From: Ignavibacteria bacterium
GTDB lineage: Bacteria; Bacteroidota; Ignavibacteria; Tepidaquicellales; OLB5
Direction of reading: 5' to 3'
Assembly: GCA_030835085.1 (NCBI GenBank)
Contig: JAUQWQ010000150.1
Coordinates: 1 to 60,175, forward strand
DNA length: 60,175 nt
The position numbers were made by a program, and so were the translations under genes. This document shows positions 1-60,175 of this stretch, one piece after another. How positions within the stretch are numbered: the stretch's first letter is position 1; every line of letters starts with the position of its first letter. The notes under the pieces are model-generated. The model saw only the letters and a list, made by a program, of their open reading frames with translations. It was not told the origin of the DNA and searched no databases.

Positions 1-1006
1 CTCCGTAGGAGCGATATGTTAATCTTTCAGATTTCTAATAAAACGTAACAGCACGATATATATTTATTTCAACCCGCAGAGTCCTCAAAAAACGAGAGAC
101 TCCGCGGAAACGTTGGATGTTTAAGGAAGGAAATATCATTAGATTAGCTCCCCTCCCGTGTCAAAGCCAGGTCTGCGACTTTCTTAAGGAGGGGGAAAAT
201 CCGGCGCAGCCGGATTTGGGGTGGTTTCATAACTAAAACGACAAAACAGTTAACATATCGCTCCTACCCCCAAGGGGCTCCTTCGGAGCGGAGCTCGTTT
301 TTTTTCTTTGCCATTTCTACAAACATTTCGCCCCTACGGGGCTCATTACTTTTAACCAATATTCACTCGCAGATTATGCAAAAAACGAGAGACTTTACGC
401 AAACGGAAAATTCCCCTTGCATTATCAAATGACATATATTATATTGCATGTGTATGCATACTGCATATAGCAAAATAGTCCCTTTTTACATGAAATATCA
501 TTTTTTACCGAACTTCTTCCATGATTTCCGAAATAATTGTATTTCAATCGCCGCAAATAACAATTTGCCCGGAATTGTTTCTGCGGACGCGTTTTCTCAT
601 TATGAATATTTCATATGCATTTCCTCGCTTGAATTATTCATCTTGAGAATCATCATGAGAATGTTAAAGCAATGAAATATCAATCCCATTCTCATTATGA
701 TTATCACGCAGAAACGGTTTCCCAACATGAAAATATTCATAATGGGAAAGTTTCAATAGGAAAAACAGGCTGTAATCGCAAAAAAAGTCAGCTGTACCTT
801 CAAAAAAAAAAAATGCTTTCATCGTGGGAATCTTGGAATCAAAAAGACTTCAAAACGTCATAAATCAACACAATTAATGCAACCATTTATGCCTTAAAAT
901 CATCTAATTAATGACTAATTTTGTAATATATCCTGTTATATTACCACTAATAGTTAACTCAATAAAACATAATTCATCCAAATTAACTAATTCATCCAAA
1001 AATTTA
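1..1006. repeat. Gene-poor stretch with intergenic repeat units
   Basis: No convincing gene is visible; the short open frames here have no recognisable domain or ribosome binding site. The stretch holds several repeat-like pieces. An 18-base perfect inverted repeat (GTAGGAGCGATATGTTAA) lies at 5-22 and, in reverse complement, at 250-267. A diverged third copy lies near 313-341. Two similar hairpin-like pieces carrying CGCAGA, then ACGAGAGACT, then CGC lie at about 76-114 and 368-406. GC-rich palindromic pieces lie at about 147-225 and 268-300. A candidate promoter box for the next gene is at 916-923. Confidence 0.6.
916..923 (+). promoter_or_regulatory. Candidate TAnnTTTG -7 box for the TonB-linked gene
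   Basis: TAATTTTG fits the Bacteroidota-type -7 consensus TAnnTTTG. It lies 84 bases before the ATG at 1007, and inside the longer open frame that begins at 911, which argues that 1007 is the real start. No clear -33 element is seen. Confidence 0.3.
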
Positions 1007-3442
1007 ATGAAAATTTCCTTTAGAGCATTAATTTTGCTTTTAACCCTCAGTATTTACAGCAGCTTTGCGCAGGGCATCGTTAAGGGTAAGGTTTCCGAAA
1101 GCAGTACCGGCGCTCCGCTTGAAGCTGATGTTAAGTTGTTTAAGTCAGGCGATTCAACCCTGGTTAAAGGCACAAAGTGCCAGCCAACCGGCGAATTCTC
1201 CATTGAAAATATTCCCGCCGGCACCTACAGGCTTGAGTTAAGCCTTATGGAATATGCCGCATTGAATGTCGAAAACCTGCAGGTAACTTCGGGTGCAGCA
1301 ATAAACCTGGATACATTAAAGCTGGCTAAGCAGAATGTTTCAACTGAAGAAATTCTGGTTGAAGAAGAAAAAGGTTTGATACAGCTTAGCGCCGATAAAA
1401 AGATATTTAATGTGGAAAAATCCGCCTTAACAAAGGGCGGTACCGCTATTGATGTGCTTAAAAAAACTCCGCTGGTTGATGTTGATATAAACGATAACGT
1501 AAGCCTGCGCGGCAGCCAGAATGTTAAGATACTCATCGACGATAAACCGTCACGTTTCGCAAGCTTAAAACAAATTCCCGCTGACGCGATTGAACGGGTT
1601 GAGCTTATTACAAATCCACCTGCCAAATATGAAGCCGAAGGCGTTACGGGTATCATCAATATTGTAATGAAAAAAAATGATAACCTTGGATTCCAGGGCA
1701 GCCTGAACGGCGGCGGAAACTACTCGGATAATTTTTCAGGATGGGGCGGACTTGATATAAGTTTAAAAAAGAAAAAAGTCAGCACCTTCGGTAATTTTTA
1801 TTCCGGCACATGGGATAACATTTCAGGCAGCAGCAGCACAACAACCTACATTACACAGCCTTCAACATTGTTATCAAGCACCAAAGGCAAAAATCACGGG
1901 TACTGGATCTGGGGACAGGGCGGATTTGAGTATGAACTTTCAGCGGGTAAAACTATCGGATTTGAAGGCAGCCTTGGTACCGGCAAATGGTTCAATGAAG
2001 ATAACGGTCTTGCGCAGAATCTGAACTCATCAGGAAGTTTGATGGATTATTACACCCAGACAAGTGACAGGAACGGATTATGGGAAAATTTAACAGGCAG
2101 CTTATACTTCAACAATAAACTTAATGATCTTGGCAGGGAATGGTCAGGTGATATCACATTTTCACGTAACCGCAATGAAATGAAGTTCCAGCTTAATAAA
2201 CAGGATTTCGACTCACTTTCGGTACCGGTTAACAACACACCGCTTGATCAGCGTGATACAACTCTCATCAAGAATTATAATCTGAATGTACAGACAGACT
2301 ACACACACCCGCTTTCACAAAGCACAAAAATTGAAACGGGCTATAAAGGAACTTACAGGTCAAACGATAACGAGTTCGAATCAGATACCCTGGATTACTC
2401 AACAGGTAATTTTGTAACAAATTTTGCAACAAAGAACCGTTTTAAATTAAGCGAATATATTAACGCGGTTTATGGTTCGTTCTCGGGGTCAATTAAGGAT
2501 TTCAGTTATAAAATCGGTGTGAGGTTAGAGCAAACCAATACCACGGGCGAGCTACTTTCCGGAACGCAGGAATTTAAACAGAACTACTTTGATCTTTTCC
2601 CTTCGGCAAGTCTATCACAGAAGATCGGCGCATCACACCAGCTGCAGCTAAGCTACAGCCGCAGAATAACCAGGCCCAATATATGGAGGATGAATCCGTT
2701 CTTCAGGAAATGGAGCCCTAATTTTGCTATGGTAGGTAACCCTGAACTGAAACCGGAATATTCCGATTCATATGAGCTGAGTTTTATGTTCTTTAACAAG
2801 ATAGCTACAGTAACCCCGTTGTTATTCTACAGGCAGAACCACGGAGTGATATCAAGCTATAATTACCTGCAGGATTCAAACATAACGGTTACCACATTTA
2901 AGAATGCGACGGGCTCCAAATCATATGGCTTAGACCTGCTGCTTAATTCACGCGCTTTAAGCTGGATGAGCCTGAACGGAACTTTCAGTTTCTATAATAC
3001 AAAGTTCGATTCAGACCCCCTGCTGACTGATTACGGCTCCGAAGACGGCTTTTCATGGAAAGCGAATGTAAGATCAACATTTACTTTCACAGGTTTCTTC
3101 GATCTTGAGCTGTATTATTCATACACCGGTAAAAAAATTAATGCACAGGGCACCGAAATACCATCGCAGAATTTTGATATCGGTATCAGCAAAACATTCC
3201 TTAATGACGCACTGACCGTAAGTTTGAAGGCTAGTGATATCTTTGATACATCGGAATGGGGGCAGGATGTTAACTCGGCGGATTACTTTCAGTCATCACG
3301 GCATGACTGGAGCTCGCGCCAGGCATCACTGAATCTATCATACAGGTTTGGTAACGTGAAGGATTACCTGCAGAAACACAAGAAGGTTAAGCAGAACCAG
3401 AACGAAAAAAGTGACCAGGGCGATGGCAACAATGGCAGGTAA
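1007..3442 (+). CDS. TonB-dependent receptor-like outer-membrane beta-barrel protein
   Basis: An 811-residue protein from the ATG at 1007. That start is preferred over 911 because it begins directly with a signal peptide (MKISFRALILLLTLSIYSS, then FAQ). The mature N-terminus (about 20-110) looks like a carboxypeptidase-regulatory-like beta-sandwich. It is followed by a plug-like domain (GTAIDVLKKTPLVDVD, LRGSQNVKILIDDKPS, ERVELITNPPAKYEAEG) and a long aromatic-rich barrel. This order matches the outer-membrane beta-barrel family related to TonB-dependent receptors. No TonB box is obvious, and the substrate cannot be read from the sequence. The C-terminus is a Lys/Gln/Asn-rich tail rather than a terminal aromatic residue. 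A strong hairpin terminator follows at 3466. Confidence 0.85.
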   Translation: MKISFRALILLLTLSIYSSFAQGIVKGKVSESSTGAPLEADVKLFKSGDSTLVKGTKCQPTGEFSIENIPAGTYRLELSLMEYAALNVENLQVTSGAAINLDTLKLAKQNVSTEEILVEEEKGLIQLSADKKIFNVEKSALTKGGTAIDVLKKTPLVDVDINDNVSLRGSQNVKILIDDKPSRFASLKQIPADAIERVELITNPPAKYEAEGVTGIINIVMKKNDNLGFQGSLNGGGNYSDNFSGWGGLDISLKKKKVSTFGNFYSGTWDNISGSSSTTTYITQPSTLLSSTKGKNHGYWIWGQGGFEYELSAGKTIGFEGSLGTGKWFNEDNGLAQNLNSSGSLMDYYTQTSDRNGLWENLTGSLYFNNKLNDLGREWSGDITFSRNRNEMKFQLNKQDFDSLSVPVNNTPLDQRDTTLIKNYNLNVQTDYTHPLSQSTKIETGYKGTYRSNDNEFESDTLDYSTGNFVTNFATKNRFKLSEYINAVYGSFSGSIKDFSYKIGVRLEQTNTTGELLSGTQEFKQNYFDLFPSASLSQKIGASHQLQLSYSRRITRPNIWRMNPFFRKWSPNFAMVGNPELKPEYSDSYELSFMFFNKIATVTPLLFYRQNHGVISSYNYLQDSNITVTTFKNATGSKSYGLDLLLNSRALSWMSLNGTFSFYNTKFDSDPLLTDYGSEDGFSWKANVRSTFTFTGFFDLELYYSYTGKKINAQGTEIPSQNFDIGISKTFLNDALTVSLKASDIFDTSEWGQDVNSADYFQSSRHDWSSRQASLNLSYRFGNVKDYLQKHKKVKQNQNEKSDQGDGNNGR

Positions 3443-3465
3443 CAGGTTTTAAATGACAGATTTTC

Positions 3466-3497
3466 AGGAGGGAAAAACTATTTTCCCTCCTTTATTT
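3466..3497 (+). terminator. Rho-independent terminator after the TonB-linked gene
   Basis: AGGAGGGAAAA (3466-3476), a four-base loop, and TTTTCCCTCCT (3481-3491) form a perfect 11-bp stem, followed by a T-rich stretch. Confidence 0.85.
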
Positions 3498-3579
3498 ATC
3501 TTCACCTTTATTTACAATTTTTCATGAAATTTTCGGGAATGACTAAATAATTTCCACTGTTTATTACATTAAATTAATG

Positions 3580-3587
3580 TAAATTTG
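3580..3587 (+). promoter_or_regulatory. Candidate TAnnTTTG -7 box for the LolA-like gene
   Basis: TAAATTTG fits the Bacteroidota -7 consensus, 28 bases before the ATG at 3615. A GGAG ribosome binding site lies between them (about 3606-3609). Confidence 0.4.
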
Positions 3588-3614
3588 TATAATTATAATT
3601 GATATGGAGCCAAA

Positions 3615-4256
3615 ATGACAAAAATTATTCTTTCAAAATTGTTAATTTTAGCTGTTTTTCTCACTAATTCGCATGTTTTTGCGCAGGATGATATTACAGC
3701 CCAGGAAGTTATTCAAAATGTGCAAAGCGCATATAAGGATATTACCGATGCCAAGGCATCGTTTTCGCAAACCATTAAGTTCAACAAATCCAAAGCGCAG
3801 TCTTCTTCGGGTACTCTTTATATTAAGAAAGAGAACAAGTACAGAATAGAGACAGGCTCGCAGACAATTGTTACTGATGGCAGCACATCATGGTCATATA
3901 CCCCAAGCAAAAAGCAGGTGGTAATTGATCATTACAAGGAAACCGGCAATACATTTTCACCCAATAAATACCTGTTCCAGTACCCCGAAAATTTTTACAG
4001 TGACTTAACCGGCACCGAAAAACTCAGCGGTAAGGATGTATATGTGCTTTCACTTAAGCCCAGGGAAAGCGGCTATGTTAAATCAGCCAAGCTTTGGGTC
4101 GGCAAGGATGACTGGATCATCAAAAAGATCTATATAGTTACCGATGAATCTTCGTCAACATATTCTATAAAGAATATACAGACAAACATTGGCGTAGCCA
4201 ATTCCAAGTTTACCTTCAGTCCCCCGGAAGGAACTGAAGTAATCGATATGAGATAA
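3615..4256 (+). CDS. lolA: LolA-like outer-membrane lipoprotein carrier protein
   Basis: A 213-residue protein with a signal peptide ending at HVFAQ. It keeps the LolA/LolB-fold pattern: an N-terminal helix with VIQNVQSAYKDITDAKASFSQ, then IKFNKSKAQSSSGTLYIKK, YRIETGSQTIVTDGSTSWSY and a strand-rich C-terminal half ending PPEGTEVIDMR. LolA family proteins shuttle lipoproteins through the periplasm, and the length is normal for the family. The stop is six bases before the next start, so the flippase-like gene is likely co-transcribed. A GGAG ribosome binding site precedes the ATG. The alternative is one of the LolA-like paralogues found in this phylum; the exact client is unknown. Confidence 0.85.
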   Translation: MTKIILSKLLILAVFLTNSHVFAQDDITAQEVIQNVQSAYKDITDAKASFSQTIKFNKSKAQSSSGTLYIKKENKYRIETGSQTIVTDGSTSWSYTPSKKQVVIDHYKETGNTFSPNKYLFQYPENFYSDLTGTEKLSGKDVYVLSLKPRESGYVKSAKLWVGKDDWIIKKIYIVTDESSSTYSIKNIQTNIGVANSKFTFSPPEGTEVIDMR

Positions 4257-4262
4257 AACAAA

Positions 4263-5297
4263 TTGAGCCGAGGCAGGAAACTTAATATCGTAATCAGCAC
4301 CTTACTGCTGGCATTGTTCCTTTACCTGGCATTCAGGAATGTGAACCTTACCGAGCTGTTAAATATTTTAAAAACCACAAATTATCTTTACGTGTTTATA
4401 GGTATGTCTATCGGTGTTTTCGGCGGTTCAGCCCTGCGGGCTATCCGCTGGGGCGTATTGATGGAGCCTATTAAAAAGGATATATCATTCAAAAATCTGT
4501 TTGCTACTACAATTATAGGTTACATGATGAATAACCTTTTCCCCCGCTCGGGTGAAGTAGTGCGTCCATACATGCTTGGCAAACAGGAAAATATTTCACG
4601 GGCATCTGCTTTTGCTACAATTATTGTTGAAAGAATAATCGATACAGTGATGTTCCTTGTGATGTTTGGTGTTGCTTTAATTTATTTTAAGGACAGGATT
4701 ACTGATTCAATTCCTTCAATAGGCTCAGCGGTAATAATTCTTTCGGCGGCTATATTTCTTATGCTTGCCTGGATACTTTTTATGTTAATCAAGCCTGGTA
4801 AGAGCCTGAGCATTGTTAAATACTTTACTAAATTTCTGCCGGCTAAGCTGCACGAAAAAGTTGATAATATTTTTGATTCACTGCTGACAGGCTTTGAAGT
4901 GCTTAAGAAACCATCGCTCTTTTTCAGGATAGCTCTTTATTCGGTTTTGATATGGGCCGCGTATCTTGTGAGTACTTATATTCCTTTTTACTCATTTGGT
5001 ATACTTACCGCCGGTGATGGCACCGGCCTGCTGCACGGGTTATGGGATGCTAATTTACTGCTTGTTCTCATAAACGTTGCAATGTTTATTCCTTCGCCTG
5101 CGGCAACAGGTCCTTATCACTACATATGCAAAGTTACACTCGTTAATATGTTCATGGTATCAGAGCCTGCCGCACTGGGTTATGGCACTGCAACCCATGC
5201 AATGAGTTTTCTGCTGTTTATGGCAGCAGGTTTGTTTTATTTCATTAAATACAATTATAAAATTTCAGATATTAAGCAGCAAAGCGCTGCATCTTAA
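4263..5297 (+). CDS. Lysylphosphatidylglycerol synthase TM-region / YbhN-like flippase-domain membrane protein
   Basis: A 344-residue polytopic membrane protein starting at TTG. It shows the family landmarks of the UPF0104/AglD/MprF-TM group: an N-terminal helix (STLLLALFLYLAFRNVN), the RAIRWGVLME stretch, the NLFPRSGEVVRPYMLGKQ motif (about 95-115), and a late PSPAATGPYH motif. These proteins are thought to move or position lipid-linked compounds in the inner membrane. It sits between a LolA-like gene and UDP-glucose dehydrogenase, ten bases before the latter, so it may serve envelope lipid or glycan assembly. No synthase domain is fused. The exact substrate is not predictable. Confidence 0.8.
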   Translation: MSRGRKLNIVISTLLLALFLYLAFRNVNLTELLNILKTTNYLYVFIGMSIGVFGGSALRAIRWGVLMEPIKKDISFKNLFATTIIGYMMNNLFPRSGEVVRPYMLGKQENISRASAFATIIVERIIDTVMFLVMFGVALIYFKDRITDSIPSIGSAVIILSAAIFLMLAWILFMLIKPGKSLSIVKYFTKFLPAKLHEKVDNIFDSLLTGFEVLKKPSLFFRIALYSVLIWAAYLVSTYIPFYSFGILTAGDGTGLLHGLWDANLLLVLINVAMFIPSPAATGPYHYICKVTLVNMFMVSEPAALGYGTATHAMSFLLFMAAGLFYFIKYNYKISDIKQQSAAS

Positions 5298-5307
5298 AAA
5301 CACAATT

Positions 5308-6615
5308 ATGAAACTTGGAATTATCGGTACCGGTTATGTTGGACTTGTTTCCGGGGTATGCTTCGCAGAAAACGGGAACAATGTCATTTGTATGGATCTG
5401 GATGCGAAAAAAATTGAACGCCTCAAAAAGGGCGACCCGGTTATATACGAACCGGGCCTTGAAGAACTTCTTGAAAAGAACATAGCTGAAGGAAGGGTTG
5501 AATTTACAACCAGCCTTAAGGATGTTGTACAGAAGACTGATGTAATATTTCTGTGCCTGCCAACTCCCCCGTACGAAGACGGCTCAGTTGATCTTAGGCA
5601 TGTGCTTGATGTTGCAGGCGGTATGGCAAAATACATAAATGGATATAAAGTTATTGTAAGCAAAAGCACAGTTCCGGTGGGAACTTGCGATGAAGTGAGA
5701 AAACTTATTGCATCGAAAACTAATAAGAAATTCGATGTAGTATCTAATCCTGAGTTCCTGAAAGAGGGCGCTGCTGTGCCTGATTTTATGTCACCTGATA
5801 GGGTTGTTGTTGGCACCAAGAGCAAAAAGGCTGCAAAGATAATGCAGGAATTGTACAGTAGCTTCATGCGTGTATCAGAGCGGTTCATACTGATGGATGA
5901 ACGCTCAAGTGAGCTTACCAAGTACGCGGCAAATTCAATGCTGGCGCTAAGGATATCATTCATGAATGAGCTTGCAAACCTGAGCGGAATTGTTAAAGCG
6001 GATATTAATAATATCCGCCGCGGTATCGGCTCAGACCCAAGAATTGGCTCCAGCTTTTTATTCCCGGGTGTGGGATACGGCGGCAGCTGCTTCCCGAAAG
6101 ACGTAAAGGGCCTGCTTAATACCTCAAAGGAAAAGGGGTACGATTTTAAAATTCTCAAAGCCATAGATGAGATCAACAACAGGCAGAAGCTTATAATGGT
6201 TGATAAGATTCTTGCCCACAATAAGAATAACATCAAAGGTAAAACTTTCACGATATGGGGCTTATCATATAAGCCCAGAACAGATGACTTAAGGGAAGCA
6301 CCTGCGCTTACAATTATTGAGAAGCTGCTTTCATATGGCGCGAAGATTAACGCATATGACCCCGTTGCAAGCGATAATTTCAAAATGTTGTATGGCAGGA
6401 AGTTTAAACAGGTTAAAATTTATAAAGATAATTATTCAGCATTAAAGAATTCAGACGGACTTTTGCTTGTTACTGAGTGGAATGAATTCCGCAAGCTTGA
6501 TATTGATAAGCTCAAAAAGCTGATGAAACAGCGTGTAATCTTTGACGGAAGAAACATATATGACCCTAAATTTGTCCGGAAAAACGGATTCAAGTATTAC
6601 GGCATTGGATTCTAG
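5308..6615 (+). CDS. ugd: UDP-glucose 6-dehydrogenase
   Basis: A 435-residue nucleotide-sugar dehydrogenase that oxidises UDP-glucose to UDP-glucuronate with NAD. The Rossmann motif GTGYVGLVSG is at residues 7-16. A STVPVGT motif, the NPEFLKEGAAVPDF stretch and the catalytic cysteine in GYGGSCFPKD (about 255-264) are all present, and the C-terminal domain carries GLSYKPRTDDLREAP. The length is normal. It follows the flippase-like gene by ten bases and is closed by a terminator at 6639. It probably supplies UDP-glucuronate for envelope polysaccharide, together with the nucleotide-sugar enzymes at 33-37 kb. Confidence 0.95.
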   Translation: MKLGIIGTGYVGLVSGVCFAENGNNVICMDLDAKKIERLKKGDPVIYEPGLEELLEKNIAEGRVEFTTSLKDVVQKTDVIFLCLPTPPYEDGSVDLRHVLDVAGGMAKYINGYKVIVSKSTVPVGTCDEVRKLIASKTNKKFDVVSNPEFLKEGAAVPDFMSPDRVVVGTKSKKAAKIMQELYSSFMRVSERFILMDERSSELTKYAANSMLALRISFMNELANLSGIVKADINNIRRGIGSDPRIGSSFLFPGVGYGGSCFPKDVKGLLNTSKEKGYDFKILKAIDEINNRQKLIMVDKILAHNKNNIKGKTFTIWGLSYKPRTDDLREAPALTIIEKLLSYGAKINAYDPVASDNFKMLYGRKFKQVKIYKDNYSALKNSDGLLLVTEWNEFRKLDIDKLKKLMKQRVIFDGRNIYDPKFVRKNGFKYYGIGF

Positions 6616-6638
6616 ATTGTTCTAATTAATATTTAACT

Positions 6639-6670
6639 AACCCCGAACTATAAACAGAGCGGGGTTTTTC
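6639..6670 (+). terminator. Rho-independent terminator after ugd
   Basis: AACCCCG (6639-6645) pairs with CGGGGTT (6660-6666) across a 14-base loop, followed by TTTC. Confidence 0.8.
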
Positions 6671-6737
6671 TTTGTAAATTATTGTTAAATGTATCTTCAC
6701 TTGAAATTTTACGAAATTTTTTTTCGTTATACTATTT

Positions 6738-7877
6738 ATGAGAAATATTCATAAAATACTGGTGTTTGTTTTACTTGTCAGTCCTGTGATATTTTCGCAG
6801 TCAAGGGATGAAAAGATACTCAAAGGTATTGACCATGTATATAAGCTGGAATTTGATTCAGCTAATACCATATTCCAGGCTCTTGTTGATGAGGACCCCA
6901 AAGATCCTACCGGTTACTTCTTCCAATCTATGACCGAATGGTGGAAGATATATATGAACAAAGATGACCGCTCAAATGATTATAACTACTTAAGCAAAGT
7001 AGACCGCTGTATAAAAATTTGCGAAGAACGCCTTGATGAAAATGAGAACAATGATTGGGCGACATTCCTGCTTGGCGGAGTAATAGGCTACCGCGGATTT
7101 ATGAACGTAATGCGCGATAACTGGCTGAAAGCAATAGATGACGGCAAACAGGGATTGAACCTGATACAAAAAAGTTATGAACTGAATCCAGCAAACAAAG
7201 ACGCCATACTTGGGCTTGGCATTTACAATTACGCAGTTGATTATGTTGTTGACCGATACCCATTCTTAAAAGCAGTGTTATTCTTTTTCCCTAAAGGGAA
7301 TAAAGAGCTGGGCTTAAACCAGCTGAGGGACTGCGCCGATAATGGCAGATATTCAAAGACCGAAGCAACTGTAACACTTGCGTACATTCACTTATCCTAC
7401 GAAAAGAATTACCTTGAAGCACTGAAGTATGCACAGAAGCTGACCGCAATGTACCCGGGTAATCCTGTGTTTGAAAGATTCCTTGGAAAATGTTATGTTG
7501 GTCTTAATAACTACAATGCCGGTATTACATTATACGGAGGCATGCTAGCCAAAGCAGATAGCAATAAACCGGGCTACAACAATAACTACATACGCCGTGA
7601 AGTTAATTATTACCTTGGTGTATGTTACAGCAGAACAGGCAATCTTGATGAAGCGCTCAAGAAATATGAAGCGGCTATTGAGATCTGCAAGATAACCGAT
7701 AAGCCGGGCGAAGAATCACCATATTATGTTTTTTCAATTTTAGGTACCGGAGTAATTTATGAGCAAAAGGGCAATAAGCCTGAAGCTGTGAAATATTATG
7801 ATATGGTGCTTGGTATGCGCGATGTTGAAAACTCAAAGGAAACCGCGCAGAAGTTTAAAGATAATGCCCTGAAGTAG
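6738..7877 (+). CDS. Exported tetratricopeptide-repeat protein
   Basis: A 379-residue protein with a signal peptide (MRNIHKILVFVLLVSPVIFS, then QS). It contains degenerate TPR-type helix pairs: residues 30-60 (VYKLEFDSANTIFQALVDED), about 140-170, 205-250 (ALKYAQKLTAMYPGNPVFER), 290-320 (YYLGVCYSRTGNLDEALKKY) and 330-375 (GVIYEQKGNKPEAVKYYDMV). TPR proteins are protein-interaction scaffolds, and nothing points to a specific partner. The gene is single, with an AT-rich upstream region after the ugd terminator. Its final codons form one arm of a hairpin shared with the convergent gene at 7878. Confidence 0.8.
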   Translation: MRNIHKILVFVLLVSPVIFSQSRDEKILKGIDHVYKLEFDSANTIFQALVDEDPKDPTGYFFQSMTEWWKIYMNKDDRSNDYNYLSKVDRCIKICEERLDENENNDWATFLLGGVIGYRGFMNVMRDNWLKAIDDGKQGLNLIQKSYELNPANKDAILGLGIYNYAVDYVVDRYPFLKAVLFFFPKGNKELGLNQLRDCADNGRYSKTEATVTLAYIHLSYEKNYLEALKYAQKLTAMYPGNPVFERFLGKCYVGLNNYNAGITLYGGMLAKADSNKPGYNNNYIRREVNYYLGVCYSRTGNLDEALKKYEAAIEICKITDKPGEESPYYVFSILGTGVIYEQKGNKPEAVKYYDMVLGMRDVENSKETAQKFKDNALK

Positions 7878-7890
7878 TCAGGGCATTATC
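7860..7890. terminator. Convergent hairpin spanning two stop codons
   Basis: GATAATGCCCTGA (7860-7872) and TCAGGGCATTATC (7878-7890) form a perfect 13-bp stem with loop AGTAG. The plus-strand stop TAG (7875-7877) is in the loop. The minus-strand stop TGA (complement of 7878-7880) is in the stem. On the minus strand the hairpin is followed by a partly T-rich run, so it may terminate both genes. Confidence 0.7.
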
Positions 7891-8738
7891 TCGGCTACAT
7901 GAAATGATGTTACATTCGTTATTTCTTTGATATCAATTGTACCTAAAATATGACCAAACTCATTAGTAACCATTACATCATTCAGGTATAAATAGTCTTT
8001 TAATTTCCCGTATTTGGTGTAATATTGATATGCTTCCATATCATCAATTGTTGACCATTTGAATTCAGTTTTGATACAACTTATAGTCAAATGTCCTATT
8101 CCTAAATTTTCAAATTGAAGATACTTTTTAGTAAGTATACTTTGTTCGAAATTCCTGTAAATCCATTGGTGATTTGTAACTATTGGATACCTCAAGGCCT
8201 GGGGTGTAGGGTTTTCGAAGATCAAAGTATCCATTGGAATGTTTGATGCTGAAATTTTAAATTGCAGCAAAAGCTCTATTGGTGAATTTGTTTCTCTGCC
8301 GGAAAATTTTAAGTGTAAATTGTTTTTTTGCCGCGGAAAGATTCCGGAAGAAGCATATATTGAGTATGCATACTGTATCAAAGCTGTATCCGACTGAATG
8401 TAATATATTTTGCTGGTGAATGTAACTGAATCCTGTGTATAGCTATCAACAAATTGCCGGGTTGTCTCCCCATTCATCAAAGTATCCTTAACTATCCGCA
8501 TAATTCCGCCACCATAAAGCGGATATTCTGAGAAGAAGTGCGCTATTGAATCCGGGCGGATATCTGACACTGTTGAAACATTTTCGTAGTTCCAGTAATT
8601 ACCAATATCAAACGGATAAACGAACCCGGTTGTATCAACCGGCACAGAGACCGAATTGTTTATTGAGTCTTCTGATTTACATCCGTTGTATATCACAGCA
8701 AAAAATAACAATAAAAAAACTAATTTAAGAGATCTCAT
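7878..8738 (-). CDS. Predicted lipoprotein, paralogue of the next gene
   Basis: A 286-residue protein with a lipoprotein signal (MRSLKLVFLLLFFAVIYNGC; Cys about 20). No known domain is recognised. It is clearly homologous to the protein at 8750-9592: both share VDT.DF/GF.YPF.IG.YWNY, an IRPDSI motif, a YPL.GYG or YPLYGGG motif, and an NVTSFHVAE or NVTSFYIAAP ending. The pair is a tandem duplication only 11 bases apart and is probably one operon. The compact, strand-rich, aromatic sequence suggests a beta-rich outer-membrane-anchored domain. Function unknown. Confidence 0.75.
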   Translation of the reverse strand: MRSLKLVFLLLFFAVIYNGCKSEDSINNSVSVPVDTTGFVYPFDIGNYWNYENVSTVSDIRPDSIAHFFSEYPLYGGGIMRIVKDTLMNGETTRQFVDSYTQDSVTFTSKIYYIQSDTALIQYAYSIYASSGIFPRQKNNLHLKFSGRETNSPIELLLQFKISASNIPMDTLIFENPTPQALRYPIVTNHQWIYRNFEQSILTKKYLQFENLGIGHLTISCIKTEFKWSTIDDMEAYQYYTKYGKLKDYLYLNDVMVTNEFGHILGTIDIKEITNVTSFHVAEIMP

Positions 8739-8749
8739 AAATTTTGATT

Positions 8750-9592
8750 TTAAGGCGCGGCAATATAAAATGATGTTACATTGTATTCTTCGCGCCTATC
8801 ATAAAAACCAATTGTATAACCCTGGATATTGGGGTATGGTTTATTTTTCAGAAGGTAATTCTTTTTCATTTGCCCGTACTTTGAATAATAATCATATAAT
8901 ACCCAGTCACTGTTGTTTGAAAAGATCCTTTGTGTCTTAATACAGGGTATAGTCACAGTATCAAGATGGTAATTTTCCCAGGAAATATATCTCTTTGAAA
9001 TAGTACTTGTTCCCTGATCAATCATAACCCACTCGGTATTTTTTACAACAGGGTATTTTAATACCACTACCGGCGGACTAATCACCATAAAAGTATCTGA
9101 TGCAGCCAGGTTCTCAAATCCGGTAGATAACATTCCGCTAGGAAATGACCTGTCATTCAGTTTTCTGAACGGAAATGATGCAGATGTAGAACCTCTGTAC
9201 CCGTAACAAACCAACGAATATTCATTATTTGTATAATAATACCTGCTTGCCGCGGTATCATTGCCCAATATCAGCCTGTCATAAATAACCCTCACAGGTC
9301 CGCCTATCTGTACTACAGTATCATATAAAATTTCAGTATACCCGTAGCCTGTTAAAGGATATGAATTAAAGTAATACTGAATAGAATCAGGCCGGATATT
9401 TTCCGCTGAAACGGTTAATGTATAATTCCAATATGAACCGATCGTGAACGGGTACTGAAAATCCGATGTATCAACAGATTCCGGCGGTGGAGTATTTGTT
9501 ACTATGTCATCGTTGCCGCATGAATACAAAAAAACCGCAGTAAACAGAATTATTATGAAGGACTGGATGAAGTAAGTGAGTTTTTTATGCAT
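8750..9592 (-). CDS. Predicted lipoprotein, paralogue of the preceding gene
   Basis: A 280-residue protein from the ATG at 9592, chosen over a GTG at 9616 because it starts directly at the signal peptide MHKKLTYFIQSFIIILFTAVF. The lipobox follows (LYSCG). It shares with the 7878-8738 product the YPFTIGSYWNY motif, VSAENIRPDSIQYYFNSYPL and the C-terminal YNVTSFYIA stretch. No characterised family is recognised. It is the first gene of a two-gene tandem paralogue operon. Upstream at 9625-9641 is a repeat piece (GGCGAAAGCGGGAATCT) shared with 32320-32336. Confidence 0.75.
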   Translation of the reverse strand: MHKKLTYFIQSFIIILFTAVFLYSCGNDDIVTNTPPPESVDTSDFQYPFTIGSYWNYTLTVSAENIRPDSIQYYFNSYPLTGYGYTEILYDTVVQIGGPVRVIYDRLILGNDTAASRYYYTNNEYSLVCYGYRGSTSASFPFRKLNDRSFPSGMLSTGFENLAASDTFMVISPPVVVLKYPVVKNTEWVMIDQGTSTISKRYISWENYHLDTVTIPCIKTQRIFSNNSDWVLYDYYSKYGQMKKNYLLKNKPYPNIQGYTIGFYDRREEYNVTSFYIAAP

Positions 9593-9698
9593 TGTTGTGA
9601 TCCATTCCCTGTTCACCCCTATGGGGCGAAAGCGGGAATCTCTTTCTTAGATAGATTTTTTAGTGCCGATTTATCAACCGGCACTTTTGAATAATTAC

Positions 9699-9926
9699 CT
9701 ACGGAATTATCAATTCCTGGCCGACCTGAATTTTATCAGGGTCAGAAAGCTTATCTGTATTGGCGTTGAATATATCCATATACTTGCCTGCATCGCCGTA
9801 ATACTCCTTGGCAATTTTGCTGAGTGTATCACCTGACTGCACTATATATGTACGTTCGGTTTTCCCTGCTCCGCCAGCTGCACCTTCCATTCCTGCGCCG
9901 CCTGCAATACCTTCTTCATTGAACAT
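9699..9926 (-). CDS. Small LysM-domain protein
   Basis: A 75-residue protein made of a Gly/Ala-rich N-terminal linker and one LysM domain (residues about 26-75: TYIVQSGDTLSKIAKEYYGD, then VGQELIIP). No signal peptide is seen, so it resembles the short cytoplasmic LysM proteins of the YgaU/Kbp type rather than secreted peptidoglycan binders. A good AGGAG ribosome binding site lies 8 bases before the ATG. It follows the PorV/PorQ-like gene by 27 bases on the same strand, though any link is unproven. The hairpin just downstream (about 9661-9688) lacks a T-run in this direction. Confidence 0.8.
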   Translation of the reverse strand: MFNEEGIAGGAGMEGAAGGAGKTERTYIVQSGDTLSKIAKEYYGDAGKYMDIFNANTDKLSDPDKIQVGQELIIP

Positions 9927-9952
9927 TTTGTTTTCTCCTTATTATATAAATG

Positions 9953-10909
9953 TTAATTAAATATATACCCCAAATTTACTCTGTGTGTGCTGCCAACTTT
10001 ACCAAGTGAGTTCAGTGAATAATCGAACACATACTTATCAGCGAAGCGGATACCTAAGCCTGTTGAAAATCCTGAGATGCCAAGTGAAGTGCCAAGCTTC
10101 ATATCCTGGCGGCTTTCGTTATCATAACCTAAGCGCGCTGAAACATAATCACTGAAAATGAATTCTGCGCCTATAGAAAAAGCTTTTATATGCTGGATGA
10201 GCTTTTCGCGGCTTTCGTTCAGCTTGCTGAATGTTACATTAAGCCTTACCGGAGTGTGCTCAAGCCTTTTGGATATACCCACTCTTATATCCAGCGGGAG
10301 CTTTTCTTTTGTATTAATATATGAACTTAGCTGCGCACCAAGATTGTTAACACCGAAACTTAATGATAATTGTGATTCAGGCATGTGATACTGCATACCA
10401 AAATCCATTGCAACAGCTGATGATTTATACTCAGCAATGCCGGAATAAATATACTTAACCGTTATGCCGTAATTTATCCTTTCGTAAATAAAATTACCGT
10501 AACCCACCGAGACCATCAGGTCGTTGGCATTGAATGTTTCGCCTGTCGGAGTGCCGGATTCATCAGCTCTATCAAAAGAGCCGTAATCAAAATACTTTAC
10601 GCCTATTCCAAACCAGCCAATATCTTTATACTTCTGCGCGTAAGCAAGAGTCCCGAAGTTCATATCGAGCAGGTACTTGCCGAAACCTGCAGAGACCTTG
10701 TTATTTGTAATTGTGCTTAAGCTTGCGGGATTGTAGAACATCGCATTGGGGTCATCTGTGTACGTATCAAATGCACCTGCAAGTGATGATGCTTTTGCCC
10801 CGGTCTCTACTCTCAAAAAATCAAATGCCGGAATTTCTGACTGTGCGAATACAGTAAGATATACCGGTGAAGCGAAAAATAAGGCGAAGAAAACAAGTTT
10901 TTTAAGCAT
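9953..10909 (-). CDS. PorV/PorQ-family outer-membrane barrel protein
   Basis: A 318-residue protein with a signal peptide (MLKKLVFFALFFASPVYLTVFA). The mature start reads FLRVETGAKASSLAGAFDTY, then DDPNAMFYNPASLS, the landmark of the PorV/PorQ/UPF0164 group in the FadL-like barrel superfamily. The remainder is alternating beta strands ending in an aromatic-containing tail (VNLGYIFN). PorV and PorQ are outer-membrane partners of the T9SS, which fits the T9SS cargo proteins at 19907-24346. Which of the two subtypes it is cannot be settled here. Confidence 0.75.
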   Translation of the reverse strand: MLKKLVFFALFFASPVYLTVFAQSEIPAFDFLRVETGAKASSLAGAFDTYTDDPNAMFYNPASLSTITNNKVSAGFGKYLLDMNFGTLAYAQKYKDIGWFGIGVKYFDYGSFDRADESGTPTGETFNANDLMVSVGYGNFIYERINYGITVKYIYSGIAEYKSSAVAMDFGMQYHMPESQLSLSFGVNNLGAQLSSYINTKEKLPLDIRVGISKRLEHTPVRLNVTFSKLNESREKLIQHIKAFSIGAEFIFSDYVSARLGYDNESRQDMKLGTSLGISGFSTGLGIRFADKYVFDYSLNSLGKVGSTHRVNLGYIFN

Positions 10910-10989
10910 TTTTTATTGATTTTTAGGTTATTGCTTAGAAATTTAAGCTAAAAAAGTAGATTTTTTCGGGGATTTTTTCAGTTATTTTA

Positions 10990-11274
10990 TTATAATATCT
11001 CAAATTTATCGTATTTCTTTTTAAAGTCAAGCCACTCTACTTTGCAGGTATTTACCCGTGCACCATTTGGACCCTGGCCGGCTTTTTCTATTAATGCGTC
11101 AAGGAATTCCCGCCTGCCTTCGGCAGTGATCTCAACATCACCATTAAACATATTGCGCGCGTAACCCGTGATACCCAGGTCCTCCGCGAAGCGGGCTATG
11201 AAATAGCGGTAGCCAACGCCCTGAACACGCCCTGAGACAATTATTTTAACCGCACTGTACTGAATATAGTTCAT
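10990..11274 (-). CDS. acyP: Acylphosphatase
   Basis: A 94-residue protein from the ATG at 11274. The longer open frame upstream carries unrelated residues and is rejected. It has the acylphosphatase signature: VSGRVQGVGYRYF with the catalytic arginine at residue 24, and GYARNMFNGDVEI with the substrate-binding asparagine of the ARN motif. Acylphosphatases hydrolyse carboxyl-phosphate bonds such as those in acetyl phosphate or carbamoyl phosphate in the cytoplasm. It is a single gene in the minus-strand block. The C-terminal half ends in a normal length for the family. Confidence 0.9.
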   Translation of the reverse strand: MNYIQYSAVKIIVSGRVQGVGYRYFIARFAEDLGITGYARNMFNGDVEITAEGRREFLDALIEKAGQGPNGARVNTCKVEWLDFKKKYDKFEIL

Positions 11275-11740
11275 ATTTCGCAATTTAAGTAAAATGTTCT
11301 GAAGATTATAAGTAAAAGTGAAGTAAGTCCCGCATATAGATAATTTTGCAGCTGTTTTTTTTTGAAAGAGGATCAAAAGCATTTAACCACAGAGTACACA
11401 GAGAGACGCAGAGGTTTTTGCTTTTGCAGGTCTTAGGTTTAGTTTACCCCTTTGGGGCCCGACACAGCTGTGCTGAACCATTGGAATTTCCGGAAATTCG
11501 GGAAATAAAAAATAAAGATTGACCGACTGGAATGCGCAATACACAGTGGATTGGGCGTTTTTCCAGTCGTTGAGGGTAAATTCCCCAATCGCCGGAAAGC
11601 CGGAATTCCGCCGTTTTTTTTGCTTATTCATGGTAACGGTATTAAGTTTATATATGCAATATGCATATATAAACAAATATAATATATGGCTGGGGCAAAT
11701 GCAAGTAAAAAATGCGAGATAGTAATGTCACAGATTAAAT
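11275..11740. repeat. Gene-free stretch with repeat debris
   Basis: No supported gene. The stretch contains an ACCACAGAGTACACAGAGAG-type repeat piece (about 11386-11413) and a small palindromic piece CCCCTTTGGGG (11447-11457). It also has a pair of partly complementary segments: AAATTCCCCAATCGCCGGAAA near 11577-11597 resembles the complement of GGAATTTCCGGAAATTCG near 11484-11501 only loosely. An alternating TATATGCATAT run lies near 11652-11670. Confidence 0.5.
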
Positions 11741-11774
11741 TATTAAAACTGAGAGGTCTAAAAAGATCTCTCAG
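11741..11774 (-). terminator. Terminator overlapping the stop of the EamA transporter gene
   Basis: On the minus strand CTGAGAGATCT and AGACCTCTCAG pair around a short T-rich loop (arms 11764-11774 and 11749-11759), followed by TTTTAAT. The TGA stop lies inside the first arm. Confidence 0.8.
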
Positions 11775-12652
11775 GTTTTATTTTGGGCTAACCTGATCTT
11801 AAAATACTCATACGTCTCAGAAAATAATATACCCGCTATCATTATGCCGCCGCCTAATAGCTGCCAGGGCGAAAAATGTTCATTAATGAAAATTACCGCA
11901 AGCAGCACCGCCGCGGGCTGCTCCCATGTATAAATAATACTTGCCCGTATGGGCGTGGTTTCTTTCTGGAACCTGTTAAGCAGTAAGGTTGTAACAAATG
12001 TCGCCAGAATACCCATGTACAATAATGATAGTATTTCATTCTGCGTAAATGCTATGGCCCGGAAGTCCTCAAAAATAAATCCCGTACCGCCTGCGGCAAT
12101 CACAACAAACCAAAGCTGAATAAATATCAGTGTAATTATATCATATTTGTTGGTATATACGTCAACGTAAATAATGTAAAATGCCCATGCAAACGCGCAG
12201 AACATTGTGATAAGGTCGCCGATATTAAGCCCGTTAACATCGGGCTGTGTGAGCAGGTACAGCCCCGCAAGCACGACTGCAACGCCTATCCAGTTTTCTA
12301 TATGGACCTTCTTTTTCACAACTGCGTACTGCGCAAAAGGGACTATCAGTATAGTTATGCCTGTTATAAGCGCGGAGTTTGACGCGGTGGTGTATATCAT
12401 GCCGATGGTTTGTGTGCAGAATCCCGCGAACTGGAAAAATCCAAGCAGTAAGCCGGCTTTAATTATTCCGGGAGAGGTGAATTTCAACCTGCCAAAAAAT
12501 ATTAGCGTAAACAGCAATGCGCCAATTAAGAATCTTATCCCCACAAAATAAAACGGGGGAATTGTAGCCATCGAAATTTTTACTATGGGGAATGTGCCTG
12601 CCCATATGGTGGCAGTGAGGAATAAAAGCAGTTCCGCTTTATATCGCTTCAA
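11771..12652 (-). CDS. EamA/DMT-superfamily transporter
   Basis: A 293-residue inner-membrane protein with about ten hydrophobic segments in two EamA repeats (about 8-140 and 150-285). The first repeat starts ELLLFLTATIWAGTFPIVKI and has the usual short loop FIGR or FFGR with a Gly/Pro-rich helix. The second repeat carries TYLW-like features (ASIIYTWEQPAAVLLAVIF, then GGGIMIAGI). These transporters export or import small metabolites and the substrate cannot be predicted. The stop codon lies inside its own terminator hairpin. It follows the prenyltransferase gene by nine bases, so the two may be co-transcribed. Confidence 0.85.
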   Translation of the reverse strand: MKRYKAELLLFLTATIWAGTFPIVKISMATIPPFYFVGIRFLIGALLFTLIFFGRLKFTSPGIIKAGLLLGFFQFAGFCTQTIGMIYTTASNSALITGITILIVPFAQYAVVKKKVHIENWIGVAVVLAGLYLLTQPDVNGLNIGDLITMFCAFAWAFYIIYVDVYTNKYDIITLIFIQLWFVVIAAGGTGFIFEDFRAIAFTQNEILSLLYMGILATFVTTLLLNRFQKETTPIRASIIYTWEQPAAVLLAVIFINEHFSPWQLLGGGIMIAGILFSETYEYFKIRLAQNKT

Positions 12653-12661
12653 TGCGGTAAA

Positions 12662-13582
12662 TTAAGGATAAAGTTTCTGCAGAAGCTGCGGCAGGTACGG
12701 AATGCTTTGCCTGTAAATGATAAGTATTGAAAACACGAACCATGCCAGCACATCAAGTATTATGGGAATATCTTTTGTGACGATAGAAGTTGGAGATTCG
12801 CCCAAATTCTTCTGGTGCATCAGGTACATATAACGGAATATGCCGTATATCACAAACGGTGTTGTGTATATCAGCTTTTCTGTACCGAAAGTGTAAACAG
12901 TTCTTTCGGAAACCGTGTACAGGGCGTACGAAATTATAGTTCCCGCTGCCGCGATGGTGTTTATCTGGTCGGCAAATTCAACGGAATACTCCTTTAATAC
13001 TTTACGCTGTTTATCAATATTTTCTTTGTTGACAATTTGTGAAAGCTCACTGCGCCGTTTTGATATTGCAAGGAAGAGTGATATAAAAATCGTGGTAAGT
13101 ATCATCCAGCTTGATACCGATACGCCTATAGCGGCTGCGCCGCCAAGTACACGCAACATAAACCCGAATGATATAAAAAATACATCAAGCAGTACTATTG
13201 ATTTTACTTTTAACGAATACAGCAGGTTTGTAATAAGGTAAAGTACTATCACAAACGAAAATACCGGTCTCTGGAAGATGAGTCCTGCCGCGATGCCGAT
13301 AACGATTATCACAAGGAAAAGCATTGCCTGTTTTACGCTTACTTCCCCTGATGCGATAGGGCGGTATTTTTTCTTCGGGTGGACCCTGTCGCTTTCAACA
13401 TCCATTATATCATTAATAATATACACCGCGCTTGAAGCCAGTGAAAATATTATGAATGCAGCAATGGAGGGTATGACATACTCCAAATGGAAAATATGCC
13501 GCGAAAATAACAGCGGAGCGAAAACGAAGAAGTTTTTGATCCATTGTTTGGGGCGAATAAGTTTAAAAAGGTGGATTATCAT
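12662..13582 (-). CDS. Decaprenyl-phosphate phosphoribosyltransferase-like UbiA-family enzyme
   Basis: A 306-residue UbiA-superfamily prenyltransferase with about nine membrane segments. The start RPKQWIKNFFVFAPL and the Asp-rich motif NDIMDVESDRVHPKKKYRPI (N57, D61, D65) plus IASGEVS are the hallmarks of decaprenyl-phosphate phosphoribosyltransferases. These transfer 5-phosphoribose from PRPP to a polyprenyl phosphate. In mycobacteria the product is the precursor of decaprenylphosphoryl-arabinose. It is adjacent to an AftB-like GT-C transferase (13608), the same pairing as in mycobacteria, which suggests a lipid-linked pentose used in the envelope. No epimerase gene (DprE1/2) is visible here. 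Confidence 0.85.
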   Translation of the reverse strand: MIIHLFKLIRPKQWIKNFFVFAPLLFSRHIFHLEYVIPSIAAFIIFSLASSAVYIINDIMDVESDRVHPKKKYRPIASGEVSVKQAMLFLVIIVIGIAAGLIFQRPVFSFVIVLYLITNLLYSLKVKSIVLLDVFFISFGFMLRVLGGAAAIGVSVSSWMILTTIFISLFLAISKRRSELSQIVNKENIDKQRKVLKEYSVEFADQINTIAAAGTIISYALYTVSERTVYTFGTEKLIYTTPFVIYGIFRYMYLMHQKNLGESPTSIVTKDIPIILDVLAWFVFSILIIYRQSIPYLPQLLQKLYP

Positions 13583-13607
13583 TTATCAGTTTTATTACAA
13601 TACGATA

Positions 13608-15104
13608 TTATTTTGTGTTTTGTCCAGGGATACTTTTATTCAAATCGATCTTATCCCAGTCAACCTTGTATACCATCATTTCAATGCCGCCGCAAATTGT
13701 GTTCTTTTCTAGCCTTTGGCTGTGAACCTGCGTGAATGCTCCCGAATAATGGTCCATTATGTACCCAAACCATCCGGGATAAATAATAATATAATTCACG
13801 CCTTTTGCCTTAAGGAATTTGAACAAGGCAATAGTGCCGTCTTCGTAACTCATTTTCTGAAAACCGAAAACTTCGGGGGTTACAAGTCCGGCCATATCAA
13901 CCACATATTTTTTAGTTACAAATGTTATGTAACCTATATCGTTCATGCCGAAGGCAGTTTCACCGGGCAGGTTTTCCTTCAGCCATGCTGAAATTTTGCC
14001 CTGCTGGTTGTTGATATTTTCAACGTTCCATCCCAAAACTCCCGCATAAAGCACTGCGCTGTTAATTGAAGCAATAAGCACTAAGGCAATAGTGCCTTTC
14101 CGGAAAAGAGTATAACGCTTATAACCTTTTGCTTCGTAAATCGCGTGCAGCTTACGCAATATATATATTGCGGAAATGTTAATAAATGGAATAAGCGGAA
14201 TTAAATATCTGCCATGGTGCCGCCAGTTTGGGGCAACAATTGATGAAACCAAAGGCAGCATTAAGATCCACAGGTTTATTAAAAGGAAATTGCCGTCAAT
14301 TTTCTTCTTAAAAATTGAATAAATAAAATATATTGTGCTTAATCCCCATAAAATAAAGATAATAAAATTATCTTTTGCAAACATTCTTGCTGTAGCGTTA
14401 ATAAAATCAAAGCTTGGCAGGTACTGTGCTGCGCCAACCTGTCCTTCGTAGGTATTGGGTAAAAATCCCCCCGTATGAATATAAGAAAATAGCGGATAGG
14501 GAAGCATCAGAATTAAAAATACTACGCCGGATAAAATAAGCTTCGGGAAATTTCCTTTTAGTTTTGTACGAATAAAGAACAATGAAGTAAGGTAATACAG
14601 ACCCGCAAGCAGGTATGTTTCGGGCCGTGTGTTGGCGGCAAAGCCCAGCAGTAACCCCGTTAATAAAGATACCTTTCCGGTTGTAATTTCGTTTAAGTGA
14701 CTGCTGAAAATGAGAACACTTAGCAGTACAAACAAAGTTATTTCCATTCCCGATAGTGATGACCAGAGCAGCCTGCCGGCTGCCATTGTGACCAGCGTGA
14801 TCAGAAGCGAGGTTACGCCGTCAAAACCAAGTTTAACGCATAATTTGTATAACTGAATGAGCGCCAGAAGGAAAAACAATGAGCTGACAAACAGCGCATA
14901 GGGGAGTATCAGGTTTTGCGAGAACAAAAATGGTACCGCAAGTACAATTACCCAGAGCGGTGAAGTTGTACCGGGAGTTGGCTCACCCGGGTTATACTGG
15001 TAAAAATATCCGTGCGCGAAGTTTTCCGCGAAGCGGAAGTGAATCCATACGTCATCCAGCGGGAGTCCAAAGCTTCCGCCTGCGATGGTGTATTCCGTAA
15101 CCAA
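13608..15104 (-). CDS. GT-C membrane glycosyltransferase, AftB-like
   Basis: A 498-residue polytopic membrane protein from a TTG. Near the N-terminus it has a conserved DD pair (LPLDDVWIHFRFAENFAHG, residues 14-32), then YNPGEPTPGTTSPLW. This arrangement parallels the DD...N.GE...TS motif of the arabinofuranosyltransferase AftB and other GT-C enzymes that use polyprenyl-phosphate sugar donors. About ten further helices and a C-terminal extracytoplasmic domain (residues about 370-498) follow. The first membrane helix that should precede the DD loop is encoded upstream (in frame from 15191 to 15105) but has no ATG, GTG or TTG, so the true start may lie up to about 15185. It lies 25 bases before the UbiA-family gene. 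Confidence 0.75.
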   Translation of the reverse strand: MVTEYTIAGGSFGLPLDDVWIHFRFAENFAHGYFYQYNPGEPTPGTTSPLWVIVLAVPFLFSQNLILPYALFVSSLFFLLALIQLYKLCVKLGFDGVTSLLITLVTMAAGRLLWSSLSGMEITLFVLLSVLIFSSHLNEITTGKVSLLTGLLLGFAANTRPETYLLAGLYYLTSLFFIRTKLKGNFPKLILSGVVFLILMLPYPLFSYIHTGGFLPNTYEGQVGAAQYLPSFDFINATARMFAKDNFIIFILWGLSTIYFIYSIFKKKIDGNFLLINLWILMLPLVSSIVAPNWRHHGRYLIPLIPFINISAIYILRKLHAIYEAKGYKRYTLFRKGTIALVLIASINSAVLYAGVLGWNVENINNQQGKISAWLKENLPGETAFGMNDIGYITFVTKKYVVDMAGLVTPEVFGFQKMSYEDGTIALFKFLKAKGVNYIIIYPGWFGYIMDHYSGAFTQVHSQRLEKNTICGGIEMMVYKVDWDKIDLNKSIPGQNTK

Positions 15105-15192
15105 ATAAGCAGCCTGTATAAATATGTAAAGTATAATTATAGTTAAAATGTGCTTATCAGTATTTTTGAATGATTGTAAAATAATGTGCTGT

Positions 15193-15473
15193 TATCCTGT
15201 TATTTAGCCTTTAATTTAAGATATCAATAATAATTAAAGTAAAAGTATCTCATTTGAAAGATATATTCAATTCAGAAATACCTGCAAAAAACGGTTATTT
15301 TTTATAGAGGGTTTACTTGAAATAGAATTTCTTTCCGCACTGAGTTCTGTTACTTTCTTTTGAGCGATTCCCGCATCAAAGGCGGGTTAAGATTTTGAAA
15401 AGATTTCTTATGGGGAATAAAAAACCCCTCACAAATAATGGGAGGGGTTAAGAAATCATCAAAAATTCATATT
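15193..15473. other. Intergenic stretch with terminator and repeat fragment
   Basis: No gene is seen. It holds ATTCCCGCATCAAAGGCGGG (15367-15386), a hairpin-like repeat fragment related to the piece at 32286-32334, and the acyl-CoA mutase terminator at 15417-15450. Confidence 0.5.
15417..15450 (-). terminator. Rho-independent terminator of the acyl-CoA mutase gene
   Basis: Read on the minus strand, AACCCCTC and GAGGGGTT (complements of 15442-15449 and 15423-15430) form an 8-bp stem, followed by TTTTATT. Confidence 0.9.
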
Positions 15474-17156
15474 TTAAAATACAGCCTGTTCTTCGTAAAC
15501 GCCGAACGGCTCTTTAAGCGCGTTGCACATTTCACCAAGTGTTACATGATTCCTTGCGCAGTCAAGAATCCTGGGCATCAGGTTCAGGTTATCATTGGCA
15601 GCCTGCACCATTGCGGCAAGTGTTTCCTGCACTTTTTCGTTGTTACGGGATGCTTTCATTTCTTTTAATCTTGCTACCTGAACACGTTCCACTTCCTTTG
15701 AAATTTTGAGGATAGGTATATCTATTTTTTCATCTTCTTCAATGAAATCATTCAGTCCTACGACAATTTTTTCTTTCTTATCAAGCTCTAACTGGTAGTG
15801 GTACGCAGCGTCAGCAATTTCCTTCTGGAAGAATCCAGCTTCAATTGAAGCAATTACGCCTCCAAGAGCATCAATTTTTTCGAAATATCTTTCGGCTTCA
15901 TCTTCCATTTTCTTTGTGAGTGCTTCCACGTAGTAGCTTCCGCCCAAAGGATCAACTGTATTTATAACACCATGCTCATATCCAATTATCTGCTGGGTTC
16001 TTAAAGCAATTTTTACAGCCTTATCGGATGGAAGAGCAAGAGTTTCATCCATTGAGTTTGTGTGCAGACTCTGCGTGCCGCCAAGTACTGCTGCCAATGC
16101 TTCGATGGCTGTCCTTACAATATTGTTTTCAGGCTGCTGCGCTGTAAGTGAACATCCCGCAGTCTGTGTATGGAAGCGCAGTGTCCATGACTTGGGATTC
16201 TTGGCGCCGTATTTGTTGCGCATGCGTTTTGCATAAATTTTCCTTGCGGCTCGGAACTTCGCGATCTCTTCGAAGAAATCTAAATGAGAATTAAAGAAGA
16301 ATGAAATTCTTGGTGCGAATGAATCAACATCCATGCCGCGTGCTATGCACGCTTCAATGTAGGCGAAACCATCAGCCAGTGTAAATGCAAGCTCCTGCGC
16401 AGCGGTTGAACCCGCTTCGCGGATATGATACCCGCTTACAGATACGGGGTTGAATTTAGGAACGTTATCCTTACAGTACTCAATCATATCGACAATAATT
16501 CTCATCGAGGGCTCTGGGTGATAGATGAACTCTTTCTGTGCGATGTATTCTTTTAAGATATCATTCTGCATGGTACCCTGCAGTTTATCAAAAGGTACAC
16601 CCTGTTCTTCGGCTACGCCAAGATAAAACGCCAGCATCATTGCTGCGGGTGAGTTTATTGTCATAGAAGTTGATACTTTATCCAAAGGAATACCATTGAA
16701 GAGCACCTTCATGTCATCAAGTGAAGATATTGCAACTCCGCAAATACCCACTTCGCCTTCGGCAAGCTCGTCATCGGAATCCCAGCCCATAAGTGTAGGC
16801 ATATCAAACGCTGTTGAAAGTCCCGTTTGCCCGTGGGCAAGCAGGTATTTAAAGCGCTCATTAGTATCTTCGGGGGAACCGAAGCCCGCGAACTGGCGCA
16901 TTGTCCACAGCTTACCGCGGTAGAGATTGTGATGTATTCCGCGAGTGTAGGGGAACTCACCGGGATAACCTATTTCTGAATCATGATCGATGTTCTTTAC
17001 ATCTTCGGGAGTGTAGAGCAGTTCAACCTCTTCACCGCTAAGTGAAGTGAACTTCATATCAGTTGTAGGAAGCTCTTCGGCGGTTTTAAGCCACTCTTTT
17101 TTTGATGCGCTTTTGTTCAGTAATGGACTTGCTTTTTTTCCGTTTTGGATGGACAT
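15474..17156 (-). CDS. icmA: Coenzyme B12-dependent acyl-CoA mutase large subunit, isobutyryl-CoA mutase type
   Basis: A 560-residue TIM-barrel subunit of the methylmalonyl-CoA mutase superfamily without the C-terminal B12-binding domain, so a separate small subunit is expected elsewhere. Conserved blocks include RGKLWTMRQFAGFG (about 80-93), GLSTAFDMPTLMGWDSDDE, GTMQNDILKEYIAQKEF (194-210), SGYHIREAG with Y243 and H244, and GGTQSLHTNSMDE. In methylmalonyl-CoA mutase the residues that hold the substrate carboxylate are Y89 and R207. Here the aligned residues are F89 and Q207, the pattern of isobutyryl-CoA mutase. The likely reaction is isobutyryl-CoA to n-butyryl-CoA. The gene is monocistronic, with a candidate promoter at 17190-17197 and a strong terminator. 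Automatic annotation as methylmalonyl-CoA mutase would probably be wrong. Confidence 0.88.
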   Translation of the reverse strand: MSIQNGKKASPLLNKSASKKEWLKTAEELPTTDMKFTSLSGEEVELLYTPEDVKNIDHDSEIGYPGEFPYTRGIHHNLYRGKLWTMRQFAGFGSPEDTNERFKYLLAHGQTGLSTAFDMPTLMGWDSDDELAEGEVGICGVAISSLDDMKVLFNGIPLDKVSTSMTINSPAAMMLAFYLGVAEEQGVPFDKLQGTMQNDILKEYIAQKEFIYHPEPSMRIIVDMIEYCKDNVPKFNPVSVSGYHIREAGSTAAQELAFTLADGFAYIEACIARGMDVDSFAPRISFFFNSHLDFFEEIAKFRAARKIYAKRMRNKYGAKNPKSWTLRFHTQTAGCSLTAQQPENNIVRTAIEALAAVLGGTQSLHTNSMDETLALPSDKAVKIALRTQQIIGYEHGVINTVDPLGGSYYVEALTKKMEDEAERYFEKIDALGGVIASIEAGFFQKEIADAAYHYQLELDKKEKIVVGLNDFIEEDEKIDIPILKISKEVERVQVARLKEMKASRNNEKVQETLAAMVQAANDNLNLMPRILDCARNHVTLGEMCNALKEPFGVYEEQAVF

Positions 17157-17189
17157 ATATAGTGATTTTTTATTTTCTTTTTAGAACAG

Positions 17190-17197
17190 CAAAAATA
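17190..17197 (-). promoter_or_regulatory. Candidate TAnnTTTG -7 box for the acyl-CoA mutase gene
   Basis: On the minus strand TATTTTTG fits the Bacteroidota -7 consensus, 33 bases before the ATG at 17156. Confidence 0.4.
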
Positions 17198-17316
17198 ATG
17201 ATTTTTATCTTACTATTCTATTGCTAAATGGGTATGAACATCCCGAAAACCGGCTGAAAATGCAATTTCATACTGCAATTTAATGTTATAACCTTTATAT
17301 ATAATTACTTTTTAGC

Positions 17317-17324
17317 TAATTTTG
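17317..17324 (+). promoter_or_regulatory. Candidate TAnnTTTG -7 box immediately before the MoeB-like gene
   Basis: TAATTTTG ends six bases before the ATG at 17331. Transcription would begin at or next to the start codon, implying a leaderless or nearly leaderless message. Confidence 0.35.
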
Positions 17325-17330
17325 TTCGCA

Positions 17331-18518
17331 ATGAAGGATATCCCCGAAAGTATTACTATTGATAATATAGAGTTAACCGCAAATGAACTGGAGCGTTACA
17401 GCAGGCATCTGGTAATTCCGGAAGTCGGCAAAGCGGGCCAATTGAAGCTGAAAGCTGCAAGCATACTGGTGCTTGGTGCAGGCGGACTCGGCTCGCCGAT
17501 CAGTATGTATCTGGCAGCTGCGGGAGTTGGGAGACTGGGAATTGTTGATTTTGATGAACTGAGTTACTCAAACCTGCAACGGCAGGTTTTGTATTCCACA
17601 AATGATGTGGGTCACCAAAAAACAGAGCTTGCAAAACAGCGTTTAATGGAGATAAATCCTAATATAGAAATTACTCTATATAATGAGCGGCTCACAAGGG
17701 ATAATGCATTTGATATTCTGCGGGATTATGATATTATTGCCGATGGTACCGATAACTTCGCCACCCGGTATCTTGTTAATGATGCATGCGTGATGCTCGG
17801 CAAACCTTTTGTTTACGGCAGCATATTAAGATTTGACGGGCAGGTATCTTTTTTTGATCCCAAAACGGGTCCCTGTTACAGGTGTTTGTACCCTGAGCCT
17901 CCAATGGCTGGTGATTCACCCAACTGCGCCGATGGCGGAGTGCTTGGTGTCCTGCCGGGAATAGTGGGTTCGCTCCAGGCAAACGAGGTGCTGAAATACA
18001 TTCTTGGCAAGGGTGAATTGCTGAACGGCAGGCTGTTACTTATTGATGCACTGAATATGAAGTTCCGTGAAGTTAAATTTGCAAAAGATCCTGCCTGCCC
18101 GGTTTGCGGCAGTGATCCTTTAATTACCGAATTGATAGATTATGAATTATTCTGCAATAACACAATTAAAAAGGAAAGTATGACAGAACACAACGAATGG
18201 GAAATTACCGTTGAAGAATATAAACAGAGAGTGGATAAAGGTGAGAAAGTTTACCTGCTTGATATTCGCGAACCCCATGAAAGGGATATATCCAATATCG
18301 GCGGCGTGCTGATACCAATGAGCGAACTGCCTGAGAGAATGAATGAACTGCCGGAAGATAAAGATACTGAGATAATAGTATATTGCAGAACAGGGAACCG
18401 TTCGCATCATGTAACGTTATACCTGAAGGATAACATAGGTTACAGCAATGTGAAGAACCTTCTTGGCGGTATTCAAGCATGGCATGACAGGATTGACCCT
18501 GAAGTAAAGAAATATTAA
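17331..18518 (+). CDS. moeB: MoeB/ThiF-type adenylyltransferase fused to a rhodanese domain
   Basis: A 395-residue two-domain protein from the ATG at 17331. The E1-like domain (about 1-265) has the nucleotide loop GAGGLGSP, the [13 protein letters not shown] motif and two zinc CxxC pairs (CYRC and CPVC). The rhodanese domain (about 285-395) has the active-site loop CRTGNRS. MoeB/ThiF enzymes adenylate the C-terminal Gly-Gly of a sulfur carrier such as MoaD, ThiS or MoaD-like proteins, and the rhodanese domain supplies the sulfur. No sulfur carrier or molybdopterin gene is nearby. NadA starts three bases after the stop, so the two form an operon. The match to one specific pathway is open. Confidence 0.9.
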
Positions 18519-18520
18519 AA

Positions 18521-19480
18521 ATGGAAACTACATTAAATAAACCCGTTATAGATATAGCGCCGCTTAACCTGGAAGAAGAGATAATTGCATTAAAGAAGAA
18601 AATGAATGCCGTTATCCTTGCACACTATTACCAGGAATCAGAAATCCAGGACCTGGCTGATCATATCGGCGATTCGCTTGAGCTTTCACGCCGCGCGGCA
18701 TCGACTGAAGCTGATGTAATAGTATTTGCCGGCGTTCATTTTATGGCGGAAACCGCGAAGATACTGAATCCAACAAAAAAAGTATTGCTGCCTGATCTAA
18801 ACGCAGGCTGCTCGCTTGCCGAAGGCTGTCCCGCGCCGCTATTTAAAAAATTCCGTGAAGAACACCCTGATCATTTGGTGATAAGCTACATAAACTGCTC
18901 CGCAGCCGTTAAGGCGCTTAGTGATATTATCTGTACATCATCAAATGCAGTAAAAATAGTTGAGCAGATTCCTAAAGAACAAAAAATAATTTTCGCGCCC
19001 GATAAAAATCTGGGTCGCTACATAATTAAAAAGACAGGACGCGATATGCTTCTTTGGGATGGAAGCTGTATTGTCCATGAAACTTTCAGCGATAAAAAAA
19101 TCATCGGGCTTAAAACTGAATATCCGAACGCACTGCTTATCGCTCACCCTGAATGTGAAGAAGTTGTACTGAACCGCGCTGATTTTGTTGGCTCAACAAG
19201 TGCGCTTTTGAATTTTACAAAAGATAATCCCGCAAATGAATTCATTGTTGCCACCGAAGAGGGTATAATCTACCAGATGCAGAAGGCTTCGCCTTCGAAG
19301 AAATTTATCCCCGCACCGCCAAATGCAAATTGCGCTTGTAATGAGTGTCCCTACATGAAATTAAACACCATGGAAAAACTCTACCTTTGCATGAAAGACG
19401 GCAAACCGGAAATAACTCTTGATGAGGAAATCCGCATGAGAGCATTAAAACCGATTCAGAAAATGTTAGAAATGAGTTGA
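18521..19480 (+). CDS. nadA: Quinolinate synthase A
   Basis: A 319-residue NadA that condenses iminoaspartate with dihydroxyacetone phosphate to quinolinate in NAD biosynthesis. It has the family blocks [46 protein letters not shown] and [13 protein letters not shown]. The cysteines needed for the [4Fe-4S] cluster are present: NAGC, the cysteine of YINCSA or DIICTSS, and [10 protein letters not shown]. Histidines and serines of the substrate pocket ([15 protein letters not shown]) are intact. The length is normal. It is co-transcribed with the MoeB-rhodanese gene upstream and the DUF971 gene ten bases downstream. Confidence 0.95.
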
Positions 19481-19490
19481 TTGATAACCA

Positions 19491-19802
19491 ATGATACTCA
19501 CTCAATTCAAACGTAACCCCGATAATTCCACATTCCATATTTCATTTGATGACGGAATGGAATTCGATGTAGAAGCAAAATTGCTCCGTGAAAACTGTCC
19601 CTGTGCGGGCTGCAGCGGCGAAGAAGTGCTGCTATATAAATATACTCCGCAAAACAAAGCACCCTTAACTGAAGAATCATTTATGCTTGAAAAAGCTGAA
19701 ATTGTGGGAAATTATGCAATTCAGCTGAAATGGAAAGACGGGCATGATACCGGCCTGTATAACTGGAATTTTCTGAGGGAACTTGCTCAGTTAAAAAACT
19801 AA
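19491..19802 (+). CDS. DUF971-family protein
   Basis: A 103-residue protein matching the small DUF971 group, which is related to the N-terminal domain of gamma-butyrobetaine hydroxylase. Landmarks are FHISFDDGMEFDVEAKLLRE, CPCAGC near residues 36-41, and the C-terminal IQLKWKDGHDTGLYNWNFLR. In this group the cysteines and histidine may bind a metal, and members are often found near Fe-S or cofactor genes. Position directly after NadA and MoeB-rhodanese fits such a role, but the function is unproven. Its stop codon lies inside a terminator stem. Confidence 0.85.
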   Translation: MILTQFKRNPDNSTFHISFDDGMEFDVEAKLLRENCPCAGCSGEEVLLYKYTPQNKAPLTEESFMLEKAEIVGNYAIQLKWKDGHDTGLYNWNFLRELAQLKN

Positions 19803-19820
19803 CCGCATTGGTTAGTTTTG
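19795..19820 (+). terminator. Terminator overlapping the DUF971 stop codon
   Basis: AAAACTAACC (19795-19804) pairs with GGTTAGTTTT (19810-19819) over a five-base loop. The TAA stop at 19800-19802 lies in the left arm. Confidence 0.8.
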
Positions 19821-19906
19821 AAATACCTTATTCAATTGTAAATTTATCCTTTATACATTATTATTAAGCAAATTACGTTTTATTTGTCTATATTTTAATA
19901 CCGCAT

Positions 19907-22537
19907 ATGAAAAATAAATATACAGTATTTATAGTTTTTCTTTTGTTAACATCAGTATTGGTATTTTACTTTGTTTCCGGAAATTTCAAAACCAAAGAAA
20001 TAACAGTTGACGAAAACGGCAAACGCTTTCCGGCAGCAGAAAAAAAGGATCCCAACAGGCCTTCGGGCGTAATGGAATCAATGCAGCTGATGAGCCAGAT
20101 CAGGTCATTCCCGGATAATGACATTCCGCAGGATAAATTTTTTGCCGGGTATGAGCACTCCAAAACCATTCCAAGTTATGACGCTGTTCATGATTCACCA
20201 ACGCAGTGGCAGTCAATCGGACCCAATAACATCGGCGGGCGCAGCCTGTGTATGGCTTTCAGTCCGGTTGATACAGCAACATTATTTATGGGCTCAGCTT
20301 CCGGTGGATTGTGGAAATCTGTTACAGGCGGACTTGGCGCAAGCGCCTGGACAATGATAGAAACAGGGTATCCATCACTTGCGGTAAGCTCGATCGCTAT
20401 TGATTCTGCGAACCCGCAGACAATGTATATTGGCACCGGTGAAAGTTACGGGTACCAGTATTCGTTTAACGGCTTGGATATCCGTGTTACACGCGGCATG
20501 TACGGCATCGGGATATTAAAAACTACCAATGGCGGAACCTCATGGGTTAAATCACTTGACTGGTCATACAATAACCAGCGGGGGGTGTGGAGTGTAATAC
20601 TCAATCCAAAAAACAGGAATACTGTATACGCAGCGACTACTGAGGGTGTATGGAAATCAATTAATGCCGGCACTACATGGTTCCAGGTGCTTAATCACCA
20701 GATGGCGATGGATATGGAAATAAACCCGGCAGATACAAGTGTGCTTTATGTATCAATTGGTAACTTAACCAACAACGTACCCAATGCGAATGTAGGTATT
20801 TACAAAACTACCAATGCAGGCACATCATGGGTTAAATTAACAGGAGGTTTACCTGCATCATGGACCGGGAAAACAACTATTGAACTTTATAAGGGTAACC
20901 CTGATCTTGTATACGCAAGTGTCGCTAATGATCTATCATATGTGGGATATTATACCAGCACAAATGCGGGACTATCGTGGACCCTGAGAACCACCGGGGT
21001 TGGTATAGGCAACCAGGGGTGGTTCAACAATGCGCATTTGGTAAAAGCCAACGATCCCAACCAGATAGTAGTGGGCACAATTGATTTGGTTAAATCAATT
21101 AACGGCGGCTCAAATTTTACAACAAAATCAAACTGGTCTGCGTGGAATACCGGGGCAACTCCTCCGGGTCAGCCGGAGAGCTCCTCAAGTAATTTCGCGC
21201 ATGCAGATCATCATTATTTTATTTCAAATCCGTTAGACCCGAATAAACTTTACTGCATTACCGATGGCGGGCTGTACCGCTCAAATGACTTCGGGGAGAC
21301 ATATTATTCATGCAACGGCGGTTACGTTACATCACAATTTTACGCAAGCTTCGCAAACTCAATGCAGGATTCCATTTTCTGCCTTGGCGGCCTGCAGGAT
21401 AACCGCTCAGCGTTTTACCAGGGTACAACTGCATGGTATAAAACATTTGTAGGCGACGGATTCACATGTGCCATCAATTCACAGAATGATAATATCTGCT
21501 ATACTGAATATTCCTACGGAGATATATACCGCTCAGGTAACAGGGGAGTAAGCTGGTCAAACATCGGACCCCCGGGAGCAGGGAACGCATCTAACTACTG
21601 CTTTGCAGCACCGTTCATTTCAACGCGCGCAAATCCGAACATACTTTATGTTGGCGGAACGAATCTGTATAAATCTACGACAGGCAGCGGCTCATGGGTA
21701 AGCGTTGGTATACTCGGCGCTAAAGCGCTTTCAATGGATGCCTCGGCAACATCAAGCGATACGGTTTATATAGGGACCATTCCTGTTATTAACAGCCAGG
21801 ATGCAAAAATATATAAGCTAACCGGAAATACTTTAACAGATGTATCAAACGGGCAGATACCGAACCGGTACCCGACGGATATTCATGTTAATCCTAATAA
21901 CTCAATGGTTGTGTACGCAACCTTTGGTGGATTCGGCACAGGTCACGTTTACCGCACAACAAACGGCGGCTCTAGCTGGCAGAATATTTCAGGAAACCTG
22001 CCGGATATTCCGCACCAGACAGTATGCATTGACCCGCTTTACCAGCAGAATATATACGTTGGCAACGATCTTGGCGTTTATGTAAGTACAAATGCAGGTG
22101 CAAACTGGTTTACGTTTGCAACTGGAATGCCGTATGCATTGGTATTCGATCTGACAGTTGTTAACACAAGCCGCAACATAAGGGCAACAACGCACGGAAA
22201 TGGAATTTACGAAAGAGATCTTATCCAGAATCCTGTAGGTATTACTCCGATTGGCAGCGAAATACCGAAACAATTTTCTCTTTCGCAGAATTACCCAAAT
22301 CCGTTTAATCCGTCAACAAAAATAAAATTTGATATAAGCGGTAAATCAGTAGCACAGACATTCCTGTCTGTGTATGATATTCAGGGTAAGCTAATAGCAA
22401 CACTTGTCGATAAACAACTTAAACCCGGAAGTTATGAAATTTCATTTGACGCATCGGGAATATCGAGTGGTGTTTACTTTTACAGTATAAATGCCGGAGA
22501 TTTTACTGATACGAAGAAGATGATTCTATTGAAATAG
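19907..22537 (+). CDS. Secreted beta-propeller protein with T9SS sorting domain
   Basis: An 876-residue secreted protein. It has an N-terminal membrane/signal segment (VFIVFLLLTSVLVFYFVSG). A central part (about 95-780) carries at least seven Asp-box-like motifs of sialidase/Vps10/BNR propellers, for example TNGGTSWV, NAGTTWF, TNAGTSWV, NAGLSW, GNRGVSW, TNGGSSW and NAGANWF. The C-terminal T9SS type A domain (about 795-876) begins FSLSQNYPNPFNPSTKIKF and ends TDTKKMILLK. Propellers of this type bind or hydrolyse glycans, or only serve as scaffolds, and no catalytic residue can be named. The sorting domain contains an odd AQTFLSV insertion encoded by a palindrome (see findings). It is monocistronic, with a terminator at 22562. 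Confidence 0.85.
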   Translation: MKNKYTVFIVFLLLTSVLVFYFVSGNFKTKEITVDENGKRFPAAEKKDPNRPSGVMESMQLMSQIRSFPDNDIPQDKFFAGYEHSKTIPSYDAVHDSPTQWQSIGPNNIGGRSLCMAFSPVDTATLFMGSASGGLWKSVTGGLGASAWTMIETGYPSLAVSSIAIDSANPQTMYIGTGESYGYQYSFNGLDIRVTRGMYGIGILKTTNGGTSWVKSLDWSYNNQRGVWSVILNPKNRNTVYAATTEGVWKSINAGTTWFQVLNHQMAMDMEINPADTSVLYVSIGNLTNNVPNANVGIYKTTNAGTSWVKLTGGLPASWTGKTTIELYKGNPDLVYASVANDLSYVGYYTSTNAGLSWTLRTTGVGIGNQGWFNNAHLVKANDPNQIVVGTIDLVKSINGGSNFTTKSNWSAWNTGATPPGQPESSSSNFAHADHHYFISNPLDPNKLYCITDGGLYRSNDFGETYYSCNGGYVTSQFYASFANSMQDSIFCLGGLQDNRSAFYQGTTAWYKTFVGDGFTCAINSQNDNICYTEYSYGDIYRSGNRGVSWSNIGPPGAGNASNYCFAAPFISTRANPNILYVGGTNLYKSTTGSGSWVSVGILGAKALSMDASATSSDTVYIGTIPVINSQDAKIYKLTGNTLTDVSNGQIPNRYPTDIHVNPNNSMVVYATFGGFGTGHVYRTTNGGSSWQNISGNLPDIPHQTVCIDPLYQQNIYVGNDLGVYVSTNAGANWFTFATGMPYALVFDLTVVNTSRNIRATTHGNGIYERDLIQNPVGITPIGSEIPKQFSLSQNYPNPFNPSTKIKFDISGKSVAQTFLSVYDIQGKLIATLVDKQLKPGSYEISFDASGISSGVYFYSINAGDFTDTKKMILLK
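22314..22436 (+). repeat. T9SS sorting-domain DNA repeat, copy 1
   Basis: Bases 22314-22422 are identical to 24123-24231 (109 bases), and the match continues for 15 more with one mismatch. The repeat includes a palindrome ACAGACATTCCTGTCTGT read as QTFLSV. A second shared block covers the gene end and terminator (22520-22587). Confidence 0.9.
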
Positions 22538-22561
22538 TGTAATATTTTATTTTTTTATTCA

Positions 22562-22588
22562 GGCGATCTGCAATGGTCGCCTTTTTTT
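22562..22588 (+). terminator. Terminator of the propeller gene
   Basis: GGCGA (22562-22566) and TCGCC (22577-22581) form a stem followed by seven T. The identical hairpin recurs at 24371. Confidence 0.8.
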
Positions 22589-22885
22589 GTGACCCAAATC
22601 ATTGTTCTGCCTTAATTGCTGTATTATATTTGTATTGAACCCGATAATTGCCAAAAGATGCTTATAAATACCCGAGCCTTGATGCTGAAATATAACGTAA
22701 AGATATCATAAAATTTATTTAATCAAAGATTATTTGTAAAACGAATTTTTATTAAAAAATAGTCATGTTAATCGTTTAATCCGGTTAATCAAGGTTCTGC
22801 TTTAATATTGCAAAAAGCCTAAAAGTGTATTATTTTAGAAAATATACTTACTGGAATCCTTCTGTAAATGTTACATAAAGAAAAT
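22589..22885. other. AT-rich intergenic stretch
   Basis: No gene, repeat or RNA is recognised. A TATATTTG box (22625-22632) fits the -7 consensus but lies about 250 bases before the next start. Confidence 0.4.
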
Positions 22886-24346
22886 ATGACATTAAATAAA
22901 CAAAATATTCTGAAAACTAATAAAATTCTGATTATTGTTATATTCAGTTTATTTATTGCTATTTGTACCTACAGCCAGCCTCTAACATGGCAAAGAATTC
23001 TAAATAATGATTTCGGCGGTGTAAGCAAAGTTTTGCAAACCAACGACGGTGGGTTTGCCGCAATTGGAAGCACCAGATTAAATAATGAATATAAAATTAA
23101 TCTTACAAAATTAGATAAGTATGGTAATATTTTATGGGTAAAGATATACGGAATTGGATATGCAAATGCAAGGTGGGCTGAGATAACAAACGATAATGGA
23201 TTTAATATAGGTGGATATTCAGATTCAGCAGTAGGGAATTCAAAGGTTTTTTTAGTCAAAACTGATTCTTCAGGAAACATTCAATGGCAAAGATATTATT
23301 CATTCAGTAGTCTGGATCAGGGTAATTGTGTAAAGCAAACAATTGATAACGGATTTATTTTAGTTGGGCGTACCACGCTTTTTAGTTATAGCAGTATAAT
23401 ATTGATTAAAGTTGATAATGTCGGCAATGTACAGTGGAATAAAATAATGAATTTTGGCGTTGGTGTATCAATCCAAGAATTGCTAATATTAGAACAAGGA
23501 TATTTATTAGCCGGTTGGATTAATAATAATCCATCAGATATATTAATTATTAAAACAAATAATGTTGGAGATACAATATGGAGTAAAGTTTTTGGGGGTA
23601 CAAATACTGATGCAGCTTATTCGTCAGAAACATTAGGAAATTTTGGGTATTTAATCGGAGGTTATTCTAGTTCATATAATACTCACAGTGAGTCATATTT
23701 GCTTAAATTAGATACTTCCGGAAATTTGATTTGGCAAAAAACGTATAGTGGTGTTTATTCTGAGGAGTGTTCAGGAGTAAAATATAAGCCAGGTTTAGGA
23801 TATATTCTAGCTGGCTCAGCAGATACCGCAAATTTTTTATATACCAGAGCATTGATCAAAATAGTAGATACAAATGGAGTCCTGATAAAACAGGTTACAT
23901 TTTTCCCTGCCGATAGAGGAGGTTGGTTTAATGATTTGGAATTAGCCAATGATGGAGGATATATACTTGGTGGTACTGCAAACGTCAATTCTGCAAGTAA
24001 TATGTATGTTGCAAAAACAGACTCCTTGCTTCATGCTGAGCCAATCGGTATTTCTGTAATTACTCAGAATATACCTGAAGAATTTTCAATTTCACAAAAT
24101 TACCCTAATCCTTTCAACCCGGCAACAAAAATAAAATTTGATATAAGCGGTAAATCAGTAGCACAGACATTCCTGTCTGTGTATGATATTCAGGGTAAGC
24201 TAATAGCAACACTTGTCGATAAACAACTTAAGCCCGGAAGTTATGAGGTAACATATGAATCTTCGGGACTTTCGAGCGGTGTATATTTTTACAGAATAAA
24301 TGCCGGAGATTTTACTGATACTAAAATAATGATTCTATTGAAATAG
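22886..24346 (+). CDS. Secreted repeat protein with T9SS sorting domain
   Basis: A 486-residue protein from the ATG at 22886, chosen because it places the signal segment (ILIIVIFSLFIAICTYSQ) near the N-terminus. The body (about 40-400) contains about seven degenerate repeats of the delta-60 kind, each with LxKLDxxGNxxWxKxYGG and NDGGFxxxG elements, predicted to form a beta-propeller-like fold. The C-terminal T9SS domain starts FSISQNYPNPFNPATKIKF. The DNA of the sorting domain is nearly identical to that of the preceding gene, whereas the body is distinct and more AT-rich. This suggests cassette-like sharing of the sorting domain. The secreted role is unknown. Confidence 0.8.
   Translation: MTLNKQNILKTNKILIIVIFSLFIAICTYSQPLTWQRILNNDFGGVSKVLQTNDGGFAAIGSTRLNNEYKINLTKLDKYGNILWVKIYGIGYANARWAEITNDNGFNIGGYSDSAVGNSKVFLVKTDSSGNIQWQRYYSFSSLDQGNCVKQTIDNGFILVGRTTLFSYSSIILIKVDNVGNVQWNKIMNFGVGVSIQELLILEQGYLLAGWINNNPSDILIIKTNNVGDTIWSKVFGGTNTDAAYSSETLGNFGYLIGGYSSSYNTHSESYLLKLDTSGNLIWQKTYSGVYSEECSGVKYKPGLGYILAGSADTANFLYTRALIKIVDTNGVLIKQVTFFPADRGGWFNDLELANDGGYILGGTANVNSASNMYVAKTDSLLHAEPIGISVITQNIPEEFSISQNYPNPFNPATKIKFDISGKSVAQTFLSVYDIQGKLIATLVDKQLKPGSYEVTYESSGLSSGVYFYRINAGDFTDTKIMILLK
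24123..24245 (+). repeat. T9SS sorting-domain DNA repeat, copy 2
   Basis: Identical over 109 bases to 22314-22422, with the match continuing to 24246 with one mismatch. The shared block includes the ACAGACATTCCTGTCTGT palindrome. Confidence 0.9.
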
Positions 24347-24370
24347 TGTAATATTTTATTTTTTTATTCA

Positions 24371-24396
24371 GGCGATCTGCAATGGTCGCCTTTTTT
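24371..24396 (+). terminator. Terminator of the second T9SS cargo gene
   Basis: GGCGA (24371-24375) and TCGCC (24386-24390) with a following run of six T. It is identical to the hairpin at 22562. Confidence 0.8.
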
Positions 24397-24434
24397 ATTG
24401 TACTGACTCACTTTCATTTGGGTTACATAATAAT

Positions 24435-24442
24435 TAATTTTG
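24435..24442 (+). promoter_or_regulatory. Candidate TAnnTTTG -7 box before the GT-C-like gene
   Basis: TAATTTTG, 30 bases before the GTG at 24472 and about 100 before the ATG at 24544. Confidence 0.35.
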
Positions 24443-24471
24443 TTTAAATAATCAGCCAATATACAATAATT

Positions 24472-26283
24472 GTGAAACCATCATCATCAAAAGGTAAAAA
24501 TCCGGAGAAAACAAAAGTGACAACTTCCGTTTCAGGAAAAAGCATGGCTGACAATCGTTTTCCAGCCTTTTCGGGGTATGTTTTGACGGGGTTTCTCATT
24601 GTGCTGATTGGTATACTTGCCACTTCAAAACTATTCATAGATGATGATGTATTCTGGCATCTTGCAACCGGCAGATATATTGCGGGCACGGGTTTTTCAA
24701 TTCCTTCGTACGATGTATTTGGATTTTTAACTGCCGGCACATACTGGATTCCGTTTGAATGGGGCTGGGATGTATTGACATATTTCCTTTACAGCATGGG
24801 TGATTACCTTATGCTTTCGGTATTAAGGTTAATTCTGGTTTTGGGAATATTTGTTGTGCTGTATTTATCCGCAAAACGCGCCAGACTGCCAAATAGTATT
24901 TATACCATACTGGCGGTTATCCTTGCGTTCGGAATGCTTGTTCGCTTCAGTGTCCGCCCGCATCTTGTAACATATTTTTTTCTAATGCTGCTGTTATTCC
25001 TTTTATATTCATTTTACCATTACAAAAAAAATATTAAAATATTGTATATTTTACCGGTCATATTCCTGATATGGGCTAATATGCACATGGGTGTATTGCT
25101 GGGCGCGGGAATATTTTTTCTTTTTGTGGTTACTGTTTCCGCAAATTATTATTTTGCTAAGGGTAAAAATTATGAATATAAATTTTCCTCCTCAGAGCTG
25201 AAAATGCTGCTGGTAATATTTTTACTCAGTTTTGCAGCGCTTTTACTTAATCCGCATTTTATACAGACCTATCAGTACGCGATAACGCATTCGCAAATGG
25301 ATTCGCTTGATGATATCCAGGAATGGAAATCACCCTTTGATGCAAAGTTCGCTTCATTCTATTACATAAAAATTTATTACTTTTATTTATTGCTTGCCTT
25401 ACCGGTGCTGTATTATTCTTTCAGGAAGAAAGATATTTTTACCGCATTGCTTGTAGCTTTTATGGCGGCGTATTCCACGCAGTCGCTGCGCTTTATTTAT
25501 GACTACATGATAGTCTTATCCATACCGGCTGTAATTTCTTTGGGGTGGATGGTGAATCAAAACGCGCGAAATTTAGCCGGCAGGCTGTTTGACAGCGTGT
25601 ATTTTAATATTGCGCTTATTATCATTACCGCCTACCTTGCGGTGAACTCATATAATAATACCATATATAAAGAGCAGCTCGGCAACAGGTTCCGTGAAAC
25701 CGGAACGGGTATCAACGAAGATTTTTACCCGGTGCAGCTTGCTGAATTTATGAAGAAGGAAAAAATTACGGAGCTTGGCTCAAATCCGTTCAATAACCTG
25801 CGCATGGGCGGATATTTCATCTGGAACTTCCCCGGGAAAAGGAATTTTATAGATAGCCGCAACCTGAATAACGAAATTATGGCCGAATATAAAAGCATTG
25901 ACGGGCGTCATGCAGGATTTGAAAACAAACTTGATAAGTACGGGATTGACTATATAATGTACAGTCTGCCTTATTTAACAACCAGTGCGGGAGATATAGA
26001 AAAGAATCTTATAGCATATTTGAGCAAAAGTGAAAACTGGAAACTCATTTATTGGGATGACAGGTCATTTCTGTTCGTACGGAACAATGAAAAATTCCGT
26101 GAAGTTATTTCAGGGAATGAATACAAATATATCACCCCTTCAAATTATATTTTCCGCAGAAATATAATTACCGATGCATTAAAGAATGATAAGCAAAGAG
26201 TAGCTGCTGAATTGCAGCGCAAGAGAGCCGAAGAACCTGCTGGTCGCTTGGTAAATGATATGATTGTGAAGCTTGGCTTGTAA
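24472..26283 (+). CDS. Polytopic membrane protein, GT-C glycosyltransferase-like
   Basis: A 603-residue protein from a GTG. A later ATG at 24544 has a better ribosome binding site (AGGAAA) and would give 579 residues. About eleven membrane helices fill residues 40-400. The first extracytoplasmic loop carries an acidic motif (KLFIDDDVFWHLATGRYI, then PSYDVFGF), as in GT-C glycosyltransferases that use lipid-linked sugars. A soluble C-terminal domain (about 415-600) follows. No specific family could be named. A candidate promoter lies at 24435. The role in glycan assembly is inference from topology. Confidence 0.65.
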   Translation: MKPSSSKGKNPEKTKVTTSVSGKSMADNRFPAFSGYVLTGFLIVLIGILATSKLFIDDDVFWHLATGRYIAGTGFSIPSYDVFGFLTAGTYWIPFEWGWDVLTYFLYSMGDYLMLSVLRLILVLGIFVVLYLSAKRARLPNSIYTILAVILAFGMLVRFSVRPHLVTYFFLMLLLFLLYSFYHYKKNIKILYILPVIFLIWANMHMGVLLGAGIFFLFVVTVSANYYFAKGKNYEYKFSSSELKMLLVIFLLSFAALLLNPHFIQTYQYAITHSQMDSLDDIQEWKSPFDAKFASFYYIKIYYFYLLLALPVLYYSFRKKDIFTALLVAFMAAYSTQSLRFIYDYMIVLSIPAVISLGWMVNQNARNLAGRLFDSVYFNIALIIITAYLAVNSYNNTIYKEQLGNRFRETGTGINEDFYPVQLAEFMKKEKITELGSNPFNNLRMGGYFIWNFPGKRNFIDSRNLNNEIMAEYKSIDGRHAGFENKLDKYGIDYIMYSLPYLTTSAGDIEKNLIAYLSKSENWKLIYWDDRSFLFVRNNEKFREVISGNEYKYITPSNYIFRRNIITDALKNDKQRVAAELQRKRAEEPAGRLVNDMIVKLGL

Positions 26284-26326
26284 TACCATATAAATAACCC
26301 CGCTTTTAAATCTCCCGATTTTTCCG

Positions 26327-26334
26327 TAAATTTG
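26327..26334 (+). promoter_or_regulatory. Candidate TAnnTTTG -7 box before the ATP-grasp gene
   Basis: TAAATTTG, about 100 bases before the ATG at 26434, which has an AGGAG ribosome binding site at about 26417-26421. Confidence 0.4.
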
Positions 26335-26433
26335 TAGTTCCAACGAATAAAAAACCCAAAAAAACACACAAAAACAGCATTTTTAGCTCAGAATTTAGAA
26401 AAATAAATATATTTAAAGGAGTAATATAGCAGA

Positions 26434-27540
26434 ATGAAGAAAATCGGAATATTGTTTGGCCAGGAAAATACTTTCCCCCAGGCTTTTATAGACAGGGTGA
26501 ACTATAAAGCAAGGGAAATGAACCTGGATATTTCCGCTGAGTTTGTACAGATAGATAAAGTAATACAGGGGGAGCCGTTAAAATATCATGTTATTATAGA
26601 TAGAATTTCTCAGGATGTACCATTTTACCGTGCATTTTTAAAAAATGCAGCATCAAGCGGAACCGCTGTAATTAATAATCCATTCTGGTGGAGCGCTGAT
26701 GAAAAATTCTTTAATAACGCTTTAATGACAAAGATAGGCGTACCTGTTCCAAAAACAGTTATTCTGCCTTCAAACCAGTTACCAACCGATACAACTCATA
26801 ACTCGTTCCGTAATTTAACTTTCCCTTTGGATTGGGAAGGCATATTCAGCTACATTGGTTTCCCCGCATACTTTAAACCGCATGCCGGAGGCGGATGGAA
26901 AAGTGTATACAAAGTAACGAACATTGATGAATTTTTTAAAGCATATAACGAGACCGAGCAGCTTGTTATGATGCTGCAGGAAGAAATTCAGTTTGATGAA
27001 TATTACCGCTGCTACTGCCTGGATAGGCAGGATGTTTGGGTAATGCCGTATGAACCAAGAAATCCGCATCACTTAAGATATTTAAAGGATACAACCGTTG
27101 CACCTGAAAAGAATAAAATGCTTACTGATGTTGTATTAAAAATTAACCGCGCGCTGGGGTATGATTTCAATACAGTTGAGCTTGCTTTAAGAGATGGCAT
27201 TCCTTATGCTATCGATTTCTGCAACCCCGCCCCGGATGCTGATGTTCATTCAGTTGGCGAAGCCAACTTTGAGTGGATCGTTGAAGCAGCCGCTAACATG
27301 GCTATCCGCCGTGCAATGGAGCACAGGGAAGGGCTGAATAATTTAACATGGGGTGATTTTATATATTCATCAGCTAACAATGAACCGCTTGTTGAAGGCG
27401 CATATGACGCTTCAGTAAAAAAAAAGCCCAAAAGTAAATTAGGCACAAAGAAATCAGCAAAGAAAGCATCGGCTGGCGATAGTGATGCAGAGAGCGTAGT
27501 TAAAGCTGAAAAAAAAAGTAAAAAGATTAAGGCTGCGTAA
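26434..27540 (+). CDS. ATP-grasp domain protein with Lys/Ala-rich tail
   Basis: A 368-residue soluble protein. Residues about 95-300 show the ATP-grasp fold: KIGVPVPKTVILP, the glycine-rich loop FKPHAGGGWKSVYKV (148-161), MLQEEIQFDEY (180-190) for adenine and hinge, and the metal-binding end NTVELALRDGIPYAIDFCNP (246-265). ATP-grasp enzymes join a carboxylate to an amine or thiol through an acyl phosphate. No RimK, CPSase or biotin carboxylase subtype could be named. The last 40 residues are Lys/Ala/Ser-rich (for example KKPKSKLGTKKSAKKAS), unusual for this fold. It is the first gene of the 26-32 kb cluster, separated from the rest by a 425-base repeat-rich gap. Confidence 0.85.
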   Translation: MKKIGILFGQENTFPQAFIDRVNYKAREMNLDISAEFVQIDKVIQGEPLKYHVIIDRISQDVPFYRAFLKNAASSGTAVINNPFWWSADEKFFNNALMTKIGVPVPKTVILPSNQLPTDTTHNSFRNLTFPLDWEGIFSYIGFPAYFKPHAGGGWKSVYKVTNIDEFFKAYNETEQLVMMLQEEIQFDEYYRCYCLDRQDVWVMPYEPRNPHHLRYLKDTTVAPEKNKMLTDVVLKINRALGYDFNTVELALRDGIPYAIDFCNPAPDADVHSVGEANFEWIVEAAANMAIRRAMEHREGLNNLTWGDFIYSSANNEPLVEGAYDASVKKKPKSKLGTKKSAKKASAGDSDAESVVKAEKKSKKIKAA

Positions 27541-27965
27541 AAATATTTAAAACAAAGCCTGCCTAGAGTTTTCACACATTGCCCCCCTCTCCTTGTAGGA
27601 TAGGGGCTGGGGGGTGAGGTGATAATAAAACAAAAGTCAGTTCGTAATTCGCCGCGGTGAACTGGAGCCATGTATCTTGTGGAGTCGGGACTTACGTCCC
27701 TACACGATTAGAGTATGGCTGCAAATAATTGACCTCACCCCCATCACGCCTTCGGCGTGATTTCCCCCTCTCCAAAGGAGAGGGGAGAGGCGACAACTAA
27801 GGCGTCAGTTTCCGCAGAGTTTCTTACATGAGACTCCGCGTAGACCGGGTAAGTTTTTCACACATTGCCCCTCTACAAAAGGGAGGGGAAGTTAGAATAG
27901 AATATGACTATATATTGCATTATTAATCTTTAATATATAGATTGTAATTCAACATTATAAAAACT
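27541..27965. repeat. Repeat-rich gap within the amide-ligase cluster
   Basis: No gene is seen. The gap is a patchwork of repeat units. Two direct copies of TTTTCACACATTGCCCC lie near 27569-27585 and 27855-27871. Segments of GGGG/CCCC-rich palindromic repeat occur, including CACGCCTTCGGCGTG (27747-27761), CCCTCTCCAAAGGAGAGGGG (27767-27786) and GGGACTTACGTCCC (27687-27700). A CGCAGAG...GAGACTCCGCG element (about 27813-27841) resembles those at 76-114 and 368-406. Confidence 0.75.
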
Positions 27966-29075
27966 ATGGATAAGCATATTTTTACACTAGGTATTGAAGA
28001 AGAGTTCATGCTGGTTGATCCTGAAACCAGGGGACTTGTATCGCACATGCAGCAAATTGTCGACTCAGGTAAAGTACTGTTAAAAGAGCAGATTAAGCCT
28101 GAAATGCACGCTTCGGTTGTGGAAGTAGGTACCAAAATATGCCGGGATATCCATGAGGCGCGGGATGAAGTGACCGGGCTGCGCTCGAATCTTGCTGCGC
28201 TTGCAAAAGAGGCGGGATTCAGAATTGCAGCTGCGGGAACACATCCTTTCACACACTGGAATGAAGTTACAATTACCGATCACCCGCGTTACCATGAAAT
28301 TGTAAAAGAAATGCAGGAAGCCGCACGTGCGAACCTGATATTCGGTCTTCATGTACATGTTGGTTTACCAAACCGTGAGGTCGGAATACAGATAATGAAC
28401 GCAGTGAGATATTTTATTCCTCACATATTCGCGCTTTCAACAAATTCACCATTCTGGCTGGGACGCAACACCGGATTTAAATCATACCGCGTAAAAGTTT
28501 TTGATAAATTCCCGAGAACCGGTATACCTGATTATTACGATACAGTTACTGAGTTCGATAACTATGTAAATCTGTTGATCAAAACCAATTGTATTGATAA
28601 CGGAAAGAAGATATGGTACGATATAAGGCTTCATCCGTACTTTAATACACTCGAGTTCCGTATGTGTGATATTCCGATGCGTGTTGATGAAACAATATGT
28701 CTTGCAGCACTAATGCAGGCTGTAGTTGTGAAGCTTTACAAGTTAATGAGGCAGAATTTAGGATTCAGAATTTACCGCCGTGCGCTGATAAATGAAAACA
28801 AATGGCGTGCAGCCAGGTACGGCACCGAAGGCAAGCTTATTGATTTCGGCAAGCAGGAAGAAGTTGATTTCAAAATTCTTGCTATGGAGCTCATTTCATT
28901 TATAAGCGATGTGGTTGATGATCTTGGCAGCTGGGAAGATGTTAACTACATTCTGCAGATGCTCCAGAACGGAACCGGTGCTGACAGACAGCTTGCAGTT
29001 TGGGACGGTACCCAGGAAGGCCTGAAGAAGGTAGTTGATTTTATAATAGAAGAAACGCACATTGGTTTAAAATAA
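27966..29075 (+). CDS. YbdK/GCS2-type carboxylate-amine ligase
   Basis: A 369-residue member of the glutamate-cysteine ligase 2 / YbdK family. The N-terminal motif FTLGIEEEFMLVDPETRGL (6-24) carries the acidic metal ligands. AGTHPF, HVHVGLPNRE (about 135-144), LSTNSPFWLGRNTGFKSYR and RLHPYFNTLEFRMCDIPMR are the family landmarks for nucleotide and substrate binding. These enzymes couple ATP hydrolysis to gamma-glutamyl-type or other carboxylate-amine bonds, and YbdK itself has weak glutamate-cysteine ligase activity. It is on the same strand as an aminopeptidase 37 bases downstream and two ATP-grasp proteins, which suggests a peptide-like product rather than glutathione. Confidence 0.9.
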   Translation: MDKHIFTLGIEEEFMLVDPETRGLVSHMQQIVDSGKVLLKEQIKPEMHASVVEVGTKICRDIHEARDEVTGLRSNLAALAKEAGFRIAAAGTHPFTHWNEVTITDHPRYHEIVKEMQEAARANLIFGLHVHVGLPNREVGIQIMNAVRYFIPHIFALSTNSPFWLGRNTGFKSYRVKVFDKFPRTGIPDYYDTVTEFDNYVNLLIKTNCIDNGKKIWYDIRLHPYFNTLEFRMCDIPMRVDETICLAALMQAVVVKLYKLMRQNLGFRIYRRALINENKWRAARYGTEGKLIDFGKQEEVDFKILAMELISFISDVVDDLGSWEDVNYILQMLQNGTGADRQLAVWDGTQEGLKKVVDFIIEETHIGLK

Positions 29076-29112
29076 ATAGAATTAATAAAACATAAATAAT
29101 ATATTTTACTTA

Positions 29113-30132
29113 ATGAACGAGACACATACAGTTATTGATTTTGATAAAGAGCTTTCCAAAGGCGCATATAATGCAATTGTAGTTTGTTTAAGGTTAAAGC
29201 CTGAAGAAAGAATAACCATCATCACCGATAATGAATCCCTTGAAATAGCATCATCACTTGTTGCGGAAGTAAAAAAAGTAGGCTCTGAGTGCAGCCTGAT
29301 GGTAATAGAAGATTATGCTTCAAGGCCGCTTAAGAACATGCCGCAGCAGATACTTGATGACCTTGCAAAAAGCCGGGTAAGCATTTTCTGTGCAATAGCA
29401 CATACGGGCGAGCTTCGCTCAAGGATCGATATGACGGAAGTTGTTGATAAGCATAAGATCCGCCACGGGCATATGGTAAACATCAATAAGCAGATAATGC
29501 TTGAAGGTATGTGCGCGGATTTCATTAAAGTAGATGAGCTTTCGCAAAAGCTTATTGATAAGGCGCGCAAAGCTAAAACGATAACTGTTAAAAATGCAGC
29601 AGGCACAGATATGGTTGCTGATTTTTCAACTTCACTTAAATGGCTTAAAACAAGCGGAATAATTTCAGTGGAAAAATGGGGCAATCTGCCGGGCGGCGAA
29701 ATATTCACTTCACCTTATAATGTAAACGGAGTTTTTGTTGTAGATGGCGTAGTTGGCGACTATCTTTGCCAGAAATACGGCGACCTGAAAAAAACCCCGC
29801 TTTCAATATGGATAAAAGACTCCCGCATAACAAAAATGGAGTGTATTAACAAAGAGCTTCTGGAAGAATTTACGGCATACACTATGACCGATGAGAACAG
29901 TAACCGCGTTGGTGAATTTGCCATTGGCACCAATATTGCCTGCAAACATGTTATAGGTCACATTTTACAGGATGAAAAGCTGCCGACAGTGCACATAGCA
30001 TTCGGGCATCCGTATTCGGCTCACACGGGGGCTGACTGGCAGTCAACAACGCATATTGATTGCGTAAGTGTAGAATGCAGTATCTGGCTTGATGATGAGC
30101 AGGTAATGGATAACGGAAAATTCCTGATCTAA
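29113..30132 (+). CDS. M29-type metalloaminopeptidase
   Basis: A 339-residue protein with the thermophilic aminopeptidase (M29) pattern. Metal ligands are visible: E196 in GNLPGGEIFTSP, E268 in RVGEFAIGTN, H294 in VHIAFG, and H314 with D316 in THIDCV. The catalytic tyrosine is probably Y301 in HPYSAH. It is predicted to be cytoplasmic, lacking a signal peptide, and to remove N-terminal residues from peptides. Next to a YbdK-type ligase and two ATP-grasp proteins, it may trim or recycle the product of those ligases. It is 37 bases after YbdK and 28 before the lipoprotein pair. Confidence 0.85.
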   Translation: MNETHTVIDFDKELSKGAYNAIVVCLRLKPEERITIITDNESLEIASSLVAEVKKVGSECSLMVIEDYASRPLKNMPQQILDDLAKSRVSIFCAIAHTGELRSRIDMTEVVDKHKIRHGHMVNINKQIMLEGMCADFIKVDELSQKLIDKARKAKTITVKNAAGTDMVADFSTSLKWLKTSGIISVEKWGNLPGGEIFTSPYNVNGVFVVDGVVGDYLCQKYGDLKKTPLSIWIKDSRITKMECINKELLEEFTAYTMTDENSNRVGEFAIGTNIACKHVIGHILQDEKLPTVHIAFGHPYSAHTGADWQSTTHIDCVSVECSIWLDDEQVMDNGKFLI

Positions 30133-30160
30133 TATGCTGTATTAATGCCATACTATAAAA

Positions 30161-30580
30161 ATGAAAATAATTCTTAATATCTTTTTTATTTTATCAGCTG
30201 CTGTTTTTTGCCTGAACGGATGTACAGAAGATGATACATCAACAGGAAACAACAATACACCGGTAAACCAGGTACCAAATAAACCAAAGTCTCCTTATCC
30301 TGCCGATAGTTCTGAAAATATTGATACAAGTGTTATAATGGTCCTATCCTGGCAATGCTCTGACCCGGACCCGAATGATACATTAAAATATGACGTATAT
30401 ATAAGCAATAGTTTGCCTGTTGGCAATACACCAATTGTAACTGATCTTTACAATCCTTCATACGGATTGGGAATAGTTGCGCCAAGTACCAGCTATTTCT
30501 GGAAAGTTGTTGCAAGGGATAATAAAGGCGGTTCTGCAACCAGCAATACCTGGCGTTTTAAAACACAAATACGGCAATAA
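30161..30580 (+). CDS. Small predicted lipoprotein with Fn3-like domain
   Basis: A 139-residue protein with a lipoprotein signal (MKIILNIFFILSAAVFCLNGC). After a Thr/Asn-rich linker, residues about 45-137 resemble a fibronectin type III-like beta-sandwich: LSWQCSDPDPNDTLKYDVYI, then YFWKVVARDNKGG and WRFKTQ. It is highly similar to the next gene's product, a tandem duplication. Both are lipid-anchored outside the inner membrane. Position between the M29 peptidase and an ATP-grasp-like protein suggests an envelope-side role in the same system, but no function is known. Confidence 0.75.
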   Translation: MKIILNIFFILSAAVFCLNGCTEDDTSTGNNNTPVNQVPNKPKSPYPADSSENIDTSVIMVLSWQCSDPDPNDTLKYDVYISNSLPVGNTPIVTDLYNPSYGLGIVAPSTSYFWKVVARDNKGGSATSNTWRFKTQIRQ

Positions 30581-30656
30581 AGATACATTATTCAATATTC
30601 TGTTCCAATTAATTTAATATATTTAAAAACTAAAACAGTGTATTATACACAAAAAA

Positions 30657-31073
30657 ATGAAACGCTATATCATTTGCTTAATTATAAGCACAGCCCTGTT
30701 TTTAAGTCTTAACGGTTGCAAAAAAGATGATACATCTGTAAACAACGGCATCACCAACACTCCGCCCACAACACCGGTAAACCCGGTACCTGCAGATAAC
30801 TCAACAGGAATTGATGACAGTTCAGCGGTAAATCTTTCCTGGGAAAGCACTGACCCTGACCTGAATGACACATTGAAATTTGATTTATTTGTCGGAACAA
30901 GCCTTCCTTTAAGCGATATACCCCTGGCTGCAAATCTGACTCAACCGGCTTACAACATGGGTGTATTGACTTTTCCGGGAACTACATTTTACTGGCAGGT
31001 AAAAGCAAAAGACAGATATGGAGCATCATCAACCGGGGATGTCTGGAGATTTACAATAAGAACGAGACCATAA
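30657..31073 (+). CDS. Small predicted lipoprotein, tandem paralogue
   Basis: A 138-residue protein with a lipobox (LSLNGC). It shares with the preceding protein the linker and the Fn3-like stretch (LSWESTDPDLNDTLKFDLFV, then FYWQVKAKDRYGASSTGDVW). A 76-base AT-rich gap separates the two genes, and the next gene begins 16 bases after this stop. Kept as a pair, they may bind the same ligand or form a dimer. Function unknown. Confidence 0.75.
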   Translation: MKRYIICLIISTALFLSLNGCKKDDTSVNNGITNTPPTTPVNPVPADNSTGIDDSSAVNLSWESTDPDLNDTLKFDLFVGTSLPLSDIPLAANLTQPAYNMGVLTFPGTTFYWQVKAKDRYGASSTGDVWRFTIRTRP

Positions 31074-31089
31074 ACTCAAAATATATTAT

Positions 31090-32277
31090 TTGGTACCTGA
31101 GATAAGAAAAAAATACAACGCGGAATTCACACAGGAAAAGTATGAGGCTTTTGTTAAAGCCCTTAATACTACATATGACTTTCCAATTGAATTCCGCATT
31201 GCTGAGACACCTGTTTTTATAGGTAAGGAATTCAAGAACGAGATACTGAATGCTGTTGATGTGATAACTTCATATCTCATGAGTCCGGAATATCAAAAGA
31301 TATCCATGGGCGCTATACCTGAAGGTATGGCAGTACCAAATGACCCCGGTTATCCCGCAATGATGGCTATTGATTTTGCCATATGCAAAGATGAGGACGG
31401 TAAATTCATTCCCAAGCTTATTGAACTGCAGGGATTTTCCTCGCTGTTTTTTTATGAGCTGCTGCAGAATTATATGTTCCGCAAACATTTCATTATTGAC
31501 GAACGTTACGGCGGACTTTTCAATATACATAAACCCGATGAATATCTGGATATCCTGAAACGGGTAGTAATAGGCGATTCGAATCCAGAAAATGTTATAC
31601 TGCTTGAAATTGAACCCGACAACCAGAAAACCAGAATAGATTTTGAGTGCTGTTATACTTACATTGGCGTTAAGCCTGTTTGCCTGAGTGATATTACAAA
31701 AGAAGGCAAAGACCTTTACTATATGAATAACGGCAAAAAAACAAAGATAGAGCGTATATATAACAGAGTAATATTTGATGAGCTTGAAAGAAGAAAAGAC
31801 CTGAAATTTAATTTCAGCTTTCAGGATGAACTGAACGTTACATGGGTTCCCCATCCAAACTGGTTCTACAGGATAAGCAAATACTCGCTTCCTTTCCTTA
31901 AGAATAAATACGTCCCTGAAACAAAATTCCTGAGTGATATCGAAACATATCCCGCTGACCTGGAAAACTACGTGCTGAAGCCGCTTTTCAGCTTCGCAGG
32001 TGTTGGTGTAGTGTTTGATGTCACAAAAGAGATACTTGATAGTATTACTGACCGCACGAATTATATTCTGCAGAAGAAAATCAATTATGAGCCGGTGATT
32101 GAAACTCCCGACCAGCCCGCAAAAGCGGAGCTTAGATTATTGTTTGTGCATGATAACGGTAAGCCGTATTTGGTTAATAATCTGGTTAGACTTAGCAAAG
32201 GCAAGATGATGGGCGTTGATTTCAATAAGGAAAAAACGTGGGTAGGGTCGAGTCTGGCTTATTTTGAGCATTTGTGA
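31090..32277 (+). CDS. ATP-grasp-like protein (possibly circularly permuted type)
   Basis: A 395-residue soluble protein starting at TTG. The N-terminal half contains AMMAIDFAICKDEDGKFIPK, then LIELQGFSS (about 90-118), which resembles the metal-binding and E/Q-N signature of circularly permuted ATP-grasp and glutathionylspermidine-synthase-like enzymes. The C-terminal half has YVLKPLFSFAGVGVVFDV (294-311), a glycine-rich ATP-binding stretch, then NYILQKKINYEP and AELRLLFVHDNGKPYLVNNL. The overall assignment to ATP-grasp is a judgement from these motifs, not a database hit. It closes the 26-32 kb ligase cluster; a 254-base gap with a repeat follows. Confidence 0.6.
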   Translation: MVPEIRKKYNAEFTQEKYEAFVKALNTTYDFPIEFRIAETPVFIGKEFKNEILNAVDVITSYLMSPEYQKISMGAIPEGMAVPNDPGYPAMMAIDFAICKDEDGKFIPKLIELQGFSSLFFYELLQNYMFRKHFIIDERYGGLFNIHKPDEYLDILKRVVIGDSNPENVILLEIEPDNQKTRIDFECCYTYIGVKPVCLSDITKEGKDLYYMNNGKKTKIERIYNRVIFDELERRKDLKFNFSFQDELNVTWVPHPNWFYRISKYSLPFLKNKYVPETKFLSDIETYPADLENYVLKPLFSFAGVGVVFDVTKEILDSITDRTNYILQKKINYEPVIETPDQPAKAELRLLFVHDNGKPYLVNNLVRLSKGKMMGVDFNKEKTWVGSSLAYFEHL

Positions 32278-32285
32278 TGAACATA

Positions 32286-32336
32286 TTCCCGCCTGCCTGC
32301 CGTAACGGCAGTTCAGGCAGGCGAAAGCGGGAATCT
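32286..32336. repeat. Long imperfect hairpin repeat
   Basis: TTCCCG and CGGGAA, CCTGCCTG and CAGGCAGG, and CTGCCG and CGGCAG nest in one hairpin. The right end GGCGAAAGCGGGAATCT is identical to 9625-9641, and the left end resembles 15367-15386. It is a dispersed intergenic repeat. Confidence 0.75.
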
Positions 32337-32531
32337 ATATTTGACAAATCAGCCACGAATTTCACAATAAGGCGGATCCGACAAGTTTCTAAATGATTTA
32401 TAACTCCAAATTCGTAATTCCTAATTCTTAATTCGTAATTTTCCTCCATTCCTCCACCCAAAATTTTTAAATTGTTTTTATAGTCATTGCTTAGTATTTT
32501 TGTGTTCTAAATTTTGTAAAAAACAGATAAT

Positions 32532-33272
32532 ATGAGCCGTAAATCGAAATTTTTTGTAGTTATATTGGTTTTTTGCGGTTTTACTCTCAATTCTCATGCC
32601 CAATTGCTCCCAAGTTTTGCCTTTGCAGGGGGAGTCACAGCAGGGTGGCACTTCAATCCCGTTAAAAATTTAAATACAGAGCTCAAAAACGCAGGTTTTC
32701 CTGAATTTTCAGAAAGCGGCTTTTTTACAACCGGCGGCGGCGGCTTTATTGACCTGCCTATAAAGAGCAATTTCCTTAGAATTGGCGGTTTTGGCAATGG
32801 TTTTACATCAAAACTTACCAAACAGGTGAACGATACCCTAAAAAAAGATGCGAATTATTCACTGGGGCAGGGCGGATTCAGTTTAGAGTATATTATGCCG
32901 CTGGGCTCAGTGATAGATATTTCATTCGGTTCTAAGTTTTCAACAGGTACACTAAAGCTTGAGCTTTATAAATACGGCAATGATCTTGGTAATTACACAA
33001 ATTCATATAATGAATTTCAGACTAACGGTTCAACAAACAACATTGCCCGGACCTATAAATCAAGATTCTATACAGTTCAGCCGCAGGTTGGGATAGGTAT
33101 CATGCTCAGGAAATTCATGTATTTGAAAATTGACTGCGGTTACCAGATAGGCGCACAGAATACATGGCGTGTTGATAATGATGTTGAAGTTACAAATTTC
33201 CCTTCTGGTATAGAAGCCAAGGGACTTGTTTTGAATGTTGGCCTTAATTTTGGTTTATTCATTAGGGATTAA
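32532..33272 (+). CDS. Predicted exported beta-barrel-like protein
   Basis: A 246-residue protein with a signal peptide (MSRKSKFFVVILVFCGFTLNS, then HAQ). The remaining sequence alternates short beta-strand-like, Gly/aromatic-rich stretches: GGVTAGWHFNPVKNLN, LGQGGFSLEYIMPLGS, then MYLKIDCGYQIGAQNTW and the final strand GLVLNVGLNFGLFIRD. This suggests a small outer-membrane barrel. No family could be named. It lies 14 bases before the RmlB-like gene and is probably co-transcribed with the nucleotide-sugar enzymes. Confidence 0.65.
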   Translation: MSRKSKFFVVILVFCGFTLNSHAQLLPSFAFAGGVTAGWHFNPVKNLNTELKNAGFPEFSESGFFTTGGGGFIDLPIKSNFLRIGGFGNGFTSKLTKQVNDTLKKDANYSLGQGGFSLEYIMPLGSVIDISFGSKFSTGTLKLELYKYGNDLGNYTNSYNEFQTNGSTNNIARTYKSRFYTVQPQVGIGIMLRKFMYLKIDCGYQIGAQNTWRVDNDVEVTNFPSGIEAKGLVLNVGLNFGLFIRD

Positions 33273-33286
33273 AAAGGAAATTATAT

Positions 33287-34279
33287 TTGAAGAATATTTT
33301 AGTAACCGGGGGCGCCGGTTTTATTGGAACGAACTTTGTCTATTATATTACAGGCAAAGGTCATAAAGTTACCGTATTAGATAAGCTTACTTACGCCGGC
33401 GGAAAAGATAACCTCGAGCCTCTTATAGCCGAAGGAAAGGTTAATTTTATTCACGGTGATATTTGCGATGAAGATATTGTTAAAAAAGCAGTAAGCGGCT
33501 GTGATTCAGTGATACATTTTGCCGCAGAAAGCCATAACACCCGCAGCGAAACCGACCCTGATCTTTTCTACCGCACAAATGTTACGGGAACAAAAGTAAT
33601 GCTTGAAAAAGCATTTGAAAAGGGCGTGGATAAGTTCATTCACATATCCACCGATGAAGTTTACGGCTCAATTGCCGATGGTTACTTTGCTGAAGGCGAT
33701 AAAAAACTTGGCGATAGCCAGGCAACATCAGCATATTCAAAATCAAAATCACAGGCAGATGACCTTGCGATGGAGTTCGGCAGGAACTATCCTGTAGTTG
33801 TTTTAAGGCCCACAAATAATTTCGGTCCATGGCAGTACCCTGAAAAAGCATTGCCAAGGTGGATATCAAATATACTGCTCGGCAGTAAAATTCCGTTATG
33901 GGGCGAAGGTCTGCAGGTAAGGGACTGGCTGTACGCTCCGCTGACAGCGGAGTGTCTTGAATTCCTGCTGGAAAAAGGTGAAGCAGGCAATGCATATAAT
34001 GTAGCTGCTAACCATAACCCGGAAATTACCAATAAAATGGCTGCAGAATGGCTGTGCGAAATACTTAATGTAAGCAAGGATGATTTCATTGAGTACATCC
34101 CTGACCCCAGGCCAAACCATGATTTCCGCTACGCACTTAATGTTGATAAGATCACAAACCTTGGCTTTAAACCAAAAATTGATCCGTTCAACCAGTTCAA
34201 ATCCACGGTTGAGTGGTATGAACAGAACGAAGCCTGGTGGAAAAAACGTAAAGAAGAAGCAGAAAGTATATACAAATAG
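33287..34279 (+). CDS. rmlB: dTDP-glucose 4,6-dehydratase-like SDR enzyme
   Basis: A 330-residue extended SDR enzyme starting at TTG with an AAGGA ribosome binding site. The NAD motif GGAGFIG is at residues 7-13. The catalytic S/T-D-E region reads ISTDEVYGS, and the YxxxK motif is AYSKSKSQAD. NNFGPWQYPEKALPRWI and the GEGLQVRDWLY substrate loop match dTDP-glucose 4,6-dehydratases. The expected reaction is dTDP-glucose to dTDP-4-keto-6-deoxyglucose, but a related 4,6-dehydratase or epimerase cannot be excluded. RmlA, RmlC and RmlD are not in the window. It heads a run of three sugar-nucleotide enzymes. Confidence 0.8.
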   Translation: MKNILVTGGAGFIGTNFVYYITGKGHKVTVLDKLTYAGGKDNLEPLIAEGKVNFIHGDICDEDIVKKAVSGCDSVIHFAAESHNTRSETDPDLFYRTNVTGTKVMLEKAFEKGVDKFIHISTDEVYGSIADGYFAEGDKKLGDSQATSAYSKSKSQADDLAMEFGRNYPVVVLRPTNNFGPWQYPEKALPRWISNILLGSKIPLWGEGLQVRDWLYAPLTAECLEFLLEKGEAGNAYNVAANHNPEITNKMAAEWLCEILNVSKDDFIEYIPDPRPNHDFRYALNVDKITNLGFKPKIDPFNQFKSTVEWYEQNEAWWKKRKEEAESIYK

Positions 34280-34354
34280 CATCAGTTATATTTATTAAAA
34301 TTTTAATTTCACTAGTACACTACCAAGAAATCACTATCAAGGGGAAAATAATTA

Positions 34355-35692
34355 ATGAGTGAAGTATTAAGAGAAAAAATTAAACAAAAAAAAGCGAAGA
34401 TCGGTATTATCGGACTGGGATACGTCGGGTTGCCGCTTGCTATTGAATTTGCAAGAAAAGGTTTTAATGTACACGGAGTTGACCTGGACCAGAATAAAAT
34501 TAAAATGATCCAGCAGAAGAAGAATTATATCAAAGATGTTATCAATAAAGATTTCCTTTATGCTATCAATAATAATCTTTTTACAGCATCAAATACCTAT
34601 GATAAAATAGGTGACCAGGAGATCATTTTTATCTGCGTGCCAACTCCTGTTACGGATAATAAAACCCCGGATATTTCTTTTATAATGGATTCTACTGAGG
34701 AAATATTCAAAAGGATGAAAAGGCATACTCTTATCATTTTAAAGAGCACAACGTTCCCCGGAACGACGGAAGATTACGTTCAGCCGCTGCTTGAATCAAA
34801 GGGATGGAAAGTTGGTAAGGATTATTACCTCTCGTTTTCACCTGAGCGTGTTGACCCGGGCAATAAAGTATATAACACCGGCAATACACCAATAGTAGTA
34901 GGCGGTGTTACCAAAAAATGCCAGGAACTTTCCGTGATGATAATGCAGGAAGTGGCAACAAAGGTTCACCAGGTTTCATCACCGCGTGCTGCTGAAATGG
35001 AGAAGCTGCTTGAAAATATCTTCCGCAGTGTGAATATTGCGCTTGTTAACGAACTGGCAAGGCTTTGCGACAGGATGGGAAATGTAAATATATGGGAAGT
35101 TATTGATGCAGCGGCTACCAAACCTTTCGGTTATATGCCGTTCTACCCCGGACCCGGGATCGGCGGACACTGCATACAAATTGACCCGTATTACCTTGAT
35201 TGGGCTGCCAAGCAGTATGATTTCCATACAAACTTTGTAGAGCTTGCCGCTGAATCGAACGAAGAAATGCCGTTCTATGTAAGAGATATGGTAATGAGAG
35301 AAATTGCCAATGCGCCTGTAAAGGCAAGTGAAGCAAATGTGCTGATACTCGGCACAACGTTCAAACGTGATGTTGAAGACCCGCGTAACTCACCGGCTAT
35401 AAAAGTAATTGAGCTGCTATACAAAGAAGGCATACAGAACATTAATTTCCATGACCCGTATATGAGAAATATACGTTTGATGGATAAAATATTCCGCGTG
35501 CAGGAGCTTAACGAAAAGCTGCTTAAGGATGCTGATGTAACGGTAATAGTTACAGACCACACGACATATGATTATGAATGGATCGTTGCGTTTTCTAAAC
35601 GTATAGTTGATACACGTAATGCTACCAAGAAGCTTAAGCTTAACAGGGAAAAGATATCCCTGCTTGGTGCAAATACATTCAAGATCAGCTAG
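34355..35692 (+). CDS. UDP-N-acetylglucosamine/mannosamine 6-dehydrogenase (WbpA/WecC family)
   Basis: A 445-residue nucleotide-sugar dehydrogenase. The Rossmann motif is GLGYVGLPLAIEFARKG. The stretches FICVPTP, SPERVDPGN, the PGPGIGGHCIQIDPYYLDW block with the catalytic cysteine, and the GTTFKRDVEDPRNSPA domain match the WbpA-like branch (UDP-GlcNAc to UDP-GlcNAcA) somewhat better than WecC. It is 11 bases before the epimerase at 35703. With that epimerase the product could be UDP-ManNAcA or a related acidic amino sugar for O-antigen or capsule. Confidence 0.8.
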   Translation: MSEVLREKIKQKKAKIGIIGLGYVGLPLAIEFARKGFNVHGVDLDQNKIKMIQQKKNYIKDVINKDFLYAINNNLFTASNTYDKIGDQEIIFICVPTPVTDNKTPDISFIMDSTEEIFKRMKRHTLIILKSTTFPGTTEDYVQPLLESKGWKVGKDYYLSFSPERVDPGNKVYNTGNTPIVVGGVTKKCQELSVMIMQEVATKVHQVSSPRAAEMEKLLENIFRSVNIALVNELARLCDRMGNVNIWEVIDAAATKPFGYMPFYPGPGIGGHCIQIDPYYLDWAAKQYDFHTNFVELAAESNEEMPFYVRDMVMREIANAPVKASEANVLILGTTFKRDVEDPRNSPAIKVIELLYKEGIQNINFHDPYMRNIRLMDKIFRVQELNEKLLKDADVTVIVTDHTTYDYEWIVAFSKRIVDTRNATKKLKLNREKISLLGANTFKIS

Positions 35693-35702
35693 TTTATATA
35701 TA

Positions 35703-36848
35703 TTGAGCAAAAAGAAAAAGATAATTTCAGTTGTAGGGGCAAGACCAAATTTTATGAAACTTGCCCCTATTGAACTGGAGCTTACGAAATACAAAAACCT
35801 TTTCACACATTTAATAGTACATACCGGTCAGCATTATGACCACAGGCTTTCAAAGGTTTTTTTTAAAGACCTTAATTTACCCCAACCCGATATATTCCTT
35901 GGAGCGGGTTCAGGCTCTCACGCTGAGCAAACTGCGCGCATAATGGTTGAGTTTGAAAAGGTAGTTGTTAAGGAGATGCCCGATCTGGTGATAGTGTTTG
36001 GCGATGTAAATTCCACAATAGCCTGCGCGCTTGTTTGCGCAAAAGTACATAAGCACGGTGAGGCAATACCTGTTGCTCATGTTGAAGCAGGGCTGAGAAG
36101 TTTTGATATCACCATGCCTGAGGAAATAAACCGTATCATTACCGATTCACTTTCCGATATGCTTTTTATCACTGAACCGGAAGGTGTGAAGAATTTGCTT
36201 AAAGAAGGCATAAACAAAAAGAAAATCCATCTGGTTGGTGATACTATGATAGATTCTCTTGTTTATTTCAGGAAAAAATTCAGCACATCAGGTATCCTGA
36301 AAAAGGTAAAGCTCAAAAAAGGCAGGTATATTCTTTCCACTATACACAGGCCGGTGAATGTTGATAACAAAGAAAATCTAGGGAGAATAATTTCAATTTT
36401 CAGGAAAGTTTCTTTAAAAGCTTTAAGTTATGACCCGGAAATTAAAATAGTACTTCCGATCCACCCCCGCACTTTAAAAATGGCGGAAAACTTTTCTCTG
36501 CTTGAAAAATTGAGAAGTATACCCGGGCTGCTCACAATTGAACCCGCAGGTTATACAGATTTTATCAAGCTTCTAACCGATTCGAAACTGGTAATTACCG
36601 ATTCGGGCGGAATACAGGAAGAAGCAACTTTTTTGAAAATTCCCTGTTTAACTTTAAGAGACTCATTTGAACGACCCGAAACTCTGAGTATTGGCTCTAA
36701 TACTTTATGCGGTCTGAATGAAGCCTTGATTGATAAAAAGATAGTTGAAATATTCACAGGAAAATACAAAAAAGGGAAAATTCCCCGTTTAATGGATGGT
36801 AAAGCCTCCAAAAGAATAGTAAATGCCATAAAAACCCGCCTGTTGTAA
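35703..36848 (+). CDS. wecB: UDP-N-acetylglucosamine 2-epimerase
   Basis: A 381-residue non-hydrolysing epimerase from the TTG at 35703. A longer frame starting at 35607 overlaps the preceding gene and is rejected, because ISVVGARPNFMKLAPI should follow the start closely. Other landmarks are HTGQHYD, VFGDVNST, HVEAGLRSFD, MPEEINRI, HPRT and TDSGGIQEEA, all typical of WecB. It is co-transcribed with the dehydrogenase upstream. Together they probably feed an acidic N-acetylmannosamine-type sugar into a surface polysaccharide. A WbpI-like subtype is the alternative. Confidence 0.88.
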   Translation: MSKKKKIISVVGARPNFMKLAPIELELTKYKNLFTHLIVHTGQHYDHRLSKVFFKDLNLPQPDIFLGAGSGSHAEQTARIMVEFEKVVVKEMPDLVIVFGDVNSTIACALVCAKVHKHGEAIPVAHVEAGLRSFDITMPEEINRIITDSLSDMLFITEPEGVKNLLKEGINKKKIHLVGDTMIDSLVYFRKKFSTSGILKKVKLKKGRYILSTIHRPVNVDNKENLGRIISIFRKVSLKALSYDPEIKIVLPIHPRTLKMAENFSLLEKLRSIPGLLTIEPAGYTDFIKLLTDSKLVITDSGGIQEEATFLKIPCLTLRDSFERPETLSIGSNTLCGLNEALIDKKIVEIFTGKYKKGKIPRLMDGKASKRIVNAIKTRLL

Positions 36849-36986
36849 TCAATCAAAACAGTTCAGAGCAACATTTACTGATTATATTATTGTATTTTCT
36901 ATGTTTTAAAAAAGAATTAACTTTAAATTCCGGAAAATGTAATTATTGCTGTTAATCCGGAACTAAAGTTAATAAAATCATAGTTT

Positions 36987-37775
36987 TTGAACGGAAAAAA
37001 ATATTATTTCTTCTCTGATGTTCACCTGGGTTTTCTGGATAAGGCTGAAGAAAAGTCAAAAGAAAGGAAACTTGTCAGTTTCCTTGAAGGTATAAGAAAA
37101 GACGCTGCAAAGATATATATAGTAGGCGATCTGTTCGATTGCTGGATAGAATACCGCAGGGCTGTGCCGAAAGGATTTTACAGAACGCTGGCAAAGCTTA
37201 ACGAAATTGTTGAACAGGGCATTGAAGTGAATTTTTTCTCCGGTAACCATGATTTCTGGCTTAATACATACTTAAGAGATGATGTTGGTCTGAAATTACA
37301 CAGCGATTCGCTTGATACTGTAATTGATGGCAAACGGTTTTTTATCACACATGGTGATGGTCTTTCAAAAGGTGATACAGGATACAAGATAATCAAGAAA
37401 ATACTCCGCAGCCCGCTTAACCAGTTTTTGTATTCATTGATACACCCCGATATTGGTCTATGGCTGGCACAGGGTTCTTCAAAAAAATCACGGCTGCATA
37501 CGGATGATAGACAAAGGGTTGAAGAAACTTATGGCAACGAAAAAAACAACGGCGCACACGGCTCAAGCGGAATGAGAGAATTTGCTGCAGGTAAAATCAG
37601 CGAAGGCACAGATTATGTAATTATGGGACATATTCACAAGCCGCAGGATATTGAGCTTACAAGCAATGACCGGAAAGGTCATTACATTACACTGGGCGAC
37701 TGGATAAGGAATTATACCTACGGTGAATTTTCCGGCGGTAATTTTGAGCTTAAAAAATTCATAAAAGAAAATTAG
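36987..37775 (+). CDS. lpxH: LpxH-like UDP-2,3-diacylglucosamine diphosphatase
   Basis: A 262-residue metallophosphoesterase from a TTG. All five motifs are present: SDVHLGF (D and H), GDLFDCW (GDxxD), SGNHDFW (GNHD), ITHGDG and GHIHKP. The size and the order match LpxH-type lipid A enzymes that release lipid X from UDP-2,3-diacylglucosamine in the cytoplasm, and the family is common in this phylum. It is followed at 16 bases by the PBP1A gene, consistent with an envelope operon. Other metallophosphoesterases with this motif set remain possible. Confidence 0.8.
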   Translation: MNGKKYYFFSDVHLGFLDKAEEKSKERKLVSFLEGIRKDAAKIYIVGDLFDCWIEYRRAVPKGFYRTLAKLNEIVEQGIEVNFFSGNHDFWLNTYLRDDVGLKLHSDSLDTVIDGKRFFITHGDGLSKGDTGYKIIKKILRSPLNQFLYSLIHPDIGLWLAQGSSKKSRLHTDDRQRVEETYGNEKNNGAHGSSGMREFAAGKISEGTDYVIMGHIHKPQDIELTSNDRKGHYITLGDWIRNYTYGEFSGGNFELKKFIKEN

Positions 37776-37791
37776 AAAGTTTTAAATATAG

Positions 37792-40119
37792 ATGTTCGGC
37801 GGAAAAAACAAAAATAACAAAAACGCAAAAGACCCTAAAACTATAGAGCGGGAAGAGTATTTTAACAACCGTGACTACAGGCGTAAGATGATGAATAAAA
37901 AGAAAAGATCATCAACCCGCAAGCTTAGTATCTTTGCTTTTTTCCTTATTGCTGTAGCGGTAATAATAATTGCTTACGGCGCATTTCTTTTTAACGGTTT
38001 GCCGCCGCTCTCCAGTCTGGAAAATCCCAAAACTGATCTTGCAACAAAAATATATTCTGAAGATGGCGAGCTTATCGACCAGTTGTTCATTGAAAACCGT
38101 ACAATAGTATCAATTGACGCTATTCCAAAAGATCTGATAAACGCCCTGATAGCAACAGAGGACCGGAAGTTCTACAAACACTGGGGAATTGACCTTGACC
38201 GAATTGTAAAAGCCATGTTCAAAAATGTCATGAGCTTTTCTATTAAAGAAGGAGCCAGTACAATTACACAGCAGCTTGCAAGGAACCTTTACCGCACAGA
38301 AATAGGTCAGGCTATATCACTTACCCGTAAGCTTAGGGAAGCCATTACAGCTATACAGATAGAAAAGACGTACACCAAGGAAGAAATTATGCTGCTTTAC
38401 CTTAACCAGGTATATTTTGGAAGGGGAGCGTATGGTGTTGAAGCGGCCGCAAAGACTTTCTTCGATAAATCTGTGACTGACCTTACACTTGATGAATGCG
38501 CAATGCTTGTTGGAATGGTAAAGAATCCTTCAGGGTATTACGACCCTATTGAGCATCCCGAAAACTGCATGGACAGAAGAAATATTGTTCTGAACAATAT
38601 GCAGGAAGAAGGATATATCACAAAAGAGGTTTATGATCTCGCGAAAAATGATCCGATAAAAGCGCAGCCGCGTACCATACAGAAACAATCTACAGGTGTT
38701 GGCGGGCAGTTCAGCGAATACGTTAGGCAGGTACTTGAGAAAAAAGCCGAGAAGTACGGCTTTAATATTTACAGGGATGGATTAATTGTTACTACAACTC
38801 TTAATACCCGCATGCAGAAGCATGCAGTTGATGCGGTTAATAACCAGCTAAAAGATTTCCAGCGTTCGTTCAACTCCACTTGGAACTGGAAGGGCAACCG
38901 CCAGCTGTTGAATGATGCAGTTGAAAAATACATCAAGCAAAGCGATGAATATAAAAAGGCTAAAACAGATAATGACAGGCAGCGTATATTCAACAAACTT
39001 AAGCAGGATAACGATTTTGTAGAAAAAGTAAAAGAACGTGAAATAGCGGTGCAGGTTGGATTTGTTGTTATCGACCCCAAAACCGGCGAAATAAAAGCTA
39101 TGGTTGGGCAGAATCCAAATTACCCGTTCAAATACGGACTCAACCACGTAACACAGATAAAGCGTCAGCCGGGTTCATCATTTAAACCGTTTGTTTATAC
39201 TACGGCCATTGAAAATGGTTATTCTCCTGCATATACAATTTCCAATGACCCGCTTAAAGTTGTAATTGGCGGCCAGACATGGTCACCCAAAGGCGGCGGA
39301 ACAGGCGGAATGGTATCACTGCGTGAAGGTATAACACACTCAATAAATATTGTAGCGGTAAGAACCGCCATGGAAATAGCGCCTATTGACCAGGTGATTA
39401 AGCTTGCTCATAAAATGGGCGTAAACTCTGAACTGCCGAATGTACTATCATTGGCGCTCGGTGTAGGAGAAGTATCACCGCTTGAAATGACAAGCGCTTA
39501 TGGTGTGTTCCCCAATGAAGGAATATGGGTTGAGCCGCATGCGATCCTAAGGATTGAAGACCGTTACGGTAATATCATAGAAGAATCAATTCCCGAAACG
39601 CGCGAGGTAATAAGCGAAGGTGTTGCATATATAATGAGCGATATGATGGAAGATGTAGTTAACGATGGTACCGCTGCATCAATAAGGAACTGGTTCAACA
39701 GGCCGGCAGCTGGTAAAACAGGAACTACACAGGATTACACAGATGCATGGTTTGTAGGGTTCACTCCCCAGCTGGTTGCAGGATGCTGGCTTGGCTTCGA
39801 CGATCCGCGCATAAAATTTGGCGGCGGGTACGGACAGGGCGGAAGGGCTGCTGCGCCGATTTGGGGCAGATTTATGAAGTATGTATATGATGACCCGCAG
39901 ACAACAATGGAGCTTAAGTATTTTGAAATGCCTCCTGATGTTGAAGAGGCAAACATATGCAGTGTAACTGGTCTGCTGGCAAACGAAACATGCCCTGCGT
40001 ATAATGACCTTATTCTGAAAAGGAATACCGGGCGCAGATGCTCAATGACCCATGCTTACACACCGACCGAAGGCACCGAAACCACGGGTGAACCTCCGCC
40101 GGGAAGTATAGGGTTTTAA
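37792..40119 (+). CDS. mrcA: Penicillin-binding protein 1A
   Basis: A 775-residue bifunctional peptidoglycan synthase. A basic cytoplasmic N-terminus precedes one membrane helix (about residues 45-65). The GT51 domain shows ATEDRKFYKHWGID (about 118-131), GASTITQQLARNL and VYFGRGAYGVEAAAKTFF. The transpeptidase shows the SxxK motif in PGSSFKPF, SIN in ITHSINIVA and KTG in AGKTGTTQDYTDAW. The length is usual for class A PBPs. It is the last gene of the envelope block before the metal island, with no clear terminator. Confidence 0.93.
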   Translation: MFGGKNKNNKNAKDPKTIEREEYFNNRDYRRKMMNKKKRSSTRKLSIFAFFLIAVAVIIIAYGAFLFNGLPPLSSLENPKTDLATKIYSEDGELIDQLFIENRTIVSIDAIPKDLINALIATEDRKFYKHWGIDLDRIVKAMFKNVMSFSIKEGASTITQQLARNLYRTEIGQAISLTRKLREAITAIQIEKTYTKEEIMLLYLNQVYFGRGAYGVEAAAKTFFDKSVTDLTLDECAMLVGMVKNPSGYYDPIEHPENCMDRRNIVLNNMQEEGYITKEVYDLAKNDPIKAQPRTIQKQSTGVGGQFSEYVRQVLEKKAEKYGFNIYRDGLIVTTTLNTRMQKHAVDAVNNQLKDFQRSFNSTWNWKGNRQLLNDAVEKYIKQSDEYKKAKTDNDRQRIFNKLKQDNDFVEKVKEREIAVQVGFVVIDPKTGEIKAMVGQNPNYPFKYGLNHVTQIKRQPGSSFKPFVYTTAIENGYSPAYTISNDPLKVVIGGQTWSPKGGGTGGMVSLREGITHSINIVAVRTAMEIAPIDQVIKLAHKMGVNSELPNVLSLALGVGEVSPLEMTSAYGVFPNEGIWVEPHAILRIEDRYGNIIEESIPETREVISEGVAYIMSDMMEDVVNDGTAASIRNWFNRPAAGKTGTTQDYTDAWFVGFTPQLVAGCWLGFDDPRIKFGGGYGQGGRAAAPIWGRFMKYVYDDPQTTMELKYFEMPPDVEEANICSVTGLLANETCPAYNDLILKRNTGRRCSMTHAYTPTEGTETTGEPPPGSIGF

Positions 40120-40154
40120 AACTCTGATAATTTTAAATTACGGATAATTCAATT

Positions 40155-40283
40155 CTAATGGGCGTGTTCTCCGCTAAGTTCGCCTTTTTTCATTTCTGAT
40201 TTCAAATAAAACGTGCCTTTTATTACTATTTCCTCACCGTTTTTCAGTTTATCAATCTGGAATATATTTATACTTCTTAAGCC
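40155..40283 (-). pseudogene. Broken duplicate of the CzcB-like adaptor 3' end
   Basis: Read on the minus strand this encodes NIFQIDKLKNGEEIV, then IKGTFYLKSEMKKGELSG, ending EHAH and stop (40155-40157). It closely matches the C-terminus of the adaptor encoded at 40779 (IFPLEELKEGEYIVTKGTFY, ending LGEHEH). The reading frame is closed by an in-frame stop at 40296-40298, so only about 42 residues survive. It is a remnant of a duplicated adaptor gene, separated from the intact copy by the gene at 40316-40732. Confidence 0.85.
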
Positions 40284-40315
40284 AAACCAATCAACTTAAA
40301 AGTAATATTTAGTAA

Positions 40316-40732
40316 TTACAAAGTCTTTTTCAATAAATAATTGACATATGTAATTCCATCAATAATTTCAGACAACGATTTTTTACTTTTTTCCACTAAT
40401 TCCAAGAACTTTTTGTTATCATTGAAATCTACATATAAATTTTCATAATTCAATTCATAAATTCTGCCAGTTTTACTAATACTATAATAGTACTTTTTAT
40501 ATTCTCCATACCTAAAATGCTTATGCATCTGGAAATATATAATTAAACCTGATGTATCTATAATTGTAAAAGACCCATACAATTGTTCAATTTCCGGTGC
40601 TTCATATAATCTTTGTTTAAGAGTATCTACTCTATAATTTAATGTACTAAAATTAATATAGTGGATACTTTTTGAACATACCGGTAATGAAAGGAAAAAA
40701 ACGAATATAATACATATTGTGTGTTTGAACAT
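40316..40732 (-). CDS. Predicted exported protein of unknown function
   Basis: A 138-residue protein with a signal peptide (MFKHTICIIFVFFLSLPVCS). The mature part is AT-rich in coding style and carries no recognised domain. It lies between the broken and the intact copy of the CzcB-like adaptor 3' end, so it was likely brought in or trapped by the duplication. Its composition is similar to the metal island. Function unknown. Confidence 0.6.
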   Translation of the reverse strand: MFKHTICIIFVFFLSLPVCSKSIHYINFSTLNYRVDTLKQRLYEAPEIEQLYGSFTIIDTSGLIIYFQMHKHFRYGEYKKYYYSISKTGRIYELNYENLYVDFNDNKKFLELVEKSKKSLSEIIDGITYVNYLLKKTL

Positions 40733-40778
40733 ATTAAAAATGTTTAATAATTTATTGTTATTTTCTAAATGTCATTTG

Positions 40779-42107
40779 TCAATGTTCATGCTCTCCCAGT
40801 TCACCTTTTTTAAGCTCAGATTTTAAATAAAAGGTTCCTTTAGTAACGATATATTCGCCTTCTTTTAATTCTTCCAATGGAAATATCTGGATAAATTTAT
40901 CGTCTGAAACACCGGTGTTTACAATTATCTTTTTGAAGACAATACCTTTTTTGTGTTCCTCTTTACCTGCTTTATCGTTTTTTCCGGCTTCTTCTTTATG
41001 TTCTTCTTCACTGTGTTCATCTTCTTTGTGCTCATCATGATCTTCGATTTCTTTTATCTCGTCGGTTTTTACGAAAATATACTTACTCTCACCTTCTGTT
41101 TCAATTGCAGAAATTGGCACCGCAAGAACACTTTCCTGCTTAACATATATCTTAGCAGAAACAAACATATTGGGCAGTAACTTCTCATTTTTGTTGTTAA
41201 TGGCTACCCTTACTTTTACCGTACGCTTTGCATCATCAAAGACCTTATTTACAAAAATTATTTGTCCTTCATAAACTTCATAAGGATCAACTGATACATC
41301 CAATGTTACTTTCTGCCCCGCTGAAACATACGGCAGATCCTGTTCAAAAACATTTAGATCTACAAATACAGTAGAGGTATTAATTATATGGAACATATCG
41401 CCGGAAGGCTCAACATACTGTCCGACAGATACATTTCTTTCTATTATGTTACCTGAAATAGGCGCGGTAATTGAATAATACCTTTGTAAATTAGCTACAG
41501 TATCTTCATATATATTATTAAACCTGTTCTTGGATATCCTGTAACTGCTTAATTTTTCCTCTAATGTTTTATAATCTGCCAGCGCCTTTTTATATTTTGA
41601 TTCAAGTTCATTTAATGTTTTTTTTGAGCCTATGTTATCGCTGTTAAGCTTTAACTGTCTTTCGTATTCTCTTTTTGAATATTCATATTCATTCTTAGAA
41701 TTTATATATTCAACCTGAACATCTATAAGCTGCGGGTTTTCTATTACAGCCAGAGTTTGACCGGCTCTGACATATGAACCCTCTTTAACATAAATTTTCC
41801 TTACCCTACCCGGAATAATGCTCCCTACTTTTGATTCCTGGTCAGGGTTTATCACAACTTCGCCGTTTACCTTAATGTAACCCGATATATTTTCAAGAGC
41901 AAGCTTTTCGCTTTCAATGCCCATTAATTTTATCTGATCATCAGTTAAAGCAACCTCGCTGGTTTCATTCTCTTCAGAATGGTTTTCTTCTTCAGGCTTC
42001 GTATCACCCTGCTCCTTATTACTATCGCCACAGCTCTGAATTACCATTGCTGCGATAATAAACATAAGAGTTATTATAATTCCTTTTAGTTTGATTATTA
42101 TATTCAT
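40779..42107 (-). CDS. czcB: RND efflux periplasmic adaptor, CzcB/CusB-like
   Basis: A 442-residue membrane-fusion protein. It has a lipoprotein-like signal (IIAAMVIQSCGDSNKEQ), an acidic linker, then the barrel-sandwich part (GSIIPGRVRKIYVKEGSYVR, AGQTLAVIENPQLIDVQVEY), a coiled coil (about 140-200), and SITAPISGNIIERNVSVGQY. A long Glu/His/Lys-rich segment (about 355-395) that could bind metal is inserted near the C-terminus. It links the inner-membrane pump (46409) to the outer-membrane channel (42305). It is the last gene of the minus-strand metal operon. Confidence 0.88.
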   Translation of the reverse strand: MNIIIKLKGIIITLMFIIAAMVIQSCGDSNKEQGDTKPEEENHSEENETSEVALTDDQIKLMGIESEKLALENISGYIKVNGEVVINPDQESKVGSIIPGRVRKIYVKEGSYVRAGQTLAVIENPQLIDVQVEYINSKNEYEYSKREYERQLKLNSDNIGSKKTLNELESKYKKALADYKTLEEKLSSYRISKNRFNNIYEDTVANLQRYYSITAPISGNIIERNVSVGQYVEPSGDMFHIINTSTVFVDLNVFEQDLPYVSAGQKVTLDVSVDPYEVYEGQIIFVNKVFDDAKRTVKVRVAINNKNEKLLPNMFVSAKIYVKQESVLAVPISAIETEGESKYIFVKTDEIKEIEDHDEHKEDEHSEEEHKEEAGKNDKAGKEEHKKGIVFKKIIVNTGVSDDKFIQIFPLEELKEGEYIVTKGTFYLKSELKKGELGEHEH

Positions 42108-42140
42108 AATTATTTCATTTTTGGATTACATAATAGAATG

Positions 42141-42308
42141 CTATTTATGATTATGTCCATCCCCTTCTTTATGGTCATGTCCATCGTCTTTTTTATTTTC
42201 ATTTTTTGTATCTGCCTCTTTTTTCTTGCTTTCCTCTTTTGTACAGCCTGGAATTACCAATGAACCTGATAAGATACAAAGAATTAAAAATAATTTTAAT
42301 TTTGTCAT
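42141..42308 (-). CDS. Small His-rich lipoprotein of the metal operon
   Basis: A 55-residue protein, too short for ordinary gene calling. It has a lipoprotein signal with the lipobox ending PGC at residue 22 (MTKLKLFLILCILSGSLV, then IPGC), followed by a Lys/Glu-rich spacer and a histidine-rich tail (GHDHKEGDGHNHK). A GGGAGA ribosome binding site precedes the ATG. The ATG overlaps the TolC-family stop by four bases (ATGA), so translation is probably coupled. It may bind or buffer metal in the periplasm. Confidence 0.8.
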   Translation of the reverse strand: MTKLKLFLILCILSGSLVIPGCTKEESKKKEADTKNENKKDDGHDHKEGDGHNHK

Positions 42309-43534
42309 TTTATTTCTCCCGCAATAAGTTTTTCTAATTTATAAATAGAAGCGTAATAGCTGAATAATGATCTAAGGTATTGTGTCCGTGTTTCATAAAC
42401 TATCTGTAAAGCCTGTAAATATTCCACATAATCAATTGCTCCCTCTATGTAGCTTATCTTAGCCTGTCTTAATATTTCATCTGTCTCCGGCATAGCTTCC
42501 GTATGGAAAAATAAAGACTCCCTTAACCCGTTTTCAAATTCTTCAAATGTACGGTTAACATCATTTTCAATTGTTCTTTTTATATTTATTTCTTCATTTG
42601 AAGCAATATCCAGTTCATAACCTGCTTCCTTTATATTACCGGTCTCTTCCCACCAGAACCATAATGGTACACCCAAGCCAAACTCAACACCCCAGAAACC
42701 GGCATCATTTCCAATTTTCTGTGTGTAATATTTGAAAGAAAATTTGGGAAGCAATTCAGACCTGGTTAATGATAATTTATTACTGAACTTTTCCCTTTGA
42801 TATTTATTTATTTTCAGATCAGGATTATTTGATAATGCTGCTTTTTTTATTTCTTCTTTATTAAGTATAATTTCCCTGAAAATAAGCTCATCATTTGGCA
42901 CGAAATTGAAATAAGTAACATTCGTCAGTTTCTTAAGCTCTGACCTGGCTTTTATTATTTCTGACTCAATATTCTTGATCTCGTTCTCAAATTTTATCTT
43001 ATTTACCTTAGCGCCTAATACTTCCAGGTTACTTGTTGCGCCTGCGTCATATTTTCTTTCCGCTGTAAAAAGGAAATCATCATATATTTTGAGATTTTCG
43101 CGGGCTGTTTCAAGCATTTTGATGTTTAAGATCAAGCTTAAATATGCATTTTCAACTTCATTTTTTAGATTAATGGCAAGTTTATTTAACTCCTGCCTGG
43201 AAATTTCTACCTGTGAACTTTGAACATCATTACGTAGAAAGTAATTTGTTGGAAATTCCATTTCCTGCAGAATACCAATTTTCCTTGATTCAAAGTTTTT
43301 TATATTTCCTTTAATTCCTTCGAACTCAATAAATAACTCAGGACGAGGTATATTAAACGATTTAAGCTTTATCGCTTCTTCTTTTTTTATGTTTAATTTA
43401 GCTGTCTTAATTTCCTGATTATTTTCTATAGCTATTTTAACAACTTCATTCATGCTGAATTTCTGTGAATAAACTGAATGCTCGTTGATTTCCAATATCA
43501 GAAAAGCCAAAAACAATAATTTTAATAGTTTCAT
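42305..43534 (-). CDS. czcC: TolC-family outer-membrane efflux channel
   Basis: A 409-residue protein with a signal peptide (MKLLKLLFLAFLILEINEHS). The mature protein has the long helices and strand repeats of the outer-membrane efflux family: MNEVVKIAIENNQEIKTAKL, NEVENAYLSLILNIKMLETA, YDAGATSNLEVLGAKV and EGAIDYVEYLQALQIVYETR. In the metal operon it would be the outer-membrane part of the CzcCBA-like pump. The next genes downstream are the small His-rich lipoprotein (4-base overlap) and the adaptor. Confidence 0.88.
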   Translation of the reverse strand: MKLLKLLFLAFLILEINEHSVYSQKFSMNEVVKIAIENNQEIKTAKLNIKKEEAIKLKSFNIPRPELFIEFEGIKGNIKNFESRKIGILQEMEFPTNYFLRNDVQSSQVEISRQELNKLAINLKNEVENAYLSLILNIKMLETARENLKIYDDFLFTAERKYDAGATSNLEVLGAKVNKIKFENEIKNIESEIIKARSELKKLTNVTYFNFVPNDELIFREIILNKEEIKKAALSNNPDLKINKYQREKFSNKLSLTRSELLPKFSFKYYTQKIGNDAGFWGVEFGLGVPLWFWWEETGNIKEAGYELDIASNEEINIKRTIENDVNRTFEEFENGLRESLFFHTEAMPETDEILRQAKISYIEGAIDYVEYLQALQIVYETRTQYLRSLFSYYASIYKLEKLIAGEIK

Positions 43535-43543
43535 GATAAATAA

Positions 43544-45424
43544 TTATTTAAAATTCAACAGCCTTAAACTGTTTATGATTACTAAAATTGTAACGCCTAC
43601 ATCAGCAAAGATAGCCATTACTAGGTTGCTTAATCCCATTACTGCTAGCACGATAAATAAAAATTTTGTACAAATTGCAAAAATAGTGTTAATTTTGATG
43701 GTTTTTATAGTCTTCCTGCTTAACCGTATTAAAAATGGAATTAAATTGAGGTTATCATTCATTAAAGCTATATCTGCTGTTTCTATGGCAATATCCGAAC
43801 CGGCTGAACCCATTGCTATCCCTATATTGGCAAGTGCAAGCGCAGGTGCGTCGTTTACACCATCACCTACCATAGCCACATTTCCATACTGGTTGATAAG
43901 TTTACTTATCTCATTTGATTTCCCTTCCGGTAGTAACTGGCTCCTTAAGTCAGAAATTCCCACTGATGAGCCGACAAAGTTAGCTGCCTTATCATTGTCG
44001 CCTGTCATCATTACCGGTACTACTTTCAGTGCTTTAATTTCATCTATTGCATTCTTACTGTCACTCTTAATTTCGTCCGAGACTGCAATAATGCCCTCTA
44101 CAGTATTATCATTACTTAATACAAGGGCAGTTTTTCCCTGTTCCTGCAGTCTTTCCACTACTTTAACAATGTCCTGCTTTACAGTATGCTCTTCAGCTAC
44201 AAACTTCAGACTTCCCAATACATGGTGAGCATCTGAACAGACAATGCAATCTCCTTTAACGCCTTTTCCTAAAACAGCCTCAAAATTTTTAACCTTATGA
44301 AAATCAATGTTCTCTTCATTTGCTTTTTCAATAATACTATGAGCAATGGGATGCTCTGAAAAGACCTCAAAACCAGCAGCACAAGCAATTAATTCTTTTT
44401 TTGAAAAACCATTAAGCGGAATGATGTCACTTACAATAGGTTTTCCATATGTAATAGTTCTTGTTTTATCCAGGGCAATTGCCTTAATTTTTCCTATATC
44501 TTCAAGATACTTCCCACCTTTAACTAATATTCCTTTGGAGGAAGCATTCCCAATCGCAGAATAAATTGAAACAGGGGTTGAAATAACCAAAGCGCAGGGG
44601 CAGGAAATAACCAACAGAGTCAAACTCATTAACAACCACTCATTAAAATTACCGCTAAAGATTATGACTGGAATTAGAATCAATAACGCAGCTATAACCA
44701 ATATTGTTGGGGTATAATAAGATGAAAACGTATTTATAAATCTTTGTGTATCAGACCTGGCTTTTGAAGCTTGGAATGTAAGCTCGATTATTTTCGATAA
44801 GGTAGAGTCTTTGGATACCTTAGTTACTTCTATTTCAATATACCCCTGTTTATTAATTGTGCCTGCGAATACGGTATCATCAACGCGTTTATCAACCGGA
44901 ATAGGTTCGCCTGTAATCATAGATTCATCAATAAATGAAGTGCCCTCAGTAACTTTACCATCAAGAGGAATCTGATCACCTGGCTTAATAATAACTATTT
45001 CTCCTACGGTAACTTCCTGAATCGGCCTATCACCTTTGGATTTTATATTGGCGGTTTTAGGTGAGTTATCTATTAAAGACTGAATAGCGGATTTACTTTT
45101 TACAATCCCATATCTTTCCATGTATTCACCTAATGTAAAGAGTATAATTACTATAGCAGCCTCAGGATATTGTTTTAAAAAAAACGCACCGCATATTGCG
45201 ATAAACATGAGTGTATTAATGCTGCGAAAATTAAATTTGACTAAATTCCTGATTCCGCTCCAAATCGTTCTGTAACCAATCGCGATGCTGATTAATCCAA
45301 ATAATGCAGCTTCAAAAGTATTATTAAAATGAAAATCCAATAGAGACATTATCTCAAAAATCAGAACAAAGAATAATGCTACTAACAAATATTTAAATTT
45401 CTTATCTTTTATTAATTCTTTCAT
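43544..45424 (-). CDS. P1B-type heavy-metal ATPase with altered DKTGT motif
   Basis: A 626-residue P-type ATPase from the ATG at 45424; a TTG 33 bases upstream is less likely. It lacks an N-terminal metal-binding domain. Helix 6 has SCPCAL. The end ADVGVTILVIINSLRLL fits Zn/Cd/Pb pumps (P1B-2). The TGEP, SEHPIA and VGDGVNDAPAL motifs are intact. The catalytic phosphorylation motif is DKTRTIT instead of DKTGTLT: the codon at 44459-44461 reads AGA where GGA is expected, a single-base difference. This could inactivate the enzyme, be a sequencing error, or be real. It is part of the minus-strand metal operon. Confidence 0.9.
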   Translation of the reverse strand: MKELIKDKKFKYLLVALFFVLIFEIMSLLDFHFNNTFEAALFGLISIAIGYRTIWSGIRNLVKFNFRSINTLMFIAICGAFFLKQYPEAAIVIILFTLGEYMERYGIVKSKSAIQSLIDNSPKTANIKSKGDRPIQEVTVGEIVIIKPGDQIPLDGKVTEGTSFIDESMITGEPIPVDKRVDDTVFAGTINKQGYIEIEVTKVSKDSTLSKIIELTFQASKARSDTQRFINTFSSYYTPTILVIAALLILIPVIIFSGNFNEWLLMSLTLLVISCPCALVISTPVSIYSAIGNASSKGILVKGGKYLEDIGKIKAIALDKTRTITYGKPIVSDIIPLNGFSKKELIACAAGFEVFSEHPIAHSIIEKANEENIDFHKVKNFEAVLGKGVKGDCIVCSDAHHVLGSLKFVAEEHTVKQDIVKVVERLQEQGKTALVLSNDNTVEGIIAVSDEIKSDSKNAIDEIKALKVVPVMMTGDNDKAANFVGSSVGISDLRSQLLPEGKSNEISKLINQYGNVAMVGDGVNDAPALALANIGIAMGSAGSDIAIETADIALMNDNLNLIPFLIRLSRKTIKTIKINTIFAICTKFLFIVLAVMGLSNLVMAIFADVGVTILVIINSLRLLNFK

Positions 45425-45644
45425 ATTCAATAAAATAAACCTGATTTTTAAAAACAATTTTTATTCTAAGCTTAGACAGAATACTATTTTCTACATCAGT
45501 TCACTGGTCAACAGATTTATCGTCTATACTATGAAGGTGATCCTGAATTTTGGTGCTTCGTTATAATTCTTTAAAAAAGAAAACTGATAATATTAGAATT
45601 AGCATTGTAAAAATGATCTTATATTTTTTTCAAAATATTTAAAA

Positions 45645-45953
45645 TTAAATTATAAGATATTTCTCAATATCCTCAACAATAATAATGCCATCACCCTGGT
45701 TTCCGGTATGAGCATGAGATTTAATCATGTTTATAAAATTATCTGCCTTTTCGTTTTCGCAAACAACACTAATAACCGCAATCTTAGAAACACTTTCGCC
45801 AAGTTCAGAAGAGAAATTACTGTGCAAAGTATCCAGGTACTTCAAAGCGCCTACCTCGTCAATAACACACACATACTCTGCCCCTTCTTCTTTAAGGCTG
45901 TCTAAAATATCACGCACTTTAAAAGATTTCACAAATGCTTTTATTAATTTCAT
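45645..45953 (-). CDS. PII-like signal-transduction protein
   Basis: A 102-residue protein with the beta-alpha-beta ferredoxin-like pattern of the PII (GlnB) superfamily: MKLIKAFVKSFKVRDILDSL, then KIAVISVVCENEKADNFINM and the C-terminal TGNQGDGIIIVEDIEKYL, where the GDG(I/K)I loop is the typical PII signature. The T-loop differs from GlnB/GlnK and no uridylylated tyrosine context is obvious. Divergent PII proteins of the non-GlnB/K kind are known beside heavy-metal RND pumps, where they may sense or regulate efflux. It lies between the P-type ATPase and the DUF302-like gene. Confidence 0.8.
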   Translation of the reverse strand: MKLIKAFVKSFKVRDILDSLKEEGAEYVCVIDEVGALKYLDTLHSNFSSELGESVSKIAVISVVCENEKADNFINMIKSHAHTGNQGDGIIIVEDIEKYLII

Positions 45954-45993
45954 ATAATTATTTCTTAATATTATTAAAAGATTGGTTCAATTT

Positions 45994-46380
45994 TTATAGT
46001 TTAGCCAGAATCTTTTTCAATTTATTTGAAACTGCTGAAGATGCGATAATTAAGTCCTTGTCACTAAATATCCTCATTGCAATAGAATAGTTCACAACAC
46101 AAATACGAATTTGATTGTTTTTTAATTCACGGATAACGATACTAAATGGAAGCATCAATCCAATATCTTTATCAACTAGTAAAGCTTTATAAGTAATTAA
46201 CGGATTATATATATTGATAATTTTATAATTCCCAATTTCTACTTCCAATTTCTTATTTAAAATGTCTCTTAAATCCAACTCTCTCAATACTATGAAATCC
46301 TCATTTATTAATTCTCTTTTTAACTTAATTAGTGTTTCTTTAAAAGAGGTACTAACGAACTTTGATAAAGTGTATTTCAT
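45994..46380 (-). CDS. DUF302-like protein
   Basis: A 128-residue protein with a DUF302-like layout: FKETLIKLKRELINEDFIVL, then YKIINIYNPLITYKALLVDK and DIGLMLPFSIVIREL. The usual Cys in the CNP motif is replaced (YNP here). DUF302 proteins form small alpha-beta dimers of unclear function and are often found with metal or envelope genes. It sits 28 bases after the RND pump and before the PII-like gene, and is likely co-transcribed. The family call is moderate. Confidence 0.65.
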   Translation of the reverse strand: MKYTLSKFVSTSFKETLIKLKRELINEDFIVLRELDLRDILNKKLEVEIGNYKIINIYNPLITYKALLVDKDIGLMLPFSIVIRELKNNQIRICVVNYSIAMRIFSDKDLIIASSAVSNKLKKILAKL

Positions 46381-46408
46381 ATTAAATATTTCGATAACTA
46401 TATTTTTT

Positions 46409-49400
46409 TCATCTTTTTAGATCATATTTAGGATTTACGTGTTTATTAAATATTCCGTAAAGCACGGGTAAAACTATTAGAGTAAGCAAAGTGGATGAAA
46501 TTATTCCGCCTATCACAACTGTTGCAAGCGGTCTCTGAACTTCAGCGCCTGCTCCGTGCGAAATTGCCATTGGTATAAAACCTAATGAAGCAACAAGGGC
46601 AGTCATCAATATTGGTCTTAACCTGGCTGATGTTCCCGTAAGAATACGGTCATGTACATTACTTATCCCTTCTTCTTCAAGCCGGTTAAAATAAGCTATC
46701 ATTACAATTCCGTTGAGTACCGCAACGCCAAACAATGCAATAAACCCAACACCGGCAGAAATACTGAATGGCATATCTCTTATAAGCAGAGAAATAATAC
46801 CACCCACAATTGCAAACGGAATACCGGAAAATACCAGCAACCCCTGCTTAATGGAATTGAATGCAACAAACAATAGTGCAAAAATAAAGAGCAGCGCTAC
46901 CGGTACTGCAATAAGCAGCCTGTTAGAAGCGCTTTCAAGATTTTTAAATTGTCCGCCATATTCTATAATGTATCCAGGCGGCATTTTGATATTTGAACTG
47001 ATCTTGCTTTTTAACTCTTCTACAAAACTTCCAATATCTCTGCCTCTTACATTACCCTGTATGACGATCCTTCTTTTCCCGTTATCCCTTGTTATTTCCG
47101 CGGGTCCCTCTTTTACTTCAATATCTGCAAGCTCTGAAAGCGGAATTTTAATTCCAGAAGGCGCCGCAACAAGAATATTCCTGATGGAATTCATATCCCT
47201 TTTATATTCATCATCATACCTTATCATAATATCAAATTTCCTGTCGCCCTCAAATATCACACCCGCTGATTTACCCGCCATTGAAGTTTCTATAACATCG
47301 TTAACATCATCAACATTAATGCCGTATAAAGCAATTTTATTCCTGTTTATTTTAATTTGCAGCTGCGGCAATCCTTCTAACTGCTGAACAGAAATGTCTT
47401 CTGCGCCGCTTATAGTTGACATTACTTTTGAAACTTCGTTGCCATGTTTAGTTAATACGCTTAGATCATCACCGAAGATCTTTACCGCGATATCACCCCG
47501 TGCGCCGGATATCAACTCATTGAATTTCAGTTCAATTGGCTGTGTAAAAGATAAACCTACACCGGGAACTGCGAGTAATTCTTTTTGAATCTTTTCTACA
47601 AGTTCTTCTTTGGTTTTGGCTGTTGTCCATTCTTCAATTGGTTTAAGTATTACAAATACATCGCTTATTTCAGGACCCATTGGATCAGTAGCAAGCTCAG
47701 GTGCACCTGTTCTGGTAACAATGGTTTTAACTTCAGGGAATTTAGCTTTTAAGATCTGCTCGCATTTTGTTCCTATATTAACTGACTCAGTTAAAGAAAC
47801 TCCCGGTAATCTTACTATCTGAAATGCAAGATCGCCTTCATCCAGCTTAGGTATAAATTCGGAACCCAGCTTTGTGAAAGCAAAAAGACTTATGATCAGC
47901 ATTAAAACAGCAGCAGATAAAACTACTAACTTATTTTTTAAAGAAAATTCAAGTACAGGCTGATAAAGTTTTTTGATAAAATTAATTATTTTATCAGCGA
48001 TATTTTCTTTTTCGCTTAAATTCCTTTTTAAGATAAGCGAACACATCATTGGAACATATGTAAGTGATAAAAGCAGAGCACCCACCAGCGCGAAGCCGAC
48101 TGTAAACGCCATTGGTTTAAACATTTTACCTTCAATGCCGCCTAATGCAAAAATTGGCAGGTAAACAATCAAAATAATAAGAACCCCGAAAATTGCTGAT
48201 TTAATAATACCGGATGAAGCGTTAAACACAGTTTCATTTAATTCAGACCTCTCAATGGGTTTTTTATTTAAATGTATCTTTGAAGCAACTGCAACAATTA
48301 CCGATTCAACAATTATCACCGCGCCATCAACTATCAGCCCAAAATCAATTGCTCCCAATGACATTAAATTACCGGATACTTTGAATATATTCATCATTAT
48401 CAGCGCAAATAACATTGCAAGCGGAATTACCGATGCAACTATGAATCCGGCGCGCAAATTGCCTAATAAAAGGAATAAAACTAAAATGACGATCACTCCG
48501 CCTTCAATTAAGTTTTTTTCTACGGTTGCAATAGTTTTATTAACAAGATCTTCACGGTTATAGTATTCATCAATTGTAATTCCTTCCGGTAAAGAAGGTT
48601 TTATATCTTCAATTTTTTCATGAACTCTCCCGGCTACTTCCCTTGAGTTTGCGCCTTTTAACATCATCACAATACCTGTTACTACTTCGCCATTCCCGTC
48701 CTGTGTAACTGCTCCTACTCTTAACCCCTCGCCATATTCAACTTCAGCCAATTGTTTCAAATATACTGGCGTACCGTGGTCGGATTTTACAACAATATTT
48801 TTGAGATCCTCCATGCTTTCGATAAGACCGATCCCTCTGATAGAATACTGGTCGGATTGTTTTTCTATAAAACCACCGCCTACATTACTGTTATTATTTA
48901 TAACAGCGTCATAAACTTCTCTTAGAGTGATATTGAAATTAGTTAAAGCGTTAGGGTTAATGTGTACATGATATTGTTTTTCAAAACCGCCAAAACTGTT
49001 TATTTCAGCAACTCCATCAGTACCAAGTAACTGCCGTTTAACTATCCAGTCCTGTATTTCCCTCAATTCGGAATTATTATAAGTGGTATCTTTCGGGTCT
49101 ATTGGTCTTACAACATACTGATATATTTCACCCAGTCCCGTGCTTACCGGCGCCATTTCGGGTTTACCTAAACCTTCCGGTATGTTTTCTTCGGCATCCT
49201 TTAGTTTTTGAAAAACCTGGTTCCTTGCAAAGTAAATATCCACTTTATCATCAAACACAATGGTTACCACAGATATACCGAATTTGGAAATTGAACGCAT
49301 TTCAATGACATCCGGAATACTCTTCATGGAAATTTCGATCGGGTATGAAATGAATCTTTCTATTTCAGAAGCCGAAAGTGTGGGGCTTGAAGTAATTACC

Positions 49401-49543
49401 TGTATCTGGTTATTTGTAATATCAGGTACGGCGTCAATAGGCAATTGTATTGCAGAGTAAATTCCGGCTAAGATCAAAATAAGGATACAAAAACCCACAA
49501 CCATTTTCTGCTTTATGGAAAAAGCTATAATTTTATCTATCAT
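46409..49543 (-). CDS. czcA: CzcA-type heavy-metal RND efflux pump
   Basis: A 1044-residue RND transporter with twelve predicted membrane helices and two large periplasmic loops. Helix 4 reads AIDFGLIVDGAVIIVES, with D400, D406 and E413 forming the proton-relay set typical of CzcA/Zn-Co-Ni-Cd pumps rather than CusA. Other landmarks are LPIDAVPDITNNQIQVITSS, GLGEIYQYV and the C-terminal FIPMAISHGAGAEVQRPLAT. It would export divalent metal through the adaptor and the TolC-type channel of this operon. It starts the minus-strand operon, downstream of the small gene at 49619. Confidence 0.93.
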   Translation of the reverse strand: MIDKIIAFSIKQKMVVGFCILILILAGIYSAIQLPIDAVPDITNNQIQVITSSPTLSASEIERFISYPIEISMKSIPDVIEMRSISKFGISVVTIVFDDKVDIYFARNQVFQKLKDAEENIPEGLGKPEMAPVSTGLGEIYQYVVRPIDPKDTTYNNSELREIQDWIVKRQLLGTDGVAEINSFGGFEKQYHVHINPNALTNFNITLREVYDAVINNNSNVGGGFIEKQSDQYSIRGIGLIESMEDLKNIVVKSDHGTPVYLKQLAEVEYGEGLRVGAVTQDGNGEVVTGIVMMLKGANSREVAGRVHEKIEDIKPSLPEGITIDEYYNREDLVNKTIATVEKNLIEGGVIVILVLFLLLGNLRAGFIVASVIPLAMLFALIMMNIFKVSGNLMSLGAIDFGLIVDGAVIIVESVIVAVASKIHLNKKPIERSELNETVFNASSGIIKSAIFGVLIILIVYLPIFALGGIEGKMFKPMAFTVGFALVGALLLSLTYVPMMCSLILKRNLSEKENIADKIINFIKKLYQPVLEFSLKNKLVVLSAAVLMLIISLFAFTKLGSEFIPKLDEGDLAFQIVRLPGVSLTESVNIGTKCEQILKAKFPEVKTIVTRTGAPELATDPMGPEISDVFVILKPIEEWTTAKTKEELVEKIQKELLAVPGVGLSFTQPIELKFNELISGARGDIAVKIFGDDLSVLTKHGNEVSKVMSTISGAEDISVQQLEGLPQLQIKINRNKIALYGINVDDVNDVIETSMAGKSAGVIFEGDRKFDIMIRYDDEYKRDMNSIRNILVAAPSGIKIPLSELADIEVKEGPAEITRDNGKRRIVIQGNVRGRDIGSFVEELKSKISSNIKMPPGYIIEYGGQFKNLESASNRLLIAVPVALLFIFALLFVAFNSIKQGLLVFSGIPFAIVGGIISLLIRDMPFSISAGVGFIALFGVAVLNGIVMIAYFNRLEEEGISNVHDRILTGTSARLRPILMTALVASLGFIPMAISHGAGAEVQRPLATVVIGGIISSTLLTLIVLPVLYGIFNKHVNPKYDLKR

Positions 49544-49618
49544 AAACTAATTTAAATAAATATAAGCACTGCGCATTTATTGAGCGCACTATGAATAAAT
49601 ATGAAATATTAAATTAGG

Positions 49619-49939
49619 TTATGCTTTTGGAGGCGGTGATGTTGGTTTATATGATAAGAGGAAAATATTGGAATGATCAATTAGTTCAAGATCGATAGAA
49701 GTATTATTAATAACCGAAAGTTGAATTGTAGAAATTGATACAATGGTATTACAGCAAAGGCAGTTGCAAAGCGGTGAACAGAGATCGTGGTGGTCATCTG
49801 TATGTTGTTCTTCTACATGTACAATTCCTTCGGTCTGGCAAAAATCAACCGCATGTATATCATTACATGGTTTCAGAGCCAGAAACAGCACATAGATCAG
49901 TAAAAATGCAGTTAAGAATTTATGTAGTTTCAAAAACAT
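49619..49939 (-). CDS. Small Cys/His-rich exported protein of the metal island
   Basis: A 106-residue protein from the ATG at 49939. A TTG at 49945 is the only longer option. It has a signal segment (FLKLHKFLTAFLLIYVLFLA), then a His/Cys-rich part: EEQHTDDHHDLCSPLCNCLC (about 45-64), a likely metal-binding motif. Similar small proteins occur next to Cus/Czc genes in Bacteroidota. It reads away from the divergent gene at 50085. A TATATTTG box overlaps the start, so the transcript may have almost no leader. Confidence 0.7.
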   Translation of the reverse strand: MFLKLHKFLTAFLLIYVLFLALKPCNDIHAVDFCQTEGIVHVEEQHTDDHHDLCSPLCNCLCCNTIVSISTIQLSVINNTSIDLELIDHSNIFLLSYKPTSPPPKA

Positions 49940-50052
49940 GGACAAATATAGGTTGTATTATAAAATTAATCAAGTGATTTGCGAAAATCCTCAATTCTAA
50001 TCATTTTTTGGTATTTTATAAAGATCATTGTTGTATGTTATTACAGTATTTT

Positions 50053-50066
50053 ATGATAATTGTCAT
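50053..50066. promoter_or_regulatory. Candidate palindromic operator between the divergent metal genes
   Basis: ATGATAATTGTCAT is a 14-base near-palindrome (two mismatched positions) in the divergent promoter region, reminiscent of Fur/Zur/PerR-like operators with TGATAAT half-sites. No regulator gene is in the window, so the assignment is tentative. Confidence 0.35.
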
Positions 50067-50084
50067 TCTTTTTAATGATAAAGT

Positions 50085-50510
50085 GTGTTAAATTTGTATA
50101 GAGTGAATAAGAAATTCAGAAATATTATCAGCATATTTACTGCATTAATAATGCTTGCCGGAGGTAATTTTGTTTTTGCGCTGGCGCATGTTGATTGTTT
50201 TATCAGCTCACATGGTCATATTACCTGTGAAATGGAATGCTGTCAGGAAAATCCATGCCTTGAAGAAGATGAAGATGGGATTGTAGTTATAGCTGATGAA
50301 TCTGATTCATGCTGCAAAACGCATATCGATCAGGCAATGGAGCAGGATGTTACTCTTCCTATAATATCACTCAATACAGAACTTTCCAAAACAATTTTTT
50401 CTGATATTTATGAGGCAGCAAATACAACTGACCCAAAAGGTTTTGTTTCAATTATACACAAACAAAAAACTACAAATATTCTCCTTATAACTTCAGTTCT
50501 CCGTATTTAA
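50085..50510 (+). CDS. Cys-rich exported protein of the metal island
   Basis: A 141-residue protein from a GTG at 50085; a second GTG at 50103 would remove six residues and fit a nearby TAnnTTTG box. A signal segment (FRNIISIFTALIMLAGGNFV) is followed by a Cys/His-rich part: ALAHVDCFISSHGHITCEME, CCQENPC and DSCCKTHI. No family was recognised. The four CC/C motifs suggest metal binding in the periplasm. It heads the plus-strand half of the metal island, 86 bases before the YHS-like gene. Confidence 0.65.
   Translation: MLNLYRVNKKFRNIISIFTALIMLAGGNFVFALAHVDCFISSHGHITCEMECCQENPCLEEDEDGIVVIADESDSCCKTHIDQAMEQDVTLPIISLNTELSKTIFSDIYEAANTTDPKGFVSIIHKQKTTNILLITSVLRI
50089..50096 (+). promoter_or_regulatory. 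Candidate TAnnTTTG -7 box at the start of the Cys-rich gene
   Basis: TAAATTTG, placed so that transcription would begin close to the GTG at 50103, implying a leaderless message or that 50103 is the real start. Confidence 0.35.
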
Positions 50511-50596
50511 TATTCCTCCTGTTTTAAATTTCAAGCAAAAACCAATGCCTGCATTTTTGCAGGGTATTCTATAAATAATTTTTTAAATAAAATAAT

Positions 50597-50980
50597 ATGA
50601 AATTATACTTCATCCTATCCGTAATTGTATTTATTGCAGCTTTAACTAATCCGGAATATTCATATTCTGAATACAGTGGTATATACGCAGATACCACACT
50701 AAAATGTCCCGTAACAGGTGATGAAATAACAGGTGAACATGTTTCTTTCAGGTATATTGATAAAGATGTAAAATTCTGCAACGATGGCTGCGCAATGGCA
50801 TATAAAAAAGATCCGGCCAAATACAGTGAACACGTAAAATGTATGCCATGCAATGAAGATGATGCAAATCATAATATAAATACAACACATAACGGAGTTA
50901 AGTATTATTTCTGCGGTAACGGATGCAAGGGTAAGTTTGATAAGGATCCCGAAGCATACATTCAGCAATTTTCGAAATAA
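50597..50980 (+). CDS. Exported protein with two YHS/TRASH-like metal-binding motifs
   Basis: A 127-residue protein with a signal peptide (MKLYFILSVIVFIAALTNP). It contains two tandem TRASH/YHS-like segments: CPVTGDEITGEHVSFRYIDK, then VKFCNDGCAMAYKKDPAKYS, and CMPCNEDD, then NGVKYYFCGNGCKGKFDKDP. Each has a CxxC-like pair plus the FCNDGC or FCGNGC core. Such domains bind heavy metals or copper in trafficking and sensing proteins. Between the Cys-rich protein and a TonB receptor (13 bases before the latter), it may receive metal from the surface or sequester it. Confidence 0.85.
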   Translation: MKLYFILSVIVFIAALTNPEYSYSEYSGIYADTTLKCPVTGDEITGEHVSFRYIDKDVKFCNDGCAMAYKKDPAKYSEHVKCMPCNEDDANHNINTTHNGVKYYFCGNGCKGKFDKDPEAYIQQFSK

Positions 50981-50993
50981 ATAAAAGTTTAAA

Positions 50994-53237
50994 ATGAAGA
51001 TCATAAAAGAATATTTAATAATATTCATCTTTCTTTTCTCAGGGAGTATTTTTTCGCAAAGCATTACCGGATATGTTTTCGGTGATGATGAAGGCAAAAA
51101 GCAGCTTCTTGACGCCGCCGTTGTGAAATGGATAAATACTACCAAAGGAACAATTACAGATGAAAAAGGCAAGTTTGAACTTGCTTTAACCGGCATTACC
51201 GATAAAAGACTTGTGGTTTCATACGCAGGTTATAAGACCGATACAATTGATGCGGCTGATAAGCAGGCAGTAGAAGTTGTATTGATGCCCAATATGACAA
51301 CAAGTACCATTAATGTTGAAGATGACAAGAAATCAACTCACTTTGGTAATTACACGGCAAAGACCGAAGTTATAACTTCACAGGAACTTGTTAAGGAAGC
51401 ATGCTGTGACCTTGCAGGATGCTTTGGCAGGAATTCTTCCGTGGAAGTAGCTGTGACTGATATTATTACCGATGCAAAGGAGCTTAAAATATTAGGACTT
51501 GAAGGCGCTTACACTCAGCTGCTGGTTGATAACATGCCGCTCATGTCAGGATTGAACGTTAAATACGGAATTTCAAGCATAGCGGGTACGCAAATTGATA
51601 AGATAACAATATCAAAGGGTTCGAATTCTGTTATACAGGGATACGAATCCATCAGCGGTATTATGAATGTGATACTCAAGGATTACAATAATTCCGATAG
51701 GCTTATGGTGAACGGATTTATGAACAGTATGCTTGAAAAGCAGTTCAACCTGAATTTCGGAAACAAGGTATCTAAAAACTGGAGCAATATGTTAACACTG
51801 CAGACTGTTCAGAAATCAAACGTGATGGATGATAACGCCGATAGTTTCCTTGATAACCCGCTTATTACACGATATGTGCTGTATAATAAGTGGAACTTAA
51901 GCGATAAGGAAAATCAAACTGAATTCAACATAGCCGGCAGGTACTGGAACGAAAAGCGCGATGGCGGGCAGACAAATGACCCATCACATACAAGTACACA
52001 TAATACAGGTCATCAATTGTATGAACAGAACGTGAAGATAAATTCCGTTGAAGGATACTCGAGGATGAGCAAACAGTTCACGGAAACCAGCGGTGTGAAG
52101 ATGTATCTTACTTCAAGCTATTATGACCAGGTTTCGCAGTATGGCAATACAGGATACGATGCCAAACAGACAAGCTTTTCAGCTATGGGATTCTATGAAT
52201 TTGAAATTCTGCCCAGGAGTTACCTTAAAACAGGGTTGAGTTACAAGTATCAGAAAATTGATGAGATGATAAAATTCAACGATACAACTTCAAAAACGTA
52301 TGCGGGAAATTATATAAAGACCGAAGCTATTCCGGGTGTATTTGCTGAAAATTCAATCAGCTTTCTTGAAGATAAAGCATCGCTTATGACCGGTATCAGG
52401 TTTGATAATCATAACGAACACGGACTTGTTGTAACGCCGCGCGCGCTTTTCCGCTACCAGCCCGTAAAGACTATTGTTTTCAGGGCATCAATTGGTACCG
52501 GATTCAGAACACTGAACCTCTTTAGTGAATATTCAAATTTACTAGCAAGCTCAAGGAATGTAGTTGTATCAGGAACTCTTGAACCTGAGAAGACCTTAAA
52601 CTATGGTGCTGATGTTCTGTTCTATTTCGGCGGGGCTGATTATTCAGGCAGCGTGAATGTTGATTTCTACAGGACTGAGTTCAGCAATAAGATCATACCT
52701 GATTATGATTCAAATCCCCGCGAGGTAATTTTCGCTAACCTTAACGGGAAAGCTTTCAGCAACGTTATGCAAACAGAGCTAAGCTTAACACTGCTTCGCA
52801 ATGTTGATATTAAGCTTGCGTATAAATTCATAGATCTTAAATATGATAACAACGGCGTAAGGTATGAGCAGCCATTTGTATCTAAACACAGATTCCTTTC
52901 AACTATATCATACATTACAACTAATAAGGAGTGGTTATTCAGCGCGGGGCTCAACTGGTTCGGCAAACAGCGTTTGCCTTCAACGGCATCAAATCCGGTT
53001 GAATACCAGAGACCGTCAGAATCTGAACCATATACACTGCTCAATACACAGATCAGTAAGAATTTTAAATTTTTTGAAATTTACGCGGGAGTTGAAAATC
53101 TATTGAACTTTAAGCAGGATAACCCGATCATCGCGGCAGATGATCCTTTCGGTCAGTATTTTGATACCTCATTCATCTGGGGACCGACCAAAGGCAGGGA
53201 AATATATGCCGGCTTCAGGTTTATTTTAGGGAAGTAA
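50994..53237 (+). CDS. TonB-dependent receptor of the metal island
   Basis: A 747-residue outer-membrane receptor with a signal peptide (IFIFLFSGSIFS, then QS). Residues about 20-105 form a carboxypeptidase-regulatory-like domain (ITGYVFGDDEGKKQLLDAAV, then KWINTTKGTITDEKGKFELA). A plug domain follows (ITSQELVKEACCDLAGCFGR, VDNMPLMSGLNVKYG, ISKGSNSVIQGYESISGIMN). The barrel ends with REIYAGFRFILGK. The CC/C-rich start of the plug (EACCDLAGCF) is unusual and could bind metal. Its place in the metal island suggests a metal or metal-chelate ligand, but uptake versus sensing is unclear. A terminator follows at 53269. Confidence 0.85.
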   Translation: MKIIKEYLIIFIFLFSGSIFSQSITGYVFGDDEGKKQLLDAAVVKWINTTKGTITDEKGKFELALTGITDKRLVVSYAGYKTDTIDAADKQAVEVVLMPNMTTSTINVEDDKKSTHFGNYTAKTEVITSQELVKEACCDLAGCFGRNSSVEVAVTDIITDAKELKILGLEGAYTQLLVDNMPLMSGLNVKYGISSIAGTQIDKITISKGSNSVIQGYESISGIMNVILKDYNNSDRLMVNGFMNSMLEKQFNLNFGNKVSKNWSNMLTLQTVQKSNVMDDNADSFLDNPLITRYVLYNKWNLSDKENQTEFNIAGRYWNEKRDGGQTNDPSHTSTHNTGHQLYEQNVKINSVEGYSRMSKQFTETSGVKMYLTSSYYDQVSQYGNTGYDAKQTSFSAMGFYEFEILPRSYLKTGLSYKYQKIDEMIKFNDTTSKTYAGNYIKTEAIPGVFAENSISFLEDKASLMTGIRFDNHNEHGLVVTPRALFRYQPVKTIVFRASIGTGFRTLNLFSEYSNLLASSRNVVVSGTLEPEKTLNYGADVLFYFGGADYSGSVNVDFYRTEFSNKIIPDYDSNPREVIFANLNGKAFSNVMQTELSLTLLRNVDIKLAYKFIDLKYDNNGVRYEQPFVSKHRFLSTISYITTNKEWLFSAGLNWFGKQRLPSTASNPVEYQRPSESEPYTLLNTQISKNFKFFEIYAGVENLLNFKQDNPIIAADDPFGQYFDTSFIWGPTKGREIYAGFRFILGK

Positions 53238-53268
53238 ATTATGTAAGAGGATATTATTATTATTTATG

Positions 53269-53296
53269 AACAAGGGGCTGTAGCCCCTTGTTTTGT
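53269..53296 (+). terminator. Terminator after the metal-island receptor gene
   Basis: AACAAGGGGCT and AGCCCCTTGTT (53269-53279, 53282-53292) form a stem with a minimal loop, followed by TTGT. The GGGGCTGTAGCCCC core also resembles the short palindromic repeats elsewhere in the window. Confidence 0.7.
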
Positions 53297-53365
53297 ATTT
53301 ATGCTACACTGTTATCATCCTTACTGCATTTAAATTCTAAAAAGATACCTTTATATTAGTTCATT

Positions 53366-54121
53366 ATGTACAGAATAAAGCTCAATGAATTCGAAGGTCC
53401 CTTAGACCTGCTGCTTTTCTTTATCCAGCGGGATGAGCTTGATATACATAATATTCCCATATCAAAAATTACCAATGAATTCTGCGAATATGTGAATTAT
53501 ATCCAGGTGCTTGATCTTGAGCTTGCAAGCGAATTTATCCTTATGGCTGCAACGCTCATACAGATAAAGGCGAAAATGATGCTGTATAAACCTGATGAGA
53601 TCACCGAAGAAGAAGAAGATCCCAGGTATGAGCTTGTAAAAAGGCTGCTTGAATATAAACGTTTCAAAGATGCTTCGCAGGAGTTCGCAAATCTTGAAGA
53701 AGAGCACCGCAAGGTATTTTACCGCAGCGATTTTGATGCTGATTACAGGATCGACGAAGAAGCTGAAGAAGATGTAACTATACAGAATTTAACACTTTAT
53801 AATCTGATAAAGGCATATAAATATGCCATGGAGCATCAGCCCAAGGAAGTTGTTCACAATATCACAAGGATGAATGTTTCAATTGATGAGCAGATCGAGC
53901 TTGTAAATACACTCTGCACACAAAATGAATATGTATCTTTTCTCAGCATGATAATAGGCATGGAAAAGATAAGAATAGTTGTTACTTTCATAGCTATTCT
54001 TGAAATGGCTAAAAACGGCATAATTGGCTTAAAAATCAATGAATCGTTAACGGATTTTGTTGTGTTTAAGATAGCAGAAATGCCCGAGGAGGGTATAATA
54101 GAAACTTCAAGTTTTAATTAA
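53366..54121 (+). CDS. scpA: Segregation and condensation protein A
   Basis: A 251-residue kleisin. The N-terminal motif YRIKLNEFEGPLDLLLFFIQ and DIHNIPISKITNEFCEYVN are the ScpA hallmark, followed by AATLIQIKAKMMLY and the acidic linker EEEEDPRYELVKRLLEYKRF. The C-terminal winged-helix region reads VTFIAILEMAKNGIIGLKIN. ScpA bridges the SMC heads with ScpB in chromosome segregation. ScpB lies 138 bases downstream on the same strand, so the two are likely one transcription unit. Confidence 0.93.
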   Translation: MYRIKLNEFEGPLDLLLFFIQRDELDIHNIPISKITNEFCEYVNYIQVLDLELASEFILMAATLIQIKAKMMLYKPDEITEEEEDPRYELVKRLLEYKRFKDASQEFANLEEEHRKVFYRSDFDADYRIDEEAEEDVTIQNLTLYNLIKAYKYAMEHQPKEVVHNITRMNVSIDEQIELVNTLCTQNEYVSFLSMIIGMEKIRIVVTFIAILEMAKNGIIGLKINESLTDFVVFKIAEMPEEGIIETSSFN

Positions 54122-54259
54122 TTTTTTGCGTTTTGCTCTTTATTTACCAAAAAAGCTTTATTATATTCGTAATCTACTAAATTAATACAGGCTTTACGAG
54201 CGTGGTATCTCGTTTTTAATTTTGTAAATCAAAGTATTTTATAATTTTATATACCATAA

Positions 54260-55081
54260 ATGAATTTTGACGGCATAAAAAAAATTGTTGAAGTTTTGAT
54301 CTTTTCATCAGATAGACCCCTAACGCTGAAACAGATGAAAGATATCATCAACCAGGAAAAATCCGAAACGGGCGTAACCGCGGATATCCGTAATATTGAA
54401 AAAGCTGCCAACGAGCTTATTGAAAAATATAACTCCGGCGATTTTTCTTTCAATATTATCCAGGTTGCTGGCGCATACCGCTTCGCAACCAAACGTGAGT
54501 TCGCACCCTGGCTTGCAAAACTTAACAAAGAAAAATTAAAACGCCGTTTATCACAATCTGCCCTGGAAACGCTGGCGATAATAGCATATACCCAGCCTAT
54601 CACCAAGGGTGAAATTGAAGCTGTAAGGGGTGTTAACGTAGATTATATTATCGGTTCATTGCTTGAAAAAGACCTGATAACAATTAAGGGGCGCGCTGAA
54701 GTTGTGGGCAGACCCATGTTATACGGAACGACCGATAACCTGCTTGAGTATCTAGGGATAAATGATATAGCGGATCTTCCGCATCTTAAGGCTATTGAAG
54801 AAATTATCAAGGCGGGTCCGCCGGATGGTGTTTCACAATCAGATATAGATTTCTACGAAGAGATAAACCATATCCGCGAAAAGCTTGTAACAGGCGGCAA
54901 CGCCGCTGCTCATCTTATTTCTGAAGTGGATACTCAGAATACCGAAAGCGCAGTGATACATGAGCTTAACCCGGAGGATGAAAATGATGGTGTAGCTGAA
55001 ATTGTTGGCGAAGAAAGTGAAATGGAAATAAATACAGGATCTGAAGGTATAGAAAGTATCAAAGATGAAGAAAGTAATTAA
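54260..55081 (+). CDS. scpB: Segregation and condensation protein B
   Basis: A 273-residue ScpB with tandem winged helices: KKIVEVLIFSSDRPLTLKQM, then RRLSQSALETLAIIAYTQPI and TKGEIEAVRGVNVDYIIGSL, the family signature, and GRPMLYGTTDNLLEYLGI. The C-terminal about 70 residues are an acidic extension (EVDTQNTESAVIHEL and so on) beyond the core, probably disordered. The 3' end overlaps the RluB start by 17 bases, consistent with translational coupling. Confidence 0.93.
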   Translation: MNFDGIKKIVEVLIFSSDRPLTLKQMKDIINQEKSETGVTADIRNIEKAANELIEKYNSGDFSFNIIQVAGAYRFATKREFAPWLAKLNKEKLKRRLSQSALETLAIIAYTQPITKGEIEAVRGVNVDYIIGSLLEKDLITIKGRAEVVGRPMLYGTTDNLLEYLGINDIADLPHLKAIEEIIKAGPPDGVSQSDIDFYEEINHIREKLVTGGNAAAHLISEVDTQNTESAVIHELNPEDENDGVAEIVGEESEMEINTGSEGIESIKDEESN

Positions 55082-56141
55082 AAAAAGAACCTTTAAAAGA
55101 TCTGATGACGTACCTGAATATGTGAACCCCGAAAAAAAAACATGGGGAAAGCAGGACCCTGAAGAAGAATATTTCGAAGAAGAGAATGATTCAAACGAAA
55201 CAAAACTTACAAGACTAAACAAATTTATTTCGAATGCGGGAGTAACCGCAAGAAGAAAAGCAGATGAATTAATTTTTACAGGAAGGGTTACAGTAAACAT
55301 GCAGACTGTTACAGAACCGGGCACAAAAGTGAACCCGGAAAAGGATGTAGTAAAAGTTGACGGCGAGAAGATAAAGCCGCAGTCAGAATTTATCTACGTT
55401 GTACTTTTTAAACCAAGAGGTTATGTAACTACCACTCACGATGATAAAGGCAGACCGACCGTGATGGATCTTATAGGTCTTAACACCCGCCTGTACCCTA
55501 TTGGCAGGCTTGACTACGATACCGACGGCGTACTGCTGCTTACCAATGATGGTGAGTTTTCCAACATGATGATGCATCCAAGGCATAAGATATTTAAAAC
55601 ATATTTTGCCAAGCTTGATAAACCCATGGAAGAGAACGATACCAAAAAACTTCGCGAAGGAGTTATGATAGACGGCCGTCCTACTTCAAGGGCTAAGGTA
55701 AGGATAATACCCAATACCGGCGAGCAGAACATCTGGATATCAATTCATGAAGGCAGGAACCGCCAGGTAAGAAGAATGCTCGAAGCGCTTGGTTATATTG
55801 TACAGAGATTAAAAAGGGTTGAATATGCCAGGATTGGCCTGGACGGATTAAAACCGGGTGAGTGGAGATACCTGACACCGGAAGAATTCATTGAAGCCAA
55901 AAAACTTGCTACGCCTAAACCCGCCGTATTCAGAAAACCGCCGCCAGAAGTTCCTGAAGGTGAACCGGTTAAGAAAGAGAAAAAAGGCAAGAAGGGCGGC
56001 AAGAAGAAGAAAAAAGAGAAAAATAAGCTCAAAAAAGCTGCAGCTGTTCAGCAGCCATCTTCAGGCTCCGATGTTCTTGAAAGTATTTCCAAAGAACTTG
56101 AAAATATTTCTGAACAGATATCTGATAACAGGGAAGATTAA
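55065..56141 (+). CDS. rluB: 23S rRNA pseudouridine synthase, RluB/RsuA family
   Basis: A 358-residue protein. The S4 RNA-binding domain is at about 45-95 (TRLNKFISNAGVTARRKADE, LIFTGRVTVN). The catalytic domain shows KPRGYVTTTHDDKGRPTVMD, the active-site GRLDYDTDGVLLLTNDGE, and NRQVRRMLEALG. It converts uridine to pseudouridine in rRNA, probably in 23S rRNA. The C-terminal about 70 residues are Lys/Pro-rich and likely disordered. The start overlaps the ScpB stop by 17 bases. A terminator at 56199 ends the operon. Confidence 0.92.
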   Translation: MKKVIKKRTFKRSDDVPEYVNPEKKTWGKQDPEEEYFEEENDSNETKLTRLNKFISNAGVTARRKADELIFTGRVTVNMQTVTEPGTKVNPEKDVVKVDGEKIKPQSEFIYVVLFKPRGYVTTTHDDKGRPTVMDLIGLNTRLYPIGRLDYDTDGVLLLTNDGEFSNMMMHPRHKIFKTYFAKLDKPMEENDTKKLREGVMIDGRPTSRAKVRIIPNTGEQNIWISIHEGRNRQVRRMLEALGYIVQRLKRVEYARIGLDGLKPGEWRYLTPEEFIEAKKLATPKPAVFRKPPPEVPEGEPVKKEKKGKKGGKKKKKEKNKLKKAAAVQQPSSGSDVLESISKELENISEQISDNRED

Positions 56142-56198
56142 TTAAGTTCACATATTTTTTAAAGCAGTTACTATGGATAGCAGCTGCCAGAATTTCCA

Positions 56199-56245
56199 GG
56201 ACACAATTAAGCTCTGAGGGGTTTCATTCAATTGTGTCCTTTTGT
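56199..56245 (+). terminator. Terminator after the scpA-scpB-rluB operon
   Basis: GGACACAATT (56199-56208) and AATTGTGTCC (56230-56239) form a 10-bp stem followed by TTTTGT. It lies upstream of the real lysS start. Confidence 0.85.
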
Positions 56246-56297
56246 ATTTAGCTTAAATTTAAATTTAGATTTTAACATAACCAACAGGAGAATTTTT

Positions 56298-57863
56298 TTG
56301 CAGGAAATTAACGATCTGGTAAAACAGCGCATATCAGCGCTTGAAGAAATAAAAAAGCTCGGGGTAAATCCATATCCGCACAGGTTTGATGTTACGGCAA
56401 ATTCCGCCGGAATATTAAACACATTCAAAGATCCCGTTGATGAGGCCGAAGCTGAGGAGCACAAACAAAAGCTTGTTTCAGTGGCGGGCAGAATTATGGC
56501 TATCCGCAAGATGGGTAAAGCAAGCTTTTTCCAGATCAAGGATGAAACAGGCAAGATACAAATATACATCAGGCAGAATGATGTTGGTGAACAGCTCTAT
56601 AAACTGTTTAAACTTCTGGATATCGGCGATATAGTTGGCGTTAACGGATTTGTTTTCAGAACAAAGATGGGCGAAGTATCTGTTCATGCGACATCATTTG
56701 AATTACTGACCAAGACAATTCAGCCCCTGCCTGTTGTTAAGGAAGAGACCACTGAAACAGGCGAAAAAATTATTCACGATGCGTTTGCTGATGTTGAATT
56801 GCGTTACAGGCAGAGATATATTGATCTTATCGTAAACGATCATGTAAAGGAAACATTTATAAAACGTACAAAAATTATTCACGCTATAAAGCGTACACTG
56901 GAGGGATACAACTTCTTTGAAGTAGAAACTCCAACGCTGCAATCAATTTACGGGGGTGCTAATGCAAGGCCGTTTATTACACAGCACAACGCGCTGAATA
57001 TTCCGCTTTACCTGAGAATTTCAAATGAACTTTACTTAAAAAGGCTTATAGTAGGCGGATTCAACCGCGTGTACGAGTTTGTAAAAGATTTCCGCAATGA
57101 AGGAATTGACAGAACACATAACCCTGAATTCACACAGGTTGAATGGTACCAGGCTTATGGCGACTACAACGACAGCATGAATCTTTTTGAGGAAGTTGTT
57201 GAGAAAGCATGCCTTGCTGTTAATAGTACTACTAAGTTGGATTATCAGGGTACAGAAATTGATTTTAAACGCCCGTGGAGGCGCCTTAAGATGGTTGATG
57301 CCATTGCAGAAAAGAACGGAATTGATGTGCTTAACATGAAGAAGGCTGATATCATTCAGTTCATGAAAGATAAAGAAATTGATCTCGACCCGAAAATTAC
57401 ACACAGTAAAGGACTTGTAATTGCAGCGCTGTTTGAAGCTACCTGTGAAGAGAGCCTTGAACAGCCGACTTTTGTTCTTGATCACCCTATAGATACAACA
57501 CCGCTTTGCAAGCCGCTGCGCGAGTACTCAATGCAGCAGCTTGAAGAAATGAAGAAAGACCCGGAATCTGTGATATTTGTTGAAAGGTTTGAGCCTTATA
57601 TAAACAAATGGGAGCTTGGCAATTCATACACAGAGCTTAATGACCCGATATTGCAGCGCAGCCTGCTTGAAGAACAGGTTGAGCGCGGCAGAGGCGGCGA
57701 AGAAGAAACCCACCCGCTGGATGAAGACTTTTTGCGGGCAATTGAAGTAGGTATGCCGCCTACAACTGGCGTTGGACTTGGTGTTGACAGGCTTGTAATG
57801 CTGCTCACAAATTCAGCAACTATCAGGGATGTATTGTTCTTCCCGTTAATGAGACCGCTGTGA
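56298..57863 (+). CDS. lysS: Lysyl-tRNA synthetase, class II
   Basis: A 521-residue protein from the TTG at 56298. This start has a strong AGGAG ribosome binding site seven bases upstream; longer frames from 56232 overlap the preceding terminator. The N-terminal OB-fold anticodon-binding domain (about 40-160) includes RIMAIRKMGKASFFQIKDET. Class II motifs are present: FEVETPTLQSIYGGANARPF (motif 2 vicinity), the DFRNEGIDRTHNPEFTQVEW stretch and LGVDRLVMLLTNSATIRDVL (motif 3). It charges tRNA-Lys in the cytoplasm. Two short palindromes follow at 57880 and 57921. Confidence 0.95.
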   Translation: MQEINDLVKQRISALEEIKKLGVNPYPHRFDVTANSAGILNTFKDPVDEAEAEEHKQKLVSVAGRIMAIRKMGKASFFQIKDETGKIQIYIRQNDVGEQLYKLFKLLDIGDIVGVNGFVFRTKMGEVSVHATSFELLTKTIQPLPVVKEETTETGEKIIHDAFADVELRYRQRYIDLIVNDHVKETFIKRTKIIHAIKRTLEGYNFFEVETPTLQSIYGGANARPFITQHNALNIPLYLRISNELYLKRLIVGGFNRVYEFVKDFRNEGIDRTHNPEFTQVEWYQAYGDYNDSMNLFEEVVEKACLAVNSTTKLDYQGTEIDFKRPWRRLKMVDAIAEKNGIDVLNMKKADIIQFMKDKEIDLDPKITHSKGLVIAALFEATCEESLEQPTFVLDHPIDTTPLCKPLREYSMQQLEEMKKDPESVIFVERFEPYINKWELGNSYTELNDPILQRSLLEEQVERGRGGEEETHPLDEDFLRAIEVGMPPTTGVGLGVDRLVMLLTNSATIRDVLFFPLMRPL

Positions 57864-57879
57864 TTTTTAACCAGAGTAG

Positions 57880-57934
57880 CCACGCTCTTTAGAGCGTGGA
57901 AAAAAATGTTTAATTCTTTCGGGACTTTAGTCCC
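57880..57934. repeat. Two short perfect palindromes after lysS
   Basis: CCACGCTCTTTAGAGCGTGG (57880-57899) and GGGACTTTAGTCCC (57921-57934). The second resembles GGGACTTACGTCCC at 27687-27700. They may act as a terminator or are dispersed palindromic repeats. Confidence 0.7.
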
Positions 57935-57950
57935 CAATTTAATTTTTTGA

Positions 57951-58433
57951 ATGCTGTTCGAAGAAACCATAGACGGATATTTATTTTCAACTGATAAAGA
58001 AAAATTACAGTTTGATGTAATTCATAATTATCTTTCAAATGAATCCTACTGGGCTCAGGGAATTTCAACAGATGTTTTAAAGTGTTCTATTGAAAATTCA
58101 GTGTGTTTTGGGATATATAAAGATGATAAACAGGTTGGTTTTGCAAGAGTTGTTACAGATAAGGCAACGTTCGGATACTTAGGTGATGTGTTTGTACTCG
58201 AGCCTCACCGCGGCAAAGGGCTCTCAAAAAACTTGATGGCATTTATACTTCACCACCCTGAACTTCAGGGTTTCAGAAGGTGGCTGCTTTTAACGCGCGA
58301 TGCGCAGGGATTGTATTCCCAATTTGGATTTATAAAATTCCACGCACCTGCGAGGTGTATGGAATTATGGTTTCCTGATATTTACAGCGGCGACCAGGAT
58401 AAAAAAGGCATAGCTGCAAAAGAAAATAACTGA
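57951..58433 (+). CDS. GNAT-family N-acetyltransferase
   Basis: A 160-residue protein of the Gcn5-related acetyltransferase fold. Landmarks are SVCFGIYKDDKQVGFARVVT, then FGYLGDVFVLEPHRGKGLSK (acetyl-CoA loop, R/Q-x-x-G-x-G/A variant HRGKGLSK) and LLTRDAQGLYSQFGF. The substrate is not predictable. It lies between lysS and the cystathionine beta-synthase gene with gaps of 87 and 36 bases. Confidence 0.88.
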   Translation: MLFEETIDGYLFSTDKEKLQFDVIHNYLSNESYWAQGISTDVLKCSIENSVCFGIYKDDKQVGFARVVTDKATFGYLGDVFVLEPHRGKGLSKNLMAFILHHPELQGFRRWLLLTRDAQGLYSQFGFIKFHAPARCMELWFPDIYSGDQDKKGIAAKENN

Positions 58434-58469
58434 TCTTGAAAAACTTTGTAATGAAAGTGATATTTTAAA

Positions 58470-59828
58470 ATGAAAGTAGTAAACAGTATTCTTGAACTCT
58501 TCGGGAAAACCCCTTTGGTTAAGCTGAATCATATGACCAAAGATATAAAAGCAACTGTGTTTGCGAAAATGGAATCAATGAATCCGGGCGGAAGTGTTAA
58601 GGATAGGATCGGCCTTGCGATGATAGAGGACGCTGAAAAACGCGGCTTGTTAAAGCCAGGCGGAACCATAATTGAAGCGACCAGCGGTAATACAGGTATA
58701 GGTCTTGCGCTCACATCAGCGGTTAAAGGCTATAAATGTATATTTACTATGACGGAGAAAGTATCAGTTGAAAAACGCCGTTACCTGCAGGCGCTTGGCG
58801 CCGATGTTGTGATATGCCCTATGACGGCAAAACATGATACCCCTGAACATTATGTTAGTGTTGCAAAAAGAATAAATGCAGATACACCGAACTCACTTTT
58901 TATTTACCAGTATAATAATCCTTCCAATCCCGATGCTCATTATCATACAACGGGTCCTGAATTATGGGAACAGACACATGGCAGAATAACTCACTTTGTG
59001 GGTAGTCTCGGAACAGGAGGTACTGTGAGCGGCACAGGAAGATTTTTAAAGGAAAAAAATCCGAATATTAAGATAATTGCTGCTGATCCATACGGTTCGA
59101 TATTCAAAACATATAAGGAATCAGGCATTATGACAGAAGGTACGCCATACCTTGTTGAAGGCATTGGTCAGGATATGCTGCCTGAGAATGTTCATTTCAA
59201 ATACATTGATGAAATTATAAATATTACCGATAAAGATTCATTCCACCTCTCACGCCGTTTAGGCAGGGAAGAAGGTATTTTCAGCGGCGGCAGTACCGGT
59301 ACAAATCTTGCAGCAGCATTAAGGGTTGCTAAAGATCTTGATGAAAATGCTGTTGTTGTTTTTGTTGTATGTGATACCGGTGAAAGGTATCTAAGCAAAC
59401 ATCACTCTGATGAATGGATGCGGGAAAAACGCCTGCTTGAAAAGGATAAAACAACCATTGGCGTTGTATTTCAGACGAAGCTCTCAGGCGGCCTGCCGAA
59501 TATGATATCAGCCGCGCCAAATGAAACCATAGGCGAAGCATTGGCACGACTTGAGCAGTACAATGTTTCTCAAATACCGGTGCTTGATGAAAACCGCTCA
59601 GTGGGTGCTTTAACAGAAGCTGACCTGATGAGCATGATAATTGATGACCCGGCAACAATTGATAAGAAAGTATCTGAAGTAATGGGAAAACCGTATCCGG
59701 TTATTGATGAATCAGAAGATATCAGGCATGGTATTCAATATTTAAAGGAATCACCGGCAATACTTGTAAGTCAGTACGGCAGGCTGATAGGTATTTTAAC
59801 CAGGTATGATGTACTGGATTTTGTGTGA
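58470..59828 (+). CDS. cbs: Cystathionine beta-synthase
   Basis: A 452-residue enzyme. The PLP-dependent fold (about 1-325) has the PLP lysine in [22 protein letters not shown], and the phosphate loop [16 protein letters not shown]. Two CBS domains (about 335-452) follow ([20 protein letters not shown], then [17 protein letters not shown]). Full length and the tandem CBS domains identify it as a beta-synthase rather than a plain cysteine synthase. It condenses serine or O-acetylserine with homocysteine to cystathionine. The truncated gene that follows completes the transsulfuration pair. Confidence 0.93.
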
Positions 59829-60032
59829 TTGGCTGCGTACTTTCTATAGAATCTTGCCCGCAAAGACGCAAAGTCGCTATGAGTTTAGTATATTTTTATA
59901 TTAACAGATAATCCAAGAGAAAAGAATTTCAATTTATAATAATTTTAAAACATTATCAGGGATGCAAAATCCGTAGAGTTTCCGAAAAATAACTTTGCGT
60001 CCTTTGCGTCTTTGCGAGAGATCAAAAACAAT
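59829..60032. repeat. Intergenic stretch with a CGCAAAG-type inverted repeat
   Basis: CGCAAAGACGCAAAG (59859-59873) and its exact reverse complement (60002-60016) flank about 128 bases without a gene. A second partial unit (CTTTGCGTCC) precedes the right copy. It resembles the ACAGAGTACACAGAG unit near 11386. Confidence 0.7.
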
Positions 60033-60175
60033 ATGAAATTTTCGACTAAAGCAATTCATGCTGGCAACAACCCTGATCCAACAACCGGTGCTGTGAACAT
60101 ACCCATCTACGCAACATCAACTTATGCCGATGAAGCATTCGGTGTATCAAAAGGATTTGATTACGGCAGAACAAT
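60033..60175 (+). CDS. Transsulfuration PLP enzyme, N-terminal fragment (cystathionine gamma-synthase/lyase type)
   Basis: Only about 47 residues are visible before the window ends. They start MKFSTKAIHAGNNPDPTTGA, then NIPIYATSTYADEAFG, the hallmark N-terminus of Cys/Met metabolism PLP enzymes (cystathionine gamma-synthase or gamma-lyase, or O-succinylhomoserine sulfhydrylase). Following a cystathionine beta-synthase gene, gamma-lyase is the most likely role. The lysine that binds PLP is outside the window. Confidence 0.85.
   Translation, partial: MKFSTKAIHAGNNPDPTTGAVNIPIYATSTYADEAFGVSKGFDYGRT

Follow-up and report, generated by a model that had tools for sequence, protein, structure and literature searches.

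The window, which is the whole stretch of 60,175 nucleotides of Ignavibacteria DNA analyzed here, contains six genes between positions 26434 and 32277 that encode three ligases, a metallopeptidase and two lipoproteins:

26434..27540, + strand: ATPg1, RimK/LysX/ArgX-type ATP-grasp ligase (from the AF2 model, VIA, NCBIfam and invariant residues)
27966..29075, + strand: GCS2, YbdK-type carboxylate-amine ligase of the PRK13515 subfamily (NCBIfam NF010039, Pfam GCS2)
29113..30132, + strand: M29, M29-type metallopeptidase, short form of 339 aa (Pfam Peptidase_M29, invariant ligands)
30161..30580, + strand: Lp1, Fn3/Ig-like lipoprotein, accessory (lipobox LNGC)
30657..31073, + strand: Lp2, paralogue of Lp1, accessory (lipobox LNGC)
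31090..32277, + strand: ATPg2, divergent ligase with the predicted fold of YgiC, glutathionylspermidine synthetase (Gss) and eukaryotic glutathione synthetase (permuted ATP-grasp)

An initial annotation had described six same-strand genes with gaps of 16–76 bases among the last five. All six open reading frames are present as described, and the gaps measure 37, 28, 76 and 16 bases. The spacing between ATPg1 and GCS2 is 425 bases; an RNA element in this gap or elsewhere was rejected because no Rfam match was found in either. Also set aside as pathway members were the neighbouring polysaccharide genes at 33287–36848: in the loci examined, linkage of the leading gene of this group does not extend beyond the family to which the window belongs. 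The core enzymes contain no signal-like segments in a simple hydropathy test.

Both lipoproteins carry the lipobox LNGC, and Lp2 is a paralogue of Lp1. The Fn3-like character previously assigned to the pair is at most sub-threshold, with a Pfam fn3 match for Lp1 at E 0.018, below cut-off, and no Pfam or NCBIfam match for Lp2. Related lipoproteins occupy the same slot only in loci L067, L068, L070, L076, L077 and L112; L077 has a single lipoprotein, and L078, from the window's genus, has none, as does L113. Given this variation within one genus, and with hardly any other locus carrying them, the lipoproteins count as optional insertions outside the conserved set. They were therefore rejected as pathway members, and the role on the envelope side once suggested for them is not supported.

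Three ligases of amide-bond-forming families

The assignment of GCS2 as a YbdK-type carboxylate-amine ligase is borne out by a score of 531.6 bits against the PRK13515 model (NCBIfam NF010039), well above the cut-off of 371, and by a Pfam GCS2 match with E 1.5e-62. For ATPg1, the AF2 model (pLDDT 82) is nearest in fold to RimK (VIA Z 20.1), followed by LysX/ArgX (19) and Ddl (18). The protein has a median identity of 67% across distant lineages; residues 1–316 are conserved and include the invariant residues K148, E249, D261 and N264. Residues 317–368 form a variable K/A-rich tail; the final 36 residues are unconserved and have pLDDT below 50. The NCBIfam rimK_fam model matches with E 4.6e-6, below its cut-off, and ATPg1 scores 26.2 bits against the curated cut-off of 143.4 for the RimK subfamily (TIGR00768). 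Sequence-only searches of solved structures with ATPg1 and ATPg2, each singly, gave no useful match.

The call of the 31090 protein, ATPg2, as a second ATP-grasp enzyme was the weakest in the initial annotation, and comparison of predicted structures with ATP-grasp references indicates that it was right. A structure model built from 43 sequences (mean pLDDT 93.3, pTM 0.91) aligns over 341–363 residues with YgiC (VIA-align Z 25.8), Gss (24.4) and human GSS (23.8). YjfC and the fungal enzyme Cp1B (Z 22.5) are also among the closest folds found with Foldseek and VIA-align. The permuted ATP-grasp fold is thus matched over the whole length in this confident model, with Z 22–26 across 328–366 of 395 residues, compared with Z of at most 8 over ~190 residues for ordinary ATP-grasps.

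No Pfam or NCBIfam model matches ATPg2, and the Pfam model of the Gss family (GSP_synth) gives no match at E up to 1. Identity to YgiC, YjfC and Gss is 10–14%, and an ATPg2 profile reaches YgiC only weakly (E 0.0096), in an alignment that spans both ATP-binding lysines. Residues D95, E112, K264 and K297 are invariant in the family. The two lysines correspond to K498 and K533 of Gss, which we take to be ATP-binding. Of the presumed Gss metal ligands D318, E330 and N332, motif matching rather than superposition of structures suggests that the two acidic residues are kept as D95 and E112, and that the asparagine is replaced by an invariant glutamine, Q114. By the same motif matching, the arginines R316 and R538 of Gss have no counterpart in the family, with no Arg at position 93 and Phe at 302. 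These ligand and arginine changes suggest that the chemistry of ATPg2 may differ from that of Gss. Together with the low identity and the weak profile match, they place ATPg2, on the evidence of its model, in a divergent family of the YgiC/Gss/glutathione synthetase fold; we do not assign it to the Gss or YgiC families proper.

Conservation of the set and exchange of its hydrolase

The order ATPg1–GCS2–M29–ATPg2 is kept in ~20 Ignavibacteria neighbourhoods, most of those examined. ATPg1 is present in 46 of 99 relatives and ATPg2 in the same number (one fragment counted), with both in 44. In 198 genomes of the phylum, ATPg1 and ATPg2 occur together in 58, ATPg1 alone in 14, ATPg2 alone in 2 and neither in 124 (Fisher p 7e-34); the corresponding counts for ATPg2 and GCS2 are 56 with both, 4 with ATPg2 alone, 5 with GCS2 alone and 133 with neither (p 2e-38). 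Every pair of ligases co-occurs with p ~1e-32 or less in this sample, values that overstate independence because the counts ignore phylogeny. Some of these genomes carry the ligase genes at separate places, so the co-occurrence is not just a by-product of linkage. Pairwise distances between the proteins also correlate (r 0.78–0.88, against a permuted maximum of 0.33), which fits shared inheritance and in part reflects the species tree that the genomes share. At least 592 relatives of ATPg2 were confirmed in genome contigs, and the best 80 of these come from Ignavibacteria, Chitinophagaceae, Cytophagales, Saprospiraceae, Flavobacteriaceae, Cloacimonadota and Verrucomicrobiota, the occurrence outside Bacteroidota resting on one search of genome contigs. 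ATPg1, GCS2, M29 and ATPg2 are a conserved system across many Bacteroidota, as expected from the earlier proposal of a set that combines several ligases with a hydrolase. Two outcomes that would have counted against that proposal, the lack of a conserved neighbourhood in relatives and a structure model of the 31090 protein unlike ATP-grasp, were checked, and both results favoured it.

The M29 protein matches Pfam Peptidase_M29 with 62 bits (gathering score 27; E 6e-17). Its intact metal site, already recognized in the initial annotation, comprises E196, E268, H294, H314 and D316, which together with Y301 are invariant in 14 loci. In Bacteroidia the position before ATPg2 is occupied by a class-I glutamine amidotransferase-like protein (GATase) with an intact Cys-His-Glu triad (C107/H209/E211). 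The two hydrolases are unrelated and mutually exclusive: M29 is found in 24 and GATase in 45 of 121 loci, and among 43 relatives with all three ligases the counts are 29 and 4, with no locus or relative containing both. By parsimony, at least four exchanges are required on the ATPg2 tree, which comes from a quick tree search and has several weak forks. The median spacing is 53–78 bp between hydrolase and ATPg2 and −1 bp between GCS2 and ATPg2. Both the M29 and the GATase described here are missing from about one-third of the core genomes sampled in the phylum. A third family, Amidohydro_3, overlaps or abuts ATPg2 in 6 loci from two families and elsewhere is found alongside GATase. That unrelated amide hydrolases have repeatedly taken each other's place in one slot is the strongest evidence that the pathway includes hydrolysis, and we regard the evidence that amide hydrolysis belongs to the pathway as good.

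The gene set is not rigid. GCS2 is missing from four genomes, all of one family, that retain ATPg1, GATase and ATPg2. In other families ATPg1 is accompanied by GATase, an esterase and a circularly permuted ATP-grasp of type 2, with GCS2 located elsewhere in some of them, and the type-2 protein adjoins ATPg1 in genomes that have no ATPg2. The commonest minimum looks like ATPg1, an amide hydrolase and either a glutathione-synthetase-like or a permuted ligase. An esterase gene lies upstream of ATPg1 in 16 loci.

A proposed pathway and its alternatives

We consider it probable that the core (ATPg1, GCS2, the hydrolase and ATPg2) forms a cytoplasmic, NRPS-independent pathway to a small glutamyl-type peptide or pseudopeptide amide. 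A small intracellular product is favoured because three amide-forming ligases are encoded together with a linked hydrolase, the core enzymes lack signal-like segments, and the operon has neither a precursor gene nor a conserved acceptor. Of the earlier suggestion that a peptide-like compound could be built and trimmed in the cytoplasm, the conserved set of ligases and hydrolase, which have no predicted export signals, is supported, the peptide nature of the product is only probable, and a part for the lipoproteins is not supported. Linked peptide ligases are generally viewed as catalysts of successive ligations (PMC4431377). We infer the substrates, the order of the steps and the role of the hydrolase as follows. 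GCS2 would couple a carboxylate, probably that of glutamate through its γ-carboxyl group, to an amine, and the RimK/LysX-like ATPg1 would then attach a further amino acid. ATPg2 may activate the carboxylate of the resulting peptide as an acyl phosphate, in the manner of glutathione synthetase or YgiC/YjfC, and couple a last amine, either an amino acid or a polyamine. The hydrolase encoded just before ATPg2 (M29 in the Ignavibacteria window; in most Bacteroidia, the cysteine hydrolase resembling class-I amidotransferases) would cut one bond, so that a protecting glutamyl group is removed or the product is recycled.

The same enzymes could instead modify a protein. RimK, the closest fold to ATPg1 (Z 20.1), glutamylates a ribosomal protein, and ligases paired with a hydrolase are consistent with a system in which amino acids are attached by ATPg1 and GCS2 to the side chain or tail of a protein, the tag is capped by ATPg2, and M29 or GATase removes it. 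In and beside the operon, however, no conserved small acceptor protein emerged among clusters of neighbouring genes (open reading frames of at least 90 aa), and the compact operons leave gaps of only about −4 to 60 bp. We therefore regard peptide tagging as unlikely. Compactness also bears on graspetides and other RiPPs: no precursor peptide gene lies in the operon, where the median spacing is 33 bp between ATPg1 and GCS2 and −1 bp between GCS2 and ATPg2, too tight for such a gene, and this class of cluster was rejected. Somewhat less likely again than protein tagging is the processing of an amine under a glutamyl protecting group, with GCS2 glutamylating the amine, the hydrolase deprotecting it and ATPg1 and ATPg2 only assisting. 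In the Puu putrescine pathway glutamate is added to an amine and later removed by a hydrolase, and GATase has the class-I fold of PuuD; the esterase gene that precedes ATPg1 in 16 loci, Amidohydro_3 before ATPg2 in 6 and, in two loci, sodium symporters adjoining ATPg2 or in frame with it would also fit. However, the neighbour clusters conserved with the set include no oxidase, aminotransferase or dehydrogenase, and thus there is no sign of a reaction that would call for protection.

GCS2 and ATPg2 share their folds with the two enzymes that make glutathione, which brings to mind a low-molecular-weight thiol similar to glutathione or bacillithiol. BshC, the last enzyme of bacillithiol synthesis, is nevertheless present in 196 of 198 genomes, including the window's own, with or without the operon, and no family of thiol-handling enzymes is conserved with the set. 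With BshC near-universal there is no thiol gap to fill, and we consider a thiol pathway, whether as the main thiol or as a substitute for bacillithiol, very improbable. A chance neighbourhood of unrelated enzymes would account for flanks that differ among lineages and for the optional lipoproteins. For the four core genes it is contradicted by the co-occurrence (p ~1e-32 or less), the conserved order and the overlapping genes, and its likelihood is close to negligible.

For the proposed peptide or pseudopeptide pathway, the identity of the product can be stated only tentatively. It may be a γ-glutamyl pseudopeptide, possibly a peptidyl-polyamine, which would then be a metabolite not recognized before and widely retained in Bacteroidota, Cloacimonadota and some Verrucomicrobiota, made by three ligases that include a new glutathione-synthetase-fold family and turned over by interchanging unrelated hydrolases.

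Relation to known systems

The set is strongly conserved and present in about three of ten sampled high-quality genomes of the phylum, which points to a common metabolite, unnamed within the literature searched. It would also add to the glutathione synthetase fold a family that has no Pfam or NCBIfam model. The cultured hosts Niastella, Larkinella and Longitalea carry the set, and the product can be sought there directly. The idea of linked amidoligases is already published in general form: Iyer et al. (2009), in the account given in PMC4431377, predicted operons that join ATP-grasp, GCS2-type and other ligases and that are read there as catalysing successive peptide or metabolite ligation. 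As far as that account goes, the same joining of ATP-grasp and GCS2-type ligases is seen here. The literature searched, which does not cover Iyer et al. (2009) itself, contains no account of the gene set, the ATPg2 fold or the M29/GATase exchange, and within it these three appear new.

RimK, LysX and ArgX share the predicted fold and architecture of ATPg1 (Z 19–20), but ATPg1 lies far under the RimK subfamily cut-off (26 versus 143 bits), and neither a LysW-like nor an S6-like acceptor is encoded in its operon. In the glutathione pathway a GCS2-type enzyme and an enzyme of the glutathione synthetase fold are encoded together, as here; the present operon adds a RimK-like ligase and a hydrolase, in hosts that already carry BshC. 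YgiC/YjfC and Gss share with ATPg2 the modelled full-length fold (Z 24–26), the two ATP-binding lysines and, as far as motif matching suggests, two of three metal ligands, and in Gss the ligase is paired with an amidase, as ligase and hydrolase are here. ATPg2 differs from them in its low identity (10–14%), the lack of a family model match, the Asn-to-Gln change and the replacement of Gss Arg316 and Arg538, and in its operon partners, GCS2 and a RimK-like ligase; its hydrolase, unlike that of Gss, is a separate gene of another fold. YgiC and YjfC are peptide-spermidine ligases, as cited in PMC12568646. The fungal enzyme Cp1B, of the same fold, acts in an NRPS-free pathway (PMC12568646). This pathway, to E-64, is a case in which the fold predicted for ATPg2 (Z 22.5) is used for NRPS-independent pseudopeptide synthesis, although the partners of Cp1B are an ANL amide synthetase and an oxygenase, and those of ATPg2 are GCS2 and RimK-like ligases.

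Surroundings of ATPg1

ATPg1, the RimK/LysX/ArgX-type ATP-grasp ligase of the window (26434-27540), carries a variable, K/A-rich tail of ~50 residues that is longest in the window's genus. In two genomes, both from one family, its gene is immediately followed by one whose product matches PF00221 (E about 1e-196), the family of aromatic amino acid ammonia-lyases (L089:5948-7483 and L103:5971-7476, coordinates within each relative's locus).

Variation around GCS2 and ATPg2

The YbdK-type ligase GCS2 is encoded by a tandem gene pair close to the glutathione-synthetase-fold ligase ATPg2 in a Spartobacteria genome (L190:6509-8873). The expected place of GCS2 or ATPg2 is occupied in L194 (6955-8370) and L195 (6932-8287) by a type-2 circularly permuted ATP-grasp, flanked by ATPg1 and the amidotransferase-like hydrolase GATase. 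An orphan gene separates the lipoprotein from ATPg2 in L070 (8992-10035), and its 347-aa product has no match in Pfam.

Two loci place symporters at ATPg2. In L192 (4579-7182), a sodium:solute symporter domain (PF00474) precedes ATPg2 within one 867-aa open frame, reflecting either a true fusion or a stop lost in assembly. A sodium:alanine symporter lies 13 bases after ATPg2 in L072 (8286-9620), which may point to a substrate that the cell imports.

Secreted-looking proteins

Elsewhere in the window (19907-24346), two large, secreted-looking proteins share a C-terminal motif (SQNYPNPFNP...), in which both resemble type IX secretion cargo.
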